Below are positions 1-64,000 of a stretch of 64,000 nucleotides of DNA, in pieces. This DNA is from Flavobacteriales bacterium (lineage in GTDB: Bacteria > Bacteroidota > Bacteroidia > Flavobacteriales > Flavobacteriaceae). Location: assembly GCA_017303755.1 (NCBI GenBank), contig JAFLBS010000007.1, forward strand, positions 176,941 through 240,940, written 5' to 3'. How positions within the stretch are numbered: position 1 is the first letter of the stretch; every line of letters starts with the position of its first letter. The position numbers and the translations under genes are program-made. The notes under the pieces were generated by a model. It saw only the letters and a list, made by a program, of their open reading frames with translations, made no database searches and was not told the DNA's origin.

Positions 1-370
1 ACCGACAGTAAATCCAAGTCAAATGAAACCACGATTGATATTCTTTTCTTTTCGAGATGCTCATTACCAATGCGGTTGCAATGAATGCCATAATGAGTAT
101 GACTACTATTCGCACATAGTCAAAAGTGGTATCTCCACTACCTGTTTGAGTAATCTTTTCTAAAGTTGAAATTCCCAACACCGACTTCCCAAACCAAAGT
201 ACCAACCAATCAAAAGGTTGAGTATACAACCCAACTACTACTGAAAAACCAGGAATATCTTTGAAAGGTTCGGGAAACATGTAAATCAACAAATAAAAAA
301 TAACAAATAACGTAAGTGTTTTTCTTGGTGTGCTCCAAGCGTTTTTCTCTTGGTTAATGGTCTCTGTCAT
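1..370 (-). CDS. Hypothetical multi-pass membrane protein, N-terminal part (runs off the window)
   Basis: The reverse strand gives an open frame from an ATG at 370 to the window edge, about 123 residues. It starts MTETINQEKNAWSTPRK and is followed by a hydrophobic segment (LTLFVIFYLLIYMF). A conserved-looking TGSGDTTFDYVR stretch comes next, then a second hydrophobic segment. The TGSGDTT motif resembles uncharacterised DoxX-like membrane proteins of Bacteroidetes; that link is from memory and is weak. The start lies 24 bp from the stop of the M28 peptidase on the same strand, so the two may be co-transcribed. No function can be assigned. Confidence 0.6.
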   Translation of the reverse strand, partial: MTETINQEKNAWSTPRKTLTLFVIFYLLIYMFPEPFKDIPGFSVVVGLYTQPFDWLVLWFGKSVLGISTLEKITQTGSGDTTFDYVRIVVILIMAFIATALVMSISKRKEYQSWFHLTWIYCR

Positions 371-396
371 ACGGTATTATTTTGATTAAAATGAAA

Positions 397-1746
397 TTAG
401 TTTCTTTTGAATGTGTTTCTAATAATGTCTTTAGGAAAAACAATCATACTTTCATGACCATTTTTACTCACAGCTGCTACTCCAAAATAATAATTATCTA
501 TTACAATTCCTTTGAGTTCATAAAAATCAACATCGCCTACAAATCGGCTGTTTTCCCATTGAGGTGAAGTGGTCAATCGCCAATAGATTTTGTATCCAAT
601 AATCGAATCGTCATTGGGTTTTTCCCACTTTAATTTGGTGTTGGCTTCTACGATTCCACCTATCATTACATTTTTCGGTTCTGTTGGTGACCAAGCCAAA
701 CTAGCCAATGTAATCGCATTCACAGCCGTTAGTTTATTAGCATAATCAAAATTTACACCTTCGATTACATCACCATAGTGTATTCCGTTTTCGGTTCTGA
801 TGTCTTGATGTTGGCGATTGTAGTTTTCATGAGCTTCCATGATTCGAACACCAGCATAACCTAAATCGTTGAATGGCCGATGATGTCCGCCACGACCAAA
901 TCGATCCAAGCGGTACACCAACATCGGATTCATTTCAGGCATATACATTGTTGTCAGTTTGTGAATGTAACGAGCTAATTGACGTGAAATTCCATCTACT
1001 TCACCACCATAAAAGCGACGATTTTTTTGTTCTTTTTCGGTATCAGTTATTGATGTAGGTTCAGAAAAAATTCTAAAAGTTCGATTATCAATTACACCAT
1101 CCACGCCTTCGATGTTGCCAATCATATCATTATTCAAAACACCAATGATTTCCCAATTGTTTTTCTTGGCAAATTCGGCAAAACCTTTTCCGCCAAACAA
1201 ACCTTGCTCTTCGCCAGATAACCCTAAATAAATGATGCTGTTTTCAAATTGGTATTTGCTTAAAACTCGAGCTGCTTCAATCGTTCCTGCCATACCCGAA
1301 GCATTATCATTGGCACCTGGAGCGGCATCAGTATAATCCATAGTGTCTGAGTTTCGACTGTCAATATCACCAGTCATAATGATGTAGCGGTTCGGAAATT
1401 TGGTCCCTTTTTGGATGGCCGCAACGTTTACTATCCACGTATCTTTTGGAACGCGTTCACCATCATTGGTTGTTACAAAATCCTTTTGATAAAAAACATC
1501 GAGACAATTATTACATTCTTTGGACACTTTTTCAAATTCAGCTTTAATCCATCTACGTGCGGCGCCAATTCCTCTTTTATTAGAAATTGTATCGCTAAAT
1601 GTATTTCGGGTTTCAAAGCTGGCTAACGTTCTCACATCTACTTCAATTCGTTTAGAAGAAACAGATTGAATGATTTCGTACAATCGAGCATCAGTTTGAG
1701 CAAAAGTAATTTGAGAAAACAGAAATAGTAATAAGTATTTCTTCAT
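397..1746 (-). CDS. Secreted M28-family zinc aminopeptidase with C-terminal fibronectin-III-like domain
   Basis: A signal peptide (MKKYLLLFLFSQITFAQ) precedes an M28 peptidase domain, so the enzyme should act in the periplasm or outside the cell on peptides. Metal-ligand motifs are visible in order: GDIDSR near residue 125, PGANDNASG, GEEQGLFGG (catalytic and metal Glu), NNDMIGN, and a final His in GRGGHHRPF. The usual first ligand His of H-x-D is an Asp here (GDID), a variant I recall from some M28 proteins. The last 90 or so residues (from SPTEPKNV) look like an Fn3 domain. A longer start at 1761 is possible, but it overlaps the TAnnTTTG promoter element, so ATG 1746 is chosen (449 aa). Confidence 0.88.
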   Translation of the reverse strand: MKKYLLLFLFSQITFAQTDARLYEIIQSVSSKRIEVDVRTLASFETRNTFSDTISNKRGIGAARRWIKAEFEKVSKECNNCLDVFYQKDFVTTNDGERVPKDTWIVNVAAIQKGTKFPNRYIIMTGDIDSRNSDTMDYTDAAPGANDNASGMAGTIEAARVLSKYQFENSIIYLGLSGEEQGLFGGKGFAEFAKKNNWEIIGVLNNDMIGNIEGVDGVIDNRTFRIFSEPTSITDTEKEQKNRRFYGGEVDGISRQLARYIHKLTTMYMPEMNPMLVYRLDRFGRGGHHRPFNDLGYAGVRIMEAHENYNRQHQDIRTENGIHYGDVIEGVNFDYANKLTAVNAITLASLAWSPTEPKNVMIGGIVEANTKLKWEKPNDDSIIGYKIYWRLTTSPQWENSRFVGDVDFYELKGIVIDNYYFGVAAVSKNGHESMIVFPKDIIRNTFKRN

Positions 1747-1758
1747 TTTGTTTTCTTT

Positions 1759-1766
1759 CAAAGATA
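1759..1766 (-). promoter_or_regulatory. Flavobacterial -7 element of the M28 peptidase gene
   Basis: The reverse strand reads TATCTTTG (TAnnTTTG). Transcription would start near 1753, upstream of ATG 1746 and downstream of the alternative start at 1761, which fixes the start codon. A possible TTG -33 element is at 1791-1793 with 24-bp spacing. Confidence 0.6.
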
Positions 1767-1797
1767 AAAAAAACCGCTTAAGATTGCTCTCAAGCGG
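1763..1797 (-). terminator. Rho-independent terminator of the PLP enzyme gene
   Basis: On the reverse strand CCGCTT pairs with AAGCGG around a loop of about 12 nt and is followed by a run of eight T. It lies 30 bp past the stop of the Cys/Met PLP enzyme, and its T tract runs straight into the next gene's -7 element. Confidence 0.7.
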
Positions 1798-1828
1798 ACT
1801 TAAAAAAACTACTAACTAAAAATAAAAA

Positions 1829-3031
1829 CTAGATAACGTTTAATTCTTTCATGCACGATTTCATCATTTGATACGTGCGTTCTATATCGTTGTCCAATCC
1901 GATTGAAAATCGAATCAAACCATCTGATAATCCCATTTCTTTTTGCTCATCTAATGGAATTTCACTCGATGTTGAAGTTCCTGGTGCGCTGAATAATGTT
2001 TTATAAAACCCTAAACTTACGGCTAAATACCCTAGATTTCGATTTTGCATCAATTCCATTAATTCATTGGCTTTATCCAAAGTGCCTACATCAACCGTCA
2101 TCATTCCACCAAAGCCATATTCTTCATTAATCATAGTTGAATACAAAGAATAACTTGGGTGACTTTTTAAACCCGGATATACTACTTTTAAACCATCGTT
2201 TTCGAATTTCGTAGCCAAATACATAGCATTAAAACTGTGTTGTTTCATTCGAATGTGCAATGTGCGCAAGTTCTTCAGAATACTTGCTGAGCGTAGACTG
2301 TCCATCGTCGGACCTAATAACATCATCGCACCCGTATTCACGTTTTTCAAGTCGTTAATAAATTCCTGAGAAGCACAAACTACACCACCAACTGTATCAC
2401 TACTTCCGTTGATGAATTTAGTCAAGCTGTGAATCACCACATCGGCTCCCAATTTGGTGGGTGCAACTGATAAAGGTGAAAACGTATTATCAATTACCAA
2501 TTTTATATTGTATTTTTTTGCCAATTGTGCCCAACGTTCAATGTCAGTAACTTCTAATAATGGATTACTCACAGTCTCACAATACAAAACTTTGGTGTTT
2601 GAAGTTATGGCTGCTTCTACAACATCCAATTTGGTTCCATCAACAAAAGAAGTTTTGATTCCCCATTTGGGTAACACATTTTTCATAAAAGCATACGTAC
2701 CGCCGTAAATGGTTCTACTGGAAACAATTTCGTCACCTGAAGCACACAGTTGCAACAAAACAGAAGTAATTGCTCCCATACCTGAAGCGGCAACATTAGC
2801 ACTTTCGGTTCCTTCCATAGCGGCCAATGCTTTACTCAAATACAAATTCATGGGTGAGGAGTGACGCGAATACAAATAGCAACCTTCGGCGTTTCCTTCA
2901 AAAGTATCAAACATGGTTTTTGCTGAAAGGAAGGTATAAGTTGAACTGTCTGAAATGGATGGATTTACACCGCCAAATTCACCAAAATATTGTAAATCTT
3001 GAATTTTATCTGCGGGATTGAAATGGTTCAT
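1829..3031 (-). CDS. Cys/Met-metabolism PLP enzyme (methionine gamma-lyase / cystathionine gamma-synthase type)
   Basis: 400 residues, the usual length for the Cys/Met metabolism PLP-dependent family. The Schiff-base lysine is in SLTKFINGSSDTVGG near residue 205; other family marks are YSRHSSPMN, SGMGAI and the C-terminal region LIRFSIGLDN. Members cleave or form C-S bonds in methionine, cystathionine or homocysteine derivatives in the cytoplasm. I cannot separate methionine gamma-lyase from cystathionine gamma-synthase or lyase by eye. It is transcribed divergently from an Lrp/AsnC regulator across a very AT-rich 158-bp gap, which suggests regulation by that protein, as often seen for amino-acid catabolic genes. 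Confidence 0.85.
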   Translation of the reverse strand: MNHFNPADKIQDLQYFGEFGGVNPSISDSSTYTFLSAKTMFDTFEGNAEGCYLYSRHSSPMNLYLSKALAAMEGTESANVAASGMGAITSVLLQLCASGDEIVSSRTIYGGTYAFMKNVLPKWGIKTSFVDGTKLDVVEAAITSNTKVLYCETVSNPLLEVTDIERWAQLAKKYNIKLVIDNTFSPLSVAPTKLGADVVIHSLTKFINGSSDTVGGVVCASQEFINDLKNVNTGAMMLLGPTMDSLRSASILKNLRTLHIRMKQHSFNAMYLATKFENDGLKVVYPGLKSHPSYSLYSTMINEEYGFGGMMTVDVGTLDKANELMELMQNRNLGYLAVSLGFYKTLFSAPGTSTSSEIPLDEQKEMGLSDGLIRFSIGLDNDIERTYQMMKSCMKELNVI

Positions 3032-3130
3032 GATGAAATAAATTATTATTCTTCAAAGTTCATTATTTGTAGTCTAAAAATCAATATAAAGTAATTTATT
3101 TAGAAAAATAATCTATAAATGATTAAATAA

Positions 3131-3160
3131 TTAGAATTAAAATCTATATTTGTATTCTAA
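3131..3160. promoter_or_regulatory. Candidate Lrp-type operator overlapping the Lrp promoter
   Basis: A perfect 6-bp inverted repeat, TTAGAA (3131-3136) and TTCTAA (3155-3160), brackets the -7 element TATATTTG (3145-3152) of the Lrp gene. A related TTTAGA half-site lies at about 3099-3104. Spaced, AT-rich dyads are typical of Lrp/AsnC sites; the operator role is inferred from position and symmetry only. Confidence 0.4.
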
Positions 3161-3189
3161 TTTTCATTTTTTTAGATAATTATTAGGTT

Positions 3190-3648
3190 ATGGTGTTGGA
3201 CCAACTCGATAAAAAACTACTGCTATTGCTGCAAACAGATACCAAAAAGACAACCAAAGAACTTTCTTTGAAGTTGAATCTTTCGGTTACTGCAGTGTAC
3301 GAGCGTATAAAAAAAATGGAACGAGAAGGCATTATTTCCAATTACGTTGCGCTTCTCAATCGGAATAAAATTGATAAGAGTTTTGTTGTTTTTTGCCACA
3401 TTAAACTCGTTCAGCATTCCAAAGAGTTTTTAACCAAATTTGAAAGTGAAGTAGTTCAGTTGGATGAAGTATTAGAATGCTTTCACGTTAGTGGCGATTA
3501 CGATTACATTCTAAAGATTTTAGTTAAAAATATGGAAGAATACCGCGAATTTATGGTCACTAAGCTCACCACTCTTCAGCATATTGGAAGTACTCATAGC
3601 ACTTTTATGATTGGAGAAGTCAAAAATACAACCGCATTTAAACTGTAA
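3190..3648 (+). CDS. Lrp/AsnC-family transcriptional regulator
   Basis: 152 residues, full family length. The N-terminal winged helix-turn-helix spans about residues 3-60 (LDQLDKKLLLLLQTDTKK... LNLSVTAVYERIKKMEREG). The C-terminal RAM/AsnC ligand-binding domain follows, with the characteristic VLECFHVSGDYDYILKI. Such proteins form octamers that sense amino acids and bend DNA. The gene is divergent from a Cys/Met PLP enzyme, its likely target, and probably autoregulates through the shared gap. The META lipoprotein gene follows after 3 bp and may be co-transcribed. Confidence 0.93.
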   Translation: MVLDQLDKKLLLLLQTDTKKTTKELSLKLNLSVTAVYERIKKMEREGIISNYVALLNRNKIDKSFVVFCHIKLVQHSKEFLTKFESEVVQLDEVLECFHVSGDYDYILKILVKNMEEYREFMVTKLTTLQHIGSTHSTFMIGEVKNTTAFKL

Positions 3649-3651
3649 TAT

Positions 3652-4071
3652 ATGAATCGAATTTTTACTTTATTTTTAGTGTTTATCTACATTATGGCTT
3701 GTAACACAGTCAAGAGCGATGGCAACAATCCGCAAAATTTGAAACGTGTTTGGATGCTCGTTCAGTTCAGCTCATTTGATAAAGACTACTTGACCAAAAA
3801 ACAAGCGTATTTAGATTTAACTCAAGAGCAAAATGCTTCTTCCAAAATGGGATGTAATCAAATGTCGTTTCCGTATCAAGTTAAAAAAGAAACTGAAATT
3901 CATTTTTCAGATGGAATGGCGACCAAAATGTACTGCGATGACATGAAACTAGAAACCGAGTTTTCACAAGCCATTACAACTGTAAAAAGTTATTCCATCG
4001 ATGGACATAAACTGACCTTAAAGACCGAAAACGGTTCAACAATGTCGTTTGTAGCTCAAGATTGGGATTAA
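3652..4071 (+). CDS. META-domain (HslJ-like) lipoprotein
   Basis: 139 residues. The N-terminus is a lipoprotein signal with the lipobox IMAC, so Cys17 should be lipidated and the protein envelope-anchored. The rest fits the META/HslJ fold: LKRVWMLVQF at the start, the conserved MGCNQMSFPY, then KMYCDD before a helix and a final KLTLKTENGSTMSF strand pair. The family is linked to heat-shock or stress responses, but its molecular role is unknown. Its stop codon directly abuts the stop of the convergent YidE-type transporter (TAATTA). Confidence 0.8.
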   Translation: MNRIFTLFLVFIYIMACNTVKSDGNNPQNLKRVWMLVQFSSFDKDYLTKKQAYLDLTQEQNASSKMGCNQMSFPYQVKKETEIHFSDGMATKMYCDDMKLETEFSQAITTVKSYSIDGHKLTLKTENGSTMSFVAQDWD

Positions 4072-5739
4072 TTACACAAAAAACAATATCATCAATTGTG
4101 CTGCAATAATTCGCAGTATCATTGTTAATGGATACACTGTCGCGTAAGTAGCAGACGGAATATCATTCCCTGAAATTTTCAGTGCAAATGCCAATGCTGG
4201 TGGATCAGTTGATGCTCCAGCTAATAATCCGCAGATTTCAAAAAAGTTTTTCTTAAAGAAATGTTTGGCGATGATACCAGCAATCAACAACGGAACTATA
4301 GTAATTATAATTCCCAAACCAATCCAATAAAATCCGTTTCCACCTTCAAAAGCAGCAGCCAATTTAGAACCGCTACTCAATCCGACACTAGCAAGGAATA
4401 AGGTAATTCCCAATTCGCGTATCATCAAATTCGCACTGTTGGTCGTATAATTATTCAAGTAAAATTGATTACCAAATCGGCTCAACAACAAAGCAATAAT
4501 TAATGGTCCACCAGCCAAACCAATTTTAACTGGAACCGGAATATTCGGAATTTGAAACGGAATACTTCCTACGATAATTCCGAGTACAATTCCGATGAAA
4601 ATCGGAGCAATATCGGGCACTTCCAATCGTTTTAATGAATTTCCCAACACCGAACTAATACGTTCCAAACTTTCTTTAGTGCCGACTACTTTTACAGTAT
4701 CGCCCAATTGCAACATGATATTTCCGTTGGGAACCATTTGCGTTCCAGCGCGATACAATCGAGTAAAGGTAAAATCGTGTTGGTTGAATTCGGGAATATC
4801 GCCCAAACGTTTGTGAGTGATGTTTTTGTTGGTCACCACTACATGATTGGAAACTAAGTTACTATCTAAAGCCGTTTTTAAATTCATATCACTTTCCGGA
4901 CCAATCAATAGATGTAATTGTTCGAAAGTGGTTTTAGATGCTACAATTAATAGAACGTCATTCTCAGAAAGGATTTCTTTTGGAGTAGGAGTGATGATCG
5001 TTCCTTTGTGAAACATTCTTGATACTACAATTGGCGTTTTAATAATTTCAAAAATGGCATTGATGGGTTTACCTACTAATTGATGATTCTCTAGTTTTAG
5101 ATGTTTAGAAATCACTCGATCCTCTCTCAAATTGGCTAATTTATTTTGAAGTTCGGTTTCGTGTTCAATGTTGACTTTAAAGATTTTTTTCAGAAGCAAC
5201 ATGGCGATAATGATTCCAAAAACCCCAAACGGATAGGCCACAGCGTAGGCTAATGTTACTAAAGACGTTTCTTCTGAAGCCTGATGCAAATTGGTCATTG
5301 TAGTTTGCGCCGCACCCAAACCTGGAGTATTTGTTACCGCTCCACTCATAATTCCGGTCATAATTGAAATGGAATTATTAGATAAATAATATAAAATTAA
5401 AGTGGTAATTACTCCAAATAGAACAATAAACCCAGCAAGCATATTGGTCACTAATGCATTTCGATTTAAGGATGCAAAAAAGCCTGGTCCGACTTGCAAC
5501 CCGAGTGTGTATACAAATAAAACAAGTCCAAATTCTTTCAGAAAATCTTGTAACTCAGGATGAACAACAACTCCCATAAAGGAGAAAAACAATCCAACAA
5601 AAAGCACCCAAGTAACGCCGAGTGAAACGCCAAAGATTTTTATTTTTCCGAACCAAATCCCGAAAGCAATCACTAAGCCAAAAACAATGATAGTTTGTGC
5701 GAAGGATTGTTTGGTGAGTAACTCAATTATCCAGTTCAT
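4072..5739 (-). CDS. AspT/YidE/YbjL-family membrane transporter with paired TrkA-C domains
   Basis: 555 residues. Two multi-helix membrane halves (about 1-185 and 380-555) flank a cytoplasmic core with two TrkA-C (RCK_C) domains at about 205-365. This is the architecture of the aspartate:alanine exchanger family and of YidE/YbjL. Family marks are SGAVTNTPGLGAAQ in the first half and LAGASTDPPALAFA in the second, the duplicated transport motif. The substrate cannot be read from sequence; amino-acid or organic-acid antiport is the family expectation, and TrkA-C domains imply ligand gating. It lies downstream of pckA on the same strand, separated by a strong hairpin. Confidence 0.85.
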   Translation of the reverse strand: MNWIIELLTKQSFAQTIIVFGLVIAFGIWFGKIKIFGVSLGVTWVLFVGLFFSFMGVVVHPELQDFLKEFGLVLFVYTLGLQVGPGFFASLNRNALVTNMLAGFIVLFGVITTLILYYLSNNSISIMTGIMSGAVTNTPGLGAAQTTMTNLHQASEETSLVTLAYAVAYPFGVFGIIIAMLLLKKIFKVNIEHETELQNKLANLREDRVISKHLKLENHQLVGKPINAIFEIIKTPIVVSRMFHKGTIITPTPKEILSENDVLLIVASKTTFEQLHLLIGPESDMNLKTALDSNLVSNHVVVTNKNITHKRLGDIPEFNQHDFTFTRLYRAGTQMVPNGNIMLQLGDTVKVVGTKESLERISSVLGNSLKRLEVPDIAPIFIGIVLGIIVGSIPFQIPNIPVPVKIGLAGGPLIIALLLSRFGNQFYLNNYTTNSANLMIRELGITLFLASVGLSSGSKLAAAFEGGNGFYWIGLGIIITIVPLLIAGIIAKHFFKKNFFEICGLLAGASTDPPALAFALKISGNDIPSATYATVYPLTMILRIIAAQLMILFFV

Positions 5740-5754
5740 TTTTTTAAGTTTTTT

Positions 5755-5793
5755 AATACCAATGGAAAGATAGTGAATTTTTCCATTGGTATT
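5755..5793. terminator. Intergenic hairpin between pckA and the YidE-type transporter gene
   Basis: AATACCAATGGAAA (5755-5768) pairs perfectly with TTTCCATTGGTATT (5780-5793), a 14-bp stem. The T run follows on the plus strand, while both flanking genes are on the minus strand, where the hairpin is followed mainly by A. It may attenuate or process the pckA transcript rather than simply end it. Confidence 0.55.
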
Positions 5794-5805
5794 TTTTTGA
5801 AGAAA

Positions 5806-7407
5806 TTATAAACTCGGACCTGCAGCAACCAATCGTTTTCCTTCTTCGGTATTGGTGTATTGCTCGAAGTTTTTGTTATAAAGAGCGACTAACTTTTTGG
5901 TTTTAACTTCCCATTCAGCCACGTCTTTGTAGGTTGTTCTTGGATCCAAAATATCATCTACATGAGGCAATGTTTTTGGAGCAGTTAAATTCAAGAAAGG
6001 CACTTTCACAGTTTCGGCTTTTTCAATTGAACCATCGATGATAGCATCAATTATAGCACGCGTGTTTTTTAAAGAAATTCGTTTTCCAGTTCCATTCCAA
6101 CCTGTATTTACCAAATACGCTTTTGCATTGTGTTCTTTCATTTTGGCAACCAATGTTTTTGAATACATTGTTGGATGCAAGGTTAAAAATGCTTCACCAA
6201 AAGCGGGAGAAAATGAAGGTTGTGGTTCGGTAATTCCGCGCTCAGTTCCTGCTAATTTAGAGGTAAATCCGCATAAAAAGTGGTATTGCGCTTGATCATC
6301 ATCTAAAATAGAAACCGGAGGCAACACGCCAAAAGCATCAGCTGATAAATAAATAATTTTGCTTGCATGTCCCGCTTTTGAAGGAAGAACAATTTTATTA
6401 ATATGATAAATCGGATATGAAACTCTAGAATTTTCAGTGATAGAATGATCGTAATAATCTACTTCACCGTATTCATTCACGACTACATTTTCCAACAAGG
6501 CATCACGTTTGATGGCGCGCCAAATATCAGGTTCATTTTCTTCTGATAAATCAATTACTTTGGCATAACAGCCGCCTTCGTAATTGAACACACCATTATT
6601 GTCCCAACCGTGTTCGTCGTCACCAATCAAATACCGCTTCGGATCGGCTGAAAGCGTCGTTTTTCCAGTTCCTGAAAGTCCGAAGAAAATAGCTACATCG
6701 CCTTTTTCACCTACATTAGCAGAACAGTGCATAGATGCCATTCCTTTTAATGGAAGATAGTAATTCATCATAGAGAACATTCCTTTTTTCATTTCGCCAC
6801 CGTACCAAGTTCCGCCTATGATTTGGATTTTTTCAGTCAAATTAAATAATACAAAATTCTCTGAATTAAGTCCTTGTTCTTTCCAATTGGGGTTGGTTGT
6901 TTTTGAGCCGTTCATTACAATAAAATCAGGTTCGCCAAAATTTTCCAATTCATAAATAGAAGGTCGGATGAACATATTCGTCACAAAATGCGCTTGCCAA
7001 GCTACTTCCATTACGAAACGAACTTTTAGACGCGTATCGATGTTGGTTCCACAAAAAGCATCTACAACGTATAGTTTTTTTGAAGTTGAAAGTTGTTTTA
7101 AAACCAAATTTTTCAATTCGCTCCATACTTCTTGAGTAGTTGGAAAATTTACTTTATCGTCCCAATAAATCGTATCTTTAGTAACATCGTCTTTTACAAT
7201 GTAGCGATCTTTAGGAGAACGACCTGTGAAAATTCCGGTTTTTACGGCTACTGCGCCTGAATCAGTTACCGCACCTTTTTCAAAACCTTTTCTAAAGTGT
7301 GAAGTTTCGGCTTGGAATAATTCTTCGTAGGTCGGATTGTAAACCACTTCGTGGTAACCAGTAATTCCTAAATTGTGTAATTCTTGTATGACTTTAATGT
7401 TTTTCAT
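5806..7407 (-). CDS. pckA: Phosphoenolpyruvate carboxykinase (ATP)
   Basis: 533 residues, standard for the ATP-type enzyme. It converts oxaloacetate and ATP to phosphoenolpyruvate and CO2, the first committed step of gluconeogenesis, in the cytoplasm. The P-loop [14 protein letters not shown] is near residue 243. The metal and kinase-2 region [20 protein letters not shown] follows, and [15 protein letters not shown] and [11 protein letters not shown] are also present. The start ATG at 7407 gives the expected N-terminus. It is separated from the divergent lpdA by a 309-bp gap. Confidence 0.98.
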
Positions 7408-7716
7408 GGTAATCGGATTTTATGATTTGATTTGAAATTTCTACACATCAAAGTTCCAATTTTAAGCAGCCAAAAAAACTGATAATTGTCATTAAAAAAA
7501 TAAATCTACGAAATCGTTTTCTTTGATTGGCAAGGGTTTGAACAAGTTTTTACAGTTGTTTGGTCTTTATTGAATGGAATTAAAGTTTGTTGTTTTTTGA
7601 ATGTCAAATGGATTGAATTTGAATTTTGAAATTGCCATTGATTTTTTGCCATTGTCATTGTAATTTTATTCGTAAATTTGTGCAACTTTTAGTAAAACAC
7701 ACTTAAAATATATAAC
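7408..7716. other. Intergenic region between divergent pckA and lpdA
   Basis: 309 bp without a supported gene. It holds the clear lpdA promoter at its right end (7652-7680) and presumably the pckA promoter at its left, where only imperfect matches to TAnnTTTG are visible on the reverse strand. No hairpin or repeat stands out. Confidence 0.6.
7652..7680 (+). promoter_or_regulatory. lpdA promoter (TTG-N18-TAAATTTG)
   Basis: TTG at 7652-7654 and TAAATTTG at 7673-7680 are 18 bp apart, a textbook Flavobacterium housekeeping promoter. The predicted transcription start near 7686 leaves about 30 nt of leader before ATG 7717. Confidence 0.75.
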
Positions 7717-9120
7717 ATGAGTTCATTTGACGTAGTCATTATAGGTTCGGGTCCGGGCGGATATGTTTCTGCTATTCGTTGTGCCCAATTAGGTTTTAAA
7801 ACAGCTATTATCGAGAAATATTCAACATTAGGAGGAACGTGTCTTAACGTAGGTTGTATTCCTTCTAAAGCATTGTTGGCTTCTTCGCATCATTATGAAG
7901 AATTACAACATTTTGCTGATCACGGAATAGAAGTTTCGGGTAAAGTAAAAGTGAATTTAACCAAAATGATTGAACGCAAGCAAGCCGTTGTTGATCAAAC
8001 TTCGGGTGGTGTTAAGTTTTTAATGGACAAAAATAAAGTTACTGTTTTTGAAGGTTTAGGTTCGTTTGTAGATGCTACTCATGTGGCAATTACCAAAGCA
8101 GACGGAACTTCTGAAACCATCGAAGCTAAAAACATCATTATCGCTACAGGTTCAAAACCATCTAATTTGCCTTTTATTACTTTAGATAAAGAAAGAATCA
8201 TCACTTCGACTGAAGCCTTAAAATTGCCTGAAGTTCCGAAACATCTTATCATAATTGGTGGTGGCGTAATCGGAATTGAATTAGGTCAAGTGTATTTGCG
8301 TTTGGGTGCAGAAGTTTCTGTAGTTGAATTCATGGACAGAATCATTCCAGGAATGGATGGAGCTTTGTCTAAAGAATTGACTAAAGTGTTGAAAAAACAA
8401 GGAATGAAATTCTATACTTCTCACAAAGTGCAATCAGTAGATAGAAAAGGAAAAACAGTTACCGTAAAAGCTGAAAATGCAAAAGGTGAAATCATTTCGT
8501 TAGAAGGTGATTATTCTTTGGTTGCTGTTGGTCGTCGTCCGTACACTGAAGGTTTGAATGCTGAAAAAGCAGGAGTGAAGTTAACCGAAAGAGGTCAAAT
8601 TGAAGTAAATGATCATTTGCAAACCAATATTCCAAACATTTATGCGATTGGAGATGTTGTTCGTGGAGCAATGTTAGCACACAAAGCGGAAGAAGAAGGT
8701 GTTTTGGTAGCCGAAATTTTAGCGGGACAAAAACCTCATATCGATTATAACCTAATTCCAGGTGTAGTTTATACTTGGCCGGAAGTTGCTGCTGTTGGTA
8801 AAACCGAAGAACAATTAAAAGAAGCTGGTGTTGCCTACAAAGCAGGAAGTTTTCCTTTTAAAGCATTAGGAAGAGCTCGTGCTGGTGGCGATACTGATGG
8901 TTTTGTGAAAATCTTAGCTGATGCAACGACTGATGAAGTGTTAGGCGTTCACATGATTGGCGCTCGTTGTGCCGATTTAATTGCAGAAGCAGTTACAGCA
9001 ATGGAATTCAGAGCTTCGGCCGAAGACATTTCTAGAATGAGTCACGCGCACCCAACATTTGCGGAAGCGATAAAAGAAGCTGCATTAGCCGCAACGGACA
9101 ATAGAGCGTTACACGTTTAA
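7717..9120 (+). CDS. lpdA: Dihydrolipoyl dehydrogenase (E3)
   Basis: 467 residues. This FAD-dependent disulfide oxidoreductase reoxidises dihydrolipoamide in the 2-oxo-acid dehydrogenase complexes and the glycine cleavage system. Visible motifs are the N-terminal FAD Rossmann motif GSGPGG (10-15), the redox disulfide in GGTCLNVGC (Cys42/Cys47), the NAD-binding GGGVIGIELG near 188-197, the second FAD motif AIGDV, and the C-terminal catalytic His-Glu in SHAHPTFAEA. It is not next to other E1/E2 genes, so it probably serves several complexes. Confidence 0.97.
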   Translation: MSSFDVVIIGSGPGGYVSAIRCAQLGFKTAIIEKYSTLGGTCLNVGCIPSKALLASSHHYEELQHFADHGIEVSGKVKVNLTKMIERKQAVVDQTSGGVKFLMDKNKVTVFEGLGSFVDATHVAITKADGTSETIEAKNIIIATGSKPSNLPFITLDKERIITSTEALKLPEVPKHLIIIGGGVIGIELGQVYLRLGAEVSVVEFMDRIIPGMDGALSKELTKVLKKQGMKFYTSHKVQSVDRKGKTVTVKAENAKGEIISLEGDYSLVAVGRRPYTEGLNAEKAGVKLTERGQIEVNDHLQTNIPNIYAIGDVVRGAMLAHKAEEEGVLVAEILAGQKPHIDYNLIPGVVYTWPEVAAVGKTEEQLKEAGVAYKAGSFPFKALGRARAGGDTDGFVKILADATTDEVLGVHMIGARCADLIAEAVTAMEFRASAEDISRMSHAHPTFAEAIKEAALAATDNRALHV

Positions 9121-9140
9121 TCAAAATTTAAGTATAAAAA

Positions 9141-9170
9141 AAACGTCCTATTCATTTGAACAGGACGTTT
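9141..9170. terminator. Bidirectional terminator between lpdA and the convergent lipoprotein gene
   Basis: AAACGTCCT (9141-9149) pairs with AGGACGTTT (9162-9170), with an A run before and a T run after, so it can stop transcripts from both sides. The T run carries the stop codon of the minus-strand gene. Confidence 0.85.
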
Positions 9171-9172
9171 TT

Positions 9173-9565
9173 TTATTTCATAATGAATCCTTTCGGCGCT
9201 TTTAGTTTTCCTTTATCGTACATGTTGATGTACAATAAAACGGTATCATTTTTTCCAGCATACCATACATTATACATATCCAACAAACCAATTCCTAATG
9301 GACTATTGCTCGTTTTGAAATCACAACAACTTCCTTTTCTTTTAAAAAATACGGGTTCGCCGTTGGGTCCAGTAAGCGAATTCAAATAATCGCGTTCGTT
9401 TTTCGGACCTTGCTCAAATCCGCCAACTTTTATAGCGTTTTTTTCACTGTAGCCATAGGTTTCATCCACAGAATTAGTCGAAGAATCACCAGATGAATTT
9501 CCCTTTGTAGAAGAGCATCCAATAATTAATAGTGAAATTATAAATGTATAAAGGATTTTTTTCAT
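9173..9565 (-). CDS. Small conserved flavobacterial lipoprotein of unknown function
   Basis: 130 residues with a lipoprotein signal (MKKILYTFIISLLIIGC), so it should be lipid-anchored in the envelope. A low-complexity Ser/Thr/Gly linker follows, then a compact domain with YGYSEKNAIKVGGF, GPKNERDYLNSLTGPNGEP and GSCCDF (adjacent cysteines). From memory, relatives in this family often carry the misleading database name 2-dehydro-3-deoxyphosphooctonate aldolase; nothing here resembles that enzyme. The DoxX gene lies 8 bp upstream on the same strand, so the two probably form an operon. Confidence 0.7.
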   Translation of the reverse strand: MKKILYTFIISLLIIGCSSTKGNSSGDSSTNSVDETYGYSEKNAIKVGGFEQGPKNERDYLNSLTGPNGEPVFFKRKGSCCDFKTSNSPLGIGLLDMYNVWYAGKNDTVLLYINMYDKGKLKAPKGFIMK

Positions 9566-9573
9566 CGTTTAAA

Positions 9574-9948
9574 TTATGGAGTGAATAAATGTTTGTAACT
9601 GCTCCAGTTGGCGTAAATCAGAAATAGATTAGCAACTAAAATTCCTGCTGCCATCGGAATATCCGTTTTTGATACTACGGCATGAATCAAAAAGATATTC
9701 ACCGAAATAGGCAATAAAACAATCAAAGCTAAACGAATAAACTTACCGCTCACAATAGCCAATCCACAGATTAGTTCAATGACTTTTGCTAATGGGAATA
9801 GGTATTTCATTGCCGTAAAACCTGTCATCATAGCTAACATATCTCCTTCAAAAACGGGTTTGTCACCTAAATCAAGGAAATAACCTATCGATGCAAAAAG
9901 CATCATTCCGCCCAGCAGAATCCTCACAATAATAGTTGCAATTTTCAT
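9574..9948 (-). CDS. DoxX-family small membrane protein
   Basis: 124 residues with four hydrophobic segments. It starts with the typical DoxX N-terminus IIVRILLGGMMLFASIGYFL and has the conserved short loop FPLAKVIELICGLAIVSG. The family is linked to quinone or thiol redox membrane proteins, but this member's role is unknown. The lipoprotein gene follows 8 bp downstream. Confidence 0.8.
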   Translation of the reverse strand: MKIATIIVRILLGGMMLFASIGYFLDLGDKPVFEGDMLAMMTGFTAMKYLFPLAKVIELICGLAIVSGKFIRLALIVLLPISVNIFLIHAVVSKTDIPMAAGILVANLFLIYANWSSYKHLFTP

Positions 9949-9976
9949 AGTAAATAAATTTTATTGGTTAGTATAT

Positions 9977-9984
9977 CAAAGTTA
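9977..9984 (-). promoter_or_regulatory. -7 element upstream of the DoxX/lipoprotein pair
   Basis: The reverse strand reads TAACTTTG, 28 bp before the DoxX start. The nearest upstream TTG (10011-10013) is 26 bp away, slightly beyond the usual 17-23. Confidence 0.5.
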
Positions 9985-10055
9985 AAGTTTTATTTGTTAA
10001 AAAACGAACCCAAAAGATTGGCTTATTAACAGAGTTTTCAAATCTATTTTTATTG

Positions 10056-10063
10056 TATTTTTG
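10056..10063 (+). promoter_or_regulatory. -7 element of the pabB-like gene
   Basis: TATTTTTG, 19 bp before the TTG start codon. The transcript would start near 10070, giving a very short leader. No -33 TTG at proper spacing is seen. Confidence 0.5.
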
Positions 10064-10082
10064 AAGCCAAATTGATTGCTAC

Positions 10083-11369
10083 TTGAGAACCATCATTTCT
10101 AAGAATATTACGTATCCCAAACAATTAAAGCAACAACTTTTGTTGTGGTCGAATCAGTTTCGTGAAGCGATTGTTTTGGATTCAAATGAGTATGATCAGC
10201 AGTATTCTAATTACGATTGTATTGTTGCGGTTGACGCTTTTACTTCAATTACCACTGATTTCATCAATGCTTTTGACGATCTTCACCAATATCAATCGCA
10301 AACCAAAGATTGGTTGTTTGGTTATTTGTCGTACGATTTAAAAAACGACATTGAAGTTTTGAAATCTAAGAATTTTGACGGTCTGCAATTCCCAGATTTG
10401 TTCTTTTTTCAACCCAAAAAATTATTTCTTTTAAAAGATAACCAAGTCGAAATTCTGTATTTGAATTTTTGTGCTGACGAGATTGAATCTGATTTTGAAG
10501 AAATTTTAAAAATAGAAATTAGCGCCTTTGCGTCTTTGCGAGAGATCAATATTCAACAACGAATTTCAAAAAAAAATTATCTTTCTAAAGTAACCAAAAT
10601 GCTCAATCACATTCACTTGGGTGATATTTATGAAGCCAATTTCTGTATGGAATTTTATGCCGAAAACGCACTTATTCACCCATTGGAAACCTATCAAAAG
10701 TTGAATGCTATTTCAGAACCACCATTTGCCACTTATTTCAAAAATAATAAACAGTTTTTGATTTGCGCTTCACCTGAACGCTATTTGAAAAAAGAATCTA
10801 ATAAAGTGATTTCCCAACCCATAAAAGGAACAGCCAAACGCGTTTTTGATATTGAAATGGATAATTGGTCTAAAAGCGAATTAGAATCCAACCCAAAAGA
10901 ACGTTCAGAAAACATCATGATCGTCGATTTGGTACGTAATGATTTGTCGAAAACGGCTACCAAAGGTTCGGTTGAAGTAGAAGAGTTGTGTGGAATTTAC
11001 ACCTTCAAACAAGTGCATCAAATGATTTCTACCGTAGTTTCAAAAGTGGAGCACACCACTTCTCCCACAGAAATCATCAAAACTACTTTCCCAATGGGAA
11101 GTATGACAGGCGCACCCAAAATTTCGGCCATGAACATCATTGAAAATTTAGAAGAAACCAAACGTGGTTTATACAGCGGCGCTGTGGGTTATTTTACTCC
11201 TAATGGCGATTTCGATTTCAATGTGGTCATCCGAAGCATACTTTATAATGCTCAAAACAACTATTTGTCTTTTTCTGTGGGAAGTGCCATTACGTCATTA
11301 TCCATTCCAGAAAATGAATATGAAGAATGCTTGCTCAAAGCAAAAGCGATGTTTGAAGTATTAACTTAA
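10083..11369 (+). CDS. pabB: Chorismate-binding enzyme, aminodeoxychorismate synthase component I type
   Basis: 428 residues. The catalytic C-terminal chorismate-binding domain (about 155-425) shows PIKGTAKR, ENIMIVDLVRNDL, FPMGSMTGAPKI and GAVGYF, as in PabB/TrpE. PabB joins chorismate and ammonia to give aminodeoxychorismate for folate. PabB is preferred over TrpE because the protein is short and does not sit in a trp operon; isochorismate synthase is less likely. The start is TTG at 10083; no in-frame ATG lies nearby and MRT matches the N-terminus I recall for flavobacterial relatives. A -7 element just upstream excludes a much earlier start. Confidence 0.85.
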   Translation: MRTIISKNITYPKQLKQQLLLWSNQFREAIVLDSNEYDQQYSNYDCIVAVDAFTSITTDFINAFDDLHQYQSQTKDWLFGYLSYDLKNDIEVLKSKNFDGLQFPDLFFFQPKKLFLLKDNQVEILYLNFCADEIESDFEEILKIEISAFASLREINIQQRISKKNYLSKVTKMLNHIHLGDIYEANFCMEFYAENALIHPLETYQKLNAISEPPFATYFKNNKQFLICASPERYLKKESNKVISQPIKGTAKRVFDIEMDNWSKSELESNPKERSENIMIVDLVRNDLSKTATKGSVEVEELCGIYTFKQVHQMISTVVSKVEHTTSPTEIIKTTFPMGSMTGAPKISAMNIIENLEETKRGLYSGAVGYFTPNGDFDFNVVIRSILYNAQNNYLSFSVGSAITSLSIPENEYEECLLKAKAMFEVLT

Positions 11370-11397
11370 ATTTAAATCAAAGTTATTTTGTAAAAAG

Positions 11398-11405
11398 TAT
11401 TTTTG
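11398..11405 (+). promoter_or_regulatory. -7 element of the ECF sigma factor gene
   Basis: TATTTTTG, 20 bp before ATG 11426. No well-spaced TTG is visible. Confidence 0.45.
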
Positions 11406-11425
11406 GCAAAAATCAATCAATTACT

Positions 11426-11959
11426 ATGGATGTTTTAGAGGATTTGAAAGGCGAAAATAACGGAGCTTTTGGTGAATTGTATAAAAAATACTTTTATATG
11501 GTGAATCGTTTTGTAACCAATAATAATGGTAATACTAATGATGCGGAAGATATTTTTCAAGATGCTATGATTGTATTGTTAGAAAAATTACGACACGATA
11601 ATTTTGAACTTACAGCTTCTTTAAAGACCTATATTATGGCAATCAGTAAAAATATTTGGTTGAAGAAGTTGAGAAAAAATTACACTGAAGTTGATTTTAC
11701 AGAGCAAAACTCAAATGCTTTTTTCGAGGAAATAGATTCCGCCATCGAAAGCGAAAAAAACTACTTTGACAAACTTCAAAATTACATTCATAAAATTACT
11801 AAACATTGTCAAGGACTCATACACGATATGTTTTTTAAAGAAAAATCAATTGAACAAATTCAAATTGAGTACGGTTATTCTACCATTCATAATGCTCAAA
11901 ATCAGAAACATAAATGTGTTGAGCAAATTCGAAAAGTAAAGGAACAAGATAAAAATTAA
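11426..11959 (+). CDS. ECF-type sigma-70 family RNA polymerase sigma factor
   Basis: 177 residues. Region 2 (about 10-80) includes FGELYKKYFYMVNRFV and the DAEDIFQDAMIVLLEKL helix that contacts core and the -10 region. Region 4 (about 120-170) is divergent but recognisable (MFFKEKSIEQIQIEYGYST). The gap between regions 2 and 4 is short, as in ECF factors. No anti-sigma gene follows; the next gene is a small secreted CxxC protein 72 bp downstream, which may be a target or partner. Confidence 0.88.
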   Translation: MDVLEDLKGENNGAFGELYKKYFYMVNRFVTNNNGNTNDAEDIFQDAMIVLLEKLRHDNFELTASLKTYIMAISKNIWLKKLRKNYTEVDFTEQNSNAFFEEIDSAIESEKNYFDKLQNYIHKITKHCQGLIHDMFFKEKSIEQIQIEYGYSTIHNAQNQKHKCVEQIRKVKEQDKN

Positions 11960-12031
11960 ATTTTTTTCAATTTGTTGGGTGATTTTAATAACTAAATGGT
12001 ATTAATAGATATAACTTTAAATTTTTATACC

Positions 12032-12418
12032 ATGAAAACAATCAAAAAAATCGTTCTCGTTGTTGCCATCTTATTTGCAACACAAATTTTTGCTCAAAGT
12101 AATGCTAATGTTTATGCTGTTGTAAGTAAGGCAAGTTGGTGTCCGACTTGCGTGAAAAACGAAGCGCGTGTTGCCTCAGAAGTGCTTTCAAAAGTGGATG
12201 GAAGCAAAGTGACCATTTTAGTCAATGATTTGTCCAACAAAGATACCAAATCAGCTTCGGCAGCAACATTGAAAGAAAAAGGCTTAGACAAAATCAATTT
12301 GAAATCTACTGGAGTTATTTCGTTCATTGACGCAAAAACCAAGAAAGTAATTTCGACTATTTCTGTTTCAAAATCGTCTGAAGCTATTTTAGAGGAATTC
12401 AATAAATTATCGATTTAA
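12032..12418 (+). CDS. Small secreted thioredoxin-like protein with WCPTC motif
   Basis: 128 residues from ATG 12032, chosen because it starts a clean signal peptide (MKTIKKIVLVVAILFATQIFAQ); the frame opens 12 codons earlier. The mature part starts with a short strand and SKASWCPTC, a thioredoxin-like CxxC at the expected place. A helix (KNEARVASEVLSK), VTILVNDLSN, and a GVISFIDAKTKKV region where thioredoxin has its cis-Pro strand follow. No cis-Pro is obvious, so it is a divergent member. It may handle periplasmic disulfides or metals. It lies downstream of an ECF sigma gene and ends at a strong terminator. Confidence 0.7.
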   Translation: MKTIKKIVLVVAILFATQIFAQSNANVYAVVSKASWCPTCVKNEARVASEVLSKVDGSKVTILVNDLSNKDTKSASAATLKEKGLDKINLKSTGVISFIDAKTKKVISTISVSKSSEAILEEFNKLSI

Positions 12419-12430
12419 ATCGAATTGATG

Positions 12431-12467
12431 ATAAAAGTTTGGCGTAATCATTATACCAAACTTTTAT
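12431..12467 (+). terminator. Terminator after the CxxC secreted protein
   Basis: ATAAAAGTTTGG (12431-12442) pairs with CCAAACTTTTAT (12456-12467), a 12-bp stem with a T-rich 3' side. Confidence 0.75.
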
Positions 12468-12497
12468 TATTCTTATTTTAGCATTTTATAAATAAAA

Positions 12498-13805
12498 ATG
12501 CTAGAAAAATTTACCCAACACATTCAAACTCACTTTCCGTTTTTAGCTAAATGCAGGTTTTACATTGCCGTAAGCGGCGGAATTGATAGTATGGTTTTGG
12601 TTCATTTATTCCAACATTTTCGCTATGAGTTTGGTCTGTTGCATTGCAATTTTAAATTGCGTGGCGATGAAAGTGACGCCGATATGAGATTCATCCATGA
12701 TTATGCCGAAGCCAATAATTTAAATCTCAGAATTGGCTTTTTCGAAACAGCTGAAATTGCAAAACAAAACAAATTATCCATTCAGGAAGCGGCGAGACTA
12801 CTTCGTTACGATTGGTTTTACGAACAAATGGAAGAAATGAATGCTGATTTTGTTGCAACGGCACATCACCAAGATGATAATTTGGAAACGTTTCTGATTA
12901 ATCTTTCACGCGGAACGGGTTTGGATGGATTAACCGGAATTCCAGCAATAAATGATAAGATTATTCGACCATTACTGCCTTTTTCAAGAGAAGAAATTGC
13001 ACAATATGCGTTGGATAATCATTTAAAATGGCGTGAAGATAGTAGTAATGAAAGTGATAAATATGTACGAAATAAGATTCGTCATCACTTAGTTCCGATT
13101 TTAAAAGAACTCAATCAAAGTTTCTTAGAATCATTTCAAAAAACTCAAGAACATTTGAAAGAGGTTCAGTCGTTGGCCAACGATGCCGAGTACATCATGT
13201 ACCAAGAAGTTGCTACAGAGAAAGAAGACGGAAGCGTTCATTTTAATTTGGATAAATTACTACAATTGCCCAATTATAAAGGGTATTTGTACCAATGGTT
13301 AAAGCAATTCGGATTTACAGCGTGGAATGATATATACGATTTAGTGACGGCTCAAACTGGAAAACAAGTTTTTTCAGATGAATTTGTGGTATTGAAAAAC
13401 CGTAATTTTTTGATTTTATTTCGAAAAACAACTGCAAACGACGCTTTTTTTTTGATTGATAAAGAAGTCAATCAAGTTAATATTCCCTTAAAATTGTCGT
13501 TTTGTAATGTAAGTGACATTTCAATATCTGACAGTAATTGTATATTTGTCGATGAAGATTTGATTGAGTTTCCGCTCACTCTTAGAAAATGGAACGAAGG
13601 CGATGCTTTTTATCCGTTTGGAATGAAAGGAAAAAAGAAGCTCAGCAAGTTTTTTAAAGACGAAAAAATGTCGTTGATAGATAAATCCAATTGTTGGATT
13701 TTGTGCTCAAATGAAGAAATCATTTGGGTTATTGGTCATCGGGCAGACAATCGTTTTAAAGTAAACACAAACACAACTAAAATTTTAAAAATAACGCTTC
13801 ATTAA
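12498..13805 (+). CDS. tilS: tRNA(Ile)-lysidine synthetase
   Basis: 435 residues. The enzyme ligates lysine to C34 of the CAU-anticodon tRNA-Ile using ATP, changing codon reading from AUG to AUA; it is essential in most bacteria. The PP-loop SGGIDS is at residues 26-31. The ATP-PPase region (HCNFKLRGDESD, ATAHHQDDNLET) and the C-terminal TilS domain with LRKWNEGDAFYPFGMKGKKKLS are also present. The gene directly abuts dsbD (stop 13805, next ATG 13806), so the two are translationally coupled. Confidence 0.96.
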   Translation: MLEKFTQHIQTHFPFLAKCRFYIAVSGGIDSMVLVHLFQHFRYEFGLLHCNFKLRGDESDADMRFIHDYAEANNLNLRIGFFETAEIAKQNKLSIQEAARLLRYDWFYEQMEEMNADFVATAHHQDDNLETFLINLSRGTGLDGLTGIPAINDKIIRPLLPFSREEIAQYALDNHLKWREDSSNESDKYVRNKIRHHLVPILKELNQSFLESFQKTQEHLKEVQSLANDAEYIMYQEVATEKEDGSVHFNLDKLLQLPNYKGYLYQWLKQFGFTAWNDIYDLVTAQTGKQVFSDEFVVLKNRNFLILFRKTTANDAFFLIDKEVNQVNIPLKLSFCNVSDISISDSNCIFVDEDLIEFPLTLRKWNEGDAFYPFGMKGKKKLSKFFKDEKMSLIDKSNCWILCSNEEIIWVIGHRADNRFKVNTNTTKILKITLH

Positions 13806-15809
13806 ATGAGAAAATTAATTTTCAGCTTATTCGCTTTTTTGGTGCTTACCAATGTAAATGCACAAGTCTTAGATCCAGTTAAATGGAAAACTCGAGTAGA
13901 GAAAAAATCAGATACCGAATTGGTATTGATAATGGATGCAAAAATTGATAACGGTTGGCACTTTTATTCCCAATATACTCCAGATGGTGGTGCACTTCCT
14001 GCGGTTTTTACTTTTAAAGATACTAAAGGAAATTACCAGTTAGTAGGTAAAACTTCGGAAGGTAAATACGAAAAACATTTCAATGATATTTTTGAAGTAG
14101 ACGAGTACTTTTTTACCAAATCAGCGCAGTTCAAACAAACGATTAAGGTGTTGAATCCGAAGCTTAAAACAATCAAAGCTACTTTAGAAGGACAAACCTG
14201 TATTGACGGAAAATGCATTCAAGAGGAAGAGAATTTTGCCTTTGAATTACCCGAGATGAAAGTTGAGGAAACTCAGGCTGTTGTTGAAGATACAGCAAAA
14301 ACAACTGCTACTCCAACTGATACAGTAACTGAAAATAAGGAAGATGTTACTCCTGCTAAATCGACAGTTGCCGAACCAACAAAAAAAGAGGAGAAAAAAG
14401 GATTATGGACGATTTTCTTTTTGGCATTTTTGGGCGGATTTGCAGCATTACTCACACCGTGTGTATTTCCAATGATTCCAATGACGGTGTCTTTTTTTAC
14501 TAAACAAAGTAAAACAAAAGCAGAAGGAAAAAAGAATGCTATCATTTACGGAATCTCTATCATACTAATTTATGTGATTTTAGGTTCATTAGTTACTGCA
14601 ATTTTTGGAGCTGATGCATTGAATGCCTTGTCTACCAATGTTTGGTTTAATATTATTTTCTTCGTTTTATTGGTTGTTTTTGCGGCTTCTTTTTTAGGTG
14701 CTTTCGAAATAGTTTTACCCAATTCGTGGGCAAATAAAGTCGATCGACAAGCTGATAGAGGCGGTTTTATAGGAATCTTATTCATGGCTTTGGCGTTAGC
14801 GATTGTCTCATTTTCGTGTACAGGCCCAATTGTTGGAACTTTGTTAGTTGAATCAGCATCAAAAGGTGGATTGGCTCCACTTATTGGAATGTTAGGCTTT
14901 TCATCCGCTTTAGCGTTGCCTTTTATGTTATTTGCTATGTTTCCGGGTTGGATGAACTCTTTACCAAAATCGGGTGGTTGGTTGAATACAGTTAAAGTAT
15001 CACTTGGGTTTTTAGAATTAGCTTTAGCATTTAAGTTTTTATCAAATGCCGATTTAGTATCTCAAACGCATTATTTAGAAAGAGAATTGTTTTTAGCTAT
15101 TTGGATTGCCATTTTTGGAACTTGGGCAATTTACTTGTACGGAAAACTTACTTTGCCTCATGATAATGCATTGACTCACCTATCAGTTGGACGATTATTT
15201 CTCGCTTTGTTAGTGTCAATTTTTACTATTTATATGATTCCGGGTTTATGGGGAGCACCTCTAAAAATTATTTCAGGTTTTCCGCCACCAATGACCTACA
15301 GTGAAAGTCCGAATGGAGTAGGTGGATCGTCGTCTGGTAATGCAGCTCAATTACCCGAACATGCTCATTTTGGACCACACGGAGTTATCGCTTTTGATGA
15401 TTATGAATACGGAGTTGCCTATGCAAAGAAAGTGGGTAAACCTATTTTACTTGATTTTACAGGTGATGCTTGTGTAAATTGTCGTAAAATGGAAGATTTT
15501 GTTTGGTCTACTAATGAAATTTTACCTACATTAAAAGATAAGGTGGTTTTAATTTCGCTCTATGTTGATCGTAAAATTCCGTTGCCAAAAGATAAACAAT
15601 ATGTATCTAAAGAAACTGGAAAAGAAATCGTGACCATCGGAAATAAATGGAGCGATATGCAAATTACTCGTTACAAAAATAATGCACAACCTTATTATAT
15701 TGTACTTGATTCCGAAGGAAAAGATTTGAACTCACCAGTTGGATATACACCCGACGTTGCTGAATATAAAAAATGGTTAGAAGACGGAATTTCCAAGTTT
15801 AAAAAATAA
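13806..15809 (+). CDS. dsbD: DsbD-type thiol:disulfide interchange protein
   Basis: 667 residues, three parts. After a signal peptide comes an N-terminal DsbD alpha domain (about 20-150) with a cysteine pair in TCIDGKC. A Pro/Thr/Glu-rich linker follows, then a membrane core with eight hydrophobic segments (about 200-500) including the conserved TPCVFPM and SFSCTGP. The C-terminal thioredoxin domain carries DACVNCRKM. It moves electrons from cytoplasmic thioredoxin to periplasmic proteins, including cytochrome c maturation and disulfide isomerases. It is coupled to tilS upstream and ends at a terminator. Confidence 0.95.
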   Translation: MRKLIFSLFAFLVLTNVNAQVLDPVKWKTRVEKKSDTELVLIMDAKIDNGWHFYSQYTPDGGALPAVFTFKDTKGNYQLVGKTSEGKYEKHFNDIFEVDEYFFTKSAQFKQTIKVLNPKLKTIKATLEGQTCIDGKCIQEEENFAFELPEMKVEETQAVVEDTAKTTATPTDTVTENKEDVTPAKSTVAEPTKKEEKKGLWTIFFLAFLGGFAALLTPCVFPMIPMTVSFFTKQSKTKAEGKKNAIIYGISIILIYVILGSLVTAIFGADALNALSTNVWFNIIFFVLLVVFAASFLGAFEIVLPNSWANKVDRQADRGGFIGILFMALALAIVSFSCTGPIVGTLLVESASKGGLAPLIGMLGFSSALALPFMLFAMFPGWMNSLPKSGGWLNTVKVSLGFLELALAFKFLSNADLVSQTHYLERELFLAIWIAIFGTWAIYLYGKLTLPHDNALTHLSVGRLFLALLVSIFTIYMIPGLWGAPLKIISGFPPPMTYSESPNGVGGSSSGNAAQLPEHAHFGPHGVIAFDDYEYGVAYAKKVGKPILLDFTGDACVNCRKMEDFVWSTNEILPTLKDKVVLISLYVDRKIPLPKDKQYVSKETGKEIVTIGNKWSDMQITRYKNNAQPYYIVLDSEGKDLNSPVGYTPDVAEYKKWLEDGISKFKK

Positions 15810-15829
15810 AATTTGTTTTTAGAATTTAA

Positions 15830-15853
15830 ACCGCAATGAGAGTTGCGGTTTTT
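15830..15853 (+). terminator. Terminator after dsbD
   Basis: AAACCGCAA (15830-15838) pairs with TTGCGGTTT (15845-15853), followed by further T residues. Confidence 0.8.
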
Positions 15854-15872
15854 TTATTGTAAAACTTTTCTA

Positions 15873-15880
15873 TATTTGTA
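15873..15880 (+). promoter_or_regulatory. -7 element of the ComM-type gene
   Basis: TATATTTG, 32 bp before ATG 15913 and just after the dsbD terminator. A TTG at 15845-15847 is 25 bp upstream, a little far. Confidence 0.55.
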
Positions 15881-15912
15881 ACAGTATTAGCCATTTAATT
15901 AAAGTATAAGCC

Positions 15913-17448
15913 ATGTTAGTAAAAGTCTTTGGAAGCGCCGTCTTTGGCGTTGAAGCTACAACAATTACTGTTGAAGTAAATATTGATAAAGGTGTAGGTT
16001 ATCATTTGGTCGGTTTGCCCGATAACGCTATAAAAGAAAGTAGTTACCGAATAGCAGCTGCTCTTAAAAACAACGGTTACCAACTTCCCGTTAAAAAAAT
16101 CACCATCAACATGGCGCCTGCCGATTTACGAAAAGAAGGTTCTGCCTACGATTTGACTTTGGCAATTGGCATATTAATCGCTTCTGGACAAATTACTGCC
16201 GAAGAAGTGGATCAATACATTATAATGGGAGAACTATCACTTGATGGTGGTTTGCAACCGATAAAAGGAGCGTTGTCAATCGCAATTAAAGCGAAAGAAG
16301 AAGGATTTAAAGGTTTTTTTCTTCCGATTCAAAATGTAAAAGAAGCTGCAATCGTTGATGGTTTAAACGTCTTCGGGATTGAAAATGTAACTCAAGTCAT
16401 TGATTTTTTCTGTGGAAAAACAACGCTAGAACCTTTTGTCATTGATACTCAACTGGAATTCAATAAAACGCTTGATTTCCCCGAGTTTGATTTTGCTGAT
16501 GTGAAAGGTCAGGAAAGCATTAAACGTTGTATGGAAATCGCCGCTGCTGGTGGACACAATATTATTTTAATTGGTCCGCCAGGTTCAGGAAAAACAATGC
16601 TCGCCAAACGATTACCGAGTATTTTGCCACCAATGACGTTGAAAGAAGCTCTAGAAACGACCAAAATTCACAGTGTAGCAGGGAAAATTAAAGAGGCTGG
16701 ATTGATGAGTCAACGACCTTTTCGTTCGCCACACCATACAGCATCAAGTGTTTCATTGGTTGGTGGAGGAAGCTACCCGCAGCCAGGAGAAATTTCGCTT
16801 TCACACAACGGAGTTTTATTTTTAGATGAATTACCCGAATTCAAACGCGAAGTTCTCGAAGTCATGCGACAACCTTTAGAAGATCGAGAAGTTACCATTT
16901 CAAGAGCCAAATTTACGATTACGTATCCATCGTCGTTTATGTTGGTGGCAAGTATGAATCCGAGTCCGGGTGGATATTTTAACGATCCTAACGCACCTGT
17001 AAGTTCGTCACCAGCCGAAATGCAACGGTATTTGAGCAAAATTTCAGGTCCATTATTGGATCGAATTGATATTCATATCGAAGTAACACCAGTTCCTTTT
17101 GAAAAATTGACAGAAACCCGAAAAGCCGAAAGTAGTGTCGAAATTCGGAAACGAGTGATTCTGGCGCGTGAAATTCAATCGATGCGATTTGAATCCTTTG
17201 ATTCGATTCACTATAATGCCCAAATGGGAACCAAATTGATTCGGGAGTTTTGCGCTTTAGATGATAGTTCGCTCCAACTACTTAAAAATGCTATGGAGCG
17301 ATTGAATTTATCAGCTCGAGCGTACGATAGAATATTAAAAGTTGCCCGAACAATTGCTGATTTAGAGCAATCAGAAAATGTGTATTCCCATCATATTTCC
17401 GAAGCCATTCAATACCGCAGTTTGGATAGAGATGGTTGGCTGGGATAA
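15913..17448 (+). CDS. comM: YifB/ComM-family Mg-chelatase-like AAA+ ATPase
   Basis: 511 residues, full length. The N-terminal ChlI-like domain (about 1-175) includes [15 protein letters not shown]. The AAA+ core has Walker [15 protein letters not shown] near 220, Walker [11 protein letters not shown], and the C-terminal Mg-chelatase domain ending in [11 protein letters not shown]. ComM is a hexameric helicase that promotes branch migration when foreign DNA is integrated during natural transformation; that role is established in Vibrio and Haemophilus. Here it is a lone gene next to a RAYT transposase locus; the adjacency may be chance. Confidence 0.93.
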
Positions 17449-17509
17449 ATTATTCTTTTAATTATTTTTTATTAATTATTTCCGTGATGATTTTATCATC
17501 ACTGAATCG

Positions 17510-17529
17510 CCTCCAACTTCAGTTGGAGG
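17510..17529 (-). repeat. REP-like hairpin R1, inverted, upstream of the RAYT gene
   Basis: CCTCCAAC pairs with GTTGGAGG around TTCA. Read on the reverse strand the loop is TGAA, matching R2 and R3, and the flank continues with GATTCAGTGATGA, similar to the AATTCAGAC flank of R2. It is therefore an inverted copy of the downstream element. The GTAG tetranucleotide is absent here. Confidence 0.7.
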
Positions 17530-17546
17530 AATATAAATAGTTTTTA

Positions 17547-17609
17547 AGAATATAGAATATAGAATATAGAATATAGAATATAGAATATAAAATATAAAAT
17601 ATAGAATAT
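17547..17609. repeat. Heptamer array (AGAATAT) x9
   Basis: Nine 7-bp units in perfect phase: six AGAATAT, two AAAATAT, one AGAATAT. The array ends 8 bp before the RAYT start codon, so it forms the 5' leader or promoter of that gene. Confidence 0.9.
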
Positions 17610-17617
17610 TAAGAAAT

Positions 17618-18061
17618 ATGCCGTATATAAAAGTATATATTCATTTTGTTTGGAGTACTAAAAATAGATATCCATTTTTAAGTACCATTGAAGCAAGACA
17701 ATTGGTTTGGAAACACATTAAAGACAATGCAAATAGCAAAGGTATTTACATTGATTATGTAAATGGATTTGAAGACCATTGTCATTGTTTAATTTCTATG
17801 GGATTCAACCAAAATATTGAAAAAATAATGCAACTTATTAAAGGTGAATCTTCATTTTGGATTAATAAGAATAAGCATTTATTTCCTTGTTTGAAAGGAA
17901 AACGATTTGAATGGCAGGAAGAATATTTTGCATTATCTGTTTCTGAATCAATTTTAAATAGGGTTCGGAATTACATCAAAAATCAAGAAAATCATCATAA
18001 GAAGAAAACGTTTAAAAAGGAGTATGATGAGATTGTGGAGAAGTATAAGATTGATGTTTAA
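17618..18061 (+). CDS. IS200-like HUH transposase, probable RAYT (REP-associated tyrosine transposase)
   Basis: 147 residues. The Y1-transposase fold is recognised from the N-terminal VYIHFVWSTKNRYPFL, the metal-binding HUH motif DHCHCLI (His54, His56), and the catalytic tyrosine helix NRVRNYIKNQ (Tyr119, with Gln123). These enzymes nick single-stranded DNA at hairpins. The gene is flanked by opposite-facing hairpins R1 and R2, and R2 carries a 5' GTAG, the mark of RAYT/REP pairs. No IS200-type subterminal ends and no TnpB are seen, which favours a domesticated RAYT over an active IS. Confidence 0.85.
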   Translation: MPYIKVYIHFVWSTKNRYPFLSTIEARQLVWKHIKDNANSKGIYIDYVNGFEDHCHCLISMGFNQNIEKIMQLIKGESSFWINKNKHLFPCLKGKRFEWQEEYFALSVSESILNRVRNYIKNQENHHKKKTFKKEYDEIVEKYKIDV

Positions 18062-18091
18062 ATTTTTGAATTTTTTTGAATTGCAATTTGT

Positions 18092-18115
18092 GTAGCCTCC
18101 AGCTGAAGCTGGAGG
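18092..18115 (+). repeat. REP-like hairpin R2 with 5' GTAG
   Basis: GTAG (18092-18095) is followed directly by an 8-bp stem CCTCCAGC/GCTGGAGG around a TGAA loop. A 5' GTAG followed by a hairpin is the known signature of REP sequences recognised by RAYT proteins. It lies 31 bp past the RAYT stop codon. Confidence 0.8.
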
Positions 18116-18118
18116 GAA

Positions 18119-18196
18119 TTCAGACTACGTCATAGAGAATTGAGTTTAGACTCCGTCAAAGAAAATTGAATTCAGACTCCGTCAGTGAAAATTTAT
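18119..18196 (+). repeat. Three 26-bp tandem units following REP R2
   Basis: Units 18119-18144, 18145-18170 and 18171-18196 share TTyAGACTmCGTCA followed by an A-rich half. Each carries a small GAC/GTC dyad. A related unit (GCAGACTTCGTCAATGAAGA) follows the distant REP copy R3, tying the two loci together. Confidence 0.75.
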
Positions 18197-18254
18197 TCTG
18201 ATTTTGAAGTAATGTTCAGTAATCAGTAATTATTGAAAATAGACACTTTGTTTA

Positions 18255-19586
18255 TTATTTACTAAACTCATAATATCTCGCGCCCAACAAAACTGGATTT
18301 TCTTTTTCAATACGAGTTAAAACAAATTCATTTTTGGGTTGTAGAACCGATTCTTTGCGTTCTTTTTTATGGAGTGCAATGTACGTTCCAAAGTCGATTT
18401 CGTGGCTTTCACTTAATGTTTCAAACAATTGAACCTTTTCGATTACAGATTGCCAACCGTTTTCTACTTCAGCTTCGAAAACTTTGGATTTGGAACCACT
18501 ACCGTACGCTATGAATCCGAATTTTTTACCTTGTAGATGGGTTTCGTTTTGAAAATGGAAGCATAAAGTAGAAAGCAATCCTAAGAAAATAGAGCCCGTG
18601 TACATGTTTCCGACTTGTCCAGAAGCAATTTCGGAAGGGAAGATTTTTTGATTGACAAATTCTAAATATTCAGCACTTTTAGAAAGCGTTTTGGTGTCGC
18701 GCTCTTCTTCGTTATTTAGTTCATTGGCGTAAATCTCAACAAACGTTCGACGCGCTTGAAAACAATAGGGAAGATGCATCAATATGTTTTCCCAGTTGTT
18801 AAATAACACTCCATTTTGATGGGTGATTTCTTTGTAATGGGAATAGGCTTCAGTGGTTCGATTGATGTAACACTGATTGGAATATTGACCGTCAAAAACG
18901 GGTTGCTCTTTGTAAAAAGCCACTTCATTTTCAAGAATTCCGAACCATTCTGGGTTATCGGTAGTGTTTAGAATTTCGTTTTTTGAAACGTAACGGCGCG
19001 GTTTGAAAAAATCAAAAACACCTTGAGAAGAAACTCCGACTTCATTTGAAAACGACAACACTCTTGGATTCGCCGTAATTAGCATAGCAATAGCGCCTGC
19101 GCCTTGTGTATATTCGCCTGTAGATGCTAAATCGTATTTGGCGTTATCACTGGCGACTACAATGGCTTTTTTGGTTGGATTGAGTCGGATGAAATCGAGT
19201 GTGTTGTGTAATGCATCGACTGCGCCAATACACGCAAAAGTTATGTCGAGTGTATCGCAATAGCGAAAACTTCCTTCGCCGTAGTGTTGTTCTAAAAGAG
19301 CAGAAATGTAAGAAGCGACTGGTTTTGACGAATCAATTCCGCTTTCTGTTCCTACATAAATTCGGGCGATATCGTTTGGATTTAAACTTTCTTGCTGCAT
19401 TAATTTGAATACAGCATTAGCTGCAAAAGTTACTACGTCTTGATGCACATCGGGAAAGGTCATTTTGTGCAAGCCAAGTCCTTTGATGAGTTTATCGGGT
19501 TCGATATTGCGGTTTTCGGCTAGGGTTTTTATGGGAAGATGTAGTTTGGGTACATCAAAAGTAATGCTGTCAATTCCGACTTTCAT
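18255..19586 (-). CDS. Hydroxymethylglutaryl-CoA synthase family protein
   Basis: 443 residues, the length of bacterial HMG-CoA synthases. Key residues are visible: the catalytic Glu region YVGTESGID, the catalytic Cys in DITFACIGAVDAL near residue 115, and a C-terminal GSGSKSKVFEA like the family's GSG motif. It would condense acetyl-CoA with acetoacetyl-CoA for the mevalonate pathway, which Flavobacteriaceae use for isoprenoids. A related role in polyketide beta-branching is possible, but no PKS genes are near. The gene stands alone between repeat-rich gaps. Confidence 0.85.
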   Translation of the reverse strand: MKVGIDSITFDVPKLHLPIKTLAENRNIEPDKLIKGLGLHKMTFPDVHQDVVTFAANAVFKLMQQESLNPNDIARIYVGTESGIDSSKPVASYISALLEQHYGEGSFRYCDTLDITFACIGAVDALHNTLDFIRLNPTKKAIVVASDNAKYDLASTGEYTQGAGAIAMLITANPRVLSFSNEVGVSSQGVFDFFKPRRYVSKNEILNTTDNPEWFGILENEVAFYKEQPVFDGQYSNQCYINRTTEAYSHYKEITHQNGVLFNNWENILMHLPYCFQARRTFVEIYANELNNEEERDTKTLSKSAEYLEFVNQKIFPSEIASGQVGNMYTGSIFLGLLSTLCFHFQNETHLQGKKFGFIAYGSGSKSKVFEAEVENGWQSVIEKVQLFETLSESHEIDFGTYIALHKKERKESVLQPKNEFVLTRIEKENPVLLGARYYEFSK

Positions 19587-19602
19587 GGTGCAGTGTTTTC
19601 AA

Positions 19603-19610
19603 CAAAATTA
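19603..19610 (-). promoter_or_regulatory. -7 element of the HMG-CoA synthase gene
   Basis: The reverse strand reads TAATTTTG, 16 bp before the start codon, implying a very short leader. Confidence 0.45.
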
Positions 19611-19738
19611 AGGATAGAAAATAAGAATTTATGCGAACCAAAAATAAATTTTAAGCAATCGTTTTCGTATTGTGAATGTGATAAAAATTGAGATTATTTT
19701 TTTTGAATTGTTGAATTTATTGGTGTTTTTTTTGTTTT

Positions 19739-19756
19739 CTCCAGCTGAAGCTGGAG
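19739..19756 (+). repeat. REP-like hairpin R3, solo copy
   Basis: CTCCAGC pairs with GCTGGAG around TGAA, the same sequence as R2 over the shared part, 1.6 kb from the RAYT gene. It is followed by one copy of the TTCAGACT-type unit. No GTAG precedes it. Confidence 0.7.
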
Positions 19757-19781
19757 GTAATGCAGACTTCGTCAATGAAGA

Positions 19782-19826
19782 TTAACCCAGACCTGCCTGC
19801 CGGCAGGCAGGTAGTAGTGGAAAGCA
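19782..19826 (+). repeat. Dispersed structured element (copy D), interrupted by a 20-bp palindrome
   Basis: The flanks AACCCAGA and TAGTAGTGGAAAGC together match AGCCCAGATCGCAGTGGAAAGC of the copy at 41190. The two halves are separated exactly by CCTGCCTGCCGGCAGGCAGG (19792-19811), which forms a perfect 22-bp palindrome with its flanking A and T. Confidence 0.65.
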
Positions 19827-19854
19827 AAACGCTGCAACCCGACTAATTTTTACT

Positions 19855-19890
19855 AAAAAAAAGAGCGACTGTTAAGAAGCTCCTTTTTTT
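19855..19890. terminator. Likely terminator upstream of the metallopeptidase stop
   Basis: An A run and GAGC pair with GCTC and a T run around a loop of about 12 nt, with one bulge. It is close to symmetrical, so either strand could use it. Confidence 0.45.
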
Positions 19891-19945
19891 TATATAAAAA
19901 TGTTGGGTTGCGGTGTTTTCTTGAAACGAATAGCTGGATGGGTTT

Positions 19946-20803
19946 CTAATCTAACAAAGCAGAAAAAGTATCACCTTGTTTTAAATCGCCCGATTCATAG
20001 CCTTTTTTGAACCAATAAATACGTTGTTCTGAAGTTCCGTGAGTGAACGTATCAGGTTGAACGTGACCTTGCATTTTGCTTTGAATAGCATCGTCACCTA
20101 CAGCGTGAGCGGCACTTAGCGCTTCTTCAATATCGCCTACTTCTAGATATTGTTGGTTGTAATGCGCCCAAACTCCAGCGTAAAAATCAGCTTGTAATTC
20201 GAGGCAAACCGACAATTTATTGGCTTCGGTTTGGCTTTTATTTTGTTGCAATTGACGTACTTTTCCGGATGTTCCTAAAATGGTTTGAATGTGATGACCT
20301 ACTTCGTGAGCGATTACATAAGCAATGGCAAAATCGCCACCTTTAGCTCCGAAACGCGTTTTTAATTCTTCAAAAAAGCGCAAATCCATGTAAACTTTTT
20401 TATCACCTGGACAGTAAAATGGACCAGATGCAGAGGTAGCCGAACCACAAGCGGTTTCTACAGCATCGGAGAACAATACCATTTTAGGTTGTTCGTATTC
20501 CATTCCGTTTTCTTGAAATATTTGTCCAAAAGTATCTTCAGTATATGCAAAAACGGTTTTAGCAAAGTCGCCAATTTCTTTTTCTTCAGCAGTTAACTCG
20601 CGTTGTTCACCTGTTTGTGTTGCTTGACCTTGGTTCATTTGCTCGAGCATTGGAGTCAGCATTTTGGCATTTTCACCTCCAAAAACATTTAGAAGTAAGA
20701 TTACAATACCGATTAAACCACCACCAACGATTGCTTTTCCGCCGCCTGACATTCCTCTGCGGTCTTCTACGTTGTCACTTTGACGATTGCCTCTCCATCT
20801 CAT
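19946..20803 (-). CDS. Neutral zinc metallopeptidase (YpfJ family)
   Basis: 285 residues. The N-terminus MRWRGNRQSDNVEDRRG leads into a Gly-rich stretch and a single membrane segment (IVGGGLIGIVILLLNVFGG). The catalytic domain follows with HEVGHHIQ (HExxH zinc motif) near residue 170, CSATSASGPFYCPGDKKVYMD upstream in part, and LELQADFYAGVWAH as third-ligand region. The protein is predicted to be membrane-anchored with its peptidase domain outside the cytoplasm. Its substrates are unknown. It stands alone; the hybrid kinase gene on the same strand ends 44 bp downstream of... its own start side, so no operon is implied. Confidence 0.88.
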   Translation of the reverse strand: MRWRGNRQSDNVEDRRGMSGGGKAIVGGGLIGIVILLLNVFGGENAKMLTPMLEQMNQGQATQTGEQRELTAEEKEIGDFAKTVFAYTEDTFGQIFQENGMEYEQPKMVLFSDAVETACGSATSASGPFYCPGDKKVYMDLRFFEELKTRFGAKGGDFAIAYVIAHEVGHHIQTILGTSGKVRQLQQNKSQTEANKLSVCLELQADFYAGVWAHYNQQYLEVGDIEEALSAAHAVGDDAIQSKMQGHVQPDTFTHGTSEQRIYWFKKGYESGDLKQGDTFSALLD

Positions 20804-20846
20804 AGTTTGATATATTTTAGGTTAGTACAAATTAAATTATTTTTTT

Positions 20847-23800
20847 TTAATGATTGAGCCACTTTGTCACTTTTGTTTGTAGAATTTCTTTGATGATGGG
20901 TTTTGAAAGGTAATCATCCATTCCGGCTTCGAGGCATTTTTCTTTTTCGCCTACAATAGTTCCAGCGGTTAAAGCAATAATAGGCACAAATTTTCCTTTG
21001 GCTTTGTTGCGAATGGCTTCTGTGGCTTCATAACCATTCATTATTGGCATTTGAACGTCCATTAAAATTAAATCGGGTTTGATGATGTCAAATTTTTCGA
21101 CCGCTAGTTTACCGTTTTCTGCTTCATAAATAGTAGCGTTAGGAACGATTTGTTTGACTAGTGTTTTTGCTAGAAGCATGTTGATTTTGTTGTCTTCTAT
21201 GATGAAAATTTTATAGTTTTTGATGCCCGAAAGTTTGTTCTCTTTTTTGGTAGCCTCTACTTTTTTGTTTTCGATGATGTGAACTATGGAATCATTAATG
21301 GTTTCGTCGGATGCTTGGATGTTAATTTCAAAGAAAAATTCACTTCCCAGATCAGGTTGACTTTTCAAATTAAGCTTACTATTCATCAAGTTCAACAAAT
21401 TATTAGAAATTGATAAACCTAAACCTGTTCCACCAAATCGGCGTGTAGTAGATGAATCGCCTTGAGAAAATGCTTCGAATATTTTTTGTTGGTGATTTTT
21501 TTCAATACCAATTCCAGAATCAAGTACAGAAAAATGGAAGGTAGCAGAGTTGTCCGTTTTATTATCGGCAGCAATTTTAAGTTCGACGGTACCTTTTTTA
21601 GTGAATTTTACAGCATTGCTTAATAAGTTTACAAGTACTTGTTTTAAACGTAAAGCATCGACCCAAATGTATTTTGGGATGTTATTTTCGATGGTTAATT
21701 TGAGCTCAATTTCTTTCGATTCGGTGTTGTATCCAAACAAATCGATGACTTCTTTGGCAAGCGGAATGAGTTCGTATTTCTTAATTTCCAATTCTAATTT
21801 ACCCGATTCAATTTTGGAAAAATCGAGAATATCGTTTACAATTTCCATCAACGATTTTGCCGATTGATTGATGGTATTCATGTATTTGAGTTGGATTTCT
21901 TCGAGATGAGTATTTCTTAAAAGATCGGTAAATCCGATGATTCCGTTAAGCGGAGTTCTAATTTCGTGACTCATATTGGCTAAGAAATCGGATTTTGCTT
22001 TGCTGGCAGCTTCGGCGTATTCTTTTGCTTTTATGGCATCTTCGGCTTCTTTTTGTTTGGTAATGTCGATGTAAATTCCGCCTACAAATTCAATTTCATT
22101 GTCTTTTTTAATAGCATCGGCAAATTCTTCAATCCAAATATAATTTCCGTTTTTATGTTTTATACGGTAGCGCGAATGAATTTGTTTTCCGCTATTGATG
22201 TTGGCTACTTGCTCTTGAATAATGTCTTTATCTTCAGGATGAATAAGCGAAATGAAGTTGACTTTATTGGAAAAAAAATCTTCTTTTGAATAGCCTGTGA
22301 GTTCTTCGATTTCGTCATTGAGATATACTTTTGTACCGTGTTCGTCGAATTTCGATAAATAAACGGTTCCTGGAATATTATTGGCGATTAACCTGAATTT
22401 TTCTTCACTTTCGTGGATGATGGATTCGTTCAAATTACGCTCAATAGCTGATGAAATATTGTTGGTTAAGGTTTGAAGACTGGTAATTTCCTCATTAGTC
22501 CATTCTCTTTCATAATTAGTATGATCAAAAACAATAAAACCATAGAAGCTTTTTTTGACACGAATGGGTAAAAATAAAATGGATTTTGTATTGAGTTTTT
22601 CTAAGAATTCTTGTGTTGTATTGTCTTTTATATTTTTGACTAGAGTAAAATAGGGTTTGTTGGTTTTTAGTACTTTAATGACTTCAGGAACCGAAGCATG
22701 CTGAACAACAGCAAGAGTTGGGTTTATGGGTGTAATTGAATTTTTCTCATTAGTCCAACGGTGTTTTTGCTCAATGGTTTTATCCTGTTCATTATTAATG
22801 AAAAACGACATTCGTTCCGTTTTTGTTACTCTACCAATGGCATCAATAATGCCTTCAAATATGTCAGTGTTATTTTTACTGATGAGAACTTTATCCGTTA
22901 TTTGAGTAATTACACTGAGAATTTCGGTTTTGTAGGCAAGTTTCTTCTCCGCTTCGAGACGTTTTTGTGTTTCAATTGAAATAGCAATAAAATCGCAAAT
23001 GGTTCGCGAGAAGTTGATGTCTTCTATATCCCAATTTTTTATTTTTGTGGTCGATTCAAAGCATAAAATTCCCATTAGCTCACCATTGGAATAGATAGGA
23101 GAATCCAGCATCGATTGGATGTGATTTTTCGGAAAATATTCTGGCCAAAATTCTTTAGTATCGTTATTTTCAAAAACATTACTGGCTACAATTTGGTTTT
23201 CTTTTTCGATTGCTTCAAAGTAAATAGGAAAATCTTTTTTGTAGAGTACAAATCCTTTTTCGTAGTAGTCTTTGTTGGCCAAATACAGTTCCGCACAAAC
23301 AATTTTATCCTTGTGGTAATTCCAGAAACTGACTCTATTGATATCCACTTTTTCAGCAACTGTTTTTAATAAATAGCATAAAAAGTCATCAAATTTTTCT
23401 TGATTTGAAAAACTTTTAATGGTCAGTTGTTTGATGACATCGTTGTATTTTCTGATTTTCTTTTCGCGTCGTCGGGTTTCAATTTCGATGTTTTTAATTA
23501 AAGTGATATCGCGCGCAATAACTGTAAACCCGATTACTTTTTTCCCAAACTCGTCTTTTTTTATGGATACATTTTGCGATAACCAAATCGTTTCACCTTT
23601 TTTATTTAATATAGGAAAAATAAAGGTTGGAAAATCTTTAATGTCTTTTAAAGATACATTATAGAATTCATGAACTCTTTCTTTATAGTCTTTTCGGACA
23701 AAATAAGTAAAATGTTTTTGATACATTTCTTCTAAAGTGTAGCCCATTATTTTTTCAGCATACGTATTGATGAAAGTGTAATTTCCTTCGGTATCTGTTT

Positions 23801-24884
23801 CATAAATAATATCAGTTGCACTTTCGATTAAATTACGATGTTGATTTTGAATATGAACTTGTTCGGTTACATCTTGACCAATTCCGATAATTAAATCATC
23901 TGAAAATTTTTTATCTTTCCATTGGATGTATTTAAACTGACCATTTTTGCATTTCAATCGTCTGACGTAGAGTCGGTTATCAATGTAATTTTCATGATAT
24001 TGTTCACCTATAAATTCAGCATCTTCGGTTAATTCCCAGAAGCGCATTCCCATTACTTCATTGGGTGTATATCCTAAAAATTCTTTGACTTGATCACTAC
24101 AATAGGAAACTTCTCCTTTTTTATTGGTTGCTATAGTGATTGAATTTCCTTTGTTAACAATTTCATTAGCAAACAGAAATTTATTTTTGGTTTCGAGCAA
24201 AGCAAAGTGTCTTGCCAAGTGTATTCCAGATGAAATCAAAAAAGAATTAAAAAGAATAATCGATAAGTTTTTTGTGAGAAATTCAAAATAGTAAAAAACA
24301 AAGCAAAGCGTCAATGCATACGCCAGGAAAATCATATAATGAGCAAATCTTTTAAAGAGAAAGTAAGAGATGAAAAAAGCAATGATTAGACTCACATAGG
24401 AAACTAATTCAAAAGGTTTAAAAGCGATGTTGAAAAGTATAAAATGAAAATACCCAATAAAAATACTTAGGAAGATATAATTGATATTTTTATTGAACCA
24501 TTTGTTTTTTAACGTTAAAATGTAAATTAGGATGAGTGCAATTCCGACACTAACGTTTATTTTAAGCAAACTTATTGAGCGAACACTATTGATTTCATAA
24601 ATAATTTCCATTACTGGAATTATGATTCCCATTGCAAGAAAGTACATTCTAAATTGTCTTTCTTTGGGTTCGAGTTTTGAATAGTTTGTTTTGATGTTAA
24701 ATTTTGTTTTTGAGAAACGATACATCAGTAATGATACTACTAAAAGTAATACTAAAACAATACTCGTTTTCAAAAGATTGGAACTAATAAAGCTTACGCC
24801 ATAACTATTCAAAAACAACAAGTACTTCACATCCATTTGGAAATGTGAAGTACAATTATTAATTATTTGAATAGAGGCAATCAT
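20847..24884 (-). CDS. Large hybrid sensor histidine kinase (7TM-PAS-PAS-GAF-GAF-PAS-HisKA-HATPase-REC)
   Basis: 1345 residues. Seven or so hydrophobic segments span about 1-215. PAS domains follow at about 235-345 and 350-465, two GAF-like domains at about 490-640 and 660-815, and a third PAS at 825-945. The kinase core has the phospho-acceptor His in ANMSHEIRTPLNG near 980 and an ATPase domain with DSGIGI and GGTGLGLSI. The receiver (about 1225-1340) has DLILMDVQMPIMNG. The output is unknown, since no DNA-binding regulator is adjacent. Its ATG overlaps the stop of the upstream membrane protein by one base (TAATG), so the two are translationally coupled and may work together. Confidence 0.93.
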   Translation of the reverse strand: MIASIQIINNCTSHFQMDVKYLLFLNSYGVSFISSNLLKTSIVLVLLLVVSLLMYRFSKTKFNIKTNYSKLEPKERQFRMYFLAMGIIIPVMEIIYEINSVRSISLLKINVSVGIALILIYILTLKNKWFNKNINYIFLSIFIGYFHFILFNIAFKPFELVSYVSLIIAFFISYFLFKRFAHYMIFLAYALTLCFVFYYFEFLTKNLSIILFNSFLISSGIHLARHFALLETKNKFLFANEIVNKGNSITIATNKKGEVSYCSDQVKEFLGYTPNEVMGMRFWELTEDAEFIGEQYHENYIDNRLYVRRLKCKNGQFKYIQWKDKKFSDDLIIGIGQDVTEQVHIQNQHRNLIESATDIIYETDTEGNYTFINTYAEKIMGYTLEEMYQKHFTYFVRKDYKERVHEFYNVSLKDIKDFPTFIFPILNKKGETIWLSQNVSIKKDEFGKKVIGFTVIARDITLIKNIEIETRRREKKIRKYNDVIKQLTIKSFSNQEKFDDFLCYLLKTVAEKVDINRVSFWNYHKDKIVCAELYLANKDYYEKGFVLYKKDFPIYFEAIEKENQIVASNVFENNDTKEFWPEYFPKNHIQSMLDSPIYSNGELMGILCFESTTKIKNWDIEDINFSRTICDFIAISIETQKRLEAEKKLAYKTEILSVITQITDKVLISKNNTDIFEGIIDAIGRVTKTERMSFFINNEQDKTIEQKHRWTNEKNSITPINPTLAVVQHASVPEVIKVLKTNKPYFTLVKNIKDNTTQEFLEKLNTKSILFLPIRVKKSFYGFIVFDHTNYEREWTNEEITSLQTLTNNISSAIERNLNESIIHESEEKFRLIANNIPGTVYLSKFDEHGTKVYLNDEIEELTGYSKEDFFSNKVNFISLIHPEDKDIIQEQVANINSGKQIHSRYRIKHKNGNYIWIEEFADAIKKDNEIEFVGGIYIDITKQKEAEDAIKAKEYAEAASKAKSDFLANMSHEIRTPLNGIIGFTDLLRNTHLEEIQLKYMNTINQSAKSLMEIVNDILDFSKIESGKLELEIKKYELIPLAKEVIDLFGYNTESKEIELKLTIENNIPKYIWVDALRLKQVLVNLLSNAVKFTKKGTVELKIAADNKTDNSATFHFSVLDSGIGIEKNHQQKIFEAFSQGDSSTTRRFGGTGLGLSISNNLLNLMNSKLNLKSQPDLGSEFFFEINIQASDETINDSIVHIIENKKVEATKKENKLSGIKNYKIFIIEDNKINMLLAKTLVKQIVPNATIYEAENGKLAVEKFDIIKPDLILMDVQMPIMNGYEATEAIRNKAKGKFVPIIALTAGTIVGEKEKCLEAGMDDYLSKPIIKEILQTKVTKWLNH

Positions 24885-25666
24885 TATTCTTCTGTTGTAC
24901 CAATTTCGTCGATAATATTAGTTTCTCTAATTGGTAAAATCTCATTGTAAATACAAAAAATCGTTGAATACATAAGAGGCAATGTGAAGAAAATACCAAT
25001 ACAAAGTCCTATAAATCCTAAGGCTGTTAAAATAATAGCAACTATTAGTAGACCTAAAATAATTAAAAAGTTTTTTGCAACCAATTTGAAACTTAGGCTA
25101 ATAGCATCAATAGCTTTCAAATTTGAAAAAATAATAATTGGAATTGTCAAAGTGGTCAAAAAAGCAATTGTATAGGTGATAATCATGCCAACAAATTCCA
25201 TATTTAAGAATTGAAACAATAAACCAAAACAACCAGAAACAGATGCTATAATAACACCAGATAAGAATAATTCTTTAAAATAAATGGTTTTAAAATAGTG
25301 AAAAAGAGTTCCGATTTCGTATTGTTTATTGCTATTTGCAGCATATGCCATTTGATAAATTCCAGCTGTAAAATTAGCTGACACACCCGAAAAAACAGCC
25401 ATAAATAGTAGATAACCAAGAATTATTGTAATCGAATATTCGGTTATTTTAAAATTAGTCATTGCTTCATTAAAAGCATTAAAGCCAACAAAAATGGCTA
25501 TTAAACCTAATATAATTGCACAGTAAATAATTCCTAAAATAATCATTGAAACTCCAGCAATTCCTACAATTTTTTTATAGATGTTAAATGCTTTTTCAAG
25601 TACAGTTCCAAAATCCAATTCGGTTGAAAAATTGTTGTTTTTTTGTGGTTCTTTGTAATTGTTCAT
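24884..25666 (-). CDS. Hypothetical six-helix membrane protein coupled to the hybrid kinase
   Basis: 260 residues with about six long hydrophobic segments and a short soluble N-terminus (MNNYKEPQKNNNFSTELDFG) leading into a FNIYKKIVGIAG helix. It resembles uncharacterised membrane proteins of the DUF975 / phosphodiesterase-membrane-domain type only in general layout. Its stop codon overlaps the start of the hybrid kinase by one base, so a role as sensory or membrane partner of that kinase is a reasonable inference. I cannot name a function. Confidence 0.7.
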   Translation of the reverse strand: MNNYKEPQKNNNFSTELDFGTVLEKAFNIYKKIVGIAGVSMIILGIIYCAIILGLIAIFVGFNAFNEAMTNFKITEYSITIILGYLLFMAVFSGVSANFTAGIYQMAYAANSNKQYEIGTLFHYFKTIYFKELFLSGVIIASVSGCFGLLFQFLNMEFVGMIITYTIAFLTTLTIPIIIFSNLKAIDAISLSFKLVAKNFLIILGLLIVAIILTALGFIGLCIGIFFTLPLMYSTIFCIYNEILPIRETNIIDEIGTTEE

Positions 25667-25687
25667 TATGTATGAGTTAGTGTTAAT

Positions 25688-27016
25688 TTAAAACCAATTT
25701 AGTAATTTTTTTAATAGGTTAATTTTATTTTTATAAGGCGCGTAGCGAAAAGGCAAATCGAGCCAATTGGCTTTTTTTACGATTGCTTTTTTATGCGAAA
25801 AAGTAGTAAAGCTTAGTTGACCGTGATAGGCTCCAATTCCGCTATTTCCAACACCTCCAAATGGCAATCGTTTATTTGAGAAATGAATTACAGTATCGTT
25901 GATGCATCCACCACCAAATGAATAGGTTTTCATTATTTTTTTTGCCCAAGCCGAATTGTTCGAAAAAACATACAGTGAAAGAGGTTTTTCGTACTGCGAA
26001 ATTATAGATTCGATTTCACTCTCATTTTCATAACTTAAAATAGGTAAAATTGGCCCGAAAATCTCCTCTTTCATAATACCGCTTTCTAACTTTGGTTCAT
26101 CTAAAAGAGTAGGAGCAATGTAGTGGTCATTCTCGTTGGTTTGACCACCGTAAAGAATTTTTTCATTTTTCAATAATTCAACCAAACGCAACCAATTTTT
26201 GTTGTTTATAATCCTAGGGAAATCAGTTGACAACTCTGGGTTTTCTCCATACGCCAATCGAATTTCTTCAATTATTGCTGTAACAATTTTAGTTTTAATT
26301 TTTGAATTTACCAAAAGATAATCGGGAGCAATACACGTTTGCCCAGCATTGAGAAATTTACCCCAAACAATTCGTTTAGCGGTCAATTTCACATTGCAAT
26401 TGGCATCAATAATACACGGATTTTTCCCACCTAATTCCAATGTAACTGGCGTCATAAATTCGGCTGCAGCTTTTGCCACAATTTTTCCAACAGCAACACT
26501 TCCGGTAAAGAAAATATAATCCCAACGTTGATGTAAAAGTTGTTGCGCCAATTCGACTCCGCCTTCTCGAACTTCAACATGGCTGTTATCGAAAACTTCA
26601 CCAACAATTTTTGAAATGATTTTTGATGTATTTGGAGTTAATTCAGATGGTTTCAACACGACTTGATTTCCAGCAGCAACCGCAGCAATCAAAGGACAAA
26701 AGGCGAGTTGGAATGGATAATTCCACGGAGCAATAATTAAAACTTTCCCGTAAGGTTCACTTAAAATGTAATCACTCGATGGAAAGTTCAACAAAGAAGG
26801 AAAAACTCGTTTTGGTCTTGCCCATTTATTGATGTTTTTTAAAGTGTGTTTTAAATCGGAAATAACATAGCTAGTTTCGGTGACGATGGCTTCAAACTCT
26901 GGCTTTTTGAAATCATTATACAAAGCCGAAACAATTTCATTTTCGTACTTTCTAATGCAATTCAGAAGCAGTTTTAATTTTTCTTTCCGATAACTAATAC
27001 TTGTTTTGTACTCCAT
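25688..27016 (-). CDS. NAD(P)-dependent aldehyde dehydrogenase
   Basis: 442 residues, at the short end for the superfamily and typical of the class 3-like group that acts on medium and long-chain aldehydes. Motifs in order: the cofactor strand IIAPWNYPFQLAF, FTGSVAVGK, the catalytic Glu in TLELGGKNP, and the catalytic Cys in NAGQTCIAPDY. EIFGPILPIL is followed by a C-terminal hydrophobic or basic tail, sometimes a membrane anchor in this group. It starts 3 bp after the stop of the DUF5723 gene, so the pair is an operon. Confidence 0.93.
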   Translation of the reverse strand: MEYKTSISYRKEKLKLLLNCIRKYENEIVSALYNDFKKPEFEAIVTETSYVISDLKHTLKNINKWARPKRVFPSLLNFPSSDYILSEPYGKVLIIAPWNYPFQLAFCPLIAAVAAGNQVVLKPSELTPNTSKIISKIVGEVFDNSHVEVREGGVELAQQLLHQRWDYIFFTGSVAVGKIVAKAAAEFMTPVTLELGGKNPCIIDANCNVKLTAKRIVWGKFLNAGQTCIAPDYLLVNSKIKTKIVTAIIEEIRLAYGENPELSTDFPRIINNKNWLRLVELLKNEKILYGGQTNENDHYIAPTLLDEPKLESGIMKEEIFGPILPILSYENESEIESIISQYEKPLSLYVFSNNSAWAKKIMKTYSFGGGCINDTVIHFSNKRLPFGGVGNSGIGAYHGQLSFTTFSHKKAIVKKANWLDLPFRYAPYKNKINLLKKLLNWF

Positions 27017-27019
27017 ATT

Positions 27020-28399
27020 TTATAAAAATGCCCATCTGAAACCAGTATAAATATCCGCTTGTTTGCTATCGTTAATCAAAGCCGTAAGAATCGAACCTGA
27101 GCCTAAGTAGAATCCGCCTAAGCGAAACCCAATTCCAGTATTGAATCCCGAAATTTCACTGTTTGAAAACGGAATATAAGCTTCAAAAAAGCCTAAATTA
27201 ATGCGTGGTGTAAGAGTGAAACTATTTTGAACCGTGATTTGGTCATTCTCATTGTCATCATTCATTTTTTGTTGCAAATAGCCTGAAACATACAAAGTCG
27301 GAATGATTTTCAAATCGGCATACAAAGTAATGGTTGTTGGTAGATTTACTTTAAAATCTTTGTTGGATGTTTCTTTGGTCAAATAACCGCTATTCAATAA
27401 AATAGTTTCAATTTCTTGCAAACTATCTACATTTTCAAACTGATTCAGGTTTAAACTTTCTGCTCCTTCAATCACTAAACTATAGTTGGTTGATTGATTA
27501 TTATCATCCTTGAAGGTCATCGAACCAATATTTCGGATGGAAATTCCAGCATTTAGTTTGTAAGTGTTTTTATTGTTCTTTCCTTTATCAATGGCATTAT
27601 CCAATGCTTTAGTATCTTTCAATTGATAATTCAAACCAATATCGCCAGCAAACCCGTTTAAACCACCAAAAATAGATTGAGTATAATCGTCAAAATTCGA
27701 AAAACTATCCGCTAAACTTCCCGAATAGGAAAAATTTACCATTGCATTGGTTTGAGTCAATGAAGCTTGACCTGTAGTTTGTACTATTGTACCAGTGAAC
27801 TGATCGGCACCTAAATTGGCATACGAACCCGGAAAAAGTAACTTTAGAGTAACTCCACCATTTATTTTATGCTTAACATTGTCAACGAATGTTCTTCCTA
27901 GAACCAGATTGAATTCGCCCCAAGTTGTTCCGTTGATTCTTTGATTAAAGTCGTTACTAATTGTCGTAGTTGATAAAAGACTACTCAAGCCTGAATTATT
28001 AATTGCATCACCTAATTTTGTATCAACATCAACGATATCCAATTTAGCATTGGCTTTAGTATAAAAACCAAACGCCCATTTATTGTGTTTTATGGCTAAA
28101 CCCGGACCGTAAATTTCGGCATCAATACGCATGTTTACGGGTTCGTCACCAACAAAAATTAAGTCTTCAATATTTTTATCGGAAGTGATGTCACTAAAAC
28201 CAATTTTATTATTTGCAACGTTGAAACTAAGCCCGAAAATATTGGTTTCGAATTTGTTAGACATATTGAGCAATTCGGCTGGATTCATTCCGGCAGTAAT
28301 GATTCCGACACGATTCGAAGTATTTAAACCCGAAAAATGTTCCTGTGAATAGGATTGGATGGCAAATAATGCTGCGGAAATTAAAAATAATTTTTTCAT
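27020..28399 (-). CDS. DUF5723 outer-membrane beta-barrel protein
   Basis: 459 residues from ATG 28399, which starts a signal peptide (MKKLFLISAALFAIQSYSQ); the frame opens 19 codons earlier without a sensible N-terminus. The mature protein begins HFSGLNTSNRVGIITAGMNPAEL, typical of DUF5723 proteins of Bacteroidetes. It consists of alternating amphipathic strands ending in an aromatic residue region (GFRWAFL), as expected for a beta-barrel. The function of the family is unknown. The aldehyde dehydrogenase gene follows after 3 bp. Confidence 0.82.
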   Translation of the reverse strand: MKKLFLISAALFAIQSYSQEHFSGLNTSNRVGIITAGMNPAELLNMSNKFETNIFGLSFNVANNKIGFSDITSDKNIEDLIFVGDEPVNMRIDAEIYGPGLAIKHNKWAFGFYTKANAKLDIVDVDTKLGDAINNSGLSSLLSTTTISNDFNQRINGTTWGEFNLVLGRTFVDNVKHKINGGVTLKLLFPGSYANLGADQFTGTIVQTTGQASLTQTNAMVNFSYSGSLADSFSNFDDYTQSIFGGLNGFAGDIGLNYQLKDTKALDNAIDKGKNNKNTYKLNAGISIRNIGSMTFKDDNNQSTNYSLVIEGAESLNLNQFENVDSLQEIETILLNSGYLTKETSNKDFKVNLPTTITLYADLKIIPTLYVSGYLQQKMNDDNENDQITVQNSFTLTPRINLGFFEAYIPFSNSEISGFNTGIGFRLGGFYLGSGSILTALINDSKQADIYTGFRWAFL

Positions 28400-28478
28400 A
28401 GTAATTGTTTGTAGATTTGGATACATAACAGTTGTATTGCCTAAAACCCTAAGCAATTACGAAGTAAAAGTACACTTT

Positions 28479-29168
28479 TTATAGTGAATTCCAAATTGCA
28501 TCATTTGGAGTAGGCGCAACTAGAGTCAGTTCTTCTTTCGAAACAGGGTGAATGAAAACTAATTTTCGTGCATGTAGATGAATGCCACCATCAGGATTGC
28601 TACGGTCGAAACCATATTTCAAATCGCCTTTTATTGGGCAACCAATGGCTGATAATTGTGATCTAATTTGATGATGTCTTCCTGTGTGAAGATTGATTTC
28701 TAGTGCAAAGTAATTGTTTAATTCTTTGATGATTTTGTAATCTAAAGAAGCTTTTTTACTGTTCGGAACTTCTTTTGAATGAGCTTTTGAAGTATTGTTT
28801 TTTTCATTGCGAACAAGGAAATGAACAAGATTATCTTCATTTTTCGCAGGGCGATTTTTCACCACTGCCCAATAGGTTTTTTGAGTTTCTCTTTCGCTAA
28901 ACATTTTGTTCAATCGTTCTAGCGCTTTGCTTGTTCGGGCAAAAACTACAATTCCAGTTGTAGGTCGATCCAAACGATGTACTACTCCTAAAAAAACGTC
29001 TCCCGGCTTGTTGTATTTTTCTTTGATGTATTCTTTTACAATTTCCGAAAGCGGTTTGTCTCCCGTTTTATCGCCTTGTACAATATCGCCCACACGTTTG
29101 TTAATCACAATAATATGATTGTCTTCGTGAAGAATTTGGAGGTTGGTTTTGTTGCTTAGAATTTTCAA
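28479..29168 (-). CDS. RluA-family pseudouridine synthase
   Basis: 229 residues without an S4 domain, so the compact form. The catalytic Asp lies in HRLDRPTTGIVVFART near residue 66; HTGRHHQIR and GDLKYG are further family motifs. It isomerises uridine to pseudouridine in rRNA or tRNA; the target position cannot be told. An octamer word array lies directly upstream of its start codon (29168-29232). Confidence 0.92.
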   Translation of the reverse strand: MKILSNKTNLQILHEDNHIIVINKRVGDIVQGDKTGDKPLSEIVKEYIKEKYNKPGDVFLGVVHRLDRPTTGIVVFARTSKALERLNKMFSERETQKTYWAVVKNRPAKNEDNLVHFLVRNEKNNTSKAHSKEVPNSKKASLDYKIIKELNNYFALEINLHTGRHHQIRSQLSAIGCPIKGDLKYGFDRSNPDGGIHLHARKLVFIHPVSKEELTLVAPTPNDAIWNSL

Positions 29169-29232
29169 AAAGTAATGAGATTATATGATTTTAAGACTGT
29201 AAGACTATTAGACTGTAAGACTGTATGATCGT
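29169..29232 (-). repeat. Octamer array TCwwAnnn (reverse strand), about 7 units
   Basis: Read on the reverse strand from 29231 down, successive 8-bp units are TCATACAG, TCTTACAG, TCTAATAG, TCTTACAG, TCTTAAAA, TCATATAA and TCTCATTA, ending a few bases from the RluA start. Unit length and leading TC are strictly kept while the last three bases vary. The same unit family occurs at 29654 and 62143. Confidence 0.8.
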
Positions 29233-29583
29233 TTATTTTAATGTTACTTGAAAATTATACATCATCTTTGTCATTATATCAATTTTTGATAGTAGCGGAT
29301 TTAAATTTTCCTCTGTAATAAACCCAAGATCATTAGAAATCAATAATTGTGTTTCAATTTCGTAGGCTGAACCAATTGCTATTTCAAGAAATCGAGCAAA
29401 ATCTTTATTTGACTTTCTTGATGAACCTTCAGCTATGTTGGAAGGAATTGAAACCGATGATCGTCTGAGTTGAGTTGTTAAACCAAACCTTTCCTCATTT
29501 GGAAAATGATTAGTAACCAAATAAATTTGTGTGCAAAATTGTCGGCTTTGTTTCCAAATCTCTAATTGTTTGAATCTGTGCAT
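29233..29583 (-). CDS. Four-helix-bundle protein of the S23/bIVP family
   Basis: 116 residues, predicted all-helical: FKQLEIWKQSRQFCTQIYL, then LTTQLRRSSVSIPSNIAEGSSR (the family signature), DFARFLEIAIGSAYEIETQLL and a C-terminal helix. The family comes from proteins encoded in 23S rRNA intervening sequences and includes Avd, the accessory protein of diversity-generating retroelements; several members bind nucleic acid. No reverse transcriptase is near. The gene is bracketed by oppositely oriented octamer arrays (29169-29232 and 29654-29709), an association that may be functional. Confidence 0.88.
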   Translation of the reverse strand: MHRFKQLEIWKQSRQFCTQIYLVTNHFPNEERFGLTTQLRRSSVSIPSNIAEGSSRKSNKDFARFLEIAIGSAYEIETQLLISNDLGFITEENLNPLLSKIDIMTKMMYNFQVTLK

Positions 29584-29653
29584 ATAATTAATTTTTAGGC
29601 GTTTATAATTGTTTAAACAAGCTTTTCAAATCTAATCGTATAATGACGTCAAA

Positions 29654-29709
29654 TCATAAAGTCTTAATATCTTACTTTCTTAAGATCATACAGTCTTAAA
29701 ATCTTACTG
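29654..29709 (+). repeat. Octamer array TCwwAnnn, 7 units
   Basis: Units in perfect 8-bp phase: TCATAAAG, TCTTAATA, TCTTACTT, TCTTAAGA, TCATACAG, TCTTAAAA, TCTTACTG. It lies between panB (its stop is 9 bp away) and the four-helix-bundle gene, and it is inverted relative to the array on the gene's other side. Confidence 0.85.
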
Positions 29710-29718
29710 TCAAAAACA

Positions 29719-30537
29719 CTAATATTGCTCATTCACATTCGGAAAGTCCTTACTCTTCACATCATCCACATATTTCCCTATAGCTGAAGTCATTTGTTCG
29801 TATAAATTCAAGTATCTTCTTAGAAAACGCGGACTGAATTCGTTGTTCATTCCTAACATGTCGTGGATGACTAAAACCTGACCGTCAACACCGCCACCAG
29901 CACCAATTCCGATGACTGGAATCGAAATACTTTGTGCTACTTTTTCGGCCAAAGCCGCTGGAATTTTTTCTAAAACTAATGCAAAACAACCAATTCGTTC
30001 GAGCATTTTGGCATCTTCCATTAACTTTTCTGCTTCGGCTTCTTCTTTGGCGCGAACAGTGTACGTTCCGAATTTGTATATCGACTGTGGAGTTAAACCC
30101 AAATGTCCCATAACCGGAATTCCAGCGTTTAATATCTTTTTAATTGAATCTTTAATTTCGCTTCCACCTTCCATTTTTACTGCATGTCCGCCACTTTCTT
30201 TCATTATTCTGATGGAAGAACGCAAGGCTTCTTTGGAATCCGATTGATAACTTCCGAAAGGCAAATCAACTACAACTAAAGCACGATCAATCGCACGAAC
30301 TACACTCGATGCATGATAAATCATCTGATCTAAAGTGATGGGTAAAGTCGTTTCGTGTCCAGCCATAACATTACTTGCCGAGTCGCCAACTAATATTACA
30401 TCAACGCCAGCAGTGTCAACGATTTTGGCCATAGTGTAATCGTAAGCAGTAAGCATCGAAATTTTCTCACCATTGGCTTTCATTTCGATTAATGATTTGG
30501 TAGTGATTCTTTTGTAATCTTTTTTGGCAACTGACAT
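29719..30537 (-). CDS. panB: 3-methyl-2-oxobutanoate hydroxymethyltransferase
   Basis: 272 residues, standard. It transfers a hydroxymethyl group from 5,10-methylene-tetrahydrofolate to 2-oxoisovalerate to give ketopantoate, the first step of pantothenate synthesis. Family motifs are [31 protein letters not shown] (metal-binding Asp), VKMEGG, the active-site [10 protein letters not shown], and [18 protein letters not shown]. Other pan genes are not in this window. Confidence 0.96.
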
Positions 30538-30582
30538 AGCTGGTTTTTTAGAATTTAAGACTGTAAAAGTACTAAAATCGAT

Positions 30583-30590
30583 TAGTTTTG
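30583..30590 (+). promoter_or_regulatory. -7 element of the NTF2-like protein gene
   Basis: TAGTTTTG, 48 bp upstream of ATG 30639. Confidence 0.45.
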
Positions 30591-30638
30591 TAATAAATAG
30601 ATTAAAAATTATACTAATTCAGAAAATAATTTCAGCAG

Positions 30639-31070
30639 ATGAAGAATACCGTTTTGATTTTAATTTTCTTTTTTACGACTTTCATCCAAGCACAAAACAA
30701 AGAAGTGCAACAAACCATCGAAACTTTTTTTGACGGTTTTCATCAAAGAGATTCGATTAAAATTAAAACTGTTTGTGCAGAAACAATGATTTTGCAATCC
30801 ATTTTGGAAGGGAAAAAAGGAACAAAATTGGAAAATGAAAAACCTTCTGAATTCTATAAATCGATTGCTACAATTCCAAATGACATGCAATTTCAAGAGA
30901 AAATCTTGAGTTACAACATTCAAGTTGATGGAACAATGGCACACGCTTGGACGCCTTATGAATTCTACATTAATGGAAAATTTAGCCATTCAGGAGTCAA
31001 CGCTTTTACTCTTTTTAAAGAGGATGACGTTTGGAAGATTATTCATTTAATTGACACCAGACGGAAATAA
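30639..31070 (+). CDS. Secreted NTF2/SnoaL-like protein
   Basis: 143 residues with a signal peptide (MKNTVLILIFFFTTFIQAQ). The mature part is a single NTF2-like alpha+beta cone: a helix (VQQTIETFFDGFHQRD), AETMILQSI, then strands including MAHAWTPYEFYINGKFSHSG and a final FKEDDVWKIIHLIDTRRK. The fold binds small hydrophobic ligands in many proteins, but no catalytic residues can be identified. It is divergent from panB and ends at a strong terminator. Confidence 0.78.
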   Translation: MKNTVLILIFFFTTFIQAQNKEVQQTIETFFDGFHQRDSIKIKTVCAETMILQSILEGKKGTKLENEKPSEFYKSIATIPNDMQFQEKILSYNIQVDGTMAHAWTPYEFYINGKFSHSGVNAFTLFKEDDVWKIIHLIDTRRK

Positions 31071-31103
31071 ATCGGAACTTATTGTCTTTAAATTGTGCAA
31101 AAA

Positions 31104-31139
31104 AAAAATCTACAAAATGTATGTTTTTTGTAGATTTTT
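31104..31139. terminator. Bidirectional terminator
   Basis: AAAAATCTACAAAA (31104-31117) pairs with the TTTTGTAGATTTTT side (to 31139) with one extra T pair. It separates the convergent NTF2-like and DUF2383 genes. Confidence 0.75.
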
Positions 31140-31223
31140 AAATTCATCAAAACCTGTTTGTCAAACTAGAATTTCGAAACAATAGGTTCTTCTATTGATA
31201 AAAAAAAGACTATTCTTTGATTG

Positions 31224-31679
31224 CTAATTAGCCATCGCATCACGCAGTTGTTTTACTTTGTCATGATCTGATTTTAATAATGAATACTGTTTGTTTAGCA
31301 TAGCTTGTTCACTAGAATTAGTATCTTGATGGTCTTGAATTAATGTTTTTTTGTAGGTTTCAAGTATCACATCTTCTCCATATTCACAAGAATCAAGTAT
31401 TGTTTTTCTGTCGTTACCCGTAAATGCTGCTTTTACATCCATCCAAACTCTAAAGAATTTTCCAGTTACTCTTGTACCTTCATCAGGAGTTCCACCCAAA
31501 TTTTTAACTTCTTCCACTAATTCTTTACGATTCTTTACACTTGTTTCCATCATATCTGAAAAAAGCATTTTTAAATCGGTTTCTTGAGCTTCAGCTTCAG
31601 CAGTTTTGTATCCTTCAATTCGGTCATTATTGATTACAATTAATGAGTTGAATACTTCAATTTTTTTTTCGTTGTCCAT
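31224..31679 (-). CDS. PA2169-family four-helix-bundle protein (DUF2383)
   Basis: 151 residues from ATG 31679 (MDNEKKIEVFNSLIVINNDR); the frame opens 19 codons earlier, but the family starts here. Two long helical pairs with the ferritin-like spacing of DUF2383 follow: NRKELVEEVKNLGGTPDEG is the usual turn, then DCKTILDSCEYGEDVILETY-type helices. It is a cytoplasmic protein related to ferritin-like bundles and found mostly in stress contexts. The function is unknown. Confidence 0.82.
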   Translation of the reverse strand: MDNEKKIEVFNSLIVINNDRIEGYKTAEAEAQETDLKMLFSDMMETSVKNRKELVEEVKNLGGTPDEGTRVTGKFFRVWMDVKAAFTGNDRKTILDSCEYGEDVILETYKKTLIQDHQDTNSSEQAMLNKQYSLLKSDHDKVKQLRDAMAN

Positions 31680-31878
31680 TGTACTTAAATTTTTATGATT
31701 TTTATTTATGTAAAATTCACTGTTTTGACCATTCAAAGTGTTACAGATACTTTACGATAAGTTGTAATATTCATACTTGGTTTTTGATTTACATAATTGA
31801 TACTCGACGAAAATAAATCTTTATAAAATCTTTATACTTTTTGGAGTTTATAAAATGTTTTACTTACACCATTCGCCG

Positions 31879-31886
31879 TAACTTTG
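31879..31886 (+). promoter_or_regulatory. -7 element of the KdpD-like/KdpE-like/kup operon
   Basis: TAACTTTG, 16 bp before ATG 31903. The next good promoter match on this strand is past the DUF389 gene, consistent with one long transcript. Confidence 0.55.
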
Positions 31887-31902
31887 TCAAAAATTAAAAG
31901 CA

Positions 31903-33012
31903 ATGGATTTTACTTCCAAAAACAAACCCATACAACAGTATTGGATCAGCTTTTTATCAATTGCAACAGTTACGCTATTTGGATTGTTGGTTAGAGACCT
32001 ATTTGAATACAAAGTAGTGGGTTATTTATTGTTAGTTGTGGTTTCCATCTTAGCGATTTTTTTTGAAATTAAAGCAGTTCTTCTAGCTGCTGTACTGAGC
32101 GCTTTGGCATTGAATTTCTTTTTCATCAAACCGTATTACACTTTTCATATTGACAGTACAGAAGATTTTTTACTCTTCTTATTGTTTTTTATCATTGCAT
32201 TAATAAATGCGGTTTTGACCCACAAATTCAAGCGAATGCAGCGCGCCATTCAAGCTAAAGAAACACGAGCCAGTACTTTAAAATTATACAATACTTTGTT
32301 GGATTCGCTTTCCCACGAATTGCGAACTCCCATTTCGGCTATTTTGGGTTCTATCGATATTTTGCAACAAAAAAACGTGTCATTATCGACAGAAACTCAA
32401 CAAAAATTACACAATGAAATTGAAAAAGCTTCCATGAAATTGAACTATCAAGTGGAGAATTTGTTGAATATGTCGCGCTTGGAATCAGGTTATATTCAAC
32501 CTAAATTGGATTGGTGTGATGTTAAAGAAATCATTTACAACGTTTGTAGTCGATTGTCTGAAGAAACTAAAAACCATAAAATTGTTTACAAAATCGACGA
32601 AAATCTACCGCTTTTTAAATTGGATTATGGTTTGTTAGAACAAATCATTTACAACCTGATTTACAATGCATCACAACACACTCCAAAAGGAGTAACTATA
32701 ACCATTCAAGCGCATTTTGATGTTGATGTGGATTACGAGCGACACATCGATTTAATAAAGAAATGCATTATCACGATTTCGGATGATGGTTATGGATTTC
32801 CAGCCGATGAAATAGATAAAGCGTTTGATAAATTTCATCGTTATAAAGATTCAAAAACAGGTGGAACTGGGCTAGGTTTGTCAATTGTTAAAGGTTTTGT
32901 TCAAGCGCAAAACGGAACCATTACATTGCATAATGCCGAAGAAGGTGGTGCCGTTTTTAGACTCGAATTTGTTGCCGAAAGTTTACCTTTAAATGCGTTG
33001 AAAAATGAATAA
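31903..33012 (+). CDS. KdpD-like sensor histidine kinase lacking the N-terminal KdpD and USP domains
   Basis: 369 residues. Four closely spaced hydrophobic segments (about 14-108) match DUF4118, the membrane domain of KdpD. A kinase core follows: phospho-acceptor His in LDSLSHELRTPISAI near 139, N box LIYNLIYNASQHTPKG, DDGYGF, GGTGLGLSIVKG. The large cytoplasmic N-terminal KdpD sensor and USP domains are missing, so signal input must be through the membrane domain or a separate protein. It overlaps the KdpE-like gene by 8 bp. Confidence 0.9.
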   Translation: MDFTSKNKPIQQYWISFLSIATVTLFGLLVRDLFEYKVVGYLLLVVVSILAIFFEIKAVLLAAVLSALALNFFFIKPYYTFHIDSTEDFLLFLLFFIIALINAVLTHKFKRMQRAIQAKETRASTLKLYNTLLDSLSHELRTPISAILGSIDILQQKNVSLSTETQQKLHNEIEKASMKLNYQVENLLNMSRLESGYIQPKLDWCDVKEIIYNVCSRLSEETKNHKIVYKIDENLPLFKLDYGLLEQIIYNLIYNASQHTPKGVTITIQAHFDVDVDYERHIDLIKKCIITISDDGYGFPADEIDKAFDKFHRYKDSKTGGTGLGLSIVKGFVQAQNGTITLHNAEEGGAVFRLEFVAESLPLNALKNE

Positions 33013-33694
33013 TTGCCCAACAATATTGGTTATTGACGATGAAGTCCAAATCCGTAAACTTCTCGAAATTTCATTGGAAGCCAATAGTTATAAAGTGATT
33101 TTTGCCGTCGATGGAAAAGAAGGAATCACGCTAGCCGCAAGTCATCAACCTGATTTGATTTTATTGGATTTGGGTTTGCCCGATATGAATGGACAAGAGG
33201 TTTTGTTGCAATTGCGCGAATGGTTTCAAAATCCGATTATTATTTTATCGGTAAAAAATACTGAAAATGAAATTGTTCAAGCATTGGATAATGGCGCGAA
33301 TGATTACATGACCAAACCTTTTCGCACGCAAGAATTATTAGCTCGAATGAGAACAGCTTTGCGAAGTAATTTGACAAAAAACAATTCAGATTCAGTCTTA
33401 AATTTCGGAAATTTAGCGGTTGATTTAGTAGCTCGAACAGTTAAAGTAAACAATGAGATAGTAAAGTTTACTGCTACTGAATATAATTTGTTTACACTTT
33501 TAATTAAAAATGATGGAAGAGTATTAACTCATCAATACATTCTCAAAGAAATTTGGGGACAAACCTATTCGGATCAAACACAATATTTACGTGTTTTTGT
33601 GGCTCAATTGCGCAAAAAAATAGAAGAAGATCCTAATCGACCTAAGTTTATTATCACCGAATCGGGAGTTGGTTACCGATTTAATTCGGGTTAA
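33005..33694 (+). CDS. KdpE-like OmpR-family response regulator
   Basis: 229 residues. The receiver domain (about 1-115) has the acidic pocket DDE and the phospho-acceptor Asp in DLILLDLGLPDMNG, with the conserved Lys in YMTKPF. The C-terminal winged helix (about 130-228) has LTHQYILKEIWG and a recognition helix followed by GVGYRF. It is the cognate partner of the overlapping kinase. KdpE normally drives kdpFABC; here the next genes are kup and a porin. Confidence 0.93.
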   Translation: MNNCPTILVIDDEVQIRKLLEISLEANSYKVIFAVDGKEGITLAASHQPDLILLDLGLPDMNGQEVLLQLREWFQNPIIILSVKNTENEIVQALDNGANDYMTKPFRTQELLARMRTALRSNLTKNNSDSVLNFGNLAVDLVARTVKVNNEIVKFTATEYNLFTLLIKNDGRVLTHQYILKEIWGQTYSDQTQYLRVFVAQLRKKIEEDPNRPKFIITESGVGYRFNSG

Positions 33695-33741
33695 CAAATA
33701 ATCTATAATTTATTTCATTCTAATCATTTGACGGAAACTGT

Positions 33742-33771
33742 ACGGTTCACCGTTCGGGCATTCGCATGCCC
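33742..33771 (+). promoter_or_regulatory. Two-hairpin leader upstream of kup
   Basis: ACGGT/ACCGT with a 2-nt apex (33742-33753) is followed by GGGCAT/ATGCCC with a TCGC loop (33756-33771), 23 bp before the kup start. No U run follows, so it is not a classical terminator. It could be an RNA regulatory leader or an mRNA-stability hairpin. Confidence 0.4.
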
Positions 33772-33793
33772 ATTTTAACTAAAATAAACAATA

Positions 33794-35731
33794 ATGAACG
33801 CATCTACAAGACAAAAAATTACAGCCGCAACGCTATTAGTTGCACTCGGAATCATTTATGGCGATATTGGTACCAGTCCGCTTTACGTAATGAAAGCAAT
33901 AGTTGGCGATCGACCAATTACTGAAGCTTTGGTGTATGGCGGAATTTCGTGTGTGTTTTGGACACTCACATTTCAAACCACTTTTAAATATGTTTTCTTA
34001 ACTCTTTCGGCCGATAATCACGGTGAAGGTGGTGTTTTTTCGCTCTATGCTTTGGTCAAACGATTTGGGAAAGGAAAGTTAGTCATTCCAACCATACTTG
34101 GTGCGACAACACTTTTGGCCGACGGAATAATCACTCCTCCAATTTCAGTCGCTTCTGCTGTAGAAGGTTTGGAAGCGGTAATACCCAATTTGCCAACCAT
34201 TCCGATTGTGATTGCAATTCTATCAGGATTGTTTATTTTTCAACGTTTCGGAACTCAAAAAGTCGGAATCATTTTCGGTCCAGCTATGGTTGTTTGGTTT
34301 TCAATGCTATTGATTTTAGGCTTTTCACAAATTGTACATCATCCGGATATTTTAAAGGCATTGAATCCGATGTATGCTTATGATTTATTGGTAGAATATC
34401 CAAAAGGATTTTGGTTACTAGGAGCGGTTTTCCTTTGTACAACTGGAGCCGAGGCATTGTATTCTGACTTGGGGCATTGCGGAAAAGAAAACATTCGCAT
34501 CACTTGGATTTTTGTAAAAATAGCTTTGTTGACCAATTATTTAGGACAAGGCGCGTGGTTGATGCACCAAAATAGTGATTACTTAAATGGTTTGAATCCG
34601 TTTTACGAGATTATGCCACAATGGTTCTTAATCATCGGAATTGTGATTGCAACGTTAGCAGCTATAATTGCTTCTCAAGCCTTGATTAGTGGTTCTTTTA
34701 CGTTGGTGAATGAAGCGATTTCATTGAGTTTTTGGCCGCGCGTTACTTTGAAAAATCCAACCAATTTGAAAGGCCAAATTTACATTCCATCAGTGAATAC
34801 GATTTTGTGGGTCGGTTGTATTTTGATGATTTTATATTTTAAAAATTCAGCACACATGGAAGCAGCATACGGATTTTCAATCACCATTGCCATGCTAATG
34901 ACTACTGTTTTATTGACCTATTATTTGGTATTCATCAAAAAAGTAAAAACCACTTGGGTTGTTTTGATTTTAATTGTGTTTTCGCTAATTGAAGTTTCGT
35001 TTTTTATTGCCAATGTAGTTAAAATAAAAGAACGATGGATGTTCTTATTCTTTGAATTATTCATTTTTATGGTGATGTACGTTTGGTATTTTTCACGTAA
35101 AATCAATAATAAATTTTTGAAATTCACCAATTTGATGGAACAATCGAATATGTTGAATGAATTGAGCGAAGACGACCAAATTCCGAAATACGCCACTCAT
35201 TTAATTTATCTCACAAAAGCGAATAAAACCTACGAGATTGAAGAGAAGATAGTCAAATCAATATTTTCAAAAAAGCCAAAAAGAGCAGATGTGTACTGGT
35301 TTTTGCACATCAACAGAACGAATGAACCTTTTACTTTAAATTATGAAGTGGTTGAACTTTTAGACGATAAAGTCATCAAAGTGATTTTGAATGTTGGTTT
35401 CCGTGTACAACCTAAAGTGGAATTATATTTCAAGAAAATTGTGCAAGATTTGGTTGAACGCAAAGAACTCAATCTGCATATTCGTCCAGATGGTTCGACC
35501 AAATACAACTCAGAACCCGATTTGAAATTTGTCATCATCGAAAAATTCATTTCGGTTGAAAACGAATTTGCCTTAAAAGAAGGCTGGCTCTTGACGTCTT
35601 ATTTCTGGCTCAAAAAACTCTCACTTTCAGATGAACGCGCCTTTGGTTTGGACAAAAGTGATGTGGCTATCGAAGAATATCCGATGGTGTATTCGCCAGT
35701 AAACAGTCTTGAATTGAATCGGAAAAATTAA
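33794..35731 (+). CDS. kup: KUP-family potassium transporter
   Basis: 645 residues. A 12-helix membrane domain (about 10-430) starts with the KUP signature LGIIYGDIGTSPLYV and includes NHGEGGVFSLYALV and GADGIITPP-type loops. A cytoplasmic C-terminal domain of about 200 residues follows. It is a K+/H+ symporter. It lies 99 bp downstream of a KdpD/KdpE-like pair and 12 bp upstream of a porin, so its expression is probably under that two-component system. Confidence 0.95.
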   Translation: MNASTRQKITAATLLVALGIIYGDIGTSPLYVMKAIVGDRPITEALVYGGISCVFWTLTFQTTFKYVFLTLSADNHGEGGVFSLYALVKRFGKGKLVIPTILGATTLLADGIITPPISVASAVEGLEAVIPNLPTIPIVIAILSGLFIFQRFGTQKVGIIFGPAMVVWFSMLLILGFSQIVHHPDILKALNPMYAYDLLVEYPKGFWLLGAVFLCTTGAEALYSDLGHCGKENIRITWIFVKIALLTNYLGQGAWLMHQNSDYLNGLNPFYEIMPQWFLIIGIVIATLAAIIASQALISGSFTLVNEAISLSFWPRVTLKNPTNLKGQIYIPSVNTILWVGCILMILYFKNSAHMEAAYGFSITIAMLMTTVLLTYYLVFIKKVKTTWVVLILIVFSLIEVSFFIANVVKIKERWMFLFFELFIFMVMYVWYFSRKINNKFLKFTNLMEQSNMLNELSEDDQIPKYATHLIYLTKANKTYEIEEKIVKSIFSKKPKRADVYWFLHINRTNEPFTLNYEVVELLDDKVIKVILNVGFRVQPKVELYFKKIVQDLVERKELNLHIRPDGSTKYNSEPDLKFVIIEKFISVENEFALKEGWLLTSYFWLKKLSLSDERAFGLDKSDVAIEEYPMVYSPVNSLELNRKN

Positions 35732-35743
35732 TACTATTGCACT

Positions 35744-36802
35744 ATGAAAAAATCACTTTTATTTACAACATTATTCTTTTTTAATCTATTTTTTGCTCAA
35801 GAAAAATCCGATTTTAAAATTAACTTTTCTGGTTTCTTAGAAACGTATTACGCTTTCGATTTGAATCAGCCCACTACTGAAACTAAGTTGCCGTTTATGT
35901 ACAATTACAATCGGCATAACGAATTCAATGTCAATATTGGTTTGCTTCGAGCAAAAGTAGAATATGAAAACGCGTATGCCAACATTGCCTTGCATTCAGG
36001 AACTTATGTGGATGATAATTATGCCAATGAAAAAATCAAGTACTTGAACGAAGCTTTTGTGGGTTTGTATTTGGATCAAGCCAAAAAGAATACCATAGAA
36101 GTCGGAATTTTACCCAGTTATATTGGGTTTGAATCGGCCACAACAGCGACTAATTTGACATTGACACGATCAATTTTGGCTGAAAATTCGCCGTATTTTA
36201 TGACTGGTGTAAAATACAACTACAAACCTAATGCGAAATGGAGTTTCTCAGGTTTGGTGACTAATGGTTGGCAGCGAATCAATCGACCTGAAAAAGATGT
36301 GATTCCAGCATTTGGAACTCAAATTATCTACAAATCTTCGGATAATTCAACACTCAATTGGAGCACATTTGCAGGAAAAGAATATTATGGAACGGAGTTA
36401 GCCATGCGTTATTTTAGTAATGCCTATTGGGATTACAAATGGAATTCCAAATGGCGTACTATTGTTGGTTTTGATTACGGATTGCAAGATGTATCATCGC
36501 GAAACCAAAAGCATGAAAGTTGGCTAAGTCCTGTAGCGATTGCTCAGTATTCATTAAGTTCAAAATGGCAAACTGCTTTTAGAGTTGAATATTATCAAGA
36601 CAAGAAAAACATAATTATAGCGACTAATGATGCCTTTGAAACGATGGGTTTTTCATTCAATGCCGATTATTTGTTCGATTCAAAGGTAAAATGGCGCACA
36701 GAAGCCCGTTATTTGGACAGTAAAGAAAAAGTTTTTGTTAAAGAAGACGATTTAATTAACTCCAATTTCTTTCTGACAACAAGTTTGAGTTTTGAGTTTT
36801 AA
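35744..36802 (+). CDS. Outer-membrane beta-barrel porin, Kdp/Kup-associated
   Basis: 352 residues with a signal peptide (MKKSLLFTTLFFFNLFFAQ). The mature protein is made of repeated amphipathic strands and ends in FLTTSLSFEF, a typical barrel end with a C-terminal aromatic. FSGFLETYYAFDLNQP near the start is typical of the porin often seen with kdp genes in Bacteroidetes (recalled, not checked). It may let K+ or other cations pass the outer membrane for Kup, given its 12-bp spacing from kup. Confidence 0.85.
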   Translation: MKKSLLFTTLFFFNLFFAQEKSDFKINFSGFLETYYAFDLNQPTTETKLPFMYNYNRHNEFNVNIGLLRAKVEYENAYANIALHSGTYVDDNYANEKIKYLNEAFVGLYLDQAKKNTIEVGILPSYIGFESATTATNLTLTRSILAENSPYFMTGVKYNYKPNAKWSFSGLVTNGWQRINRPEKDVIPAFGTQIIYKSSDNSTLNWSTFAGKEYYGTELAMRYFSNAYWDYKWNSKWRTIVGFDYGLQDVSSRNQKHESWLSPVAIAQYSLSSKWQTAFRVEYYQDKKNIIIATNDAFETMGFSFNADYLFDSKVKWRTEARYLDSKEKVFVKEDDLINSNFFLTTSLSFEF

Positions 36803-36836
36803 TTTTATATTTTAGCTCACTCTCAAACCCAATTTC

Positions 36837-37889
36837 ATGCAAAGCAAATTAGCAGTTGTTAAACGGTATTTCCGATTCCTTTTTGATCTAAAATCGACAC
36901 AAGAAGATGAAGAGTTAACGTATAACGAAGTCAAGGAAGGAATTGTTTTCAAAGGGAAAAACCTTTGGTTGTTGGCTATTGCGATTGTGATCTCATGTAT
37001 TGGTTTGAACATCAATTCGAAGTCTGCCGTAATTGGAGCAATGATTATTTCACCGTTAATGGGACCGATTTTTGGAATTGCTTTTTCGTTGGGAATTTCA
37101 GATGCTGATTTACTTAAATTGAGTTTTCGAAATGCGCTGCGAATCATCATCATCAGTTTGATTTTCTCTACTTTATACTATTTGATAACGCCGTATTCGA
37201 TTCCAACAGACGAATTATTATCGTTTTCAAAACCTACCATTTTTGATGTTTTATTGGCTTTTGCTGGCGGAATAGCGGGTTTTATAGCCATTTCCCGTCA
37301 CAATGGAACTCAAGTTTTGATTGGTGTAGCTGTTGCAACATCGTGTATTCCGCCTTTATGTACTGCTGGTTTCGGATTAGCTACTTGGCAATGGCAATAT
37401 CTAGTTGGTGGTTTGTATACGTATTTAATAAATGCCTTGTTTATTTGTGTTGGTGCCTATATCATTGTACGCTTTTTAAAATTTCATAAACAATCCGATG
37501 CTATTGTAAAAAACGCACATTCATGGTTCGGGATTTTAACTGTAATTACCATTTTACCTGCCATTTATCTGGCGTATGAATTGGCATCTGAAAATGTATT
37601 TAAAAGTAAAGCACAGTTTTTTGTAAATTCTGAAATTGATTCCAAATACCATGTGGTCGATACTAACATTGATTCGGAATTGCAATTAATTGAAGTAGAC
37701 ATTACCGTTGAAAATTACGATGAAAGCCTACAAAAAAACATCGAAAAAAAATTGAACGATTTTAAACTTCAAAACGCTAAAATTAAAGTCTATCAAACCA
37801 TTGAAGCAGGAAATCATAATCGGAATGAGTTTGATTCATTACGTAAAGAAATTGAAGCTTTGAAACAACAAGTAAAAAGCGATAAATAA
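36837..37889 (+). CDS. DUF389 membrane protein
   Basis: 350 residues. A soluble N-terminus is followed by the DUF389 membrane domain with the characteristic SKSAVIGAMIISPLMGPIFG and RHNGTQVLIGVAVATSCIPP, about six helices. The soluble C-terminal domain (about 260-350) ends in a coiled-coil-like Lys/Glu helix. The function of the family is unknown; a transport or channel role is suspected from the membrane core. It follows the porin by 34 bp. A histidine-kinase relic begins 10 bp after its stop. Confidence 0.85.
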   Translation: MQSKLAVVKRYFRFLFDLKSTQEDEELTYNEVKEGIVFKGKNLWLLAIAIVISCIGLNINSKSAVIGAMIISPLMGPIFGIAFSLGISDADLLKLSFRNALRIIIISLIFSTLYYLITPYSIPTDELLSFSKPTIFDVLLAFAGGIAGFIAISRHNGTQVLIGVAVATSCIPPLCTAGFGLATWQWQYLVGGLYTYLINALFICVGAYIIVRFLKFHKQSDAIVKNAHSWFGILTVITILPAIYLAYELASENVFKSKAQFFVNSEIDSKYHVVDTNIDSELQLIEVDITVENYDESLQKNIEKKLNDFKLQNAKIKVYQTIEAGNHNRNEFDSLRKEIEALKQQVKSDK

Positions 37890-37898
37890 AAACTTTAA

Positions 37899-37967
37899 AT
37901 TTCAGCCATCGGTGTTGAAAGCGAATTGGGTTTAGGAAGTACTTTTTATTTTAAATTGAATGTATAA
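37899..37967 (+). pseudogene. Relic of a histidine kinase gene (last ~22 codons)
   Basis: The frame reads ISAIGVESELGLGSTFYFKL then NV and a stop. This matches the C-terminal end of a HATPase domain (xVxSexGxGStFxFxL). An in-frame stop at 37896-37898 and the DUF389 stop 10 bp upstream leave no room for the rest of the gene, so this is a remnant after deletion. Confidence 0.75.
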
Positions 37968-38034
37968 ACTACAATTGAATTAATTATGAAACTATAACTA
38001 ATAATCATGTAACATACTTCTTGTGCTTCACATT

Positions 38035-38042
38035 TAACTTTG
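38035..38042 (+). promoter_or_regulatory. -7 element of the lipoprotein gene at 38070
   Basis: TAACTTTG, 27 bp upstream of ATG 38070. It also overlaps the alternative TTG start at 38040, which excludes it. Confidence 0.5.
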
Positions 38043-38069
38043 TCCTATAACAATTTAATATTGAAAAAC

Positions 38070-38504
38070 ATGAAAACAGTAAGCTTAGTAAAAACGAGTA
38101 TGATGGTTGCCTTGGTATTGGGAATGGGATTTATAGGAAGCTCTTGTAGTGATGACGATAATGGAGGAGAAACTGTTGCACCATTAGCTGGAAAATGGAG
38201 ATTTAGTAAAGTAGGAACAACAATTAATGGTGTAGAAACCTTAGTTGACGCACCGCAAAATCAAGCAGGCTGTGAAAGAGACTTTATTGAGTTAAAATCG
38301 GACAACACTCTTGTTGAAGGTGACTATGATTCGACCATAGATGCTTGTGCATTGTTTACAGATAACGGAATTTATTCTAGATCAAATAACAATTTAACAC
38401 GTGTGGTTGATGGAGTTACGACAGTTCAAGATATTGAAAATTTAACACTTAGTGAACTTAAATTAAAAAATGCTAGCGGTGCTATTGAATTGTACATCAG
38501 ATAG
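38070..38504 (+). CDS. Lipocalin-like lipoprotein
   Basis: 144 residues from ATG 38070. A lipoprotein signal ends in IGSSCSDDDNGG (lipobox Cys followed by acidic residues, typical for surface-exposed flavobacterial lipoproteins). The mature part is beta-rich with the pattern LAGKWRFSKVGTTING, CERDFIELKSDNTL and a paired-Cys segment. This is common in lipocalin-like domains of Bacteroidetes. The ligand is unknown. Confidence 0.75.
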   Translation: MKTVSLVKTSMMVALVLGMGFIGSSCSDDDNGGETVAPLAGKWRFSKVGTTINGVETLVDAPQNQAGCERDFIELKSDNTLVEGDYDSTIDACALFTDNGIYSRSNNNLTRVVDGVTTVQDIENLTLSELKLKNASGAIELYIR

Positions 38505-38553
38505 TTTATCTGAATGATTCTTTTACTCTTGCCTTTTTAAGGAAGCTGAGTCT

Positions 38554-38589
38554 GAAACGGAGACGACTTACCAAAGTGGTTTCCGTTTC
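38554..38589. terminator. Terminator between convergent lipoprotein and sdaA genes
   Basis: GAAACGG (38554-38560) pairs with CCGTTTC (38583-38589), with a T-rich tail on the plus strand. Confidence 0.5.
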
Positions 38590-38608
38590 TTTTCTTATGG
38601 AAAATGAT

Positions 38609-40033
38609 TTAACAATCGGCTACATTTACCGCAACTGCCAATCCACCTTCGGAAGTTTCTTTGTATTTAGAGTTCATGTCTTTGGCGGTTTGCCACATGG
38701 TATTAATGACTTTATCCAACGGAACTTTGGCATTTTTAGCATCAGTTTCCATGGCTAATTCGGCGGCATTAATCGCTTTTATTGCTCCCATAGTATTGCG
38801 CTCGATACACGGAATTTGCACTAAACCACCAATCGGATCACACGTCAATCCCAAATGATGTTCCATGGCAATTTCGGCGGCCATTTGTACTTGCTCTGGA
38901 GTTCCACCCATAACTTCACACAACGCAGCAGCAGCCATCGCAGAAGAAACGCCAATTTCAGCTTGACATCCGCCCATTGCCGCAGAAATAGTAGAACCTT
39001 TTTTGAAAATACTACCAATTTCGCCCGCGACCATCAAAAATTGTTTGATTTCTTTTTCGCCAGCATCGTGGTTTTCAATCACTAAATAGTACATCAAAAC
39101 TGCCGGAATTACTCCAGCGCTTCCGTTGGTTGGAGCAGTAACTACACGACCTAAAGCAGCATTGACTTCATTGACAGCCAAAGCAAAACACGAAACCCAT
39201 TTGAGGATTTGGCGGAATTTTACTTCGGTTTTGCGAATCGTTTCAAGCCATTCCTGTGGATTGTTGTAATTGGACAAACCTATTAAACCTTGGTGCATGT
39301 CAAAAGCGCGTCGACGTACATTTAATCCACCAGGAAGAATTCCTTCGCTATGGCAACCAATGTACATGCATTCGAGCATGGTGTTCCAAATGCGCATCAA
39401 TTCGGAGTGGATTTCTTCTTCCGAACGCATTGATTTTTCGTTTTCATACACCACTTCAGAAATCGATTTATTCAAATCGTTACAATACGCTAGGAGTTCT
39501 TCCGCATTTTGAATCGGATAGGGAAATGCACATTTTATTTGATGCTTTTTCTTAGCATTGACGCGTTCTTCTTTGACTACAAATCCGCCGCCAATAGAGT
39601 AGAAGGTAGAGGAAAATTCCTTGTCGGAAGTATAGGCTGTAAACGTCAAACCATTGGCGTGAAAAGGCAAAAAGTTTTTATTAAAAACGATGTCAGTATC
39701 AGGAAAAAAAGCAATAGTGAATTGATTTCCTAGAATGAGTTGTTGGTTGGAATTGATGGAAGTAATGATTTTGTCAATGTTTTCGACGGGAATGTATTCG
39801 GGATCTTGACCACTTAAACCGAGCATTACGGCCAAATCAGTAGCGTGACCTTTCCCGGTTAACGATAACGAACCATACAAATCGACTTTTACGCGAGTTA
39901 CTTTTTCCAATAACTGTTCTTGATGAAGTTCGGCTAAAAATCGTTCGGCAGCGCGCCATGGTCCGAGTGTGTGCGAACTCGATGGTCCGACACCAATTTT
40001 CAACATATCAAAAACCGAAATGCATTCTTCCAT
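38609..40033 (-). CDS. sdaA: L-serine ammonia-lyase (iron-sulfur type)
   Basis: 474 residues from ATG 40033. The beta domain comes first ([13 protein letters not shown], the substrate-binding SSSHT), then the alpha domain. Cysteines expected to hold the 4Fe-4S cluster lie in [20 protein letters not shown] and QIPCIERN. It deaminates serine to pyruvate. Longer starts exist (GTG 40057, ATG 40054), but TATATTTG on the reverse strand covers 40057-40064, so the transcript would begin near 40051 and the start must be ATG 40033 ([14 protein letters not shown]). Confidence 0.95.
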
Positions 40034-40056
40034 ACCTAAACGTTTTGTTTCCATCA

Positions 40057-40064
40057 CAAATATA
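40057..40064 (-). promoter_or_regulatory. -7 element of sdaA
   Basis: The reverse strand reads TATATTTG. With a start point about 6 nt downstream, the leader before ATG 40033 is only about 17 nt. It rules out the two upstream in-frame starts. Confidence 0.6.
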
Positions 40065-40245
40065 AGCGAAAGAATTGTTGAATTTTTACTCAGCAGATTA
40101 AAAAATGTTTTTTTAGCAATTCAAAGTTGTTTTTTTTGTTGATAGTGTAAAAATAAAAGCTTGATTGTCATTTTTTTGGCATGAAAAAGGAGAGTTTTAA
40201 TCCCTAATTAATTGTTATAATTTCGATTACTAAAACCCAATTCTC

Positions 40246-40253
40246 TATTTTTG
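40246..40253 (+). promoter_or_regulatory. -7 element of rarD
   Basis: TATTTTTG. It overlaps the in-frame TTG at 40251, which therefore cannot be the start codon. The transcript would begin about 10 nt before GTG 40269. Confidence 0.6.
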
Positions 40254-40268
40254 CACCAAATTATTCCT

Positions 40269-41165
40269 GTGCAAATCAACAAATATTTTCTCGCAGCGCT
40301 TTCTTCCTTTATTATTTGGGGATTTTTTAGTTTGGCATTAAAACCATTACACGATTATCCGTCGTTGGATATTTTGTTTTACAGAGTGTTTTTTGCTACT
40401 GTTTTATTGCTTCTGATTTCTGCTTTCTTGAGAAGAAAAGTAGTGTTGCGCGATTGGCTGGCTTTGCAACAATTGACACAGAAAGAACGGATTAAAGCAT
40501 TATTTCTAACAGTCGTTGGCGGGTTTTTACTCATTATCAATTGGTTTTTGTTCATTTATGCGATTAATCATGTGAGTTTGCAATCGGCGTCGTTTGCGTA
40601 CATGATTTGCCCGATAATCACTACTATACTCGCTTTTATTATTTTGAAGGAACAACTTTCCAAGTGGCAATGGTTTTCGGTTGTGTTGTGTGTGATTAGT
40701 TGTGCCTTATTGTCAATGGGTCATGTAACCGAATTGATGTACAGTTTGACCATCGCCTTTTCGTTTGCTTTTTATTTGATTAGTCAACGTAAGAACAGTT
40801 TGTTTGATCGATTCAACATCTTAACGGTACAAATGCTAATTGCTTCGTTGGTTAGTATTCCTTTTTTTCCTGAGTATAGCGGTCCGATTCCCACAGCATC
40901 TTTATTTTATATATTATTGATGGTGGTTGTGGTAGTTTTTACCATTATTCCGTTGTTTTTGAATTTGTATGCATTGAAAGGAATGAACTCGTCGGAAGTT
41001 GGTATTTTGATGTACACCAATCCGCTGATTCACTTTTTTCTAGCCATTTTTTATTTTAAAGAAGAAATGAATGTAGTTCAAATAAGTTCGTATTTGTTGA
41101 TACTGATTTCAATTGTCATTTTTAATGAAAAAGTACTTTTTAGAAAGCAATCGATTCAAGCGTAA
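40269..41165 (+). CDS. rarD: RarD-type EamA permease
   Basis: 298 residues from GTG 40269 (VQINKYFLAALSSFIIWGFF). Ten hydrophobic segments form two EamA-like halves, and the RarD subgroup shows IWGFFSLALKPLHDYPS and FYRVFFAT near the N-terminus, and later GILMYTNPLIHFFLA. Members are inner-membrane drug/metabolite transporters; the RarD name comes from a chloramphenicol-related locus and the true substrate is unknown. The upstream TTG start is excluded by the -7 element. The gene is divergent from sdaA with a short leader. Confidence 0.88.
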   Translation: MQINKYFLAALSSFIIWGFFSLALKPLHDYPSLDILFYRVFFATVLLLLISAFLRRKVVLRDWLALQQLTQKERIKALFLTVVGGFLLIINWFLFIYAINHVSLQSASFAYMICPIITTILAFIILKEQLSKWQWFSVVLCVISCALLSMGHVTELMYSLTIAFSFAFYLISQRKNSLFDRFNILTVQMLIASLVSIPFFPEYSGPIPTASLFYILLMVVVVVFTIIPLFLNLYALKGMNSSEVGILMYTNPLIHFFLAIFYFKEEMNVVQISSYLLILISIVIFNEKVLFRKQSIQA

Positions 41166-41549
41166 TTTCCACTGAAAAACAACTCGTACTAGCCCAGATC
41201 GCAGTGGAAAGCTTTGCTAGCAGAACGACTATTTTTTATTGACAGTACACCGCGACCAACGGAAGCGCGTGGAATGGCTTAGAAAAAAAGGAGTAATGGT
41301 AGCAAACTTGTAACGAAGAGCTGGAATTAGCTTCTAGAGAAGTTTCAAGTTTTATTTCGCTGCGCTACATACAATTCGGCTTCGCCTCGGGTCAAGTTTC
41401 AGGTTGATGGTGTTGAAAATGCCATCTTGTCATACAATTTACATAAAAAACTGCCAAAATCACCATAATTCTCTATTGGCATAATGATTGCTTTTTGTGA
41501 ATCAAGTTTTGAATAGAAATAAAAAACGCACAATAAAATAATAAAAAAA
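41166..41549. other. Intergenic region between rarD and dnaK
   Basis: 384 bp without a supported gene. It holds copy C of the dispersed structured element at its left end (41190 on), a short AAGTTTCAAGTTT word stretch near 41341 and the dnaK leader. No clear TAnnTTTG is seen for dnaK. An antisense frame that overlaps dnaK is a shadow. Confidence 0.6.
41190..41212 (+). repeat. Dispersed structured element, copy C (5' half clear)
   Basis: TAGCCCAGATCGCAG then TGGAAAGC matches the 5' half of the dispersed element. A possible 3' partner with GGAAGCGCGTGGAA lies at about 41258-41271. It starts 24 bp after the rarD stop. Confidence 0.6.
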
Positions 41550-43442
41550 ATGGGAAAAATTATTGGTATCGATTTAGGTACAACCAATTCTTGCGTGTCA
41601 GTTATGGAAGGTGGAGAACCAGTTGTAATTGCTAATGCAGAAGGAAAAAGAACAACACCATCTGTAATTGCATTTGTAGACGGTGGCGAAATCAAAGTGG
41701 GTGATCCAGCAAAAAGACAAGCTGTAACAAATCCTACTAAAACCATAGCGTCAATCAAACGTTTTATGGGTAATAAATATTCTGAAAGTGCTAAAGAAGC
41801 ATCGACAGTAGCTTATAAAGTGGTAAAAGGCGACAACGATACTCCACGTGTGGATATTGATGGTCGTTTGTATACACCACAAGAATTGTCAGCTATGACA
41901 CTTCAAAAAATGAAAAAAACAGCCGAAGACTATTTAGGTCAAACGGTAACGGAAGCAGTTATTACGGTTCCAGCCTACTTTAACGATGCACAACGTCAGG
42001 CTACGAAAGAAGCTGGTGAAATTGCAGGTTTAAAAGTAATGCGTATTATCAACGAGCCAACGGCAGCAGCTTTGGCGTATGGTTTGGACAAACAAGGTAA
42101 AGATCAAAAAATTGCAGTATACGATTTAGGTGGTGGAACGTTTGATATTTCGGTATTAGAATTAGGAGATGGTGTTTTTGAAGTGCTTTCTACTAACGGT
42201 GATACTCACTTAGGTGGAGACGATTTTGACCAAGTAATCATCGATTGGATGGCGAACGAATTCAACAGCGAAGAAGGTGTTGATTTGCGTAAAGATCCAA
42301 TGGCGTTACAACGTTTGAAAGAAGCCGCTGAAAAAGCTAAGATTGAGTTATCATCTTCAACACAAACTGAAATCAACTTGCCTTATGTAACGGCAACGGC
42401 TAGTGGACCAAAACACTTAGTAAAAACATTAACTAGAGCAAAATTCGAGCAATTGGCTGAAACTTTAGTAAAACGTTCGATGGATCCAGTAGCCAAAGCG
42501 TTGAAAGATGCAGGTTTGTCTACTTCTGACATTGACGAAGTAATTTTAGTGGGTGGTTCAACTCGTATTCCAGTAATTCAAGAGCAAGTAGAGAAATTCT
42601 TTGGTAAAAAACCATCAAAAGGAGTAAATCCGGATGAAGTAGTAGCGATTGGAGCTGCAATTCAAGGTGGAGTTTTAACTGGTGATGTAAAAGATGTATT
42701 ATTGTTAGACGTTACGCCTTTATCATTGGGAATTGAAACTATGGGTAATGTAATGACTAAATTAATTGAGTCGAATACTACCATTCCAACCAAAAAATCA
42801 CAAGTATTCTCTACGGCTGCGGACAACCAACCAAGTGTTGAAATTCACGTGTTACAAGGTGAAAGAACCATGGCGGGTGATAACAAAACGATTGGTCGTT
42901 TCCACTTAGATGGAATTCCACCAGCGCCAAGAGGTGTTCCGCAAATTGAAGTAACTTTTGATATTGATGCTAATGGTATCATCAAAGTTTCGGCTACTGA
43001 TAAAGGAACTGGAAAATCGCATGACATTCGTATTGAAGCATCTTCAGGATTGACTCCGGAAGAAATCGAAAGAATGAAAAAAGATGCTGAAATGAATGCT
43101 GAAGCAGACAGAGTAGCTAAAGAAAAAGCAGATAAATTGAACGAAGCAGACAGTATGATTTTCCAAACTGAAAGTCAGTTGAAAGAACTAGGCGATAAAT
43201 TATCTGACGATCATAAAGTAGGTATTGAAAGTGCTTTAACCGAATTAAGAGCAGCACACCAATCGCAAGATTTAGACGCTATTCAAAGAGGTTTAGACGC
43301 TGTAAACGCTGCTTGGAAAACTGCAACTGAAGCTATGTATGCACAAGGTGGCGCTGATCAAGGTCAGGCTCAAGAAGCACAGCCACAAGCTGATGCTAAC
43401 GGAGATCAAACACAAGATGTAGATTTCGAAGAAGTAAAATAA
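41550..43442 (+). CDS. dnaK: Hsp70 chaperone DnaK
   Basis: 630 residues. The N-terminal ATPase domain has [19 protein letters not shown], the phosphate loop [16 protein letters not shown] and [11 protein letters not shown]. The substrate-binding domain starts after [16 protein letters not shown], with the hinge DVTPLSLG. A helical lid and a C-terminal tail ending in EEVK (DnaJ/GrpE-linked EEVD-like end) follow. It refolds proteins with DnaJ and GrpE in the cytoplasm. dnaJ and grpE are not adjacent, as is usual in Flavobacteria. Confidence 0.98.
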
Positions 43443-43485
43443 TGAATAGAGTTGGACTTCAGTAATGAATAGAGCTGGACTTCAG
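43440..43485 (+). repeat. 23-bp tandem duplication including the dnaK stop codon
   Basis: Two copies, 43440-43462 and 43463-43485, of TAATGAATAGAG-y-TGGACTTCAG differ at a single base (T/C). The duplicated unit contains the dnaK stop codon and the 5' arm of the terminator stem; only the second copy has the pairing 3' arm. Confidence 0.85.
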
Positions 43486-43492
43486 TCCAGCT
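43473..43492 (+). terminator. First dnaK terminator hairpin (AGCTGGAC/GTCCAGCT)
   Basis: An 8-bp stem with TTCA loop, followed by TATTTTTG. The TTCA loop and 8-bp stem resemble the REP-like hairpins of this genome in form. Confidence 0.7.
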
Positions 43493-43511
43493 TATTTTTG
43501 AATGAATATAT

Positions 43512-43541
43512 AAATGGGTCGGATTTTAATCCGACCCATTT
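43512..43541 (+). terminator. Second dnaK terminator hairpin
   Basis: AAATGGGTCGGATT (43512-43525) pairs perfectly with AATCCGACCCATTT (43528-43541), a 14-bp stem and 2-nt loop followed by T. Confidence 0.8.
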
Positions 43542-43550
43542 TTGTTTGTA

Positions 43551-43616
43551 TTTTGACACGAATTACATCTATTATCACGAATTAATTTGTGGAAATTCTT
43601 GTAATTCGTGTCAAAA
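43551..43616. repeat. 66-bp palindromic element with 16-bp perfect arms
   Basis: TTTTGACACGAATTAC (43551-43566) is the exact reverse complement of GTAATTCGTGTCAAAA (43601-43616). The 34-bp interior contains a further imperfect CACGAATTAATTTGTG dyad, so the whole folds as one long hairpin. No coding content. Confidence 0.8.
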
Positions 43617-43709
43617 CTATAAAGGTGTAAATCTTTGAAAGCAATTTTTATTTAACATCCAACAAGTAAAATATTTTATATATTAGCCATCTATAAAACC
43701 AAAAATAAC

Positions 43710-44312
43710 ATGAAAAGAATATTTTTATTGGTACTGATGACAATGATTAGTACTTCAACATTTGCTCAGAAGAAGAAATCAGTGGCAAAAAAACCAGCGA
43801 CTACAACTACTGCAAAAGGAGTTTTAGCTAAAATAGATAATTTAGTAGCTGAAGTAAAAACGGGAAATTTTCAAGTTACCATTTCTGAAAACGGAAAACC
43901 GAAAGATGCTATTACAGTCAAAGCCGTTGATGCCAAATTTGCGCCGACCAATTGTAAATTGACTTCGTTTACAGCGAGTGGAGTTAAATTGTATTTATTG
44001 ACTTGGACCGAAGTTGTGGTTATAAAATCCGATTTGAAAACAGAAAATTTAACCAATGTGTATTCGGTTGTCTATGAAATTCCGAATAAGAGACAAGTTT
44101 TTTCTAACACGCAAACTACTAATCATATTGTTGAAAAAGTATTTTTAGATCGATTAAAAACCGCTTCCGAAACTCAAGAAAAAATTAGAAGAGAAGGTTT
44201 TGAGTTTATATTGAATGCTGACGGTACAATTACTCAGAAAAACAAAACCCAAGAAAATAAATGGAAATACGATCCTGCTACTTTCGAATTTGTTGATGCA
44301 AAGAAAAAATAA
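43710..44312 (+). CDS. Hypothetical secreted protein
   Basis: 200 residues. A signal peptide (MKRIFLLVLMTMISTSTFAQ) is followed by a Lys/Thr-rich basic linker (KKKSVAKKPATTTTAK) and a mixed domain with CKLTSFTASGVKLYLLTWTE. The rest has a C-terminal helix (EKIRREGFEFILNADG) and a Lys-rich end. I do not recognise the family. It lies alone between dnaK terminators and a bidirectional terminator. Confidence 0.7.
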   Translation: MKRIFLLVLMTMISTSTFAQKKKSVAKKPATTTTAKGVLAKIDNLVAEVKTGNFQVTISENGKPKDAITVKAVDAKFAPTNCKLTSFTASGVKLYLLTWTEVVVIKSDLKTENLTNVYSVVYEIPNKRQVFSNTQTTNHIVEKVFLDRLKTASETQEKIRREGFEFILNADGTITQKNKTQENKWKYDPATFEFVDAKKK

Positions 44313-44342
44313 ATAAATACTAAAGTACTCTAAATAATAAAC

Positions 44343-44371
44343 AAAAAACGTCCTACAATTAGGGCGTTTTT
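44343..44371. terminator. Bidirectional terminator
   Basis: AAAAAACG(T)CCTA pairs with TAGG(G)CGTTTTT, with a T-G wobble, between the convergent hypothetical and CarboxypepD-like genes. Confidence 0.7.
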
Positions 44372-44383
44372 GTTATTTGAGCC

Positions 44384-45022
44384 TTATTCTTGAATAATAA
44401 CTACTCCCATAATCATTTTAGAAGAGTTTAATTTTACATTAAGATTTTTATTTTTTGCCTTAACTTTTATTACCTTTTCCTTCAAGCCCATAAACGAAAA
44501 CACTAATACATCGTTTACTTTTGCATTAATTGAAAATTTACCATTCATATCCGTTTGAACTCCTTTTGAAGTTCCTTTAATATAAACATTTGCGCCAGGT
44601 AAAGGTCCAATTTCATCAGAAACAACACCAGTAACAGTAAATTCAGCTTTAATTTTTGCTTCAATCGTAGGTTTCCCTTTTAAAAAAGAACCTTCAGTTT
44701 GCTCAACTTTTTGTTTTTCTTGAGCAGTAAGTTCTTCTGTTCCCAATACCAAAAAACTAATTACAGCCGAAGTAGTCGCCAACCAAATCGAACTTTTTTC
44801 TTTTGGAACAATTAACTCGCGATTCAATTGTGTATTTGCAAATCGTCCGCATAAAGAATCATTGCTTTGAATCGCTTTTGCAATTTCTCTATCAGATGAT
44901 TGAGTAAAATCGAATACTTTTTTCAGACACGATTGACAAAAACGTCCTTGCTCAACAGGAGTCATTGCTGACCAGTTTTCAGAACATGGTTTTGGAATTG
45001 ATATTGATAACTTACTACTCAT
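44384..45022 (-). CDS. Envelope protein: CENW-type Cys module + membrane segment + CarboxypepD_reg-like domain
   Basis: 212 residues. The N-terminal module (about 1-75) has IPKPCSENWSAMTPVEQG, RFCQSCLKKVFDFTQSS and LCGRF, with four cysteines placed like a small metal-binding or redox unit. A membrane segment (WLATTSAVISFLVLG) follows, then, outside, a carboxypeptidase-regulatory-like beta domain (FTVTGVVSDEIGPLPGANVYIKGTSKG) ending in VIIQE. The module is nearly identical in the next gene (45042-45752) and truncated in a third (45806-46045). Bacteroidetes carry many such proteins; the module's role is unknown. Confidence 0.82.
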   Translation of the reverse strand: MSSKLSISIPKPCSENWSAMTPVEQGRFCQSCLKKVFDFTQSSDREIAKAIQSNDSLCGRFANTQLNRELIVPKEKSSIWLATTSAVISFLVLGTEELTAQEKQKVEQTEGSFLKGKPTIEAKIKAEFTVTGVVSDEIGPLPGANVYIKGTSKGVQTDMNGKFSINAKVNDVLVFSFMGLKEKVIKVKAKNKNLNVKLNSSKMIMGVVIIQE

Positions 45023-45041
45023 GATGATCGTAATTTTATGA

Positions 45042-45752
45042 TTATTTTTTTCTGAAAAGACATCCTATTGAGCGGAAAATTCGACCCAAGAAAGTGCCTT
45101 TTTTTTCTATTTTACAGCCTACAGATATAGCTCCGCCAACTATTGTAGTATATGTTGATTTCAATTGATATTGTTCATCCATATAAATTATATAATGTCC
45201 TTTTTCTGAATCAAACGAAATCTCTTGTGAGACGAAATCCTTCTTAGTAAATTTTAGAGTGTCTCCTCTTTCTATTTTAATGGCGAATTTGCCTTTTGCA
45301 TCTGAGTATACAACATTGTTTTTTCCATTAACAGTTATTAGTACATCGGATAATTTTTCAGACTCATAACTAATGATTTCTCCTCTCACATCAATTAGGT
45401 CGCTGTAAGTACTGCTTATTTTTAAGCTAGTTTGTTCCGATTTTGGTTGTTCTTGCGCTACAATTTTCTCAGTTCCCAATCCCATAAAGCTAATCACAGC
45501 CGAAGTAGTGGCCAACCAAATCGAACTTTTTTCTTTTGGAACAATTAATTCGCGATTCAGTTGAGATTCTGAAAATCGGCCACACAAGAAGCCATTTCTT
45601 TCAAACGCCTTGGCAATTTCTCTATCAGATGATTGTGTAAAATCGAATACTTTTTTCTGGCACGATTGACAAAACCGGCCTTGCTCAACAGGAGTCATTG
45701 CTGACCAGTTTTCAGAACATGGTTTTGGAATAGTGATAATGGGTCTTTTCAT
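45042..45752 (-). CDS. Envelope protein: CENW-type Cys module + membrane segment + divergent beta domain
   Basis: 236 residues. Residues 1-90 are about 80 percent identical to the neighbour at 44384-45022, including KPCSENWSAMTP, FCQSCQKKVFDFTQ, LCGRF and the membrane segment WLATTSAVISFMGLG. The distal domain differs: VRGEIISYESEKLSDVLITV is a beta sandwich of the same general type, ending in a Cys/Arg-rich tail (IFRSIGCLFRKK). The DNA of the shared part is also nearly identical, so the pair arose by recent duplication or gene conversion. Confidence 0.82.
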   Translation of the reverse strand: MKRPIITIPKPCSENWSAMTPVEQGRFCQSCQKKVFDFTQSSDREIAKAFERNGFLCGRFSESQLNRELIVPKEKSSIWLATTSAVISFMGLGTEKIVAQEQPKSEQTSLKISSTYSDLIDVRGEIISYESEKLSDVLITVNGKNNVVYSDAKGKFAIKIERGDTLKFTKKDFVSQEISFDSEKGHYIIYMDEQYQLKSTYTTIVGGAISVGCKIEKKGTFLGRIFRSIGCLFRKK

Positions 45753-45805
45753 AATTGTAGCTTTTAAGTATAGAGGCTATTTGTTATGAAAAGGTTGGAA
45801 GAGTC

Positions 45806-46045
45806 TTACTTTTTTTTGATTATAAGATTTTTGATTGCTTTGACAAAATTGTTTTTCGGATTCTTACCATGTTCTTGCGTATACCGAAGACAAACTATTT
45901 CTTCAAAGTTTTCATTGCTGTTTTCAGAAAAATCAAATACGTTTTTTTGGCACAAATTACAAAACCGAGCTTTTTCGGTTGGGTTCATTTGCAACCAATT
46001 TTCTTGGCACACTTTCGGAATAGCTGTATTCTTTTTGGATGACAT
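45806..46045 (-). CDS. Short CENW-type Cys-module protein
   Basis: 79 residues. It contains the same module as its two neighbours (KVCQENWLQMNPTEKARFC, NLCQKNVFDFSENS, VCLRY) but has no membrane segment; it ends in a Lys-rich helix. It is either a free-standing cytoplasmic form or a truncated paralogue. The three genes are on one strand and spaced 20 and 53 bp apart, so they may be one operon. Confidence 0.7.
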   Translation of the reverse strand: MSSKKNTAIPKVCQENWLQMNPTEKARFCNLCQKNVFDFSENSNENFEEIVCLRYTQEHGKNPKNNFVKAIKNLIIKKK

Positions 46046-46051
46046 TTATTG

Positions 46052-47092
46052 TTATGGATTAATTCGAATCTCAAACATTTTATCCCAGTTTTTACCCGTT
46101 ACAAAAAAGGTTTTTGTAGCCGCATTATAAGCGATTCCATTTAATACATCTGTATCGGGTAATTTTGTAATTTTAGTTTCTAAATCGGCCAAATTTAGTA
46201 TTCCTTCTACAGCTCCAGTTTTCGGATTAATAACGGCTATGGCGTCTTTTTGGTATACATTTCCGAAAATTTTTCCGTCCACCCATTCCAATTCATTCAC
46301 CGCTTCAATTCTAGTTTTCAATGAATATACATTAATGTAATCCAATTCTTTGAATGTATTTGGATCTAAAATATGAATGCGTTCCGATTTGTCGGTCATG
46401 TATAAATTTTTGCCATCATTAGTCAAACCCCAGCCTTCCATATTTTGTGGATACGAAAACTGTTTTTCTTTCTTCAATGTCTTAGCATCATAAACAAATG
46501 CTGTATTTTCTTGCCAAGTCAGTTGATAGATTTTATCATTCAAAAAAGTAATTCCCTCGCCAAAATAACGCGCATCCAAATCTACTTTTACGTCTACTTT
46601 TCCTGTTTTGTAATCGGTTTTACGTAATGTTGATTCGCCGTATTGACCTGTTCCTTCGTACAAAACTCCGTTGTAGAATTCCAATCCTTGTGTATAGGCA
46701 GATGTATCATGTGGATAGGTGTTGACAATAGTATAACTCAATAGTTTAGGCTGTACATTAGATACAATTTCAATTTGTGTCGAATCTTTTTCCACTTCAC
46801 CATCGTAATAGACAGAAGTTTTTACCTCACCAAAGCCTAACTTTTCATTTTTTAATTCATATGTGAATAAAGTTCCCTCTTTTTGTGAACCCACTCTTTT
46901 ATCGTTGATAGCATATACGATACTATCAATTTTTTCAGAATTCGGATTTAACACCTCAATTGATAGGGATTCGTTTAAAGAATACTGAGCTTTTAATTTT
47001 TTTTCATTGATGTTAAATGCGTCTTCTGTACCTTGGCAATTGGTTAATAATAAACCTAATAAAATGAATGCTAATGCGTTATATTTTTTCAT
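46052..47092 (-). CDS. Glutaminyl-peptide cyclotransferase lipoprotein
   Basis: 346 residues from ATG 47092, which starts a lipoprotein signal (MKKYNALAFILLGLLLTNC). The mature protein begins with a beta domain and then the glutamine-cyclotransferase propeller: SYTIVNTYPHDTSAYTQGLEF, YEGTGQYGESTLRK, GEGITFLNDKIYQLTW, NMEGWGLTNDGKNLYMTD, ELEWVDGKIFGNVY and NGIAYN. It forms N-terminal pyroglutamate on exported peptides in the envelope. Longer in-frame starts are excluded by the -7 element at 47119. Confidence 0.9.
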   Translation of the reverse strand: MKKYNALAFILLGLLLTNCQGTEDAFNINEKKLKAQYSLNESLSIEVLNPNSEKIDSIVYAINDKRVGSQKEGTLFTYELKNEKLGFGEVKTSVYYDGEVEKDSTQIEIVSNVQPKLLSYTIVNTYPHDTSAYTQGLEFYNGVLYEGTGQYGESTLRKTDYKTGKVDVKVDLDARYFGEGITFLNDKIYQLTWQENTAFVYDAKTLKKEKQFSYPQNMEGWGLTNDGKNLYMTDKSERIHILDPNTFKELDYINVYSLKTRIEAVNELEWVDGKIFGNVYQKDAIAVINPKTGAVEGILNLADLETKITKLPDTDVLNGIAYNAATKTFFVTGKNWDKMFEIRINP

Positions 47093-47118
47093 TGAAAAGT
47101 GATTGTATTTTATAAAGA

Positions 47119-47126
47119 CAAATGTA
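47119..47126 (-). promoter_or_regulatory. -7 element of the glutaminyl cyclase gene
   Basis: The reverse strand reads TACATTTG, 26 bp upstream of ATG 47092. Confidence 0.5.
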
Positions 47127-47146
47127 TTATTTATGATGTTAATTTC

Positions 47147-47176
47147 TTGCAAAAATATAAAAAGATTGTATCTTTG
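47147..47176 (+). promoter_or_regulatory. Promoter of the SRP RNA (TTG-N19-TATCTTTG)
   Basis: TTG at 47147-47149 and TATCTTTG at 47169-47176 are 19 bp apart. The predicted start (about 47181) coincides with the first paired base of the RNA. Confidence 0.8.
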
Positions 47177-47180
47177 CCGC

Positions 47181-47274
47181 GGCAAGTCCTACACGACCAG
47201 CTCCTGCAGAATCCTCCAGGATGGGAACATAGCAAAGGTATGCGGTTGTAGCGGTGCGATGTAGGTCGCTTGCC
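47181..47274 (+). ncRNA. ffs: Small signal recognition particle RNA (4.5S type)
   Basis: 94 nt forming one long hairpin: GGCAAG at 47181 pairs with CTTGCC ending at 47274, and CCTACA with TGTAGG inside. The apical part (CCAGGATGGGAAC, then ATAGCAAAGG) corresponds to the SRP tetraloop and the AGG/AGCA symmetric loop that bind Ffh. It is preceded by a perfect promoter and followed by a T run. It guides Ffh to nascent membrane proteins. Confidence 0.9.
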
Positions 47275-47283
47275 ATTTTTTAG

Positions 47284-47307
47284 TCATTGCGAGGCACTAA
47301 GCAATCT
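47284..47307 (+). repeat. ATTGCGAGG-type element
   Basis: TCATTGCGAGGCACTAAGCA, then ATCT: one copy of a widespread small dyad element (ATTGC...GCAAT). Other copies in this window are at 60239 and 61966-62010. Confidence 0.75.
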
Positions 47308-47365
47308 CAATTAGTAATCATCTGAACTCTGTTTCAGATTTTTTTTTAACTCCAATTTTCCTTTA

Positions 47366-48364
47366 ATGAAATTATCTTGGCAAATAGTTCGATTTGTTTT
47401 AAAGGAAACTTTCTCCATCGCTTACGGCAATTATTCTCATCGTGATGCTCTTATTGTTTCTTTAAAGAAGCACAATTGTGTTGGTTATGGCGAATGTACC
47501 GCAATTGATTACTATCATGTTAATTTAGATGATTTTGTTGCTGATTTGCAACGTGTTCAATCGAAAATTGAAAGTCAAAATGCTATTCATCCCAAAGAGT
47601 TTTATGCCTTTTTACTGCAATTGAATTTGCCAAGTTTCTTGCGTTCAGCGCTTGATTGTGCCTATTGGGATTTGTATGGAAAACTCGAAAGCCAAAGTTT
47701 TTTGGAGTTGAATTCGATTTCCCTAAACCAACTTCCCGAATCTTCCATTACAATTAGTGTAGATGCTATTGATAATCAAATCAAGAAAATTCAACAATCC
47801 GAATGGGCAAAATTTAAAGTGAAATGCAATCATTTTGATCCAGATGCAATTTTAAAATTACTTCAATTGGATAATGAAATTGCATTGGATTCAAATGGTA
47901 GTTTTAACCAAGAAAATTGCTTATGGTTGCAGCAGAATGAATTGATTTCAAAGTTTACTTATCTTGAACAACCAATGAAAACAGGAAGCGAGAATTATTC
48001 CGTTTTAAAGGCAAACGGTTTTGCCAATTGGATGGCTGATGAAGATTGTCAGGATATTTTGGCTTTGCCACTATTGCGACAGTATTATCAAAGTATCAAT
48101 ATTAAATTGGTTAAATGCGGAGGATTAACTCCAGCGCTCGAGATGATTCAACACGCCCGAACCTTAGGGTTTAAAATCATGATGGGTTGCATGACCGAAT
48201 CGACAGTAGGTATTTCCGCAGGAGCAGTTTTGGCTCCGCTTTGCGATTACGCTGATTTGGATGGAGCCAATTTGATTTCCAATGATATCGCCAAAGGAAA
48301 TCACATTGTTAATGGTAAGTTGCATTTTAGTGAAAAACCAGGCTTAGGAATAGAGTTAATCTAA
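47366..48364 (+). CDS. Dipeptide epimerase (enolase superfamily)
   Basis: 332 residues. N-terminal capping domain, then the enolase barrel. Acid/base lysines lie in FKVKC and IKLVKCGG; metal ligands in ALDSNGS (Asp), EQPM (Glu) and ADEDCQ (Asp); the C-terminal SDLDGANLI-like DLDG and MTESTVG suit the L-Ala-D/L-Glu epimerase subgroup rather than OSB synthase. It would epimerise murein-derived dipeptides in the cytoplasm. It starts downstream of the SRP RNA and an ATTGCGAGG element. Confidence 0.85.
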   Translation: MKLSWQIVRFVLKETFSIAYGNYSHRDALIVSLKKHNCVGYGECTAIDYYHVNLDDFVADLQRVQSKIESQNAIHPKEFYAFLLQLNLPSFLRSALDCAYWDLYGKLESQSFLELNSISLNQLPESSITISVDAIDNQIKKIQQSEWAKFKVKCNHFDPDAILKLLQLDNEIALDSNGSFNQENCLWLQQNELISKFTYLEQPMKTGSENYSVLKANGFANWMADEDCQDILALPLLRQYYQSINIKLVKCGGLTPALEMIQHARTLGFKIMMGCMTESTVGISAGAVLAPLCDYADLDGANLISNDIAKGNHIVNGKLHFSEKPGLGIELI

Positions 48365-48398
48365 ATCAGTTTTTTATCTTTAGCCAAAATAAAATAGA

Positions 48399-48764
48399 AT
48401 GAAATTTCAGCCAATAGTTCCAATGATTTGGACGAATAAATTACAAGAAACCGTTGATTTTTATTGTGATATTCTCGGGTTTTCTTGTGGTAATTTTAGT
48501 GAAGAATGGGGTTGGGCAGCCGTTAGCAAAGATCAATGCGAATTAATGATAGCCGAACCTAATGAGCATACACCTTTTGAACGTCCGTATTTTTCAGGAA
48601 CGTTTTACATCAAAACCGATGACGTGGATGCATTGTGGAATCAAATAAAAGATAAAGTCAAAGTTGCCTACGACATCGAAGATTTTGATTGGGGAATGCG
48701 TGAGTTTGCGATTTACGACAATAACAGTTATATGATTCAGTTTGGGCAGGATTTGTTGCGATAG
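48399..48764 (+). CDS. VOC-superfamily (glyoxalase/bleomycin-resistance-like) protein
   Basis: 121 residues with two beta-alpha-beta-beta-beta modules: MIWTNKLQETVDFYCDILGF at the start and YIKTDDVDALWNQI in the second. Aromatic and acidic residues near the C-terminus (IEDFDWGMREFAIYDNNSY) are common in resistance-like members. Substrate unknown. It starts 34 bp after the dipeptide epimerase gene and is probably in its operon. Confidence 0.85.
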   Translation: MKFQPIVPMIWTNKLQETVDFYCDILGFSCGNFSEEWGWAAVSKDQCELMIAEPNEHTPFERPYFSGTFYIKTDDVDALWNQIKDKVKVAYDIEDFDWGMREFAIYDNNSYMIQFGQDLLR

Positions 48765-48766
48765 AA

Positions 48767-48829
48767 GAATTCAGAATTCAGAATTCAGAATTCAGAACGC
48801 AGAACGCAGAACGCAGAATCCAGAAGGCA
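48767..48829 (+). repeat. Heptamer array GAAnnCA x9
   Basis: Nine units in strict 7-bp phase: four GAATTCA, three GAACGCA, one GAATCCA, one GAAGGCA. Only the two central bases change. The array begins 3 bp after the VOC gene stop. Confidence 0.92.
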
Positions 48830-48844
48830 AAACGCGGTAAAAAA

Positions 48845-48876
48845 ACTCAGCGACTCAGGCACTCAGTTGCTCAGTC
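48845..48876 (+). repeat. Octamer array nCTCAGnn x4
   Basis: ACTCAGCG, ACTCAGGC, ACTCAGTT, GCTCAGTC in phase, ending 17 bp before the SDR start codon. The same unit recurs before the transaldolase gene (49909-49940). Confidence 0.85.
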
Positions 48877-48893
48877 ACTTTTAAAAAATAAAA

Positions 48894-49697
48894 ATGAATA
48901 GAGTAGTACTAATTACAGGTGGTTCCTCAGGAATTGGAAAATCGATAGGCGAGTTTTTACACGCCAAAGGTTTTACCGTTTATGGAACCAGTAGAAATCC
49001 AGAGCGCGTTTCAGGTTCGGTTTTTCCGTTAATTGCTTTGGATGTTAGGGATAAAAATAGCATTCAGCAAGCAGTTGCAGAAGTAATTGCTCAATCGGGT
49101 AGAATAGACGTAGTGGTCAATAACGCCGGAGTTGGAATTACTGGTCCAATTGAAGAGATTCCGACCGAAGAAATCAAAAACAATTTTGAAACTAATTTGT
49201 TTGGACCTATTGAAGTGATGAAAGCCGTTTTACCACAAATGCGTTTGCAACACTCGGGTTTGATTATCAATATCACATCGATTGCTGCGTATATGGGTTT
49301 GCCTTATCGCGGAATTTACTCTGCATCAAAAGGTGCGCTTGAATTGATTACCGAAGCTTTGCGAATGGAAGTGAAGTCGTTTGGAATTCACATTACCAAT
49401 GTCGCTCCTGGTGATTTTGCAACGAATATTGCTGCTGGGCGTTATCACGCGCCGTTAGTGAAAGGATCGGCTTATGAAGTTCCGTATGGGAATACCTTAA
49501 AAATGATGGACGAGCACGTAGACAGCGGTAGTAATCCGAATGAAATGGCAGAAGCGATTTATAAAATAATTCAAAATCCGAATCCGAAGATACATTACAA
49601 AGTAGGTGTTTTTATGCAAAAATTTTCAATCGTATTGAAACGAATTTTACCTGATAAAGTGTATGAAAAAATGCTAATGAATCACTATAAATTGTAA
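48894..49697 (+). CDS. Short-chain dehydrogenase/reductase
   Basis: 267 residues, classical SDR. The cofactor motif TGGSSGIGKSIG is at residues 7-18, followed by NNAGVG, a catalytic Ser in INITSIAAYMG and the YxxxK motif in YSASKGAL. The preference for NADPH is suggested by basic residues after the first strand (TSRNPERV). Substrate unknown. Its leader consists of two word arrays, and another array begins 2 bp after its stop codon. Confidence 0.93.
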   Translation: MNRVVLITGGSSGIGKSIGEFLHAKGFTVYGTSRNPERVSGSVFPLIALDVRDKNSIQQAVAEVIAQSGRIDVVVNNAGVGITGPIEEIPTEEIKNNFETNLFGPIEVMKAVLPQMRLQHSGLIINITSIAAYMGLPYRGIYSASKGALELITEALRMEVKSFGIHITNVAPGDFATNIAAGRYHAPLVKGSAYEVPYGNTLKMMDEHVDSGSNPNEMAEAIYKIIQNPNPKIHYKVGVFMQKFSIVLKRILPDKVYEKMLMNHYKL

Positions 49698-49698
49698 A

Positions 49699-49740
49699 TG
49701 TCAATATCAATGTCAATATCAATGTCAATATCAATGTCAA
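49699..49740 (+). repeat. 12-bp tandem array TGTCAATATCAA x3.5
   Basis: Three full 12-bp units and a half unit; equally readable as alternating hexamers TGTCAA/TATCAA. It starts 2 bp after the SDR stop and is followed by 60 bp of related TTGAAATT/GTAATTG words. Confidence 0.9.
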
Positions 49741-49813
49741 AAGTCAATTGAAATTATTGATATTGAATTTTGTAATTGTAATTGAAATTGAATTTGTAAT
49801 TTTGCACTCAATT

Positions 49814-49880
49814 GCGTTAGGGATAAGAGCGATATCCTTTTTTGAAGAATGAAAAAAAGATAAAGCGGATAGCCCGACGC
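49814..49880 (+). repeat. Dispersed structured element, copy A (complete)
   Basis: 67 bp. GCGTTAGGG (49814-49822) pairs with CCCGACGC (49873-49880) with one bulge. An inner stem pairs TATCcTTTTTT with AAAAAAGATA. Between the stems lies a symmetric 10/10 internal loop rich in AAGmGCGr, the part conserved between copies. Confidence 0.75.
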
Positions 49881-49908
49881 GAGGCACGAAGCGGAACGCT
49901 CAAATAAA

Positions 49909-49940
49909 ACTCAGTCGCTCAGCAACTCAGTCACTCAAAA
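49909..49940 (+). repeat. Octamer array nCTCAGnn, second locus
   Basis: ACTCAGTC, GCTCAGCA, ACTCAGTC, ACTCAAAA in phase, ending 27 bp before the transaldolase start. Same unit, orientation and distance-to-start as at 48845. Confidence 0.8.
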
Positions 49941-49967
49941 AGAATAAACACAACTTAATTATATACT

Positions 49968-50624
49968 ATGAAATTTTTTATTGACACAGCCAATTTAAAC
50001 GACATTAAAGAAGCGCAATCGTTGGGCGTTTTGGATGGAGTAACTACTAATCCGTCGTTGATGGCAAAAGAGGGAATCACGGGGAAAAACAACATTTTGA
50101 AGCATTACGTTGACATTTGCAACATTGTAGATGGCGAAGTAAGTGCCGAAGTAAATGCCGTTGATTATGAAGGAATGATTAAAGAAGGCGAGGAATTGTC
50201 CGAATTGCACGAGCAAATTGTGGTGAAATTGCCTATGACTAAAGAAGGTGTAAAAGCGTGTAAATATTTTTCTGATAAAGGAATTAAAACGAATGTTACA
50301 TTGGTTTTTTCGGCTGGACAAGCGATTTTAGCTGCTAAAGCGGGAGCAACTTTTGTATCACCATTTATTGGACGTTTGGATGATGTTTCTACAGATGGTT
50401 TGAATTTGATTCAGGAAATCAGAGAGATTTATGACAATTATGGTTATGAAACACAAATTTTAGCGGCGTCTGTTCGTCACACTATGCACATTGTAAATTG
50501 TGCTAAAATTGGTGCTGATGTAATGACTGGACCATTATCGGCTATTTTAGGATTATTGAAACATCCGTTAACTGATATTGGTTTGGCTCAGTTTATTGCT
50601 GATTTTGAGAAAGGGAATAAGTAG
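49968..50624 (+). CDS. Transaldolase / fructose-6-phosphate aldolase (short form)
   Basis: 218 residues, the compact TalC/Fsa type. The N-terminal [16 protein letters not shown] and [11 protein letters not shown], the Schiff-base lysine in VKLPMTKEG, and [15 protein letters not shown] are typical. It exchanges dihydroxyacetone units in the pentose phosphate pathway (transaldolase) or cleaves fructose-6-phosphate; most flavobacterial members of this length are annotated as transaldolase. It has word array, structured element and array in its leader, and a bidirectional terminator after. Confidence 0.94.
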
Positions 50625-50670
50625 AGTTTACAGTCGCAGTCACAGTTTTCAGTAATTGCGTTTAAATAAA

Positions 50671-50704
50671 AAAAGTCGATTTTCAGCATAGAAAATCGAC
50701 TTTT
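50671..50704. terminator. Strong bidirectional terminator
   Basis: AAAAGTCGATTTTC (50671-50684) pairs perfectly with GAAAATCGACTTTT (50691-50704), a 14-bp stem, 6-nt loop, T run. Confidence 0.9.
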
Positions 50705-50738
50705 TTTATTTCAAAATTTTTAATTTTGTACTAGCATA

Positions 50739-50798
50739 CTCCGACTCCGACTCCGACTCCGACTCCGACTCCGACTCCGACTCCGACTCCGACTGCGA
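50739..50798. repeat. Hexamer array (CTCCGA) x9 plus one variant
   Basis: Nine perfect 6-bp units and one CTGCGA, ending directly at the TAG stop (50799-50801) of the minus-strand TlpA-like gene. Read-through would add a Ser/Glu dipeptide repeat. Confidence 0.92.
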
Positions 50799-52205
50799 CT
50801 ACCTCAAATTCTCTTCAAACTTCGCATCCATAATATTAGTAAAGGCATTTTTAATTGTGCCATCACCATTGACAACTATCGTGCGGTGAATTTTGGTAAT
50901 TACCCATTTGTCTCTTATGTCTTCAAAATCGGCACATCGTAGTTCGGTGATGTCTTTGAAATTGTATTTCGTAAGCGATTTTTTCCAGTCTTCGTGTTTG
51001 TCTAAATTGATAGCTATAAAATGGTAATTGGGGTATTTTTTCTTGAATTCAGCTATTTTTTTATGAGCTAAAACCATGTGAGAGTTGGCGTTTTCTGTCC
51101 AGAAAAAAATAATGGTATTTTTAGTAATTAAGTCGACAGAGTTGTGCTTTTTTCCACTAGAATCAACCAATTCTACAGAAGGTAATTTCTTGCCTTCCAA
51201 CAATAATTGAATGGCATCTCCAATTTTATTGATTTCGTTTTTCTGACTCTTATCAGTAGAAAATTTGTGGTAAATTTTTAAGAACTCTTGATTGTTGACT
51301 ACGTTTTGATCTTCTAATAAATATTGAAAAGCAATATTGTTTAGAATCTTGTTTTTTACTTCTGAATTTTTAATCAACGTATCGGCCACATTCAATTTGT
51401 TGATGTTGGTTTTTAAAGCCAAATCTACTTCGGTAAAATGATTGTGGTATTTAATCGTTGAAACGTTGTTCAGCATATGATTCAAATACATTACAAAAGG
51501 TGAGTAGTCGGCCAATGCAACGTTATTAAAATCAATGCTTTCTCTATAGGAATAGTATGATTTGGGTAACTTTTCATAAACATCTTTCCCAGTTCGCATG
51601 TTATGAATCATAGGATAGATTTCCTTTTTGGTGTAGTGTGAATACAAATAAGAAGCTTTAGCAAAAACATCAAATTCGTCACTCCATTTTACATTTTCCT
51701 TTTTCTTGGTATAAAACTGTTCATTTTTTTTATGAACAGAATCAATCACTTTATTGAATTGATCTAAGTCATAATCAAATGCCTCAAAAAGAAAATCTTT
51801 GTCTTTTTCATTTTTTAAATACATCTCCATTAAGAAGTTGTTTTTTTCATCACCACGTCCACAAAACACAACTGATTCGTCAAAATCTTTAGAATTGACA
51901 TGAACCATTATACTGTCGTTTTTGTCAAAATAGACATATTGGTATTCAGGTTCGTGTTTAAAGGTATATAGACCAGGTGCGAGTGAATCGAATTTCTTGA
52001 AAAAAGTATTGTCTTTGTTTAAGTGAATAGTGTCAATGACTTCATTGTTCTTGCAAAACAAAACAAAGCGATTATTAGGATTAGTCACTTCACCTCCAAA
52101 ATAAGCTACAAAATTATCATTTTGAAACTCTTTCTTACACGAAGATAAAAGGGGTAGAAGTAGACCTAAAAAAAACAATGTAGAAATATGGGGTACTCTT
52201 TTCAT
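50799..52205 (-). CDS. TlpA-like thioredoxin-fold lipoprotein without CxxC
   Basis: 468 residues. A lipoprotein signal (LLLPLLSSCKKE) is followed by a beta domain (AYFGGEVTNPNNRFVLF, typical of Bacteroidetes TlpA-like proteins) and a long helical middle. The thioredoxin-like C-terminal domain (about 330-468) runs SVDLITKNTIIFFWTENANSH, where the CxxC should be, so the redox cysteines are replaced. It then has KHEDWKKSL and KIHRTIVVNGDG (the cis-Pro position is also lost). It is probably a binding or structural protein in the envelope. Confidence 0.82.
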   Translation of the reverse strand: MKRVPHISTLFFLGLLLPLLSSCKKEFQNDNFVAYFGGEVTNPNNRFVLFCKNNEVIDTIHLNKDNTFFKKFDSLAPGLYTFKHEPEYQYVYFDKNDSIMVHVNSKDFDESVVFCGRGDEKNNFLMEMYLKNEKDKDFLFEAFDYDLDQFNKVIDSVHKKNEQFYTKKKENVKWSDEFDVFAKASYLYSHYTKKEIYPMIHNMRTGKDVYEKLPKSYYSYRESIDFNNVALADYSPFVMYLNHMLNNVSTIKYHNHFTEVDLALKTNINKLNVADTLIKNSEVKNKILNNIAFQYLLEDQNVVNNQEFLKIYHKFSTDKSQKNEINKIGDAIQLLLEGKKLPSVELVDSSGKKHNSVDLITKNTIIFFWTENANSHMVLAHKKIAEFKKKYPNYHFIAINLDKHEDWKKSLTKYNFKDITELRCADFEDIRDKWVITKIHRTIVVNGDGTIKNAFTNIMDAKFEENLR

Positions 52206-52223
52206 TCAAATAAAATTGATAAA

Positions 52224-52231
52224 CAAATGTA
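52224..52231 (-). promoter_or_regulatory. -7 element of the TlpA-like gene
   Basis: The reverse strand reads TACATTTG, 18 bp upstream of the start codon. Confidence 0.5.
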
Positions 52232-52307
52232 TTTAGTACTTTTCAATATTATTGTTAATCAATAGTTAAATAAAATGTAAACCTAAAAGGCAACAAAAAA
52301 CTATTTA

Positions 52308-53858
52308 TCAATGAATTGCAGACGTAGAAACGGTTTTAATTTGGATGAGATTTAATTGAATGTGTCGAATGTGTGCTTTGTTAGCAAACTCACTAATCAC
52401 CTCTAAAATATCGTGGTCTATAAATGTGCAATCGGTTCCGTCAATAGTTAAAATGCTGTATTTCGGTATTTTGTCTAAAATAGTTCTGAATTTCACTTTA
52501 TTCAAAAACGAAACATTATCGTTGAGTTTTATAGTAAAAATCTCGGTTTCGTGTTGTTTGGTTTGTAACACTTTGTAATCTACTTGGAAATTGTTTTGTA
52601 TGATGATGTACAACGAAATGATCAAACCAATGACAACTCCTATCAATAAATCGGTTACTAAAATAAAAATGATAGTAATGATGAACGGAACAAATTGCTT
52701 CCAACCCAATTTGAACATGCTTTTATACAATTTGGGCTTGGTTAAATTGTAACCAGTAATTAGCAAAATTGCCGATAATGAAGCATACGGAATTTTATTC
52801 AACAAAAAAGGTAAAAACAAAACGGCCAATAATAGAAAAATACCGTGTGTAAATGACGATAATTTGGTTCTTCCGCCTGCATCAACATTGGCAGCACCAC
52901 GAACTACAACTGCTGTCATCGGAATGGCACCTAGAAGTCCGCATGTCACATTCCCAATTCCTTGCGCTAATAATTCCCGATTCACAGGTGTGATTCTATT
53001 TTGCTTGTCCAATTTATCAACCGCTTCTACACAAAGTAATGTTTCGAGAGAAGCCAAAACCCCAATTAAAATTCCGGCTTTCCAAATCTCAATTGAAGAA
53101 AATAATTTTGATAAATCGGGAAAAACAATTGTATTGAAAATAGCGTTTGGTATCGTAACTAATTGCGTTGGTTTTAGATGAAAAAGGGAAGTGCTATTGG
53201 ATAGAATAAGATGGATCCCGATTCCTACAATTACTATGAATAATGGTGTTGGAATGGTTTTCAGTTTCTTGGCAAATGGTCGATTTAAGATAATAAGTAA
53301 AACAATTGATACAATTGATATAATGATTGTACCACGTGTTAGATGCTCATTTAGACGGGTGACATTGCCCAAAACATTCGATTGTGTAAATAAATTAGCA
53401 AATCCGCTGGTCCAGAAATCAGGTTGATCGTATCCTAAAGCAATCGGAATTTGTTTCGAAATTAATATGATTCCGATGGCAGCCAACATTCCTTTGATTA
53501 CTGCTGATGGGAAGTAGTTGGAAATCATTCCGAGTTTCAACAAACCCAACACAATCTGAAATAATCCAGCCACTACAACCGCCAATAAAAAAGTCTGAAA
53601 ATCGCCCAATGAAATAATAGATGCGGATACTAAAGTGGTCAAACCTGCCGCTGGACCCGAAACACCCAATTGTGAACCGCTAATAATAGAAACTAATATT
53701 CCGCCAATGATTCCCGACATTAAACCCGAGTACAGTGGTGCTCCAGAAGCTAAGGCAATTCCTAAACAAAGAGGTAAAGCAACTAAGAATACTGAAAGTC
53801 CCGCAGGTAAGTCGTGCTTCAACCAAGTGAGTTGATAGTATTTTAGTTTTCGGTTCAT
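52308..53858 (-). CDS. SulP/SLC26-family anion permease
   Basis: 516 residues. The membrane domain (about 10-395) begins with LTWLKHDLPAGLSVFLVALPLCLGIALASGAP in part and has GSQLGVSGPAAGLTTLV and LGAIPMTAVVVRGAANVDAGG, hallmark segments of the fold. A cytoplasmic STAS domain (about 425-516) follows. Members carry sulfate, bicarbonate or other anions; the substrate cannot be read from sequence. Proteins of this short form often sit by carbonic anhydrase, but none is present here. Confidence 0.92.
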   Translation of the reverse strand: MNRKLKYYQLTWLKHDLPAGLSVFLVALPLCLGIALASGAPLYSGLMSGIIGGILVSIISGSQLGVSGPAAGLTTLVSASIISLGDFQTFLLAVVVAGLFQIVLGLLKLGMISNYFPSAVIKGMLAAIGIILISKQIPIALGYDQPDFWTSGFANLFTQSNVLGNVTRLNEHLTRGTIIISIVSIVLLIILNRPFAKKLKTIPTPLFIVIVGIGIHLILSNSTSLFHLKPTQLVTIPNAIFNTIVFPDLSKLFSSIEIWKAGILIGVLASLETLLCVEAVDKLDKQNRITPVNRELLAQGIGNVTCGLLGAIPMTAVVVRGAANVDAGGRTKLSSFTHGIFLLLAVLFLPFLLNKIPYASLSAILLITGYNLTKPKLYKSMFKLGWKQFVPFIITIIFILVTDLLIGVVIGLIISLYIIIQNNFQVDYKVLQTKQHETEIFTIKLNDNVSFLNKVKFRTILDKIPKYSILTIDGTDCTFIDHDILEVISEFANKAHIRHIQLNLIQIKTVSTSAIH

Positions 53859-53876
53859 TACTTAATTGGATTCAAC

Positions 53877-53884
53877 CAAAGGTA
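53877..53884 (-). promoter_or_regulatory. -7 element of the SulP gene
   Basis: The reverse strand reads TACCTTTG, 18 bp upstream of the start codon. Confidence 0.5.
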
Positions 53885-53937
53885 ATGGAATTGAGTTAAT
53901 ATTGTTTATGAGTATTATCATATTAATTTAAATTTAA

Positions 53938-55633
<1,696 letters not shown>

Positions 55634-55635
<2 letters not shown>

Positions 55636-55669
55636 AAAAACTCCCAAGTGAAAGCTTGGGAGTTTTTTT
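55634..55669. terminator. Bidirectional terminator
   Basis: AAAAAAACTCCCAAG pairs with CTTGGGAGTTTTTTT around TGAAAG, between the ABC-F gene and the convergent T9SS cargo gene; it runs almost to the latter's stop. Confidence 0.9.
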
Positions 55670-55671
55670 AT

Positions 55672-58443
55672 TTAATTTTTTACAATTTTAAGTGTTTTAA
55701 TTTTTTGGTCTGAAAGTATTTTCACAAAATACATTCCACTACTTAGTTCAGAAAAATCGATTGTTACGTCATTCGATTCTGGATTATTTTCAACTACTTT
55801 TTGCCCAATACAATTAATAACTTCATATTTATTTATCAAGAAATCGCTTTCAATATTTAAAACATTTGTTACTGGATTTGGATAGTAAACTACAGTGTCA
55901 CTTTCGTTGTCATTTATGCTTAAAGCAGTGGTAGCTTTTACTGGCAATCTATAAAAACTTTCAACTCCATTTATAGTTTGTGAAGCATAGTAAGTAACTC
56001 CATTCTCTAGCAGTGTGGAGTTTGGTAATAATGAATTAATGCTGTTTTGAGCGCTTGAGTTTTTTTGTGAAACATACGAAAAACAACTATTTTGAGTAGA
56101 ATACCATTGTATGTTATCTCCAGATACTACTAAATTTGATAAAGTCTGACCTTGAGTAAAAGTTTGGTTTTGATTACCAGTTGGTGGAGCAACAGGACTT
56201 GTATTAGAAAGATTATATCGTACCAAATTTGAATACTGACTCCCATCTATTCCTACAAAATTTCCAAATGCAATTATTTTATCGCAATCCTGTACATCAA
56301 ATTTAATTTCATTAGGCATAATGGGTACATTAGCAAATGTATCAATAGTTTGATTTGTATTTGGATTAATTATTTTAAAATTATCGTTATCATTAGGATT
56401 GTTAGAATAACTACTCCTTTTCAGAATTATATTATCAGAATTCAAAACATACATTGAAAGGTAATTTCCAATGACAAATGTGGCAGGATAGCTAGAATCT
56501 GGGGAACCATCCGAATTGAATTTTCTAAAATTACCAACAATGGTACTACTTCCTATTTGAGAACTAAAAGAAGTTAACAATATTTTACCATCAGAAAGTT
56601 CTCTTGCGATTCCGGATTGAAAAACATTACTTGTTGGCTGCATTTGAAATGAGGAGTCTATAGATCCATCACTATTTAACCTTGCAAGAGGAATGGTATT
56701 TGGTGAAAATCCAGTAGTTGACTTAGTCACTAAAATTTTATTGTCATTTTGAACTGTGAAAATAGATGAGTTACTGAATCCGTTTGAAAAAGTAGGATCA
56801 ACTGTTCCATTCGAATAGAACCTGTTGATTGATCCTCCGACACTTTTTAAAAACTTATCGTCATCTAGCACTTTGATAAAACCCTCGCCACTATATCCTG
56901 GGGTTAAATTGAAGGAAGTATCATAAGCGCCATATTGATTTAGTTTCCATACATATTTGTATTGTATTGAGGGGTTAATATATATGGGGTAATTTATTAT
57001 TAGACTACCATCAGACTGTTCATCCATAGATAAAGCACTTAAATCTATTGGACTAGTTGAAGGATAAAAGGGTATAAATGGATCTAAATTGAAAGTTGTA
57101 TCCAATTCACCATTGTAATTGAAGCGTGAAATTTTTCTGCATCCTACATCGTTATATGAAGAATAGTTACCAATTACTATAAATTTCCCGTCCGATAAAA
57201 CTTTTACATGATATCCTTGAATCTGAGATGCATTATAAGTTCTTTTAAAAAAGTCAATGTTGAATCCAAAATGAGGATTAAAGGTTAAATCAAAAGATCC
57301 ATCCAAGTTTCTCCTGTGTATTTTATATCTTGTAATGCCTGCAGCATTTATGAAATTTCTGTTATAGTAAATTTTATTATTGTAAACGAAATAAGGTGCA
57401 TAATTTTGATTATTATCTCCAGTGTTAGAAGTGTCTAAATTTCCCGTATTACTGAAGGTTGTGTCTAAAGTTCCATCTGAATTTAGGCGATGGGTACCAA
57501 AAAATAATTTATCATCGCTTAATATCAACATGTGTTTTGTTGAATAGTTAGCAGTGTTAGAAAAACCTGGGTCTCTGGTTCCTGTAGAACTGAACCTTAC
57601 TGTAAAACCACTAACGGCATTACCATTACTGTAAAATCGAGATCCACTTGTAATAATTAAACCATCAGATTGAACTCCAATTCCTACTATTTCTTGATTG
57701 AGCCCATTAACAATTGAAGACTGATTGAACGTGGTGTTGATATTAAATGTGTTATCAATACTACCATCATAATTCAAACGGCAAACCCTGTATTTGGTTG
57801 TACCATTATAACTTGTAAAATTACCTCCTACAATATACTTATCGGTTCCATATTTTTTTATACAACTTGCAATACCATTAAAACCCAAACCAACATTGAA
57901 CGATGTATCAATACTACCATTACTGTTTAATCGAACAATACGTGCGCTGCTAACACCATTTACATGAGAAAAATTTCCAACGATTACTATTTTTCCATCA
58001 TCTTCTATAACCATTTCTTTCAAAATCAAACCGTTAGACGTGAATGGGGATGAATTCGGGTAATTAAAAGTAGGTGAGGTAAAATTTGTATCTAGAACTC
58101 CATCAGAATTAAATTTGTATATGCGATGAGTATTCTGAGGATAGTCTATGTAAGAAGCAACAAAACCACCATCTGATTTTGATTTTATTTCAGAAACAAA
58201 ACCAGGAAGCAAAAAAGGCACATATGAATCGTCAATTTTACCATCTGCAAAAAGCCGTATAATTTTTTGATTTGGAACCTCAGTCAGTGACCATAATTTT
58301 CCATTCGGAGCAGGAATACAGTGTTCTCCGATATATTGTTTGTACTCTGAACTGTATCCTGGCATAAATGTAGGATCAATTGTTGCCGTTTGACAGTAAA
58401 TATTCATGCATGTAAAAGCAAGAAGAAAATTTAAATATTTCAT
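55672..58443 (-). CDS. Large T9SS-secreted protein with delta-60 repeats
   Basis: 923 residues. Signal peptide (MKYLNFLLAFTCMNIYCQ), then about 13 copies of the delta-60 repeat, each with a Leu/Phe-Asn-x-(D/N)-G-(S/T)-x-D-x-(S/T)-F core (for example RLNSNGSIDTSFNVGLGFNG), to about residue 740. A linker region has one Ig-like stretch (TQGQTLSNLVVSGDNIQWY), and the C-terminal 75 residues are a type A T9SS sorting domain (YPNPVTNVLNI ... GMYFVKI). It is exported across the outer membrane and probably attached to the cell surface. The propeller-like repeats suggest a binding role. No enzymatic motif is seen. Confidence 0.92.
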   Translation of the reverse strand: MKYLNFLLAFTCMNIYCQTATIDPTFMPGYSSEYKQYIGEHCIPAPNGKLWSLTEVPNQKIIRLFADGKIDDSYVPFLLPGFVSEIKSKSDGGFVASYIDYPQNTHRIYKFNSDGVLDTNFTSPTFNYPNSSPFTSNGLILKEMVIEDDGKIVIVGNFSHVNGVSSARIVRLNSNGSIDTSFNVGLGFNGIASCIKKYGTDKYIVGGNFTSYNGTTKYRVCRLNYDGSIDNTFNINTTFNQSSIVNGLNQEIVGIGVQSDGLIITSGSRFYSNGNAVSGFTVRFSSTGTRDPGFSNTANYSTKHMLILSDDKLFFGTHRLNSDGTLDTTFSNTGNLDTSNTGDNNQNYAPYFVYNNKIYYNRNFINAAGITRYKIHRRNLDGSFDLTFNPHFGFNIDFFKRTYNASQIQGYHVKVLSDGKFIVIGNYSSYNDVGCRKISRFNYNGELDTTFNLDPFIPFYPSTSPIDLSALSMDEQSDGSLIINYPIYINPSIQYKYVWKLNQYGAYDTSFNLTPGYSGEGFIKVLDDDKFLKSVGGSINRFYSNGTVDPTFSNGFSNSSIFTVQNDNKILVTKSTTGFSPNTIPLARLNSDGSIDSSFQMQPTSNVFQSGIARELSDGKILLTSFSSQIGSSTIVGNFRKFNSDGSPDSSYPATFVIGNYLSMYVLNSDNIILKRSSYSNNPNDNDNFKIINPNTNQTIDTFANVPIMPNEIKFDVQDCDKIIAFGNFVGIDGSQYSNLVRYNLSNTSPVAPPTGNQNQTFTQGQTLSNLVVSGDNIQWYSTQNSCFSYVSQKNSSAQNSINSLLPNSTLLENGVTYYASQTINGVESFYRLPVKATTALSINDNESDTVVYYPNPVTNVLNIESDFLINKYEVINCIGQKVVENNPESNDVTIDFSELSSGMYFVKILSDQKIKTLKIVKN

Positions 58444-58458
58444 ATAGATGAATTTTTA

Positions 58459-58466
58459 CAAAAATA
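58459..58466 (-). promoter_or_regulatory. -7 element of the T9SS cargo gene
   Basis: The reverse strand reads TATTTTTG, 15 bp upstream of the start codon. Confidence 0.45.
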
Positions 58467-58643
58467 ACAATTACAGTTGAATGTGTTTTTTTTTGAATTC
58501 GTTATCTGATAAAATATATGAAAATGACGTTGAAGTGCATTTGAAACTATTTTTAAATTTTAATAATTGTCTTTTATTTCTTAATTCATAAAAAAACAAT
58601 TTAAAAAAATTATATCTTTACACACCAAACACAACACTTCATT

Positions 58644-59183
58644 ATGAGTCAAAAAGCATTACTCACTGCAAAAGAAGTTACTATCATCTTACATCGTTTG
58701 GCTTGTCAGTTAATCGAAAAACACCTTGATTTTTCAGATACTGTTCTAATAGGTTTACAACCACGTGGAATTTATTTAGCCAACCGAATCAAATCGATTT
58801 TAGAAAATGAATATCAAGTAAAAAACATACAACTCGGTTTTTTAGACATTACTTTTTTTAGAGATGATTTCCGTCGAGGCGAAAAATCATTGGAAGCCAA
58901 TAAAACCAAAATCGATTTTATTGTAGAAGATAAAAAAGTAGTTTTTATTGACGATGTACTTTTCACAGGAAGAAGCATCAACGCTGCTTTAACTGCCATT
59001 CAATCGTTTGGAAGACCATCTGAAGTGGAACTTTTAACCTTAATTGATCGCAGATTCAGTCGCCATTTGCCGATTCAACCTGATTATAGAGGTAGACAAG
59101 TTGATACCATCGATGGAGAAAAAGTAAAAGTATGCTGGCAAGAAAATGAAGGAGAAGACGCTGTTTATTTGATTACGAATTGA
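58644..59183 (+). CDS. pyrR: PyrR bifunctional protein (pyrimidine regulator / uracil phosphoribosyltransferase)
   Basis: 179 residues. The phosphoribosyltransferase signature is VVFIDDVLFTGRSINAAL near 95-112, and LIGLQPRGIYLANRI and RRFSRHLPIQPDYRG are further family segments. In Gram-positive bacteria PyrR also binds pyr mRNA; no attenuator-like leader is obvious here, so its regulatory role in this organism is unproven. pyrB follows 60 bp downstream, so they form an operon. Confidence 0.95.
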   Translation: MSQKALLTAKEVTIILHRLACQLIEKHLDFSDTVLIGLQPRGIYLANRIKSILENEYQVKNIQLGFLDITFFRDDFRRGEKSLEANKTKIDFIVEDKKVVFIDDVLFTGRSINAALTAIQSFGRPSEVELLTLIDRRFSRHLPIQPDYRGRQVDTIDGEKVKVCWQENEGEDAVYLITN

Positions 59184-59243
59184 TTTTTTTAAGACAATAA
59201 CCTACAACTTACAACATAAAAACACACAACTAAACCTAACCTA

Positions 59244-60170
59244 ATGTCCGAACTATCCGTCAATCATTTATTAGGAATAAAATACCTTACTAAAGAAGAC
59301 ATTCAATTGATTTTTGAAACGGCTGATCATTTCAAAGAAGTAATCAATCGCCCCATCAAAAAAGTACCATCATTACGCGATATTACCATTGCCAATATCT
59401 TTTTTGAAAACAGTACTCGAACCAAATTATCATTCGAATTAGCACAAAAACGACTTTCGGCCGATGTCATTAGTTTTTCTGCAGCACAATCTTCGGTAAA
59501 AAAAGGGGAAACGTTAATCGATACGGTTAATAACATTCTTTCAATGAAAGTAGATATGGTAGTAATGCGTCACGCCAATCCTGGTGCAGCTTACTTCTTG
59601 TCTCAAAACGTAAAAGCAAGTATTATCAATGCCGGAGACGGCGCTCACGAACATCCAACACAAGCTCTTTTGGATAGTTTTTCCATCAGAGAGAAATTAG
59701 GAGAAGTAGCCGGAAAAAAAGTAGTAATTGTTGGAGATATTTTGCACTCTCGCGTGGCTTTGTCAAACATTTTTGCACTGCAAATGCAAGGTGCTGAGGT
59801 CAAAGTATGCGGACCCAAAACACTCATTCCGAAACACATTGAAAGCCTCGGAGTAAAAGTCGAATCCAATTTGCGTAAAGCACTCGAATGGTGCGACGCC
59901 GCCAATATGCTTCGGGTTCAAAACGAACGTATGGATGTGAATTATTTCCCATCTACACGTGAATACGCGCAACAATACGGTTTGGATAAAACATTGTTAG
60001 ATTCGCTCAACAAAGAAATTGTCATCATGCATCCAGGTCCAATCAACCGCGGTGTAGAAATCACTTCCGATGTAGCCGATTCTCAACAATCAGTCATCTT
60101 AGATCAAGTCGAAAACGGCGTAGCCATTCGAATGGCAGTAATTTATCTATTGGCATCTAAAATTAAGTAA
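59244..60170 (+). CDS. pyrB: Aspartate carbamoyltransferase, catalytic chain
   Basis: 308 residues. It joins carbamoyl phosphate and aspartate in pyrimidine synthesis. Motifs are the carbamoyl-phosphate loop FFENSTRTKLSFELA near 50-64, the HPTQALLD aspartate-binding loop and HPGPINRGVEI. No pyrI gene is adjacent, as in the unregulated or class C type. It lies downstream of pyrR. Confidence 0.97.
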   Translation: MSELSVNHLLGIKYLTKEDIQLIFETADHFKEVINRPIKKVPSLRDITIANIFFENSTRTKLSFELAQKRLSADVISFSAAQSSVKKGETLIDTVNNILSMKVDMVVMRHANPGAAYFLSQNVKASIINAGDGAHEHPTQALLDSFSIREKLGEVAGKKVVIVGDILHSRVALSNIFALQMQGAEVKVCGPKTLIPKHIESLGVKVESNLRKALEWCDAANMLRVQNERMDVNYFPSTREYAQQYGLDKTLLDSLNKEIVIMHPGPINRGVEITSDVADSQQSVILDQVENGVAIRMAVIYLLASKIK

Positions 60171-60201
60171 TTAAAAGAGTTCTATTTTAAAATAGTAGCA
60201 A

Positions 60202-60236
60202 CCTGAAACTTGAAACCTGAAACCTGAAACTTAAAA
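60202..60236 (+). repeat. Heptamer array CyTGAAA x5
   Basis: CCTGAAA, CTTGAAA, CCTGAAA, CCTGAAA, CTTAAAA in 7-bp phase, between pyrB and the small gene at 60265. Confidence 0.85.
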
Positions 60237-60238
60237 TA

Positions 60239-60264
60239 AGATTGCTTCGTAAACTCGCAATGAC
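60239..60264 (-). repeat. ATTGCGAGG-type element abutting a start codon
   Basis: Plus strand AGATTGCTTCGTAAACTCGC then AATGAC, immediately followed by ATG 60265. It is the reverse orientation of the element at 47284. It forms the whole immediate leader of the small gene, including the place where a ribosome-binding site would lie. Confidence 0.75.
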
Positions 60265-60597
60265 ATGAAAGTAGACCAAAAAGGACATACCACAACCATA
60301 AAAGACACTCAAGGAAACGTAGTATCATTTCTTGAAAAAGTGTCTCATGAACACAACAGTTTTAAATCTCAAAATTTAATTCTCGACATCACTCATGATA
60401 AAAATGTGACGCTCAAAGACATCAAGTTGTTTGCTGATTTGTCAAAAATGCACAAAAAAGGAAAAAAATCATTTGTTTTAGTTGCAGACGGAATTGACTT
60501 TAATGCTGTTCCTACTAAAATTATTGTGGTGCCTTCATTACAAGAAGCGCACGACATTATTGAAATGGAAGAAATTGAACGGGATTTAGGATTTTAA
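60265..60597 (+). CDS. Small conserved protein upstream of rnz
   Basis: 110 residues, predicted alpha/beta: VVSFLEKVSHEHNSF, then NLILDITHDKNVTLKDIKLFAD, KGKKSFVLVADGIDF, and a C-terminal PSLQEAHDIIEMEEIERDLGF. The layout resembles a STAS-like domain. In related genomes I recall it sits before rnz and is sometimes labelled ribonuclease Z by neighbourhood; it has no metallo-hydrolase motif. Probably co-transcribed with the next three genes. Function unknown. Confidence 0.7.
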   Translation: MKVDQKGHTTTIKDTQGNVVSFLEKVSHEHNSFKSQNLILDITHDKNVTLKDIKLFADLSKMHKKGKKSFVLVADGIDFNAVPTKIIVVPSLQEAHDIIEMEEIERDLGF

Positions 60598-60600
60598 ATT

Positions 60601-60804
60601 ATGAAATTAAACAACAGAACATTAATATACATTTACGTTGGAGTGCTTTTTGTCTTGACGTATTTATTTGCAAGTAAATTGATTTCAGGTTTACGAACTC
60701 AAGAATTTGATTGGTTGCGCTTATCAGTAAACCTCGGACTCATCCTATACATTGTCATCAAAGTACTGAAGTTAGGTAAAATTGAAAATGACAAACAAGA
60801 GTAA
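60601..60804 (+). CDS. Small two-helix membrane protein
   Basis: 67 residues with two hydrophobic segments (YIYVGVLFVLTYLFASKLI and LSVNLGLILYIVIKVLKLG) and a charged tail (KIENDKQE). It starts 3 bp after the preceding gene. Function unknown. Confidence 0.6.
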   Translation: MKLNNRTLIYIYVGVLFVLTYLFASKLISGLRTQEFDWLRLSVNLGLILYIVIKVLKLGKIENDKQE

Positions 60805-60810
60805 TCGTAA

Positions 60811-60984
60811 ATGAAAAATAAGAAGCTTGCTTTTTTTCTTCTGATTTGTTTTTTAGTCCTGCTAATAGTCAATGTTTACGTAGGTTACTCACAGAAGAAT
60901 TATAATTATTGGAGCATTGGTTCTAATTTATTATTTATTTTAGTTATGGCAATTGTGCACTTTCAACAAAAAAAAGAACGCTAA
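60811..60984 (+). CDS. Small two-helix membrane protein, paralogue-like
   Basis: 57 residues: MKNKKLAFFLLICFLVLLIV, NVYVGYSQKNYNYWSIGSNL, LFILVMAIVHFQQKKER. Same two-helix plan as the preceding gene and spaced 6 bp from it, with rnz starting 8 bp later. Too short for many gene finders. Coding potential is inferred from position, start context and hydrophobic pattern. Confidence 0.55.
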   Translation: MKNKKLAFFLLICFLVLLIVNVYVGYSQKNYNYWSIGSNLLFILVMAIVHFQQKKER

Positions 60985-60992
60985 ACGAATTG

Positions 60993-61901
60993 ATGAAACT
61001 CACCATACTCGGCTGCTACGCCGCAACTCCACGAACACTTTCCAACCCAACATCGCAAGTCTTAGAAGTAAAAAACAGGGTTTTTCTCATCGATTGTGCC
61101 GAAGGAACTCAAGTGCAACTGCGTAAAAGCAAGGTCAAGTTTTCCAAAATCAATCATATTTTTATTTCACATTTACACGGTGATCATTTTTATGGTTTGG
61201 TAGGTTTAATTTCGACGTTCATGCTACTCAACCGCGAAAGTGATTTGCACGTTTATGGTCCAAAAGGCATCAAAGAAATCATATTGCTTCAACTGCGCGC
61301 TTCAGGTTCATATACCGGTTACAATTTGTACTTCCACGAACTCGAGTCCAAACAATCCGAAACCATTTTTGAAGACGATAGAGTAGTAGTCAAAACCATT
61401 CCGCTCAGCCATCGCATTTATACCAACGGATTTTTATTTCAAGAGAAAAATATCGAGCGCAAACTCAATATCGAAAAAGTAGAAGAGTACAAAATCGATA
61501 AACTCTATTTCAACAAAATAAAATACGGTGGCGATATTACTTTAGAAAACGGAACTGTAATTCCGAATGCCGAACTCACTTTTGACCCAATTCCTTCCAA
61601 ATCGTATGCCTATTGTAGCGATACACAATACGACGAATCCATCGTGCCCATTATTGAGAACGCCGATTACCTCTACCACGAAAGTACTTTTCTTGAAAGC
61701 GAAGCCCATTTGTCCGAAAAAACCATGCATTCAACAGCAATTCAAGCGGCAACAATTGCTAAGAAAGCCAATGTTAAAAACTTGATACTTGGGCATTTTT
61801 CTACTCGTTACGGTGATTTAAGTCTGTTTCAAAAAGAAGCGCAGACCGTTTTCCAAAACACTCTTTTGGCCGATGACGGAAAAGAATTCGAAATGGAGTA
61901 G
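60993..61901 (+). CDS. rnz: Ribonuclease Z
   Basis: 302 residues from ATG 60993 (a TTG three bases earlier is less likely). The metallo-beta-lactamase signature SHLHGDHFYGL near 62-72 with CAEGTQVQL before it, a third metal region CSDTQYDE and HESTF, and a final His in GHFSTRYGD are all in place. It removes 3' trailers from tRNA precursors. The gene is last in the pyrB-small genes run. Confidence 0.95.
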   Translation: MKLTILGCYAATPRTLSNPTSQVLEVKNRVFLIDCAEGTQVQLRKSKVKFSKINHIFISHLHGDHFYGLVGLISTFMLLNRESDLHVYGPKGIKEIILLQLRASGSYTGYNLYFHELESKQSETIFEDDRVVVKTIPLSHRIYTNGFLFQEKNIERKLNIEKVEEYKIDKLYFNKIKYGGDITLENGTVIPNAELTFDPIPSKSYAYCSDTQYDESIVPIIENADYLYHESTFLESEAHLSEKTMHSTAIQAATIAKKANVKNLILGHFSTRYGDLSLFQKEAQTVFQNTLLADDGKEFEME

Positions 61902-61940
61902 TTGTTGCAGAAGCAGACAATTAGAGTTTCATCACAACAT

Positions 61941-62065
61941 TCGTCCCGCTTTCGGCTGTATCTGCCATTGCGAGGAACTTAGCCTTTCATTGCGAGGAGC
62001 GAAGCAATCTAAAAATTGATGTTCACCGTTGCGCAATGTCAGGATACTTGCCTCTATCGGGGCTA
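61941..62065 (-). repeat. Dispersed structured element, copy B, with nested ATTGCGAGG elements
   Basis: Reverse strand: 5' half TAGCCCCGATAGAGGCAAG (from 62065), 3' half AGATACAGCCGAAAGCGGGA (to 61941). Relative to copy A the pairing blocks are exchanged, CCC with GGG instead of GGG with CCC. The loop between the halves holds the elements at 61966-61983 and 61987-62010. Confidence 0.7.
61987..62010 (+). repeat. ATTGCGAGG-type element, full copy
   Basis: TCATTGCGAGGAGCGAAGCA followed by ATCT. A partial copy (CATTGCGAGGAACTTAGC) lies just upstream at 61966-61983. Confidence 0.8.
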
Positions 62066-62142
62066 AAATAAAACCATAACAATTCTTAGAAACTTTCCTA
62101 AAACTTCCCGAACTTTGTGATAGAGTTTCAAGTTTCAAGTTG

Positions 62143-62206
62143 TCTAAATGTCTTACAGTCTTACAGTCTAAAAATCTAACTATCTAAAAATCTAACAGTC
62201 TAAAAT
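62143..62206 (+). repeat. Octamer array TCwwAnnn x8 running into the pdxH start codon
   Basis: Units TCTAAATG, TCTTACAG, TCTTACAG, TCTAAAAA, TCTAACTA, TCTAAAAA, TCTAACAG, TCTAAAAT in perfect 8-bp phase. The last two bases of the array are the first two bases of ATG 62205. Same unit as the arrays flanking the four-helix-bundle gene 33 kb away. Confidence 0.9.
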
Positions 62207-62849
62207 GAAAGACCTAAGTAATTACCGAAAATCCTACGAAAAAAGCGAACTACTCGAATCTAATATTCCAGAAGATCCAATTAATTTATTCAACCGTTGG
62301 TTTCATGAAACGGAAGATTTAGGCGGAATCGAAGAAGTCAATGCCATGACCATTTCAACCATCGGACTGGATGGATTTCCAAAATCGAGAGTCGTTTTAT
62401 TAAAAAAATTCAACGAAGAAGGTTTCGTCTTCTTTACCAATTACGATTCTGAAAAAGGAATTGCCATTCAAAATAACCCAAATGTTTGTCTGTCATTTTT
62501 TTGGCACAGTGTTGAACGTCAGGTCATCATCAAAGGAACTGCACAAAAAACCTCAGAAATAGTTTCTGATAATTATTTCAATTCGCGTCCTGATGGAAGT
62601 AAATTGGGCGCTATTGCTTCCGACCAAAGTAGGGTAATTTCATCCCGAACTGTTTTAGATCAAAAGTTATTTGAATTAGAGCAACAATACGAAGGAAAAG
62701 AAATTCCTAGGCCATCCAATTGGGGCGGATTTATTGTTGCGCCTGTTGAGGTTGAATTTTGGCAAGGAAGACCCAATCGTTTACACGATCGAATTCGCTA
62801 CACTCTTCAAGATGATTTTTCATGGAAAATAGAAAGACTATCATCTTGA
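62205..62849 (+). CDS. pdxH: Pyridoxamine 5'-phosphate oxidase
   Basis: 214 residues. This FMN enzyme makes pyridoxal phosphate from pyridoxine or pyridoxamine phosphate. Motifs are GFPKSRVVLLKKF, FFTNYDSEKG, FWHSVERQVIIKG, SWGGF-like NWGGFIVAPVEVEFWQG, and the C-terminal DRIRYT. Its 5' leader is an octamer word array that touches the start codon. A terminator follows. Confidence 0.97.
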   Translation: MKDLSNYRKSYEKSELLESNIPEDPINLFNRWFHETEDLGGIEEVNAMTISTIGLDGFPKSRVVLLKKFNEEGFVFFTNYDSEKGIAIQNNPNVCLSFFWHSVERQVIIKGTAQKTSEIVSDNYFNSRPDGSKLGAIASDQSRVISSRTVLDQKLFELEQQYEGKEIPRPSNWGGFIVAPVEVEFWQGRPNRLHDRIRYTLQDDFSWKIERLSS

Positions 62850-62879
62850 TTTGTAAGAAATATACTTGCTTTAATTCAT

Positions 62880-62908
62880 AATCGATGTTATTCATCGATT
62901 TTTTTTTG
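62880..62908 (+). terminator. Terminator after pdxH
   Basis: AATCGATG pairs with CATCGATT around TTATT, followed by eight T. Confidence 0.9.
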
Positions 62909-63030
62909 CAGTTTAGCGATATAGTAGTAACATTGTCTCACCCAAATCAACAATACGTTCTTTACAGTTAAATAAGTATAACCCTTAAGATATTTGCCCC
63001 ACATCTATCTTCAAAACTTAACCTACTACT

Positions 63031-63525
63031 ATGAAAACAAATTTACTACGTTTGTTCGTGCCATTTATTTTGGTATTAACTTTAGTGTCATGTTCTAAAG
63101 ATTCACAAGATGAAGCTGAAAATTTAGAATTAATTACGAATTACGATTATAGCACAGAAGAATTTGATCTTGCTAACAGAATTAATGATTACAGAGAATC
63201 AGTTGGAAAAAACAGATTGGAATTGATTAATCATATTTCTTACAAATCGTTAGAGCATAATGAATACATGATTGAAAATAACGTAGTAAATCATGATTAT
63301 TTTGATTCAAGAGCTAACAATATTATGCAAGTTCTTGGAGCAGTAAGAGTAGGAGAGAACATTGCTTATAATTTTTCTACACCCAACTCAGCATTGAATG
63401 CATGGTTGAATAGTCCAGGTCACAAAGACAATTTAGATGGTGACTATACGCATTTTGGAATTTCGATAACAATTAACCCAACCAACGGGAAAAGATACTA
63501 TACTAATATCTTCATGAAGAAGTAA
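63031..63525 (+). CDS. CAP-domain (SCP/PR1-like) lipoprotein
   Basis: 164 residues. The lipoprotein signal ends in LTLVSCSKDSQDE. The CAP domain includes FDLANRINDYRESVGK, HNEYMIENNVVNHDYF, VGENIAYNFSTPNSALNAWLNSPGHKDNL and YYTNIFMKK. Metal-binding or putative catalytic His and Glu residues are in place (SLEHNEY, GENI, SPGH). Bacterial CAP proteins are secreted and of unknown activity. No partner gene is evident. Confidence 0.9.
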   Translation: MKTNLLRLFVPFILVLTLVSCSKDSQDEAENLELITNYDYSTEEFDLANRINDYRESVGKNRLELINHISYKSLEHNEYMIENNVVNHDYFDSRANNIMQVLGAVRVGENIAYNFSTPNSALNAWLNSPGHKDNLDGDYTHFGISITINPTNGKRYYTNIFMKK

Positions 63526-63550
63526 TAATTTGTTTTGTTTGATTTTTTAA

Positions 63551-63581
63551 AAAACCACCGATACTCTTTTTCGGTGGTTTT
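63551..63581 (+). terminator. Terminator after the CAP gene
   Basis: AAAACCACCGA (63551-63561) pairs with TCGGTGGTTTT (63571-63581), followed by T. Confidence 0.85.
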
Positions 63582-63594
63582 TTGCATAAAAAAA

Positions 63595-63620
63595 CGAGCA
63601 TCTAAATGAATAGATGCTCG
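63595..63620 (-). terminator. Terminator of the OmpA-family gene
   Basis: CGAGCATCTA pairs with TAGATGCTCG around AATGAA; on the reverse strand a run of seven T follows. It lies 30 bp past the stop of the OmpA-family gene. Confidence 0.85.
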
Positions 63621-63650
63621 CCGGGTTTAAATAATTGTATATTAAAAAAT

Positions 63651-64000
63651 CTACAATTTCGTAATAATAAATTCAGATCTTCTGTTGGCTTGATGTTGTT
63701 CTTCGGTACAAGAAGATTCGTTAGTTGGTTCACAACCACAATCGTTTACTAATTGAGATTCACCGTAACCTTTGGCTGTCAATCTTGATTTAGCAATTCC
63801 TTTTGATACTAACCACGCCATAGTTGATTTGGCTCTTCTGTCGGATAAAGCAGCGTTGTATTTAGCCGTTTGACGACAGTCGGTGTGCGAACGAATATCC
63901 AATTCCATGGTTGGGTTTTGCTCTAATACGTCTAAGATTTTAGCCAATTCTGCTGCTGCATCTGGACGAATATTTGATTTGTCTAAATCGAAGTAAATCA
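63651..64000 (-). CDS. OmpA-family C-terminal peptidoglycan-binding domain (5' part beyond the window)
   Basis: The frame runs off the right edge. The 116 visible residues begin IYFDLDKSNIRPDAAAELAK and continue with DIRSHTDCRQTAKYNAALSDRRAKS, the OmpA-like helix that binds diaminopimelate, and SRLTAKGYGESQLVNDCGC. An insertion with paired cysteines (CGCEPTNESSC) precedes the last strand, usual in Bacteroidetes OmpA proteins. It should tie the outer membrane to peptidoglycan. The upstream domains cannot be seen. Confidence 0.92.
   Translation of the reverse strand, partial: IYFDLDKSNIRPDAAAELAKILDVLEQNPTMELDIRSHTDCRQTAKYNAALSDRRAKSTMAWLVSKGIAKSRLTAKGYGESQLVNDCGCEPTNESSCTEEQHQANRRSEFIITKL

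Follow-up and report, generated by a model that had tools for sequence, protein, structure and literature searches.

The structured element examined here, in a 64,000-nucleotide stretch of a Flavobacteriales genome (the window), is with very high confidence a copy of Flavo-1 (Rfam RF01705), a known yet unexplained repeated element of flavobacteria. It belongs to a subclass, referred to here as type 2, whose members are three-way junctions with the Flavo-1 hairpin as one arm (P2). Copies of the family are dispersed, lying mainly in intergenic DNA and in either orientation. Their core is conserved and their hairpin tips are exchanged, and the single pair of species compared has most of its resolvable copies at shared sites. 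We give about an even chance to the reading that Flavo-1 is a family of REP-like hairpins that fold on a specific strand and have no known transposase, and that this copy has perhaps been co-opted as an mRNA leader.

Identification of the element as Flavo-1

On the plus strand of the window, the Rfam model matches positions 49809-49883 with 42.6 bits (E 8.6e-6), just over the curated cutoff of 42. A sequence-only reading of the same DNA knew of no named family for the element, which was mistaken; the two stems that it described, and the purine-rich, symmetric internal loop, do occur where it placed them. The window copy has the pairs of the Flavo-1 consensus (ccG-Cgg, U-A, N-N', GC and AAUC-GauU) round the 3x3 purine loops, with the outer CCG/CGG replaced by GGG/CCC, a compensated change that occurs in other copies too (26 CCG/CGG and 13 GGG/CCC among 40 harvested sequences). 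Of the consensus flanks, UAGCC on the 5' side and GA on the 3' side, it retains GA but carries GCGTTA in place of UAGCC, like other type-2 copies.

The element is dispersed, as the sequence-only reading had it: the genome contains at least 90 Flavo-1 matches, at least 80 of them above the cutoff, a count based on 150 scored candidates of 1,233 and on a list from which the window's copy at 41187 is missing. That second copy (41187-41331, plus strand) scores 56.4 bits against Rfam, and a sub-threshold match of 30 bits lies at 61938-62068 on the minus strand. Our own covariance model recovered the window copy (model R1; Table 1), and placed further copies on the plus strand at 41195-41323 and, more weakly, at 19808-19936 (E 0.003).

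The 19808 and 41187 copies are both long-tipped and of Flavo-1 type. By eye, the tip of the former holds a further repeat, of the AAAGAGCGACTG..AAGCTCCTTTTTT type found in locus L027 too, and the tip of the latter something resembling it, giving hairpin repeats nested in hairpin repeats. REP-like repeats, TGTCACCCTGAGCGCAGTCGAAGGG or TGTCATTGCG...CGCAATGACA, are borne by the tips of L007, L016, L017, L019, L023 and L026 (elements from 1501), as if tips were preferred landing sites.

Architecture of the type-2 junction

With high confidence, the element is a three-way junction whose arms are P1, P2 (the Flavo-1 hairpin) and a small P3 (Table 1). The start assigned to it by the sequence-only reading holds, but its end moves from 49880 to 49899. 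The outer stem drawn there, GCGTTAGGG/CCCGACGC, is the lowest-energy fold of the window copy, whereas comparing copies places GCGTT opposite AACGC, 76 nt downstream. The two folds are close in energy (drawn stem -21.6 versus forced junction -19.0 kcal/mol); a CGC at the start of P3, where most other copies read GACCC, lets them compete in this copy. The 10/10 internal loop is present but partly paired: two 3x3 purine loops are separated by a 2-bp GC stem, and a U-A pair and a variable N:N' pair are formed as well. Against shuffled sequences, the whole element folds with a z-score of -2.38 as RNA and -2.16 as DNA (5 of 200 shuffles as good in each case).

Table 1 Features of the element and its surroundings in the window
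Feature	Position	Strand	Evidence
Short-chain dehydrogenase gene, upstream	48894..49697	+	PF00106, 165 bits
Putative -7 promoter box TAATTTTG	49797..49804	+	Sequence match; 9 nt ahead of the element
Type-2 Flavo-1 element, three-way junction	49814..49899	+	Rfam match 49809-49883; type-2 pattern with downstream AACGC matches, reversed control 0
P1 5' strand GCGTT	49814..49818	+	Exact reverse complement downstream in 53/57 type-2 elements
P2, Flavo-1 hairpin	49820..49875	+	R1 match, 37.1 bits; pair counts
P2, order of parts: GGG/CCC, A.G, U-A, N:N' (A49825-T49870), 3x3 purine loop, GC/GC, second 3x3 loop, ATC stem, T6/A6 arm		+	
P3 hairpin CGC-GAGGCACGAA-GCG	49878..49893	+	Sequence and constrained fold
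P1 3' strand AACGC	49895..49899	+	Same partner counts as 5' strand
Fructose-6-phosphate aldolase/transaldolase (TalC/FSA) gene	49968..50624	+	TIGR00875, 278 bits (cutoff 246); PF00923

Across 100 matches from 98 sources, nearly all picked for holding an element, the core consists of GGG or CCG, A.G, U-A, N:N', a GNA/GGA 3x3 loop, a 2-bp stem and a second 3x3 loop, followed by the AAUC stem running into a free tip. Two outer forms surround it. Type 1 has TAGCC on the 5' side of the hairpin and GA on the 3' side, invariant at every base in 41 of 41 copies from other genomes; among 28 copies of the own genome, each base of TAGCC is kept in 89-96% and GA in 100%. Type 2, the form in the window, consists of GCGTKA, the hairpin, GACC and a third arm closing on the complement of GCGTK; P3 varies among copies in length and sequence.

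P1 is supported by compensated changes. In a harvest that did not require a partner, the exact complement starts within 62 nt downstream in 53 of the 57 type-2 elements, and the fifth base of the P1 5' strand, in the 50 elements with a readable partner, forms G:C in 30, T:A in 19 and T:T in 1. The larger type-2 set has the exact partner in 66 of 70 elements, with N:N' occurring as T:A (30), A:T (29), G:C (4), C:G (2) and A:A (5). The window element shares the P2 hairpin, purine loops and spacing of Flavo-1 as described by Weinberg et al. 2010 (PMC2864571, in the parts consulted) and passes the cutoff; the Rfam consensus differs in comprising the hairpin with 8 nt flanks only, with neither P1 nor P3. 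The extended type-2 junction is a form that the Rfam model of Flavo-1 lacks.

Covariation and the folded strand

Because regular-expression harvests failed or missed most copies (one returned 6 false hits, a later one 40 sequences of which one was false), we turned to a covariance model, trained on 24 of 39 trimmed sequences. The 15 left out were mostly one-nucleotide-shorter variants, the window copy among them, together with sequences with irregular arms, a near-duplicate and the false hit. The sequence-only reading had named two outcomes that would refute it, a lack of covariation above background and copies confined to this genome, and neither was observed. The covariation score is 0.483 compared with 0.128 for shuffled alignments, none of 500 shuffles scores as high, and slid controls reach at most 0.110; matches occur in other Bacteroidetes genomes. 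Both results support its description of a dispersed structured element.

In the 100-match alignment, 98.6% of cells are paired and double changes occur at 15 of 16 pairs, in an alignment that was fitted to the model and so leans towards the structure, the model itself having been trained on low-wobble sequences. All four Watson-Crick types occur at N:N' (A:T 47, T:A 32, G:C 14, C:G 4), with A:A in the remaining 3.

Wobble is scarce. At pairs using at least two Watson-Crick types, it accounts for 10 of 1,424 cells in Flavo-1 versus 25 of 303 in 5S rRNA of the same order (127 of 686 over all 5S pairs), the control being one family with a predicted structure (24 sequences, RNAalifold). These came from 30 loci fetched, second copies and partial matches being left out. 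Small SRP RNA was rejected as a control, being too invariant to inform (29 of 30 loci aligned), as was tRNA, of which too few lay within loci. The core wobble cells are T.G in 10 cases, against 7 A.C cells, all in one bulge-adjacent column; the tips have 6 G.T/T.G cells, no A.C and 2 others. The asymmetry is thus 16 to 0 without the bulge-adjacent column and 16 to 7 with its A.C cells. Because the wobble cells are T.G or G.T, against A.C, the plus strand is probably the folded one, and the evidence indicates selection for folding of a single strand.

Stems with almost exclusively Watson-Crick pairs suggest folded DNA, and not wobble-tolerant RNA, as the functional or proof-read form. The scarcity of wobble favours folded DNA, or conversion between copies, without being proof of either: 4 G.T cells in viral contigs and the 7 A.C cells count against the folded-DNA reading, and wobble may be disfavoured in RNA too, by closing pairs beside G.A loops. 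Together with placement in either orientation, it does not look like a discrete RNA gene.

Distribution in genomes and viral contigs

The strict type-2 pattern was matched in 127 of 198 congeneric genomes. At the level of the family, a somewhat relaxed version was matched in 59 of 120 genomes, representing 58 of 119 genera; the reversed-pattern control gave 0 in each case. Flavo-1 matches were found in 26 of 40 relatives, in 4 of 16 genera, and range within the genus from 0 (G018 and G020) to at least 88 (G004) per genome, the high counts being lower bounds from at most 89 scored candidates per genome. In a sample of the phylum, 17 of 118 genomes have matches, 14 of them above the cutoff, and 14 control genomes have none. 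Of 30 type-2 loci fetched, 13 were compared with Rfam. Flavo-1 was matched in four, and the other nine (L182, L186, L189, L198, L204, L207, L208, L210 and L211), all short-tipped, exceed no family cutoff. The remaining Rfam matches of type-2 loci, up to E 0.5, fall far under their cutoffs, such as a Thr_leader match over the third-arm region of L208 (28.4 bits, cutoff 55).

Viral contigs gave no match to the type-1 pattern, but 68 stretches of them match that of type 2, representing 56 distinct elements. The exact P1 partner is present in 53 of these, and N:N' is Watson-Crick in 50, G.T in 4 (perhaps a register shift) and otherwise in 2. Many of these contigs may be prophage or host DNA. Four of them, L374, L400, L437 and L439 (about 12-39 kb), carry a type-2 element with a near-identical P2 (GATGTTGGCTTTGCTCGATACG...), a copy that is possibly prophage-borne; by eye, a gene resembling a helix-turn-helix regulator lies near the element in L400.

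Gene context and comparison of two species

Tandem genes flank 65 of the 100 matches, 40 of which are in sense and 25 in antisense. Divergent genes flank another 14 and convergent genes 8; the rest overlap an ORF in crude calling (9) or lie at edges (4). An excess of sense copies of this size (40:25) would fit with some RNA role. Among 28 dispersed type-2 loci, a -7 box within 35 nt upstream is found only in L196, the aldolase-site locus. Of three other type-2 copies in the own genome, one lies antisense between galactokinase-like and beta-galactosidase-like genes, one has convergent neighbours and one is within a tandem pair, in sense (genes named by eye). A consistent sense position upstream of related genes, the mark of a riboswitch or leader, is found at the aldolase site only.

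The genomes G124 and G072 (87% identity) share 17 of the 20 resolved Flavo-1 sites. G124 has 47 matches, of which 35 loci were examined; 19 aligned to a G072 piece on both flanks, with the element in both species at 16 and not at L213 or L224, the weak L304/L318 being left out of the shared-site count. The 17th shared site is L230, which matched on one flank and was spanned in a separate comparison, and L240 is the third site at which the G072 element is lost. The remaining 14 loci have no usable counterpart among the G072 pieces fetched. At the shared sites L226, L238, L292 and L297 the flanks also resemble each other, and the order along both genomes fits.

In 14 pairs (16 of the 17 entered, the type-2 pair L309 being left out, and two unsplittable), identity is 550/616 (89%) in the core, 243/417 (58%) in the tip, and 458/713 (64%) and 510/734 (69%) in the flanks; the core value is somewhat inflated, as both species' copies had to score as hits. 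Tips are exchanged as blocks at fixed sites (L238/L227, L230/L214 and L295/L316). The G072 counterpart is missing or replaced at three sites, of which L240/L256 looks like a deletion with the 3' end left behind, and no recent insertion was caught in this comparison. Inspection of G124 positions by eye, the origin not being known, gave no reportable replication-strand bias.

The aldolase site

The window copy is presumed, from sequence, to lie in the 5' UTR of the aldolase/transaldolase gene, a gene of sugar metabolism. We take the box TAATTTTG to be a match to the Bacteroidetes -7 box TAnnTTTG, with TTG at 49776-49778 as a possible -33 element. By eye, the same box or one differing by a single base is found in most of 30 orthologous intergenic regions, with the element present or absent. 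A type-2 element occurs at 18 of these 30 loci, the own included, and is absent at 12, some of them in close relatives; in 14 of the 18 it starts 9-11 nt past the TTTTG of the box (both counts by eye). The pattern fits 15 of the 18, all with an exact P1 partner, in compensated forms GCGTT/AACGC, GCGTG/CACGC and GCATG/CATGC, and the three with altered feet (L070, L071 and L095) are still recognisable. At least three unrelated kinds of P2 tip occur among these loci.

In the 230 nt upstream of the gene in 80 named genomes, inspection by eye found the element in 11, two of these copies being damaged (L107 and L108), and in addition a relic in L103. The sequence of L117 is that of L077 again, perhaps from one and the same genome. 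In Polaribacter, P1 is GCATT/AATGC. The aldolase-site element is thus an old site, with the structure kept where present, and dispensable. A terminator scan of 49600-50800 did not call the hairpin.

A 12-bp tandem repeat, GTCAATATCAAT, lies at 49700-49740, just past the dehydrogenase gene, and relatives have similar AT-rich tracts. A Small SRP RNA (RF04183, 100 bits) is encoded close upstream at 47173-47279 on the plus strand, and is found near the dehydrogenase-aldolase region in several relatives as well.

Relation to REP elements and transposases

Profiles for Y1 and RAYT proteins gave no match at E 1e-3 in G004, G011 and G012, which hold at least 88, 44 and 12 Flavo-1 matches. Of 30 Y1 loci fetched, 20 were scanned, and the only Flavo-1 match (36.2 bits, sub-cutoff) lies about 0.5 kb from L067, a RAYT of the own genome (NF047646 above cutoff). 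RAYT-like genes L067, L056 and L053 are flanked by a different palindrome, GCGCGGATTTGCAATCCGTGC, and L055, L057 and L060 by others again. A RAYT or IS200 partner was rejected on these grounds: the profile searches, the Y1 loci scanned against Rfam (20 of 30) and the flanks of RAYT genes.

Palindromes of the form GATAGCGCGGATTTGCAATCCGTGC flank L067 (1407-1962, G000:C15), L056 and L053, and are perhaps the 'atypical structures' of Bacteroidetes subclass 2.6 mentioned in the portion consulted of PMC6006769. The window itself contains an IS200-type Y1 transposase gene at about 17630-17986 on the plus strand (G000:C13:194570-194926).

Flavo-1 resembles the REP or GTAG repeats that accompany RAYTs, as presented in sections of PMC6006769 and PMC3733652, in being dispersed and intergenic and in forming a mismatched hairpin with an unpaired conserved tag at its foot. 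It differs in the tag, having TAGCC or GCGTKA there and not the 5' GT[AG]G, and in length (matches of 51-145 nt versus 21-65 nt for REPs; PMC6006769). No RAYT or other transposase gene flanked by Flavo-1 was found among the 20 Y1 loci scanned, some of which were read, and many copies reside in genomes without a RAYT match. CGTC-tagged REPs are likewise palindromic repeats present in Bacteroidetes, without a dedicated transposase, but have 8-9 bp stems and 4-5 nt loops (PMC3733652, in part). Likening the REP-like TGTC... repeats nested in Flavo-1 tips to the CGTC families is our own tentative reading.

No binding protein or enzyme for Flavo-1 was found, and our confidence in any particular partner is low. 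Integron attC sites have a conserved foot with unpaired bases and a variable terminal hairpin, and fold as single strands. Flavo-1 may be viewed as analogous in foot, tip and single-strand folding only.

Discussion

One rival explanation is a cis-acting RNA: at the aldolase site the three-way junction could be a regulatory or stabilising leader of the aldolase mRNA, with dispersed copies acting in other UTRs. The plus strand is the folding strand, the distance to the -7 box is kept at 14 of the 18 occupied orthologous loci, P1 has an exact partner in all 15 elements fitting the pattern, with compensated forms among them, and the element recurs in 11 of 80 named genomes, Polaribacter included. 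Its absence at 12 of 30 orthologous loci, some in close relatives, the restriction of the box to L196 among dispersed type-2 loci, the antisense, convergent or within-tandem positions of the other type-2 copies of the genome, and the antisense orientation of 25 of 65 tandem-context copies make this explanation rather unlikely. Discrete small-RNA genes, as implied by the Rfam type 'Gene; sRNA', would accord with the strong covariation and are nonetheless very improbable given at least 90 matches in one genome, in both orientations, and the F. psychrophilum transcriptome, in which many Flavo-1 hits lie outside transcribed regions and orientation is indifferent (PMC9723704, in the part consulted).

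Transcription terminators or attenuators would explain a strong hairpin with a T run inside its arm; the lack of a U tract after the hairpin, convergent genes flanking only 8 of 100 matches and the negative scan led us to reject a terminator, and this class of explanation is highly unlikely. A mobile element of the REP or MITE kind, non-autonomous and moved by an IS200 enzyme or a REP-associated tyrosine transposase, is suggested by the REP-like unpaired TAGCC at the hairpin foot, copy numbers that are patchy within the genus, a presence/absence site (L224/L243) and the sub-cutoff match near the RAYT L067. This rival is already weak, and we regard it as improbable: three genomes carry many copies without a Y1 or RAYT match, a single one of 20 Y1 loci scanned has a Flavo-1 match, RAYT-like genes are flanked by other palindromes, and 17 of 20 resolved sites are common to two species at 87% identity.

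In their behaviour, the repeats resemble conserved, folded DNA repeats more than genes for small RNAs. In the REP-like family of folded hairpins that we favour, the plus strand of the repeat would fold as single-stranded nucleic acid, the DNA form arising for example at a replication fork, and a protein would recognise the two 3x3 purine loops together with the junction or the tag (TAGCC in type 1, GCGTKA in type 2). A copy transcribed in sense at the 5' end of an mRNA, presumably as before the aldolase gene, would give the message a stable leader, with possible effects on its stability or translation, a use that would be a secondary co-option and not the reason for the family's existence. A more speculative possibility, which we consider doubtful, is that the whole family is a modular element. 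A conserved three-way-junction chassis (P1, the P2 foot with its two 3x3 purine loops, and P3) would carry unrelated tips, including other palindromic repeats, swapped at fixed sites, and folding of one DNA strand, with hairpin-templated correction or conversion, would keep the stems near-strictly Watson-Crick.

No function is assigned to Flavo-1 in the parts consulted of PMC2864571, PMC9029176 and PMC9723704; the second, a review, names it in a section on the most abundant bacterial sRNA families. The openly available main texts searched, as far as they were covered, yielded no description of the type-2 junction. Nothing relevant appeared among the matches listed for three-way junctions, intergenic repeats or MITEs in Flavobacteriaceae, or in the sections consulted on palindromic or REP repeats in Flavobacterium, including PMC5395568, PMC3733652 and PMC6006769.

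Should Flavo-1 copies prove to be folded DNA repeats, many flavobacterial loci annotated as 'sRNA genes' would be misfiled, and were the modular reading true, Rfam would have filed under small RNA genes a class of maintained single-strand DNA structures with a protein that recognises them. An extended junction model would redraw the limits of the Flavo-1 family. The aldolase leader offers one fixed site, occupied in many species and missing in close relatives, at which the RNA and DNA explanations are separable by experiment.
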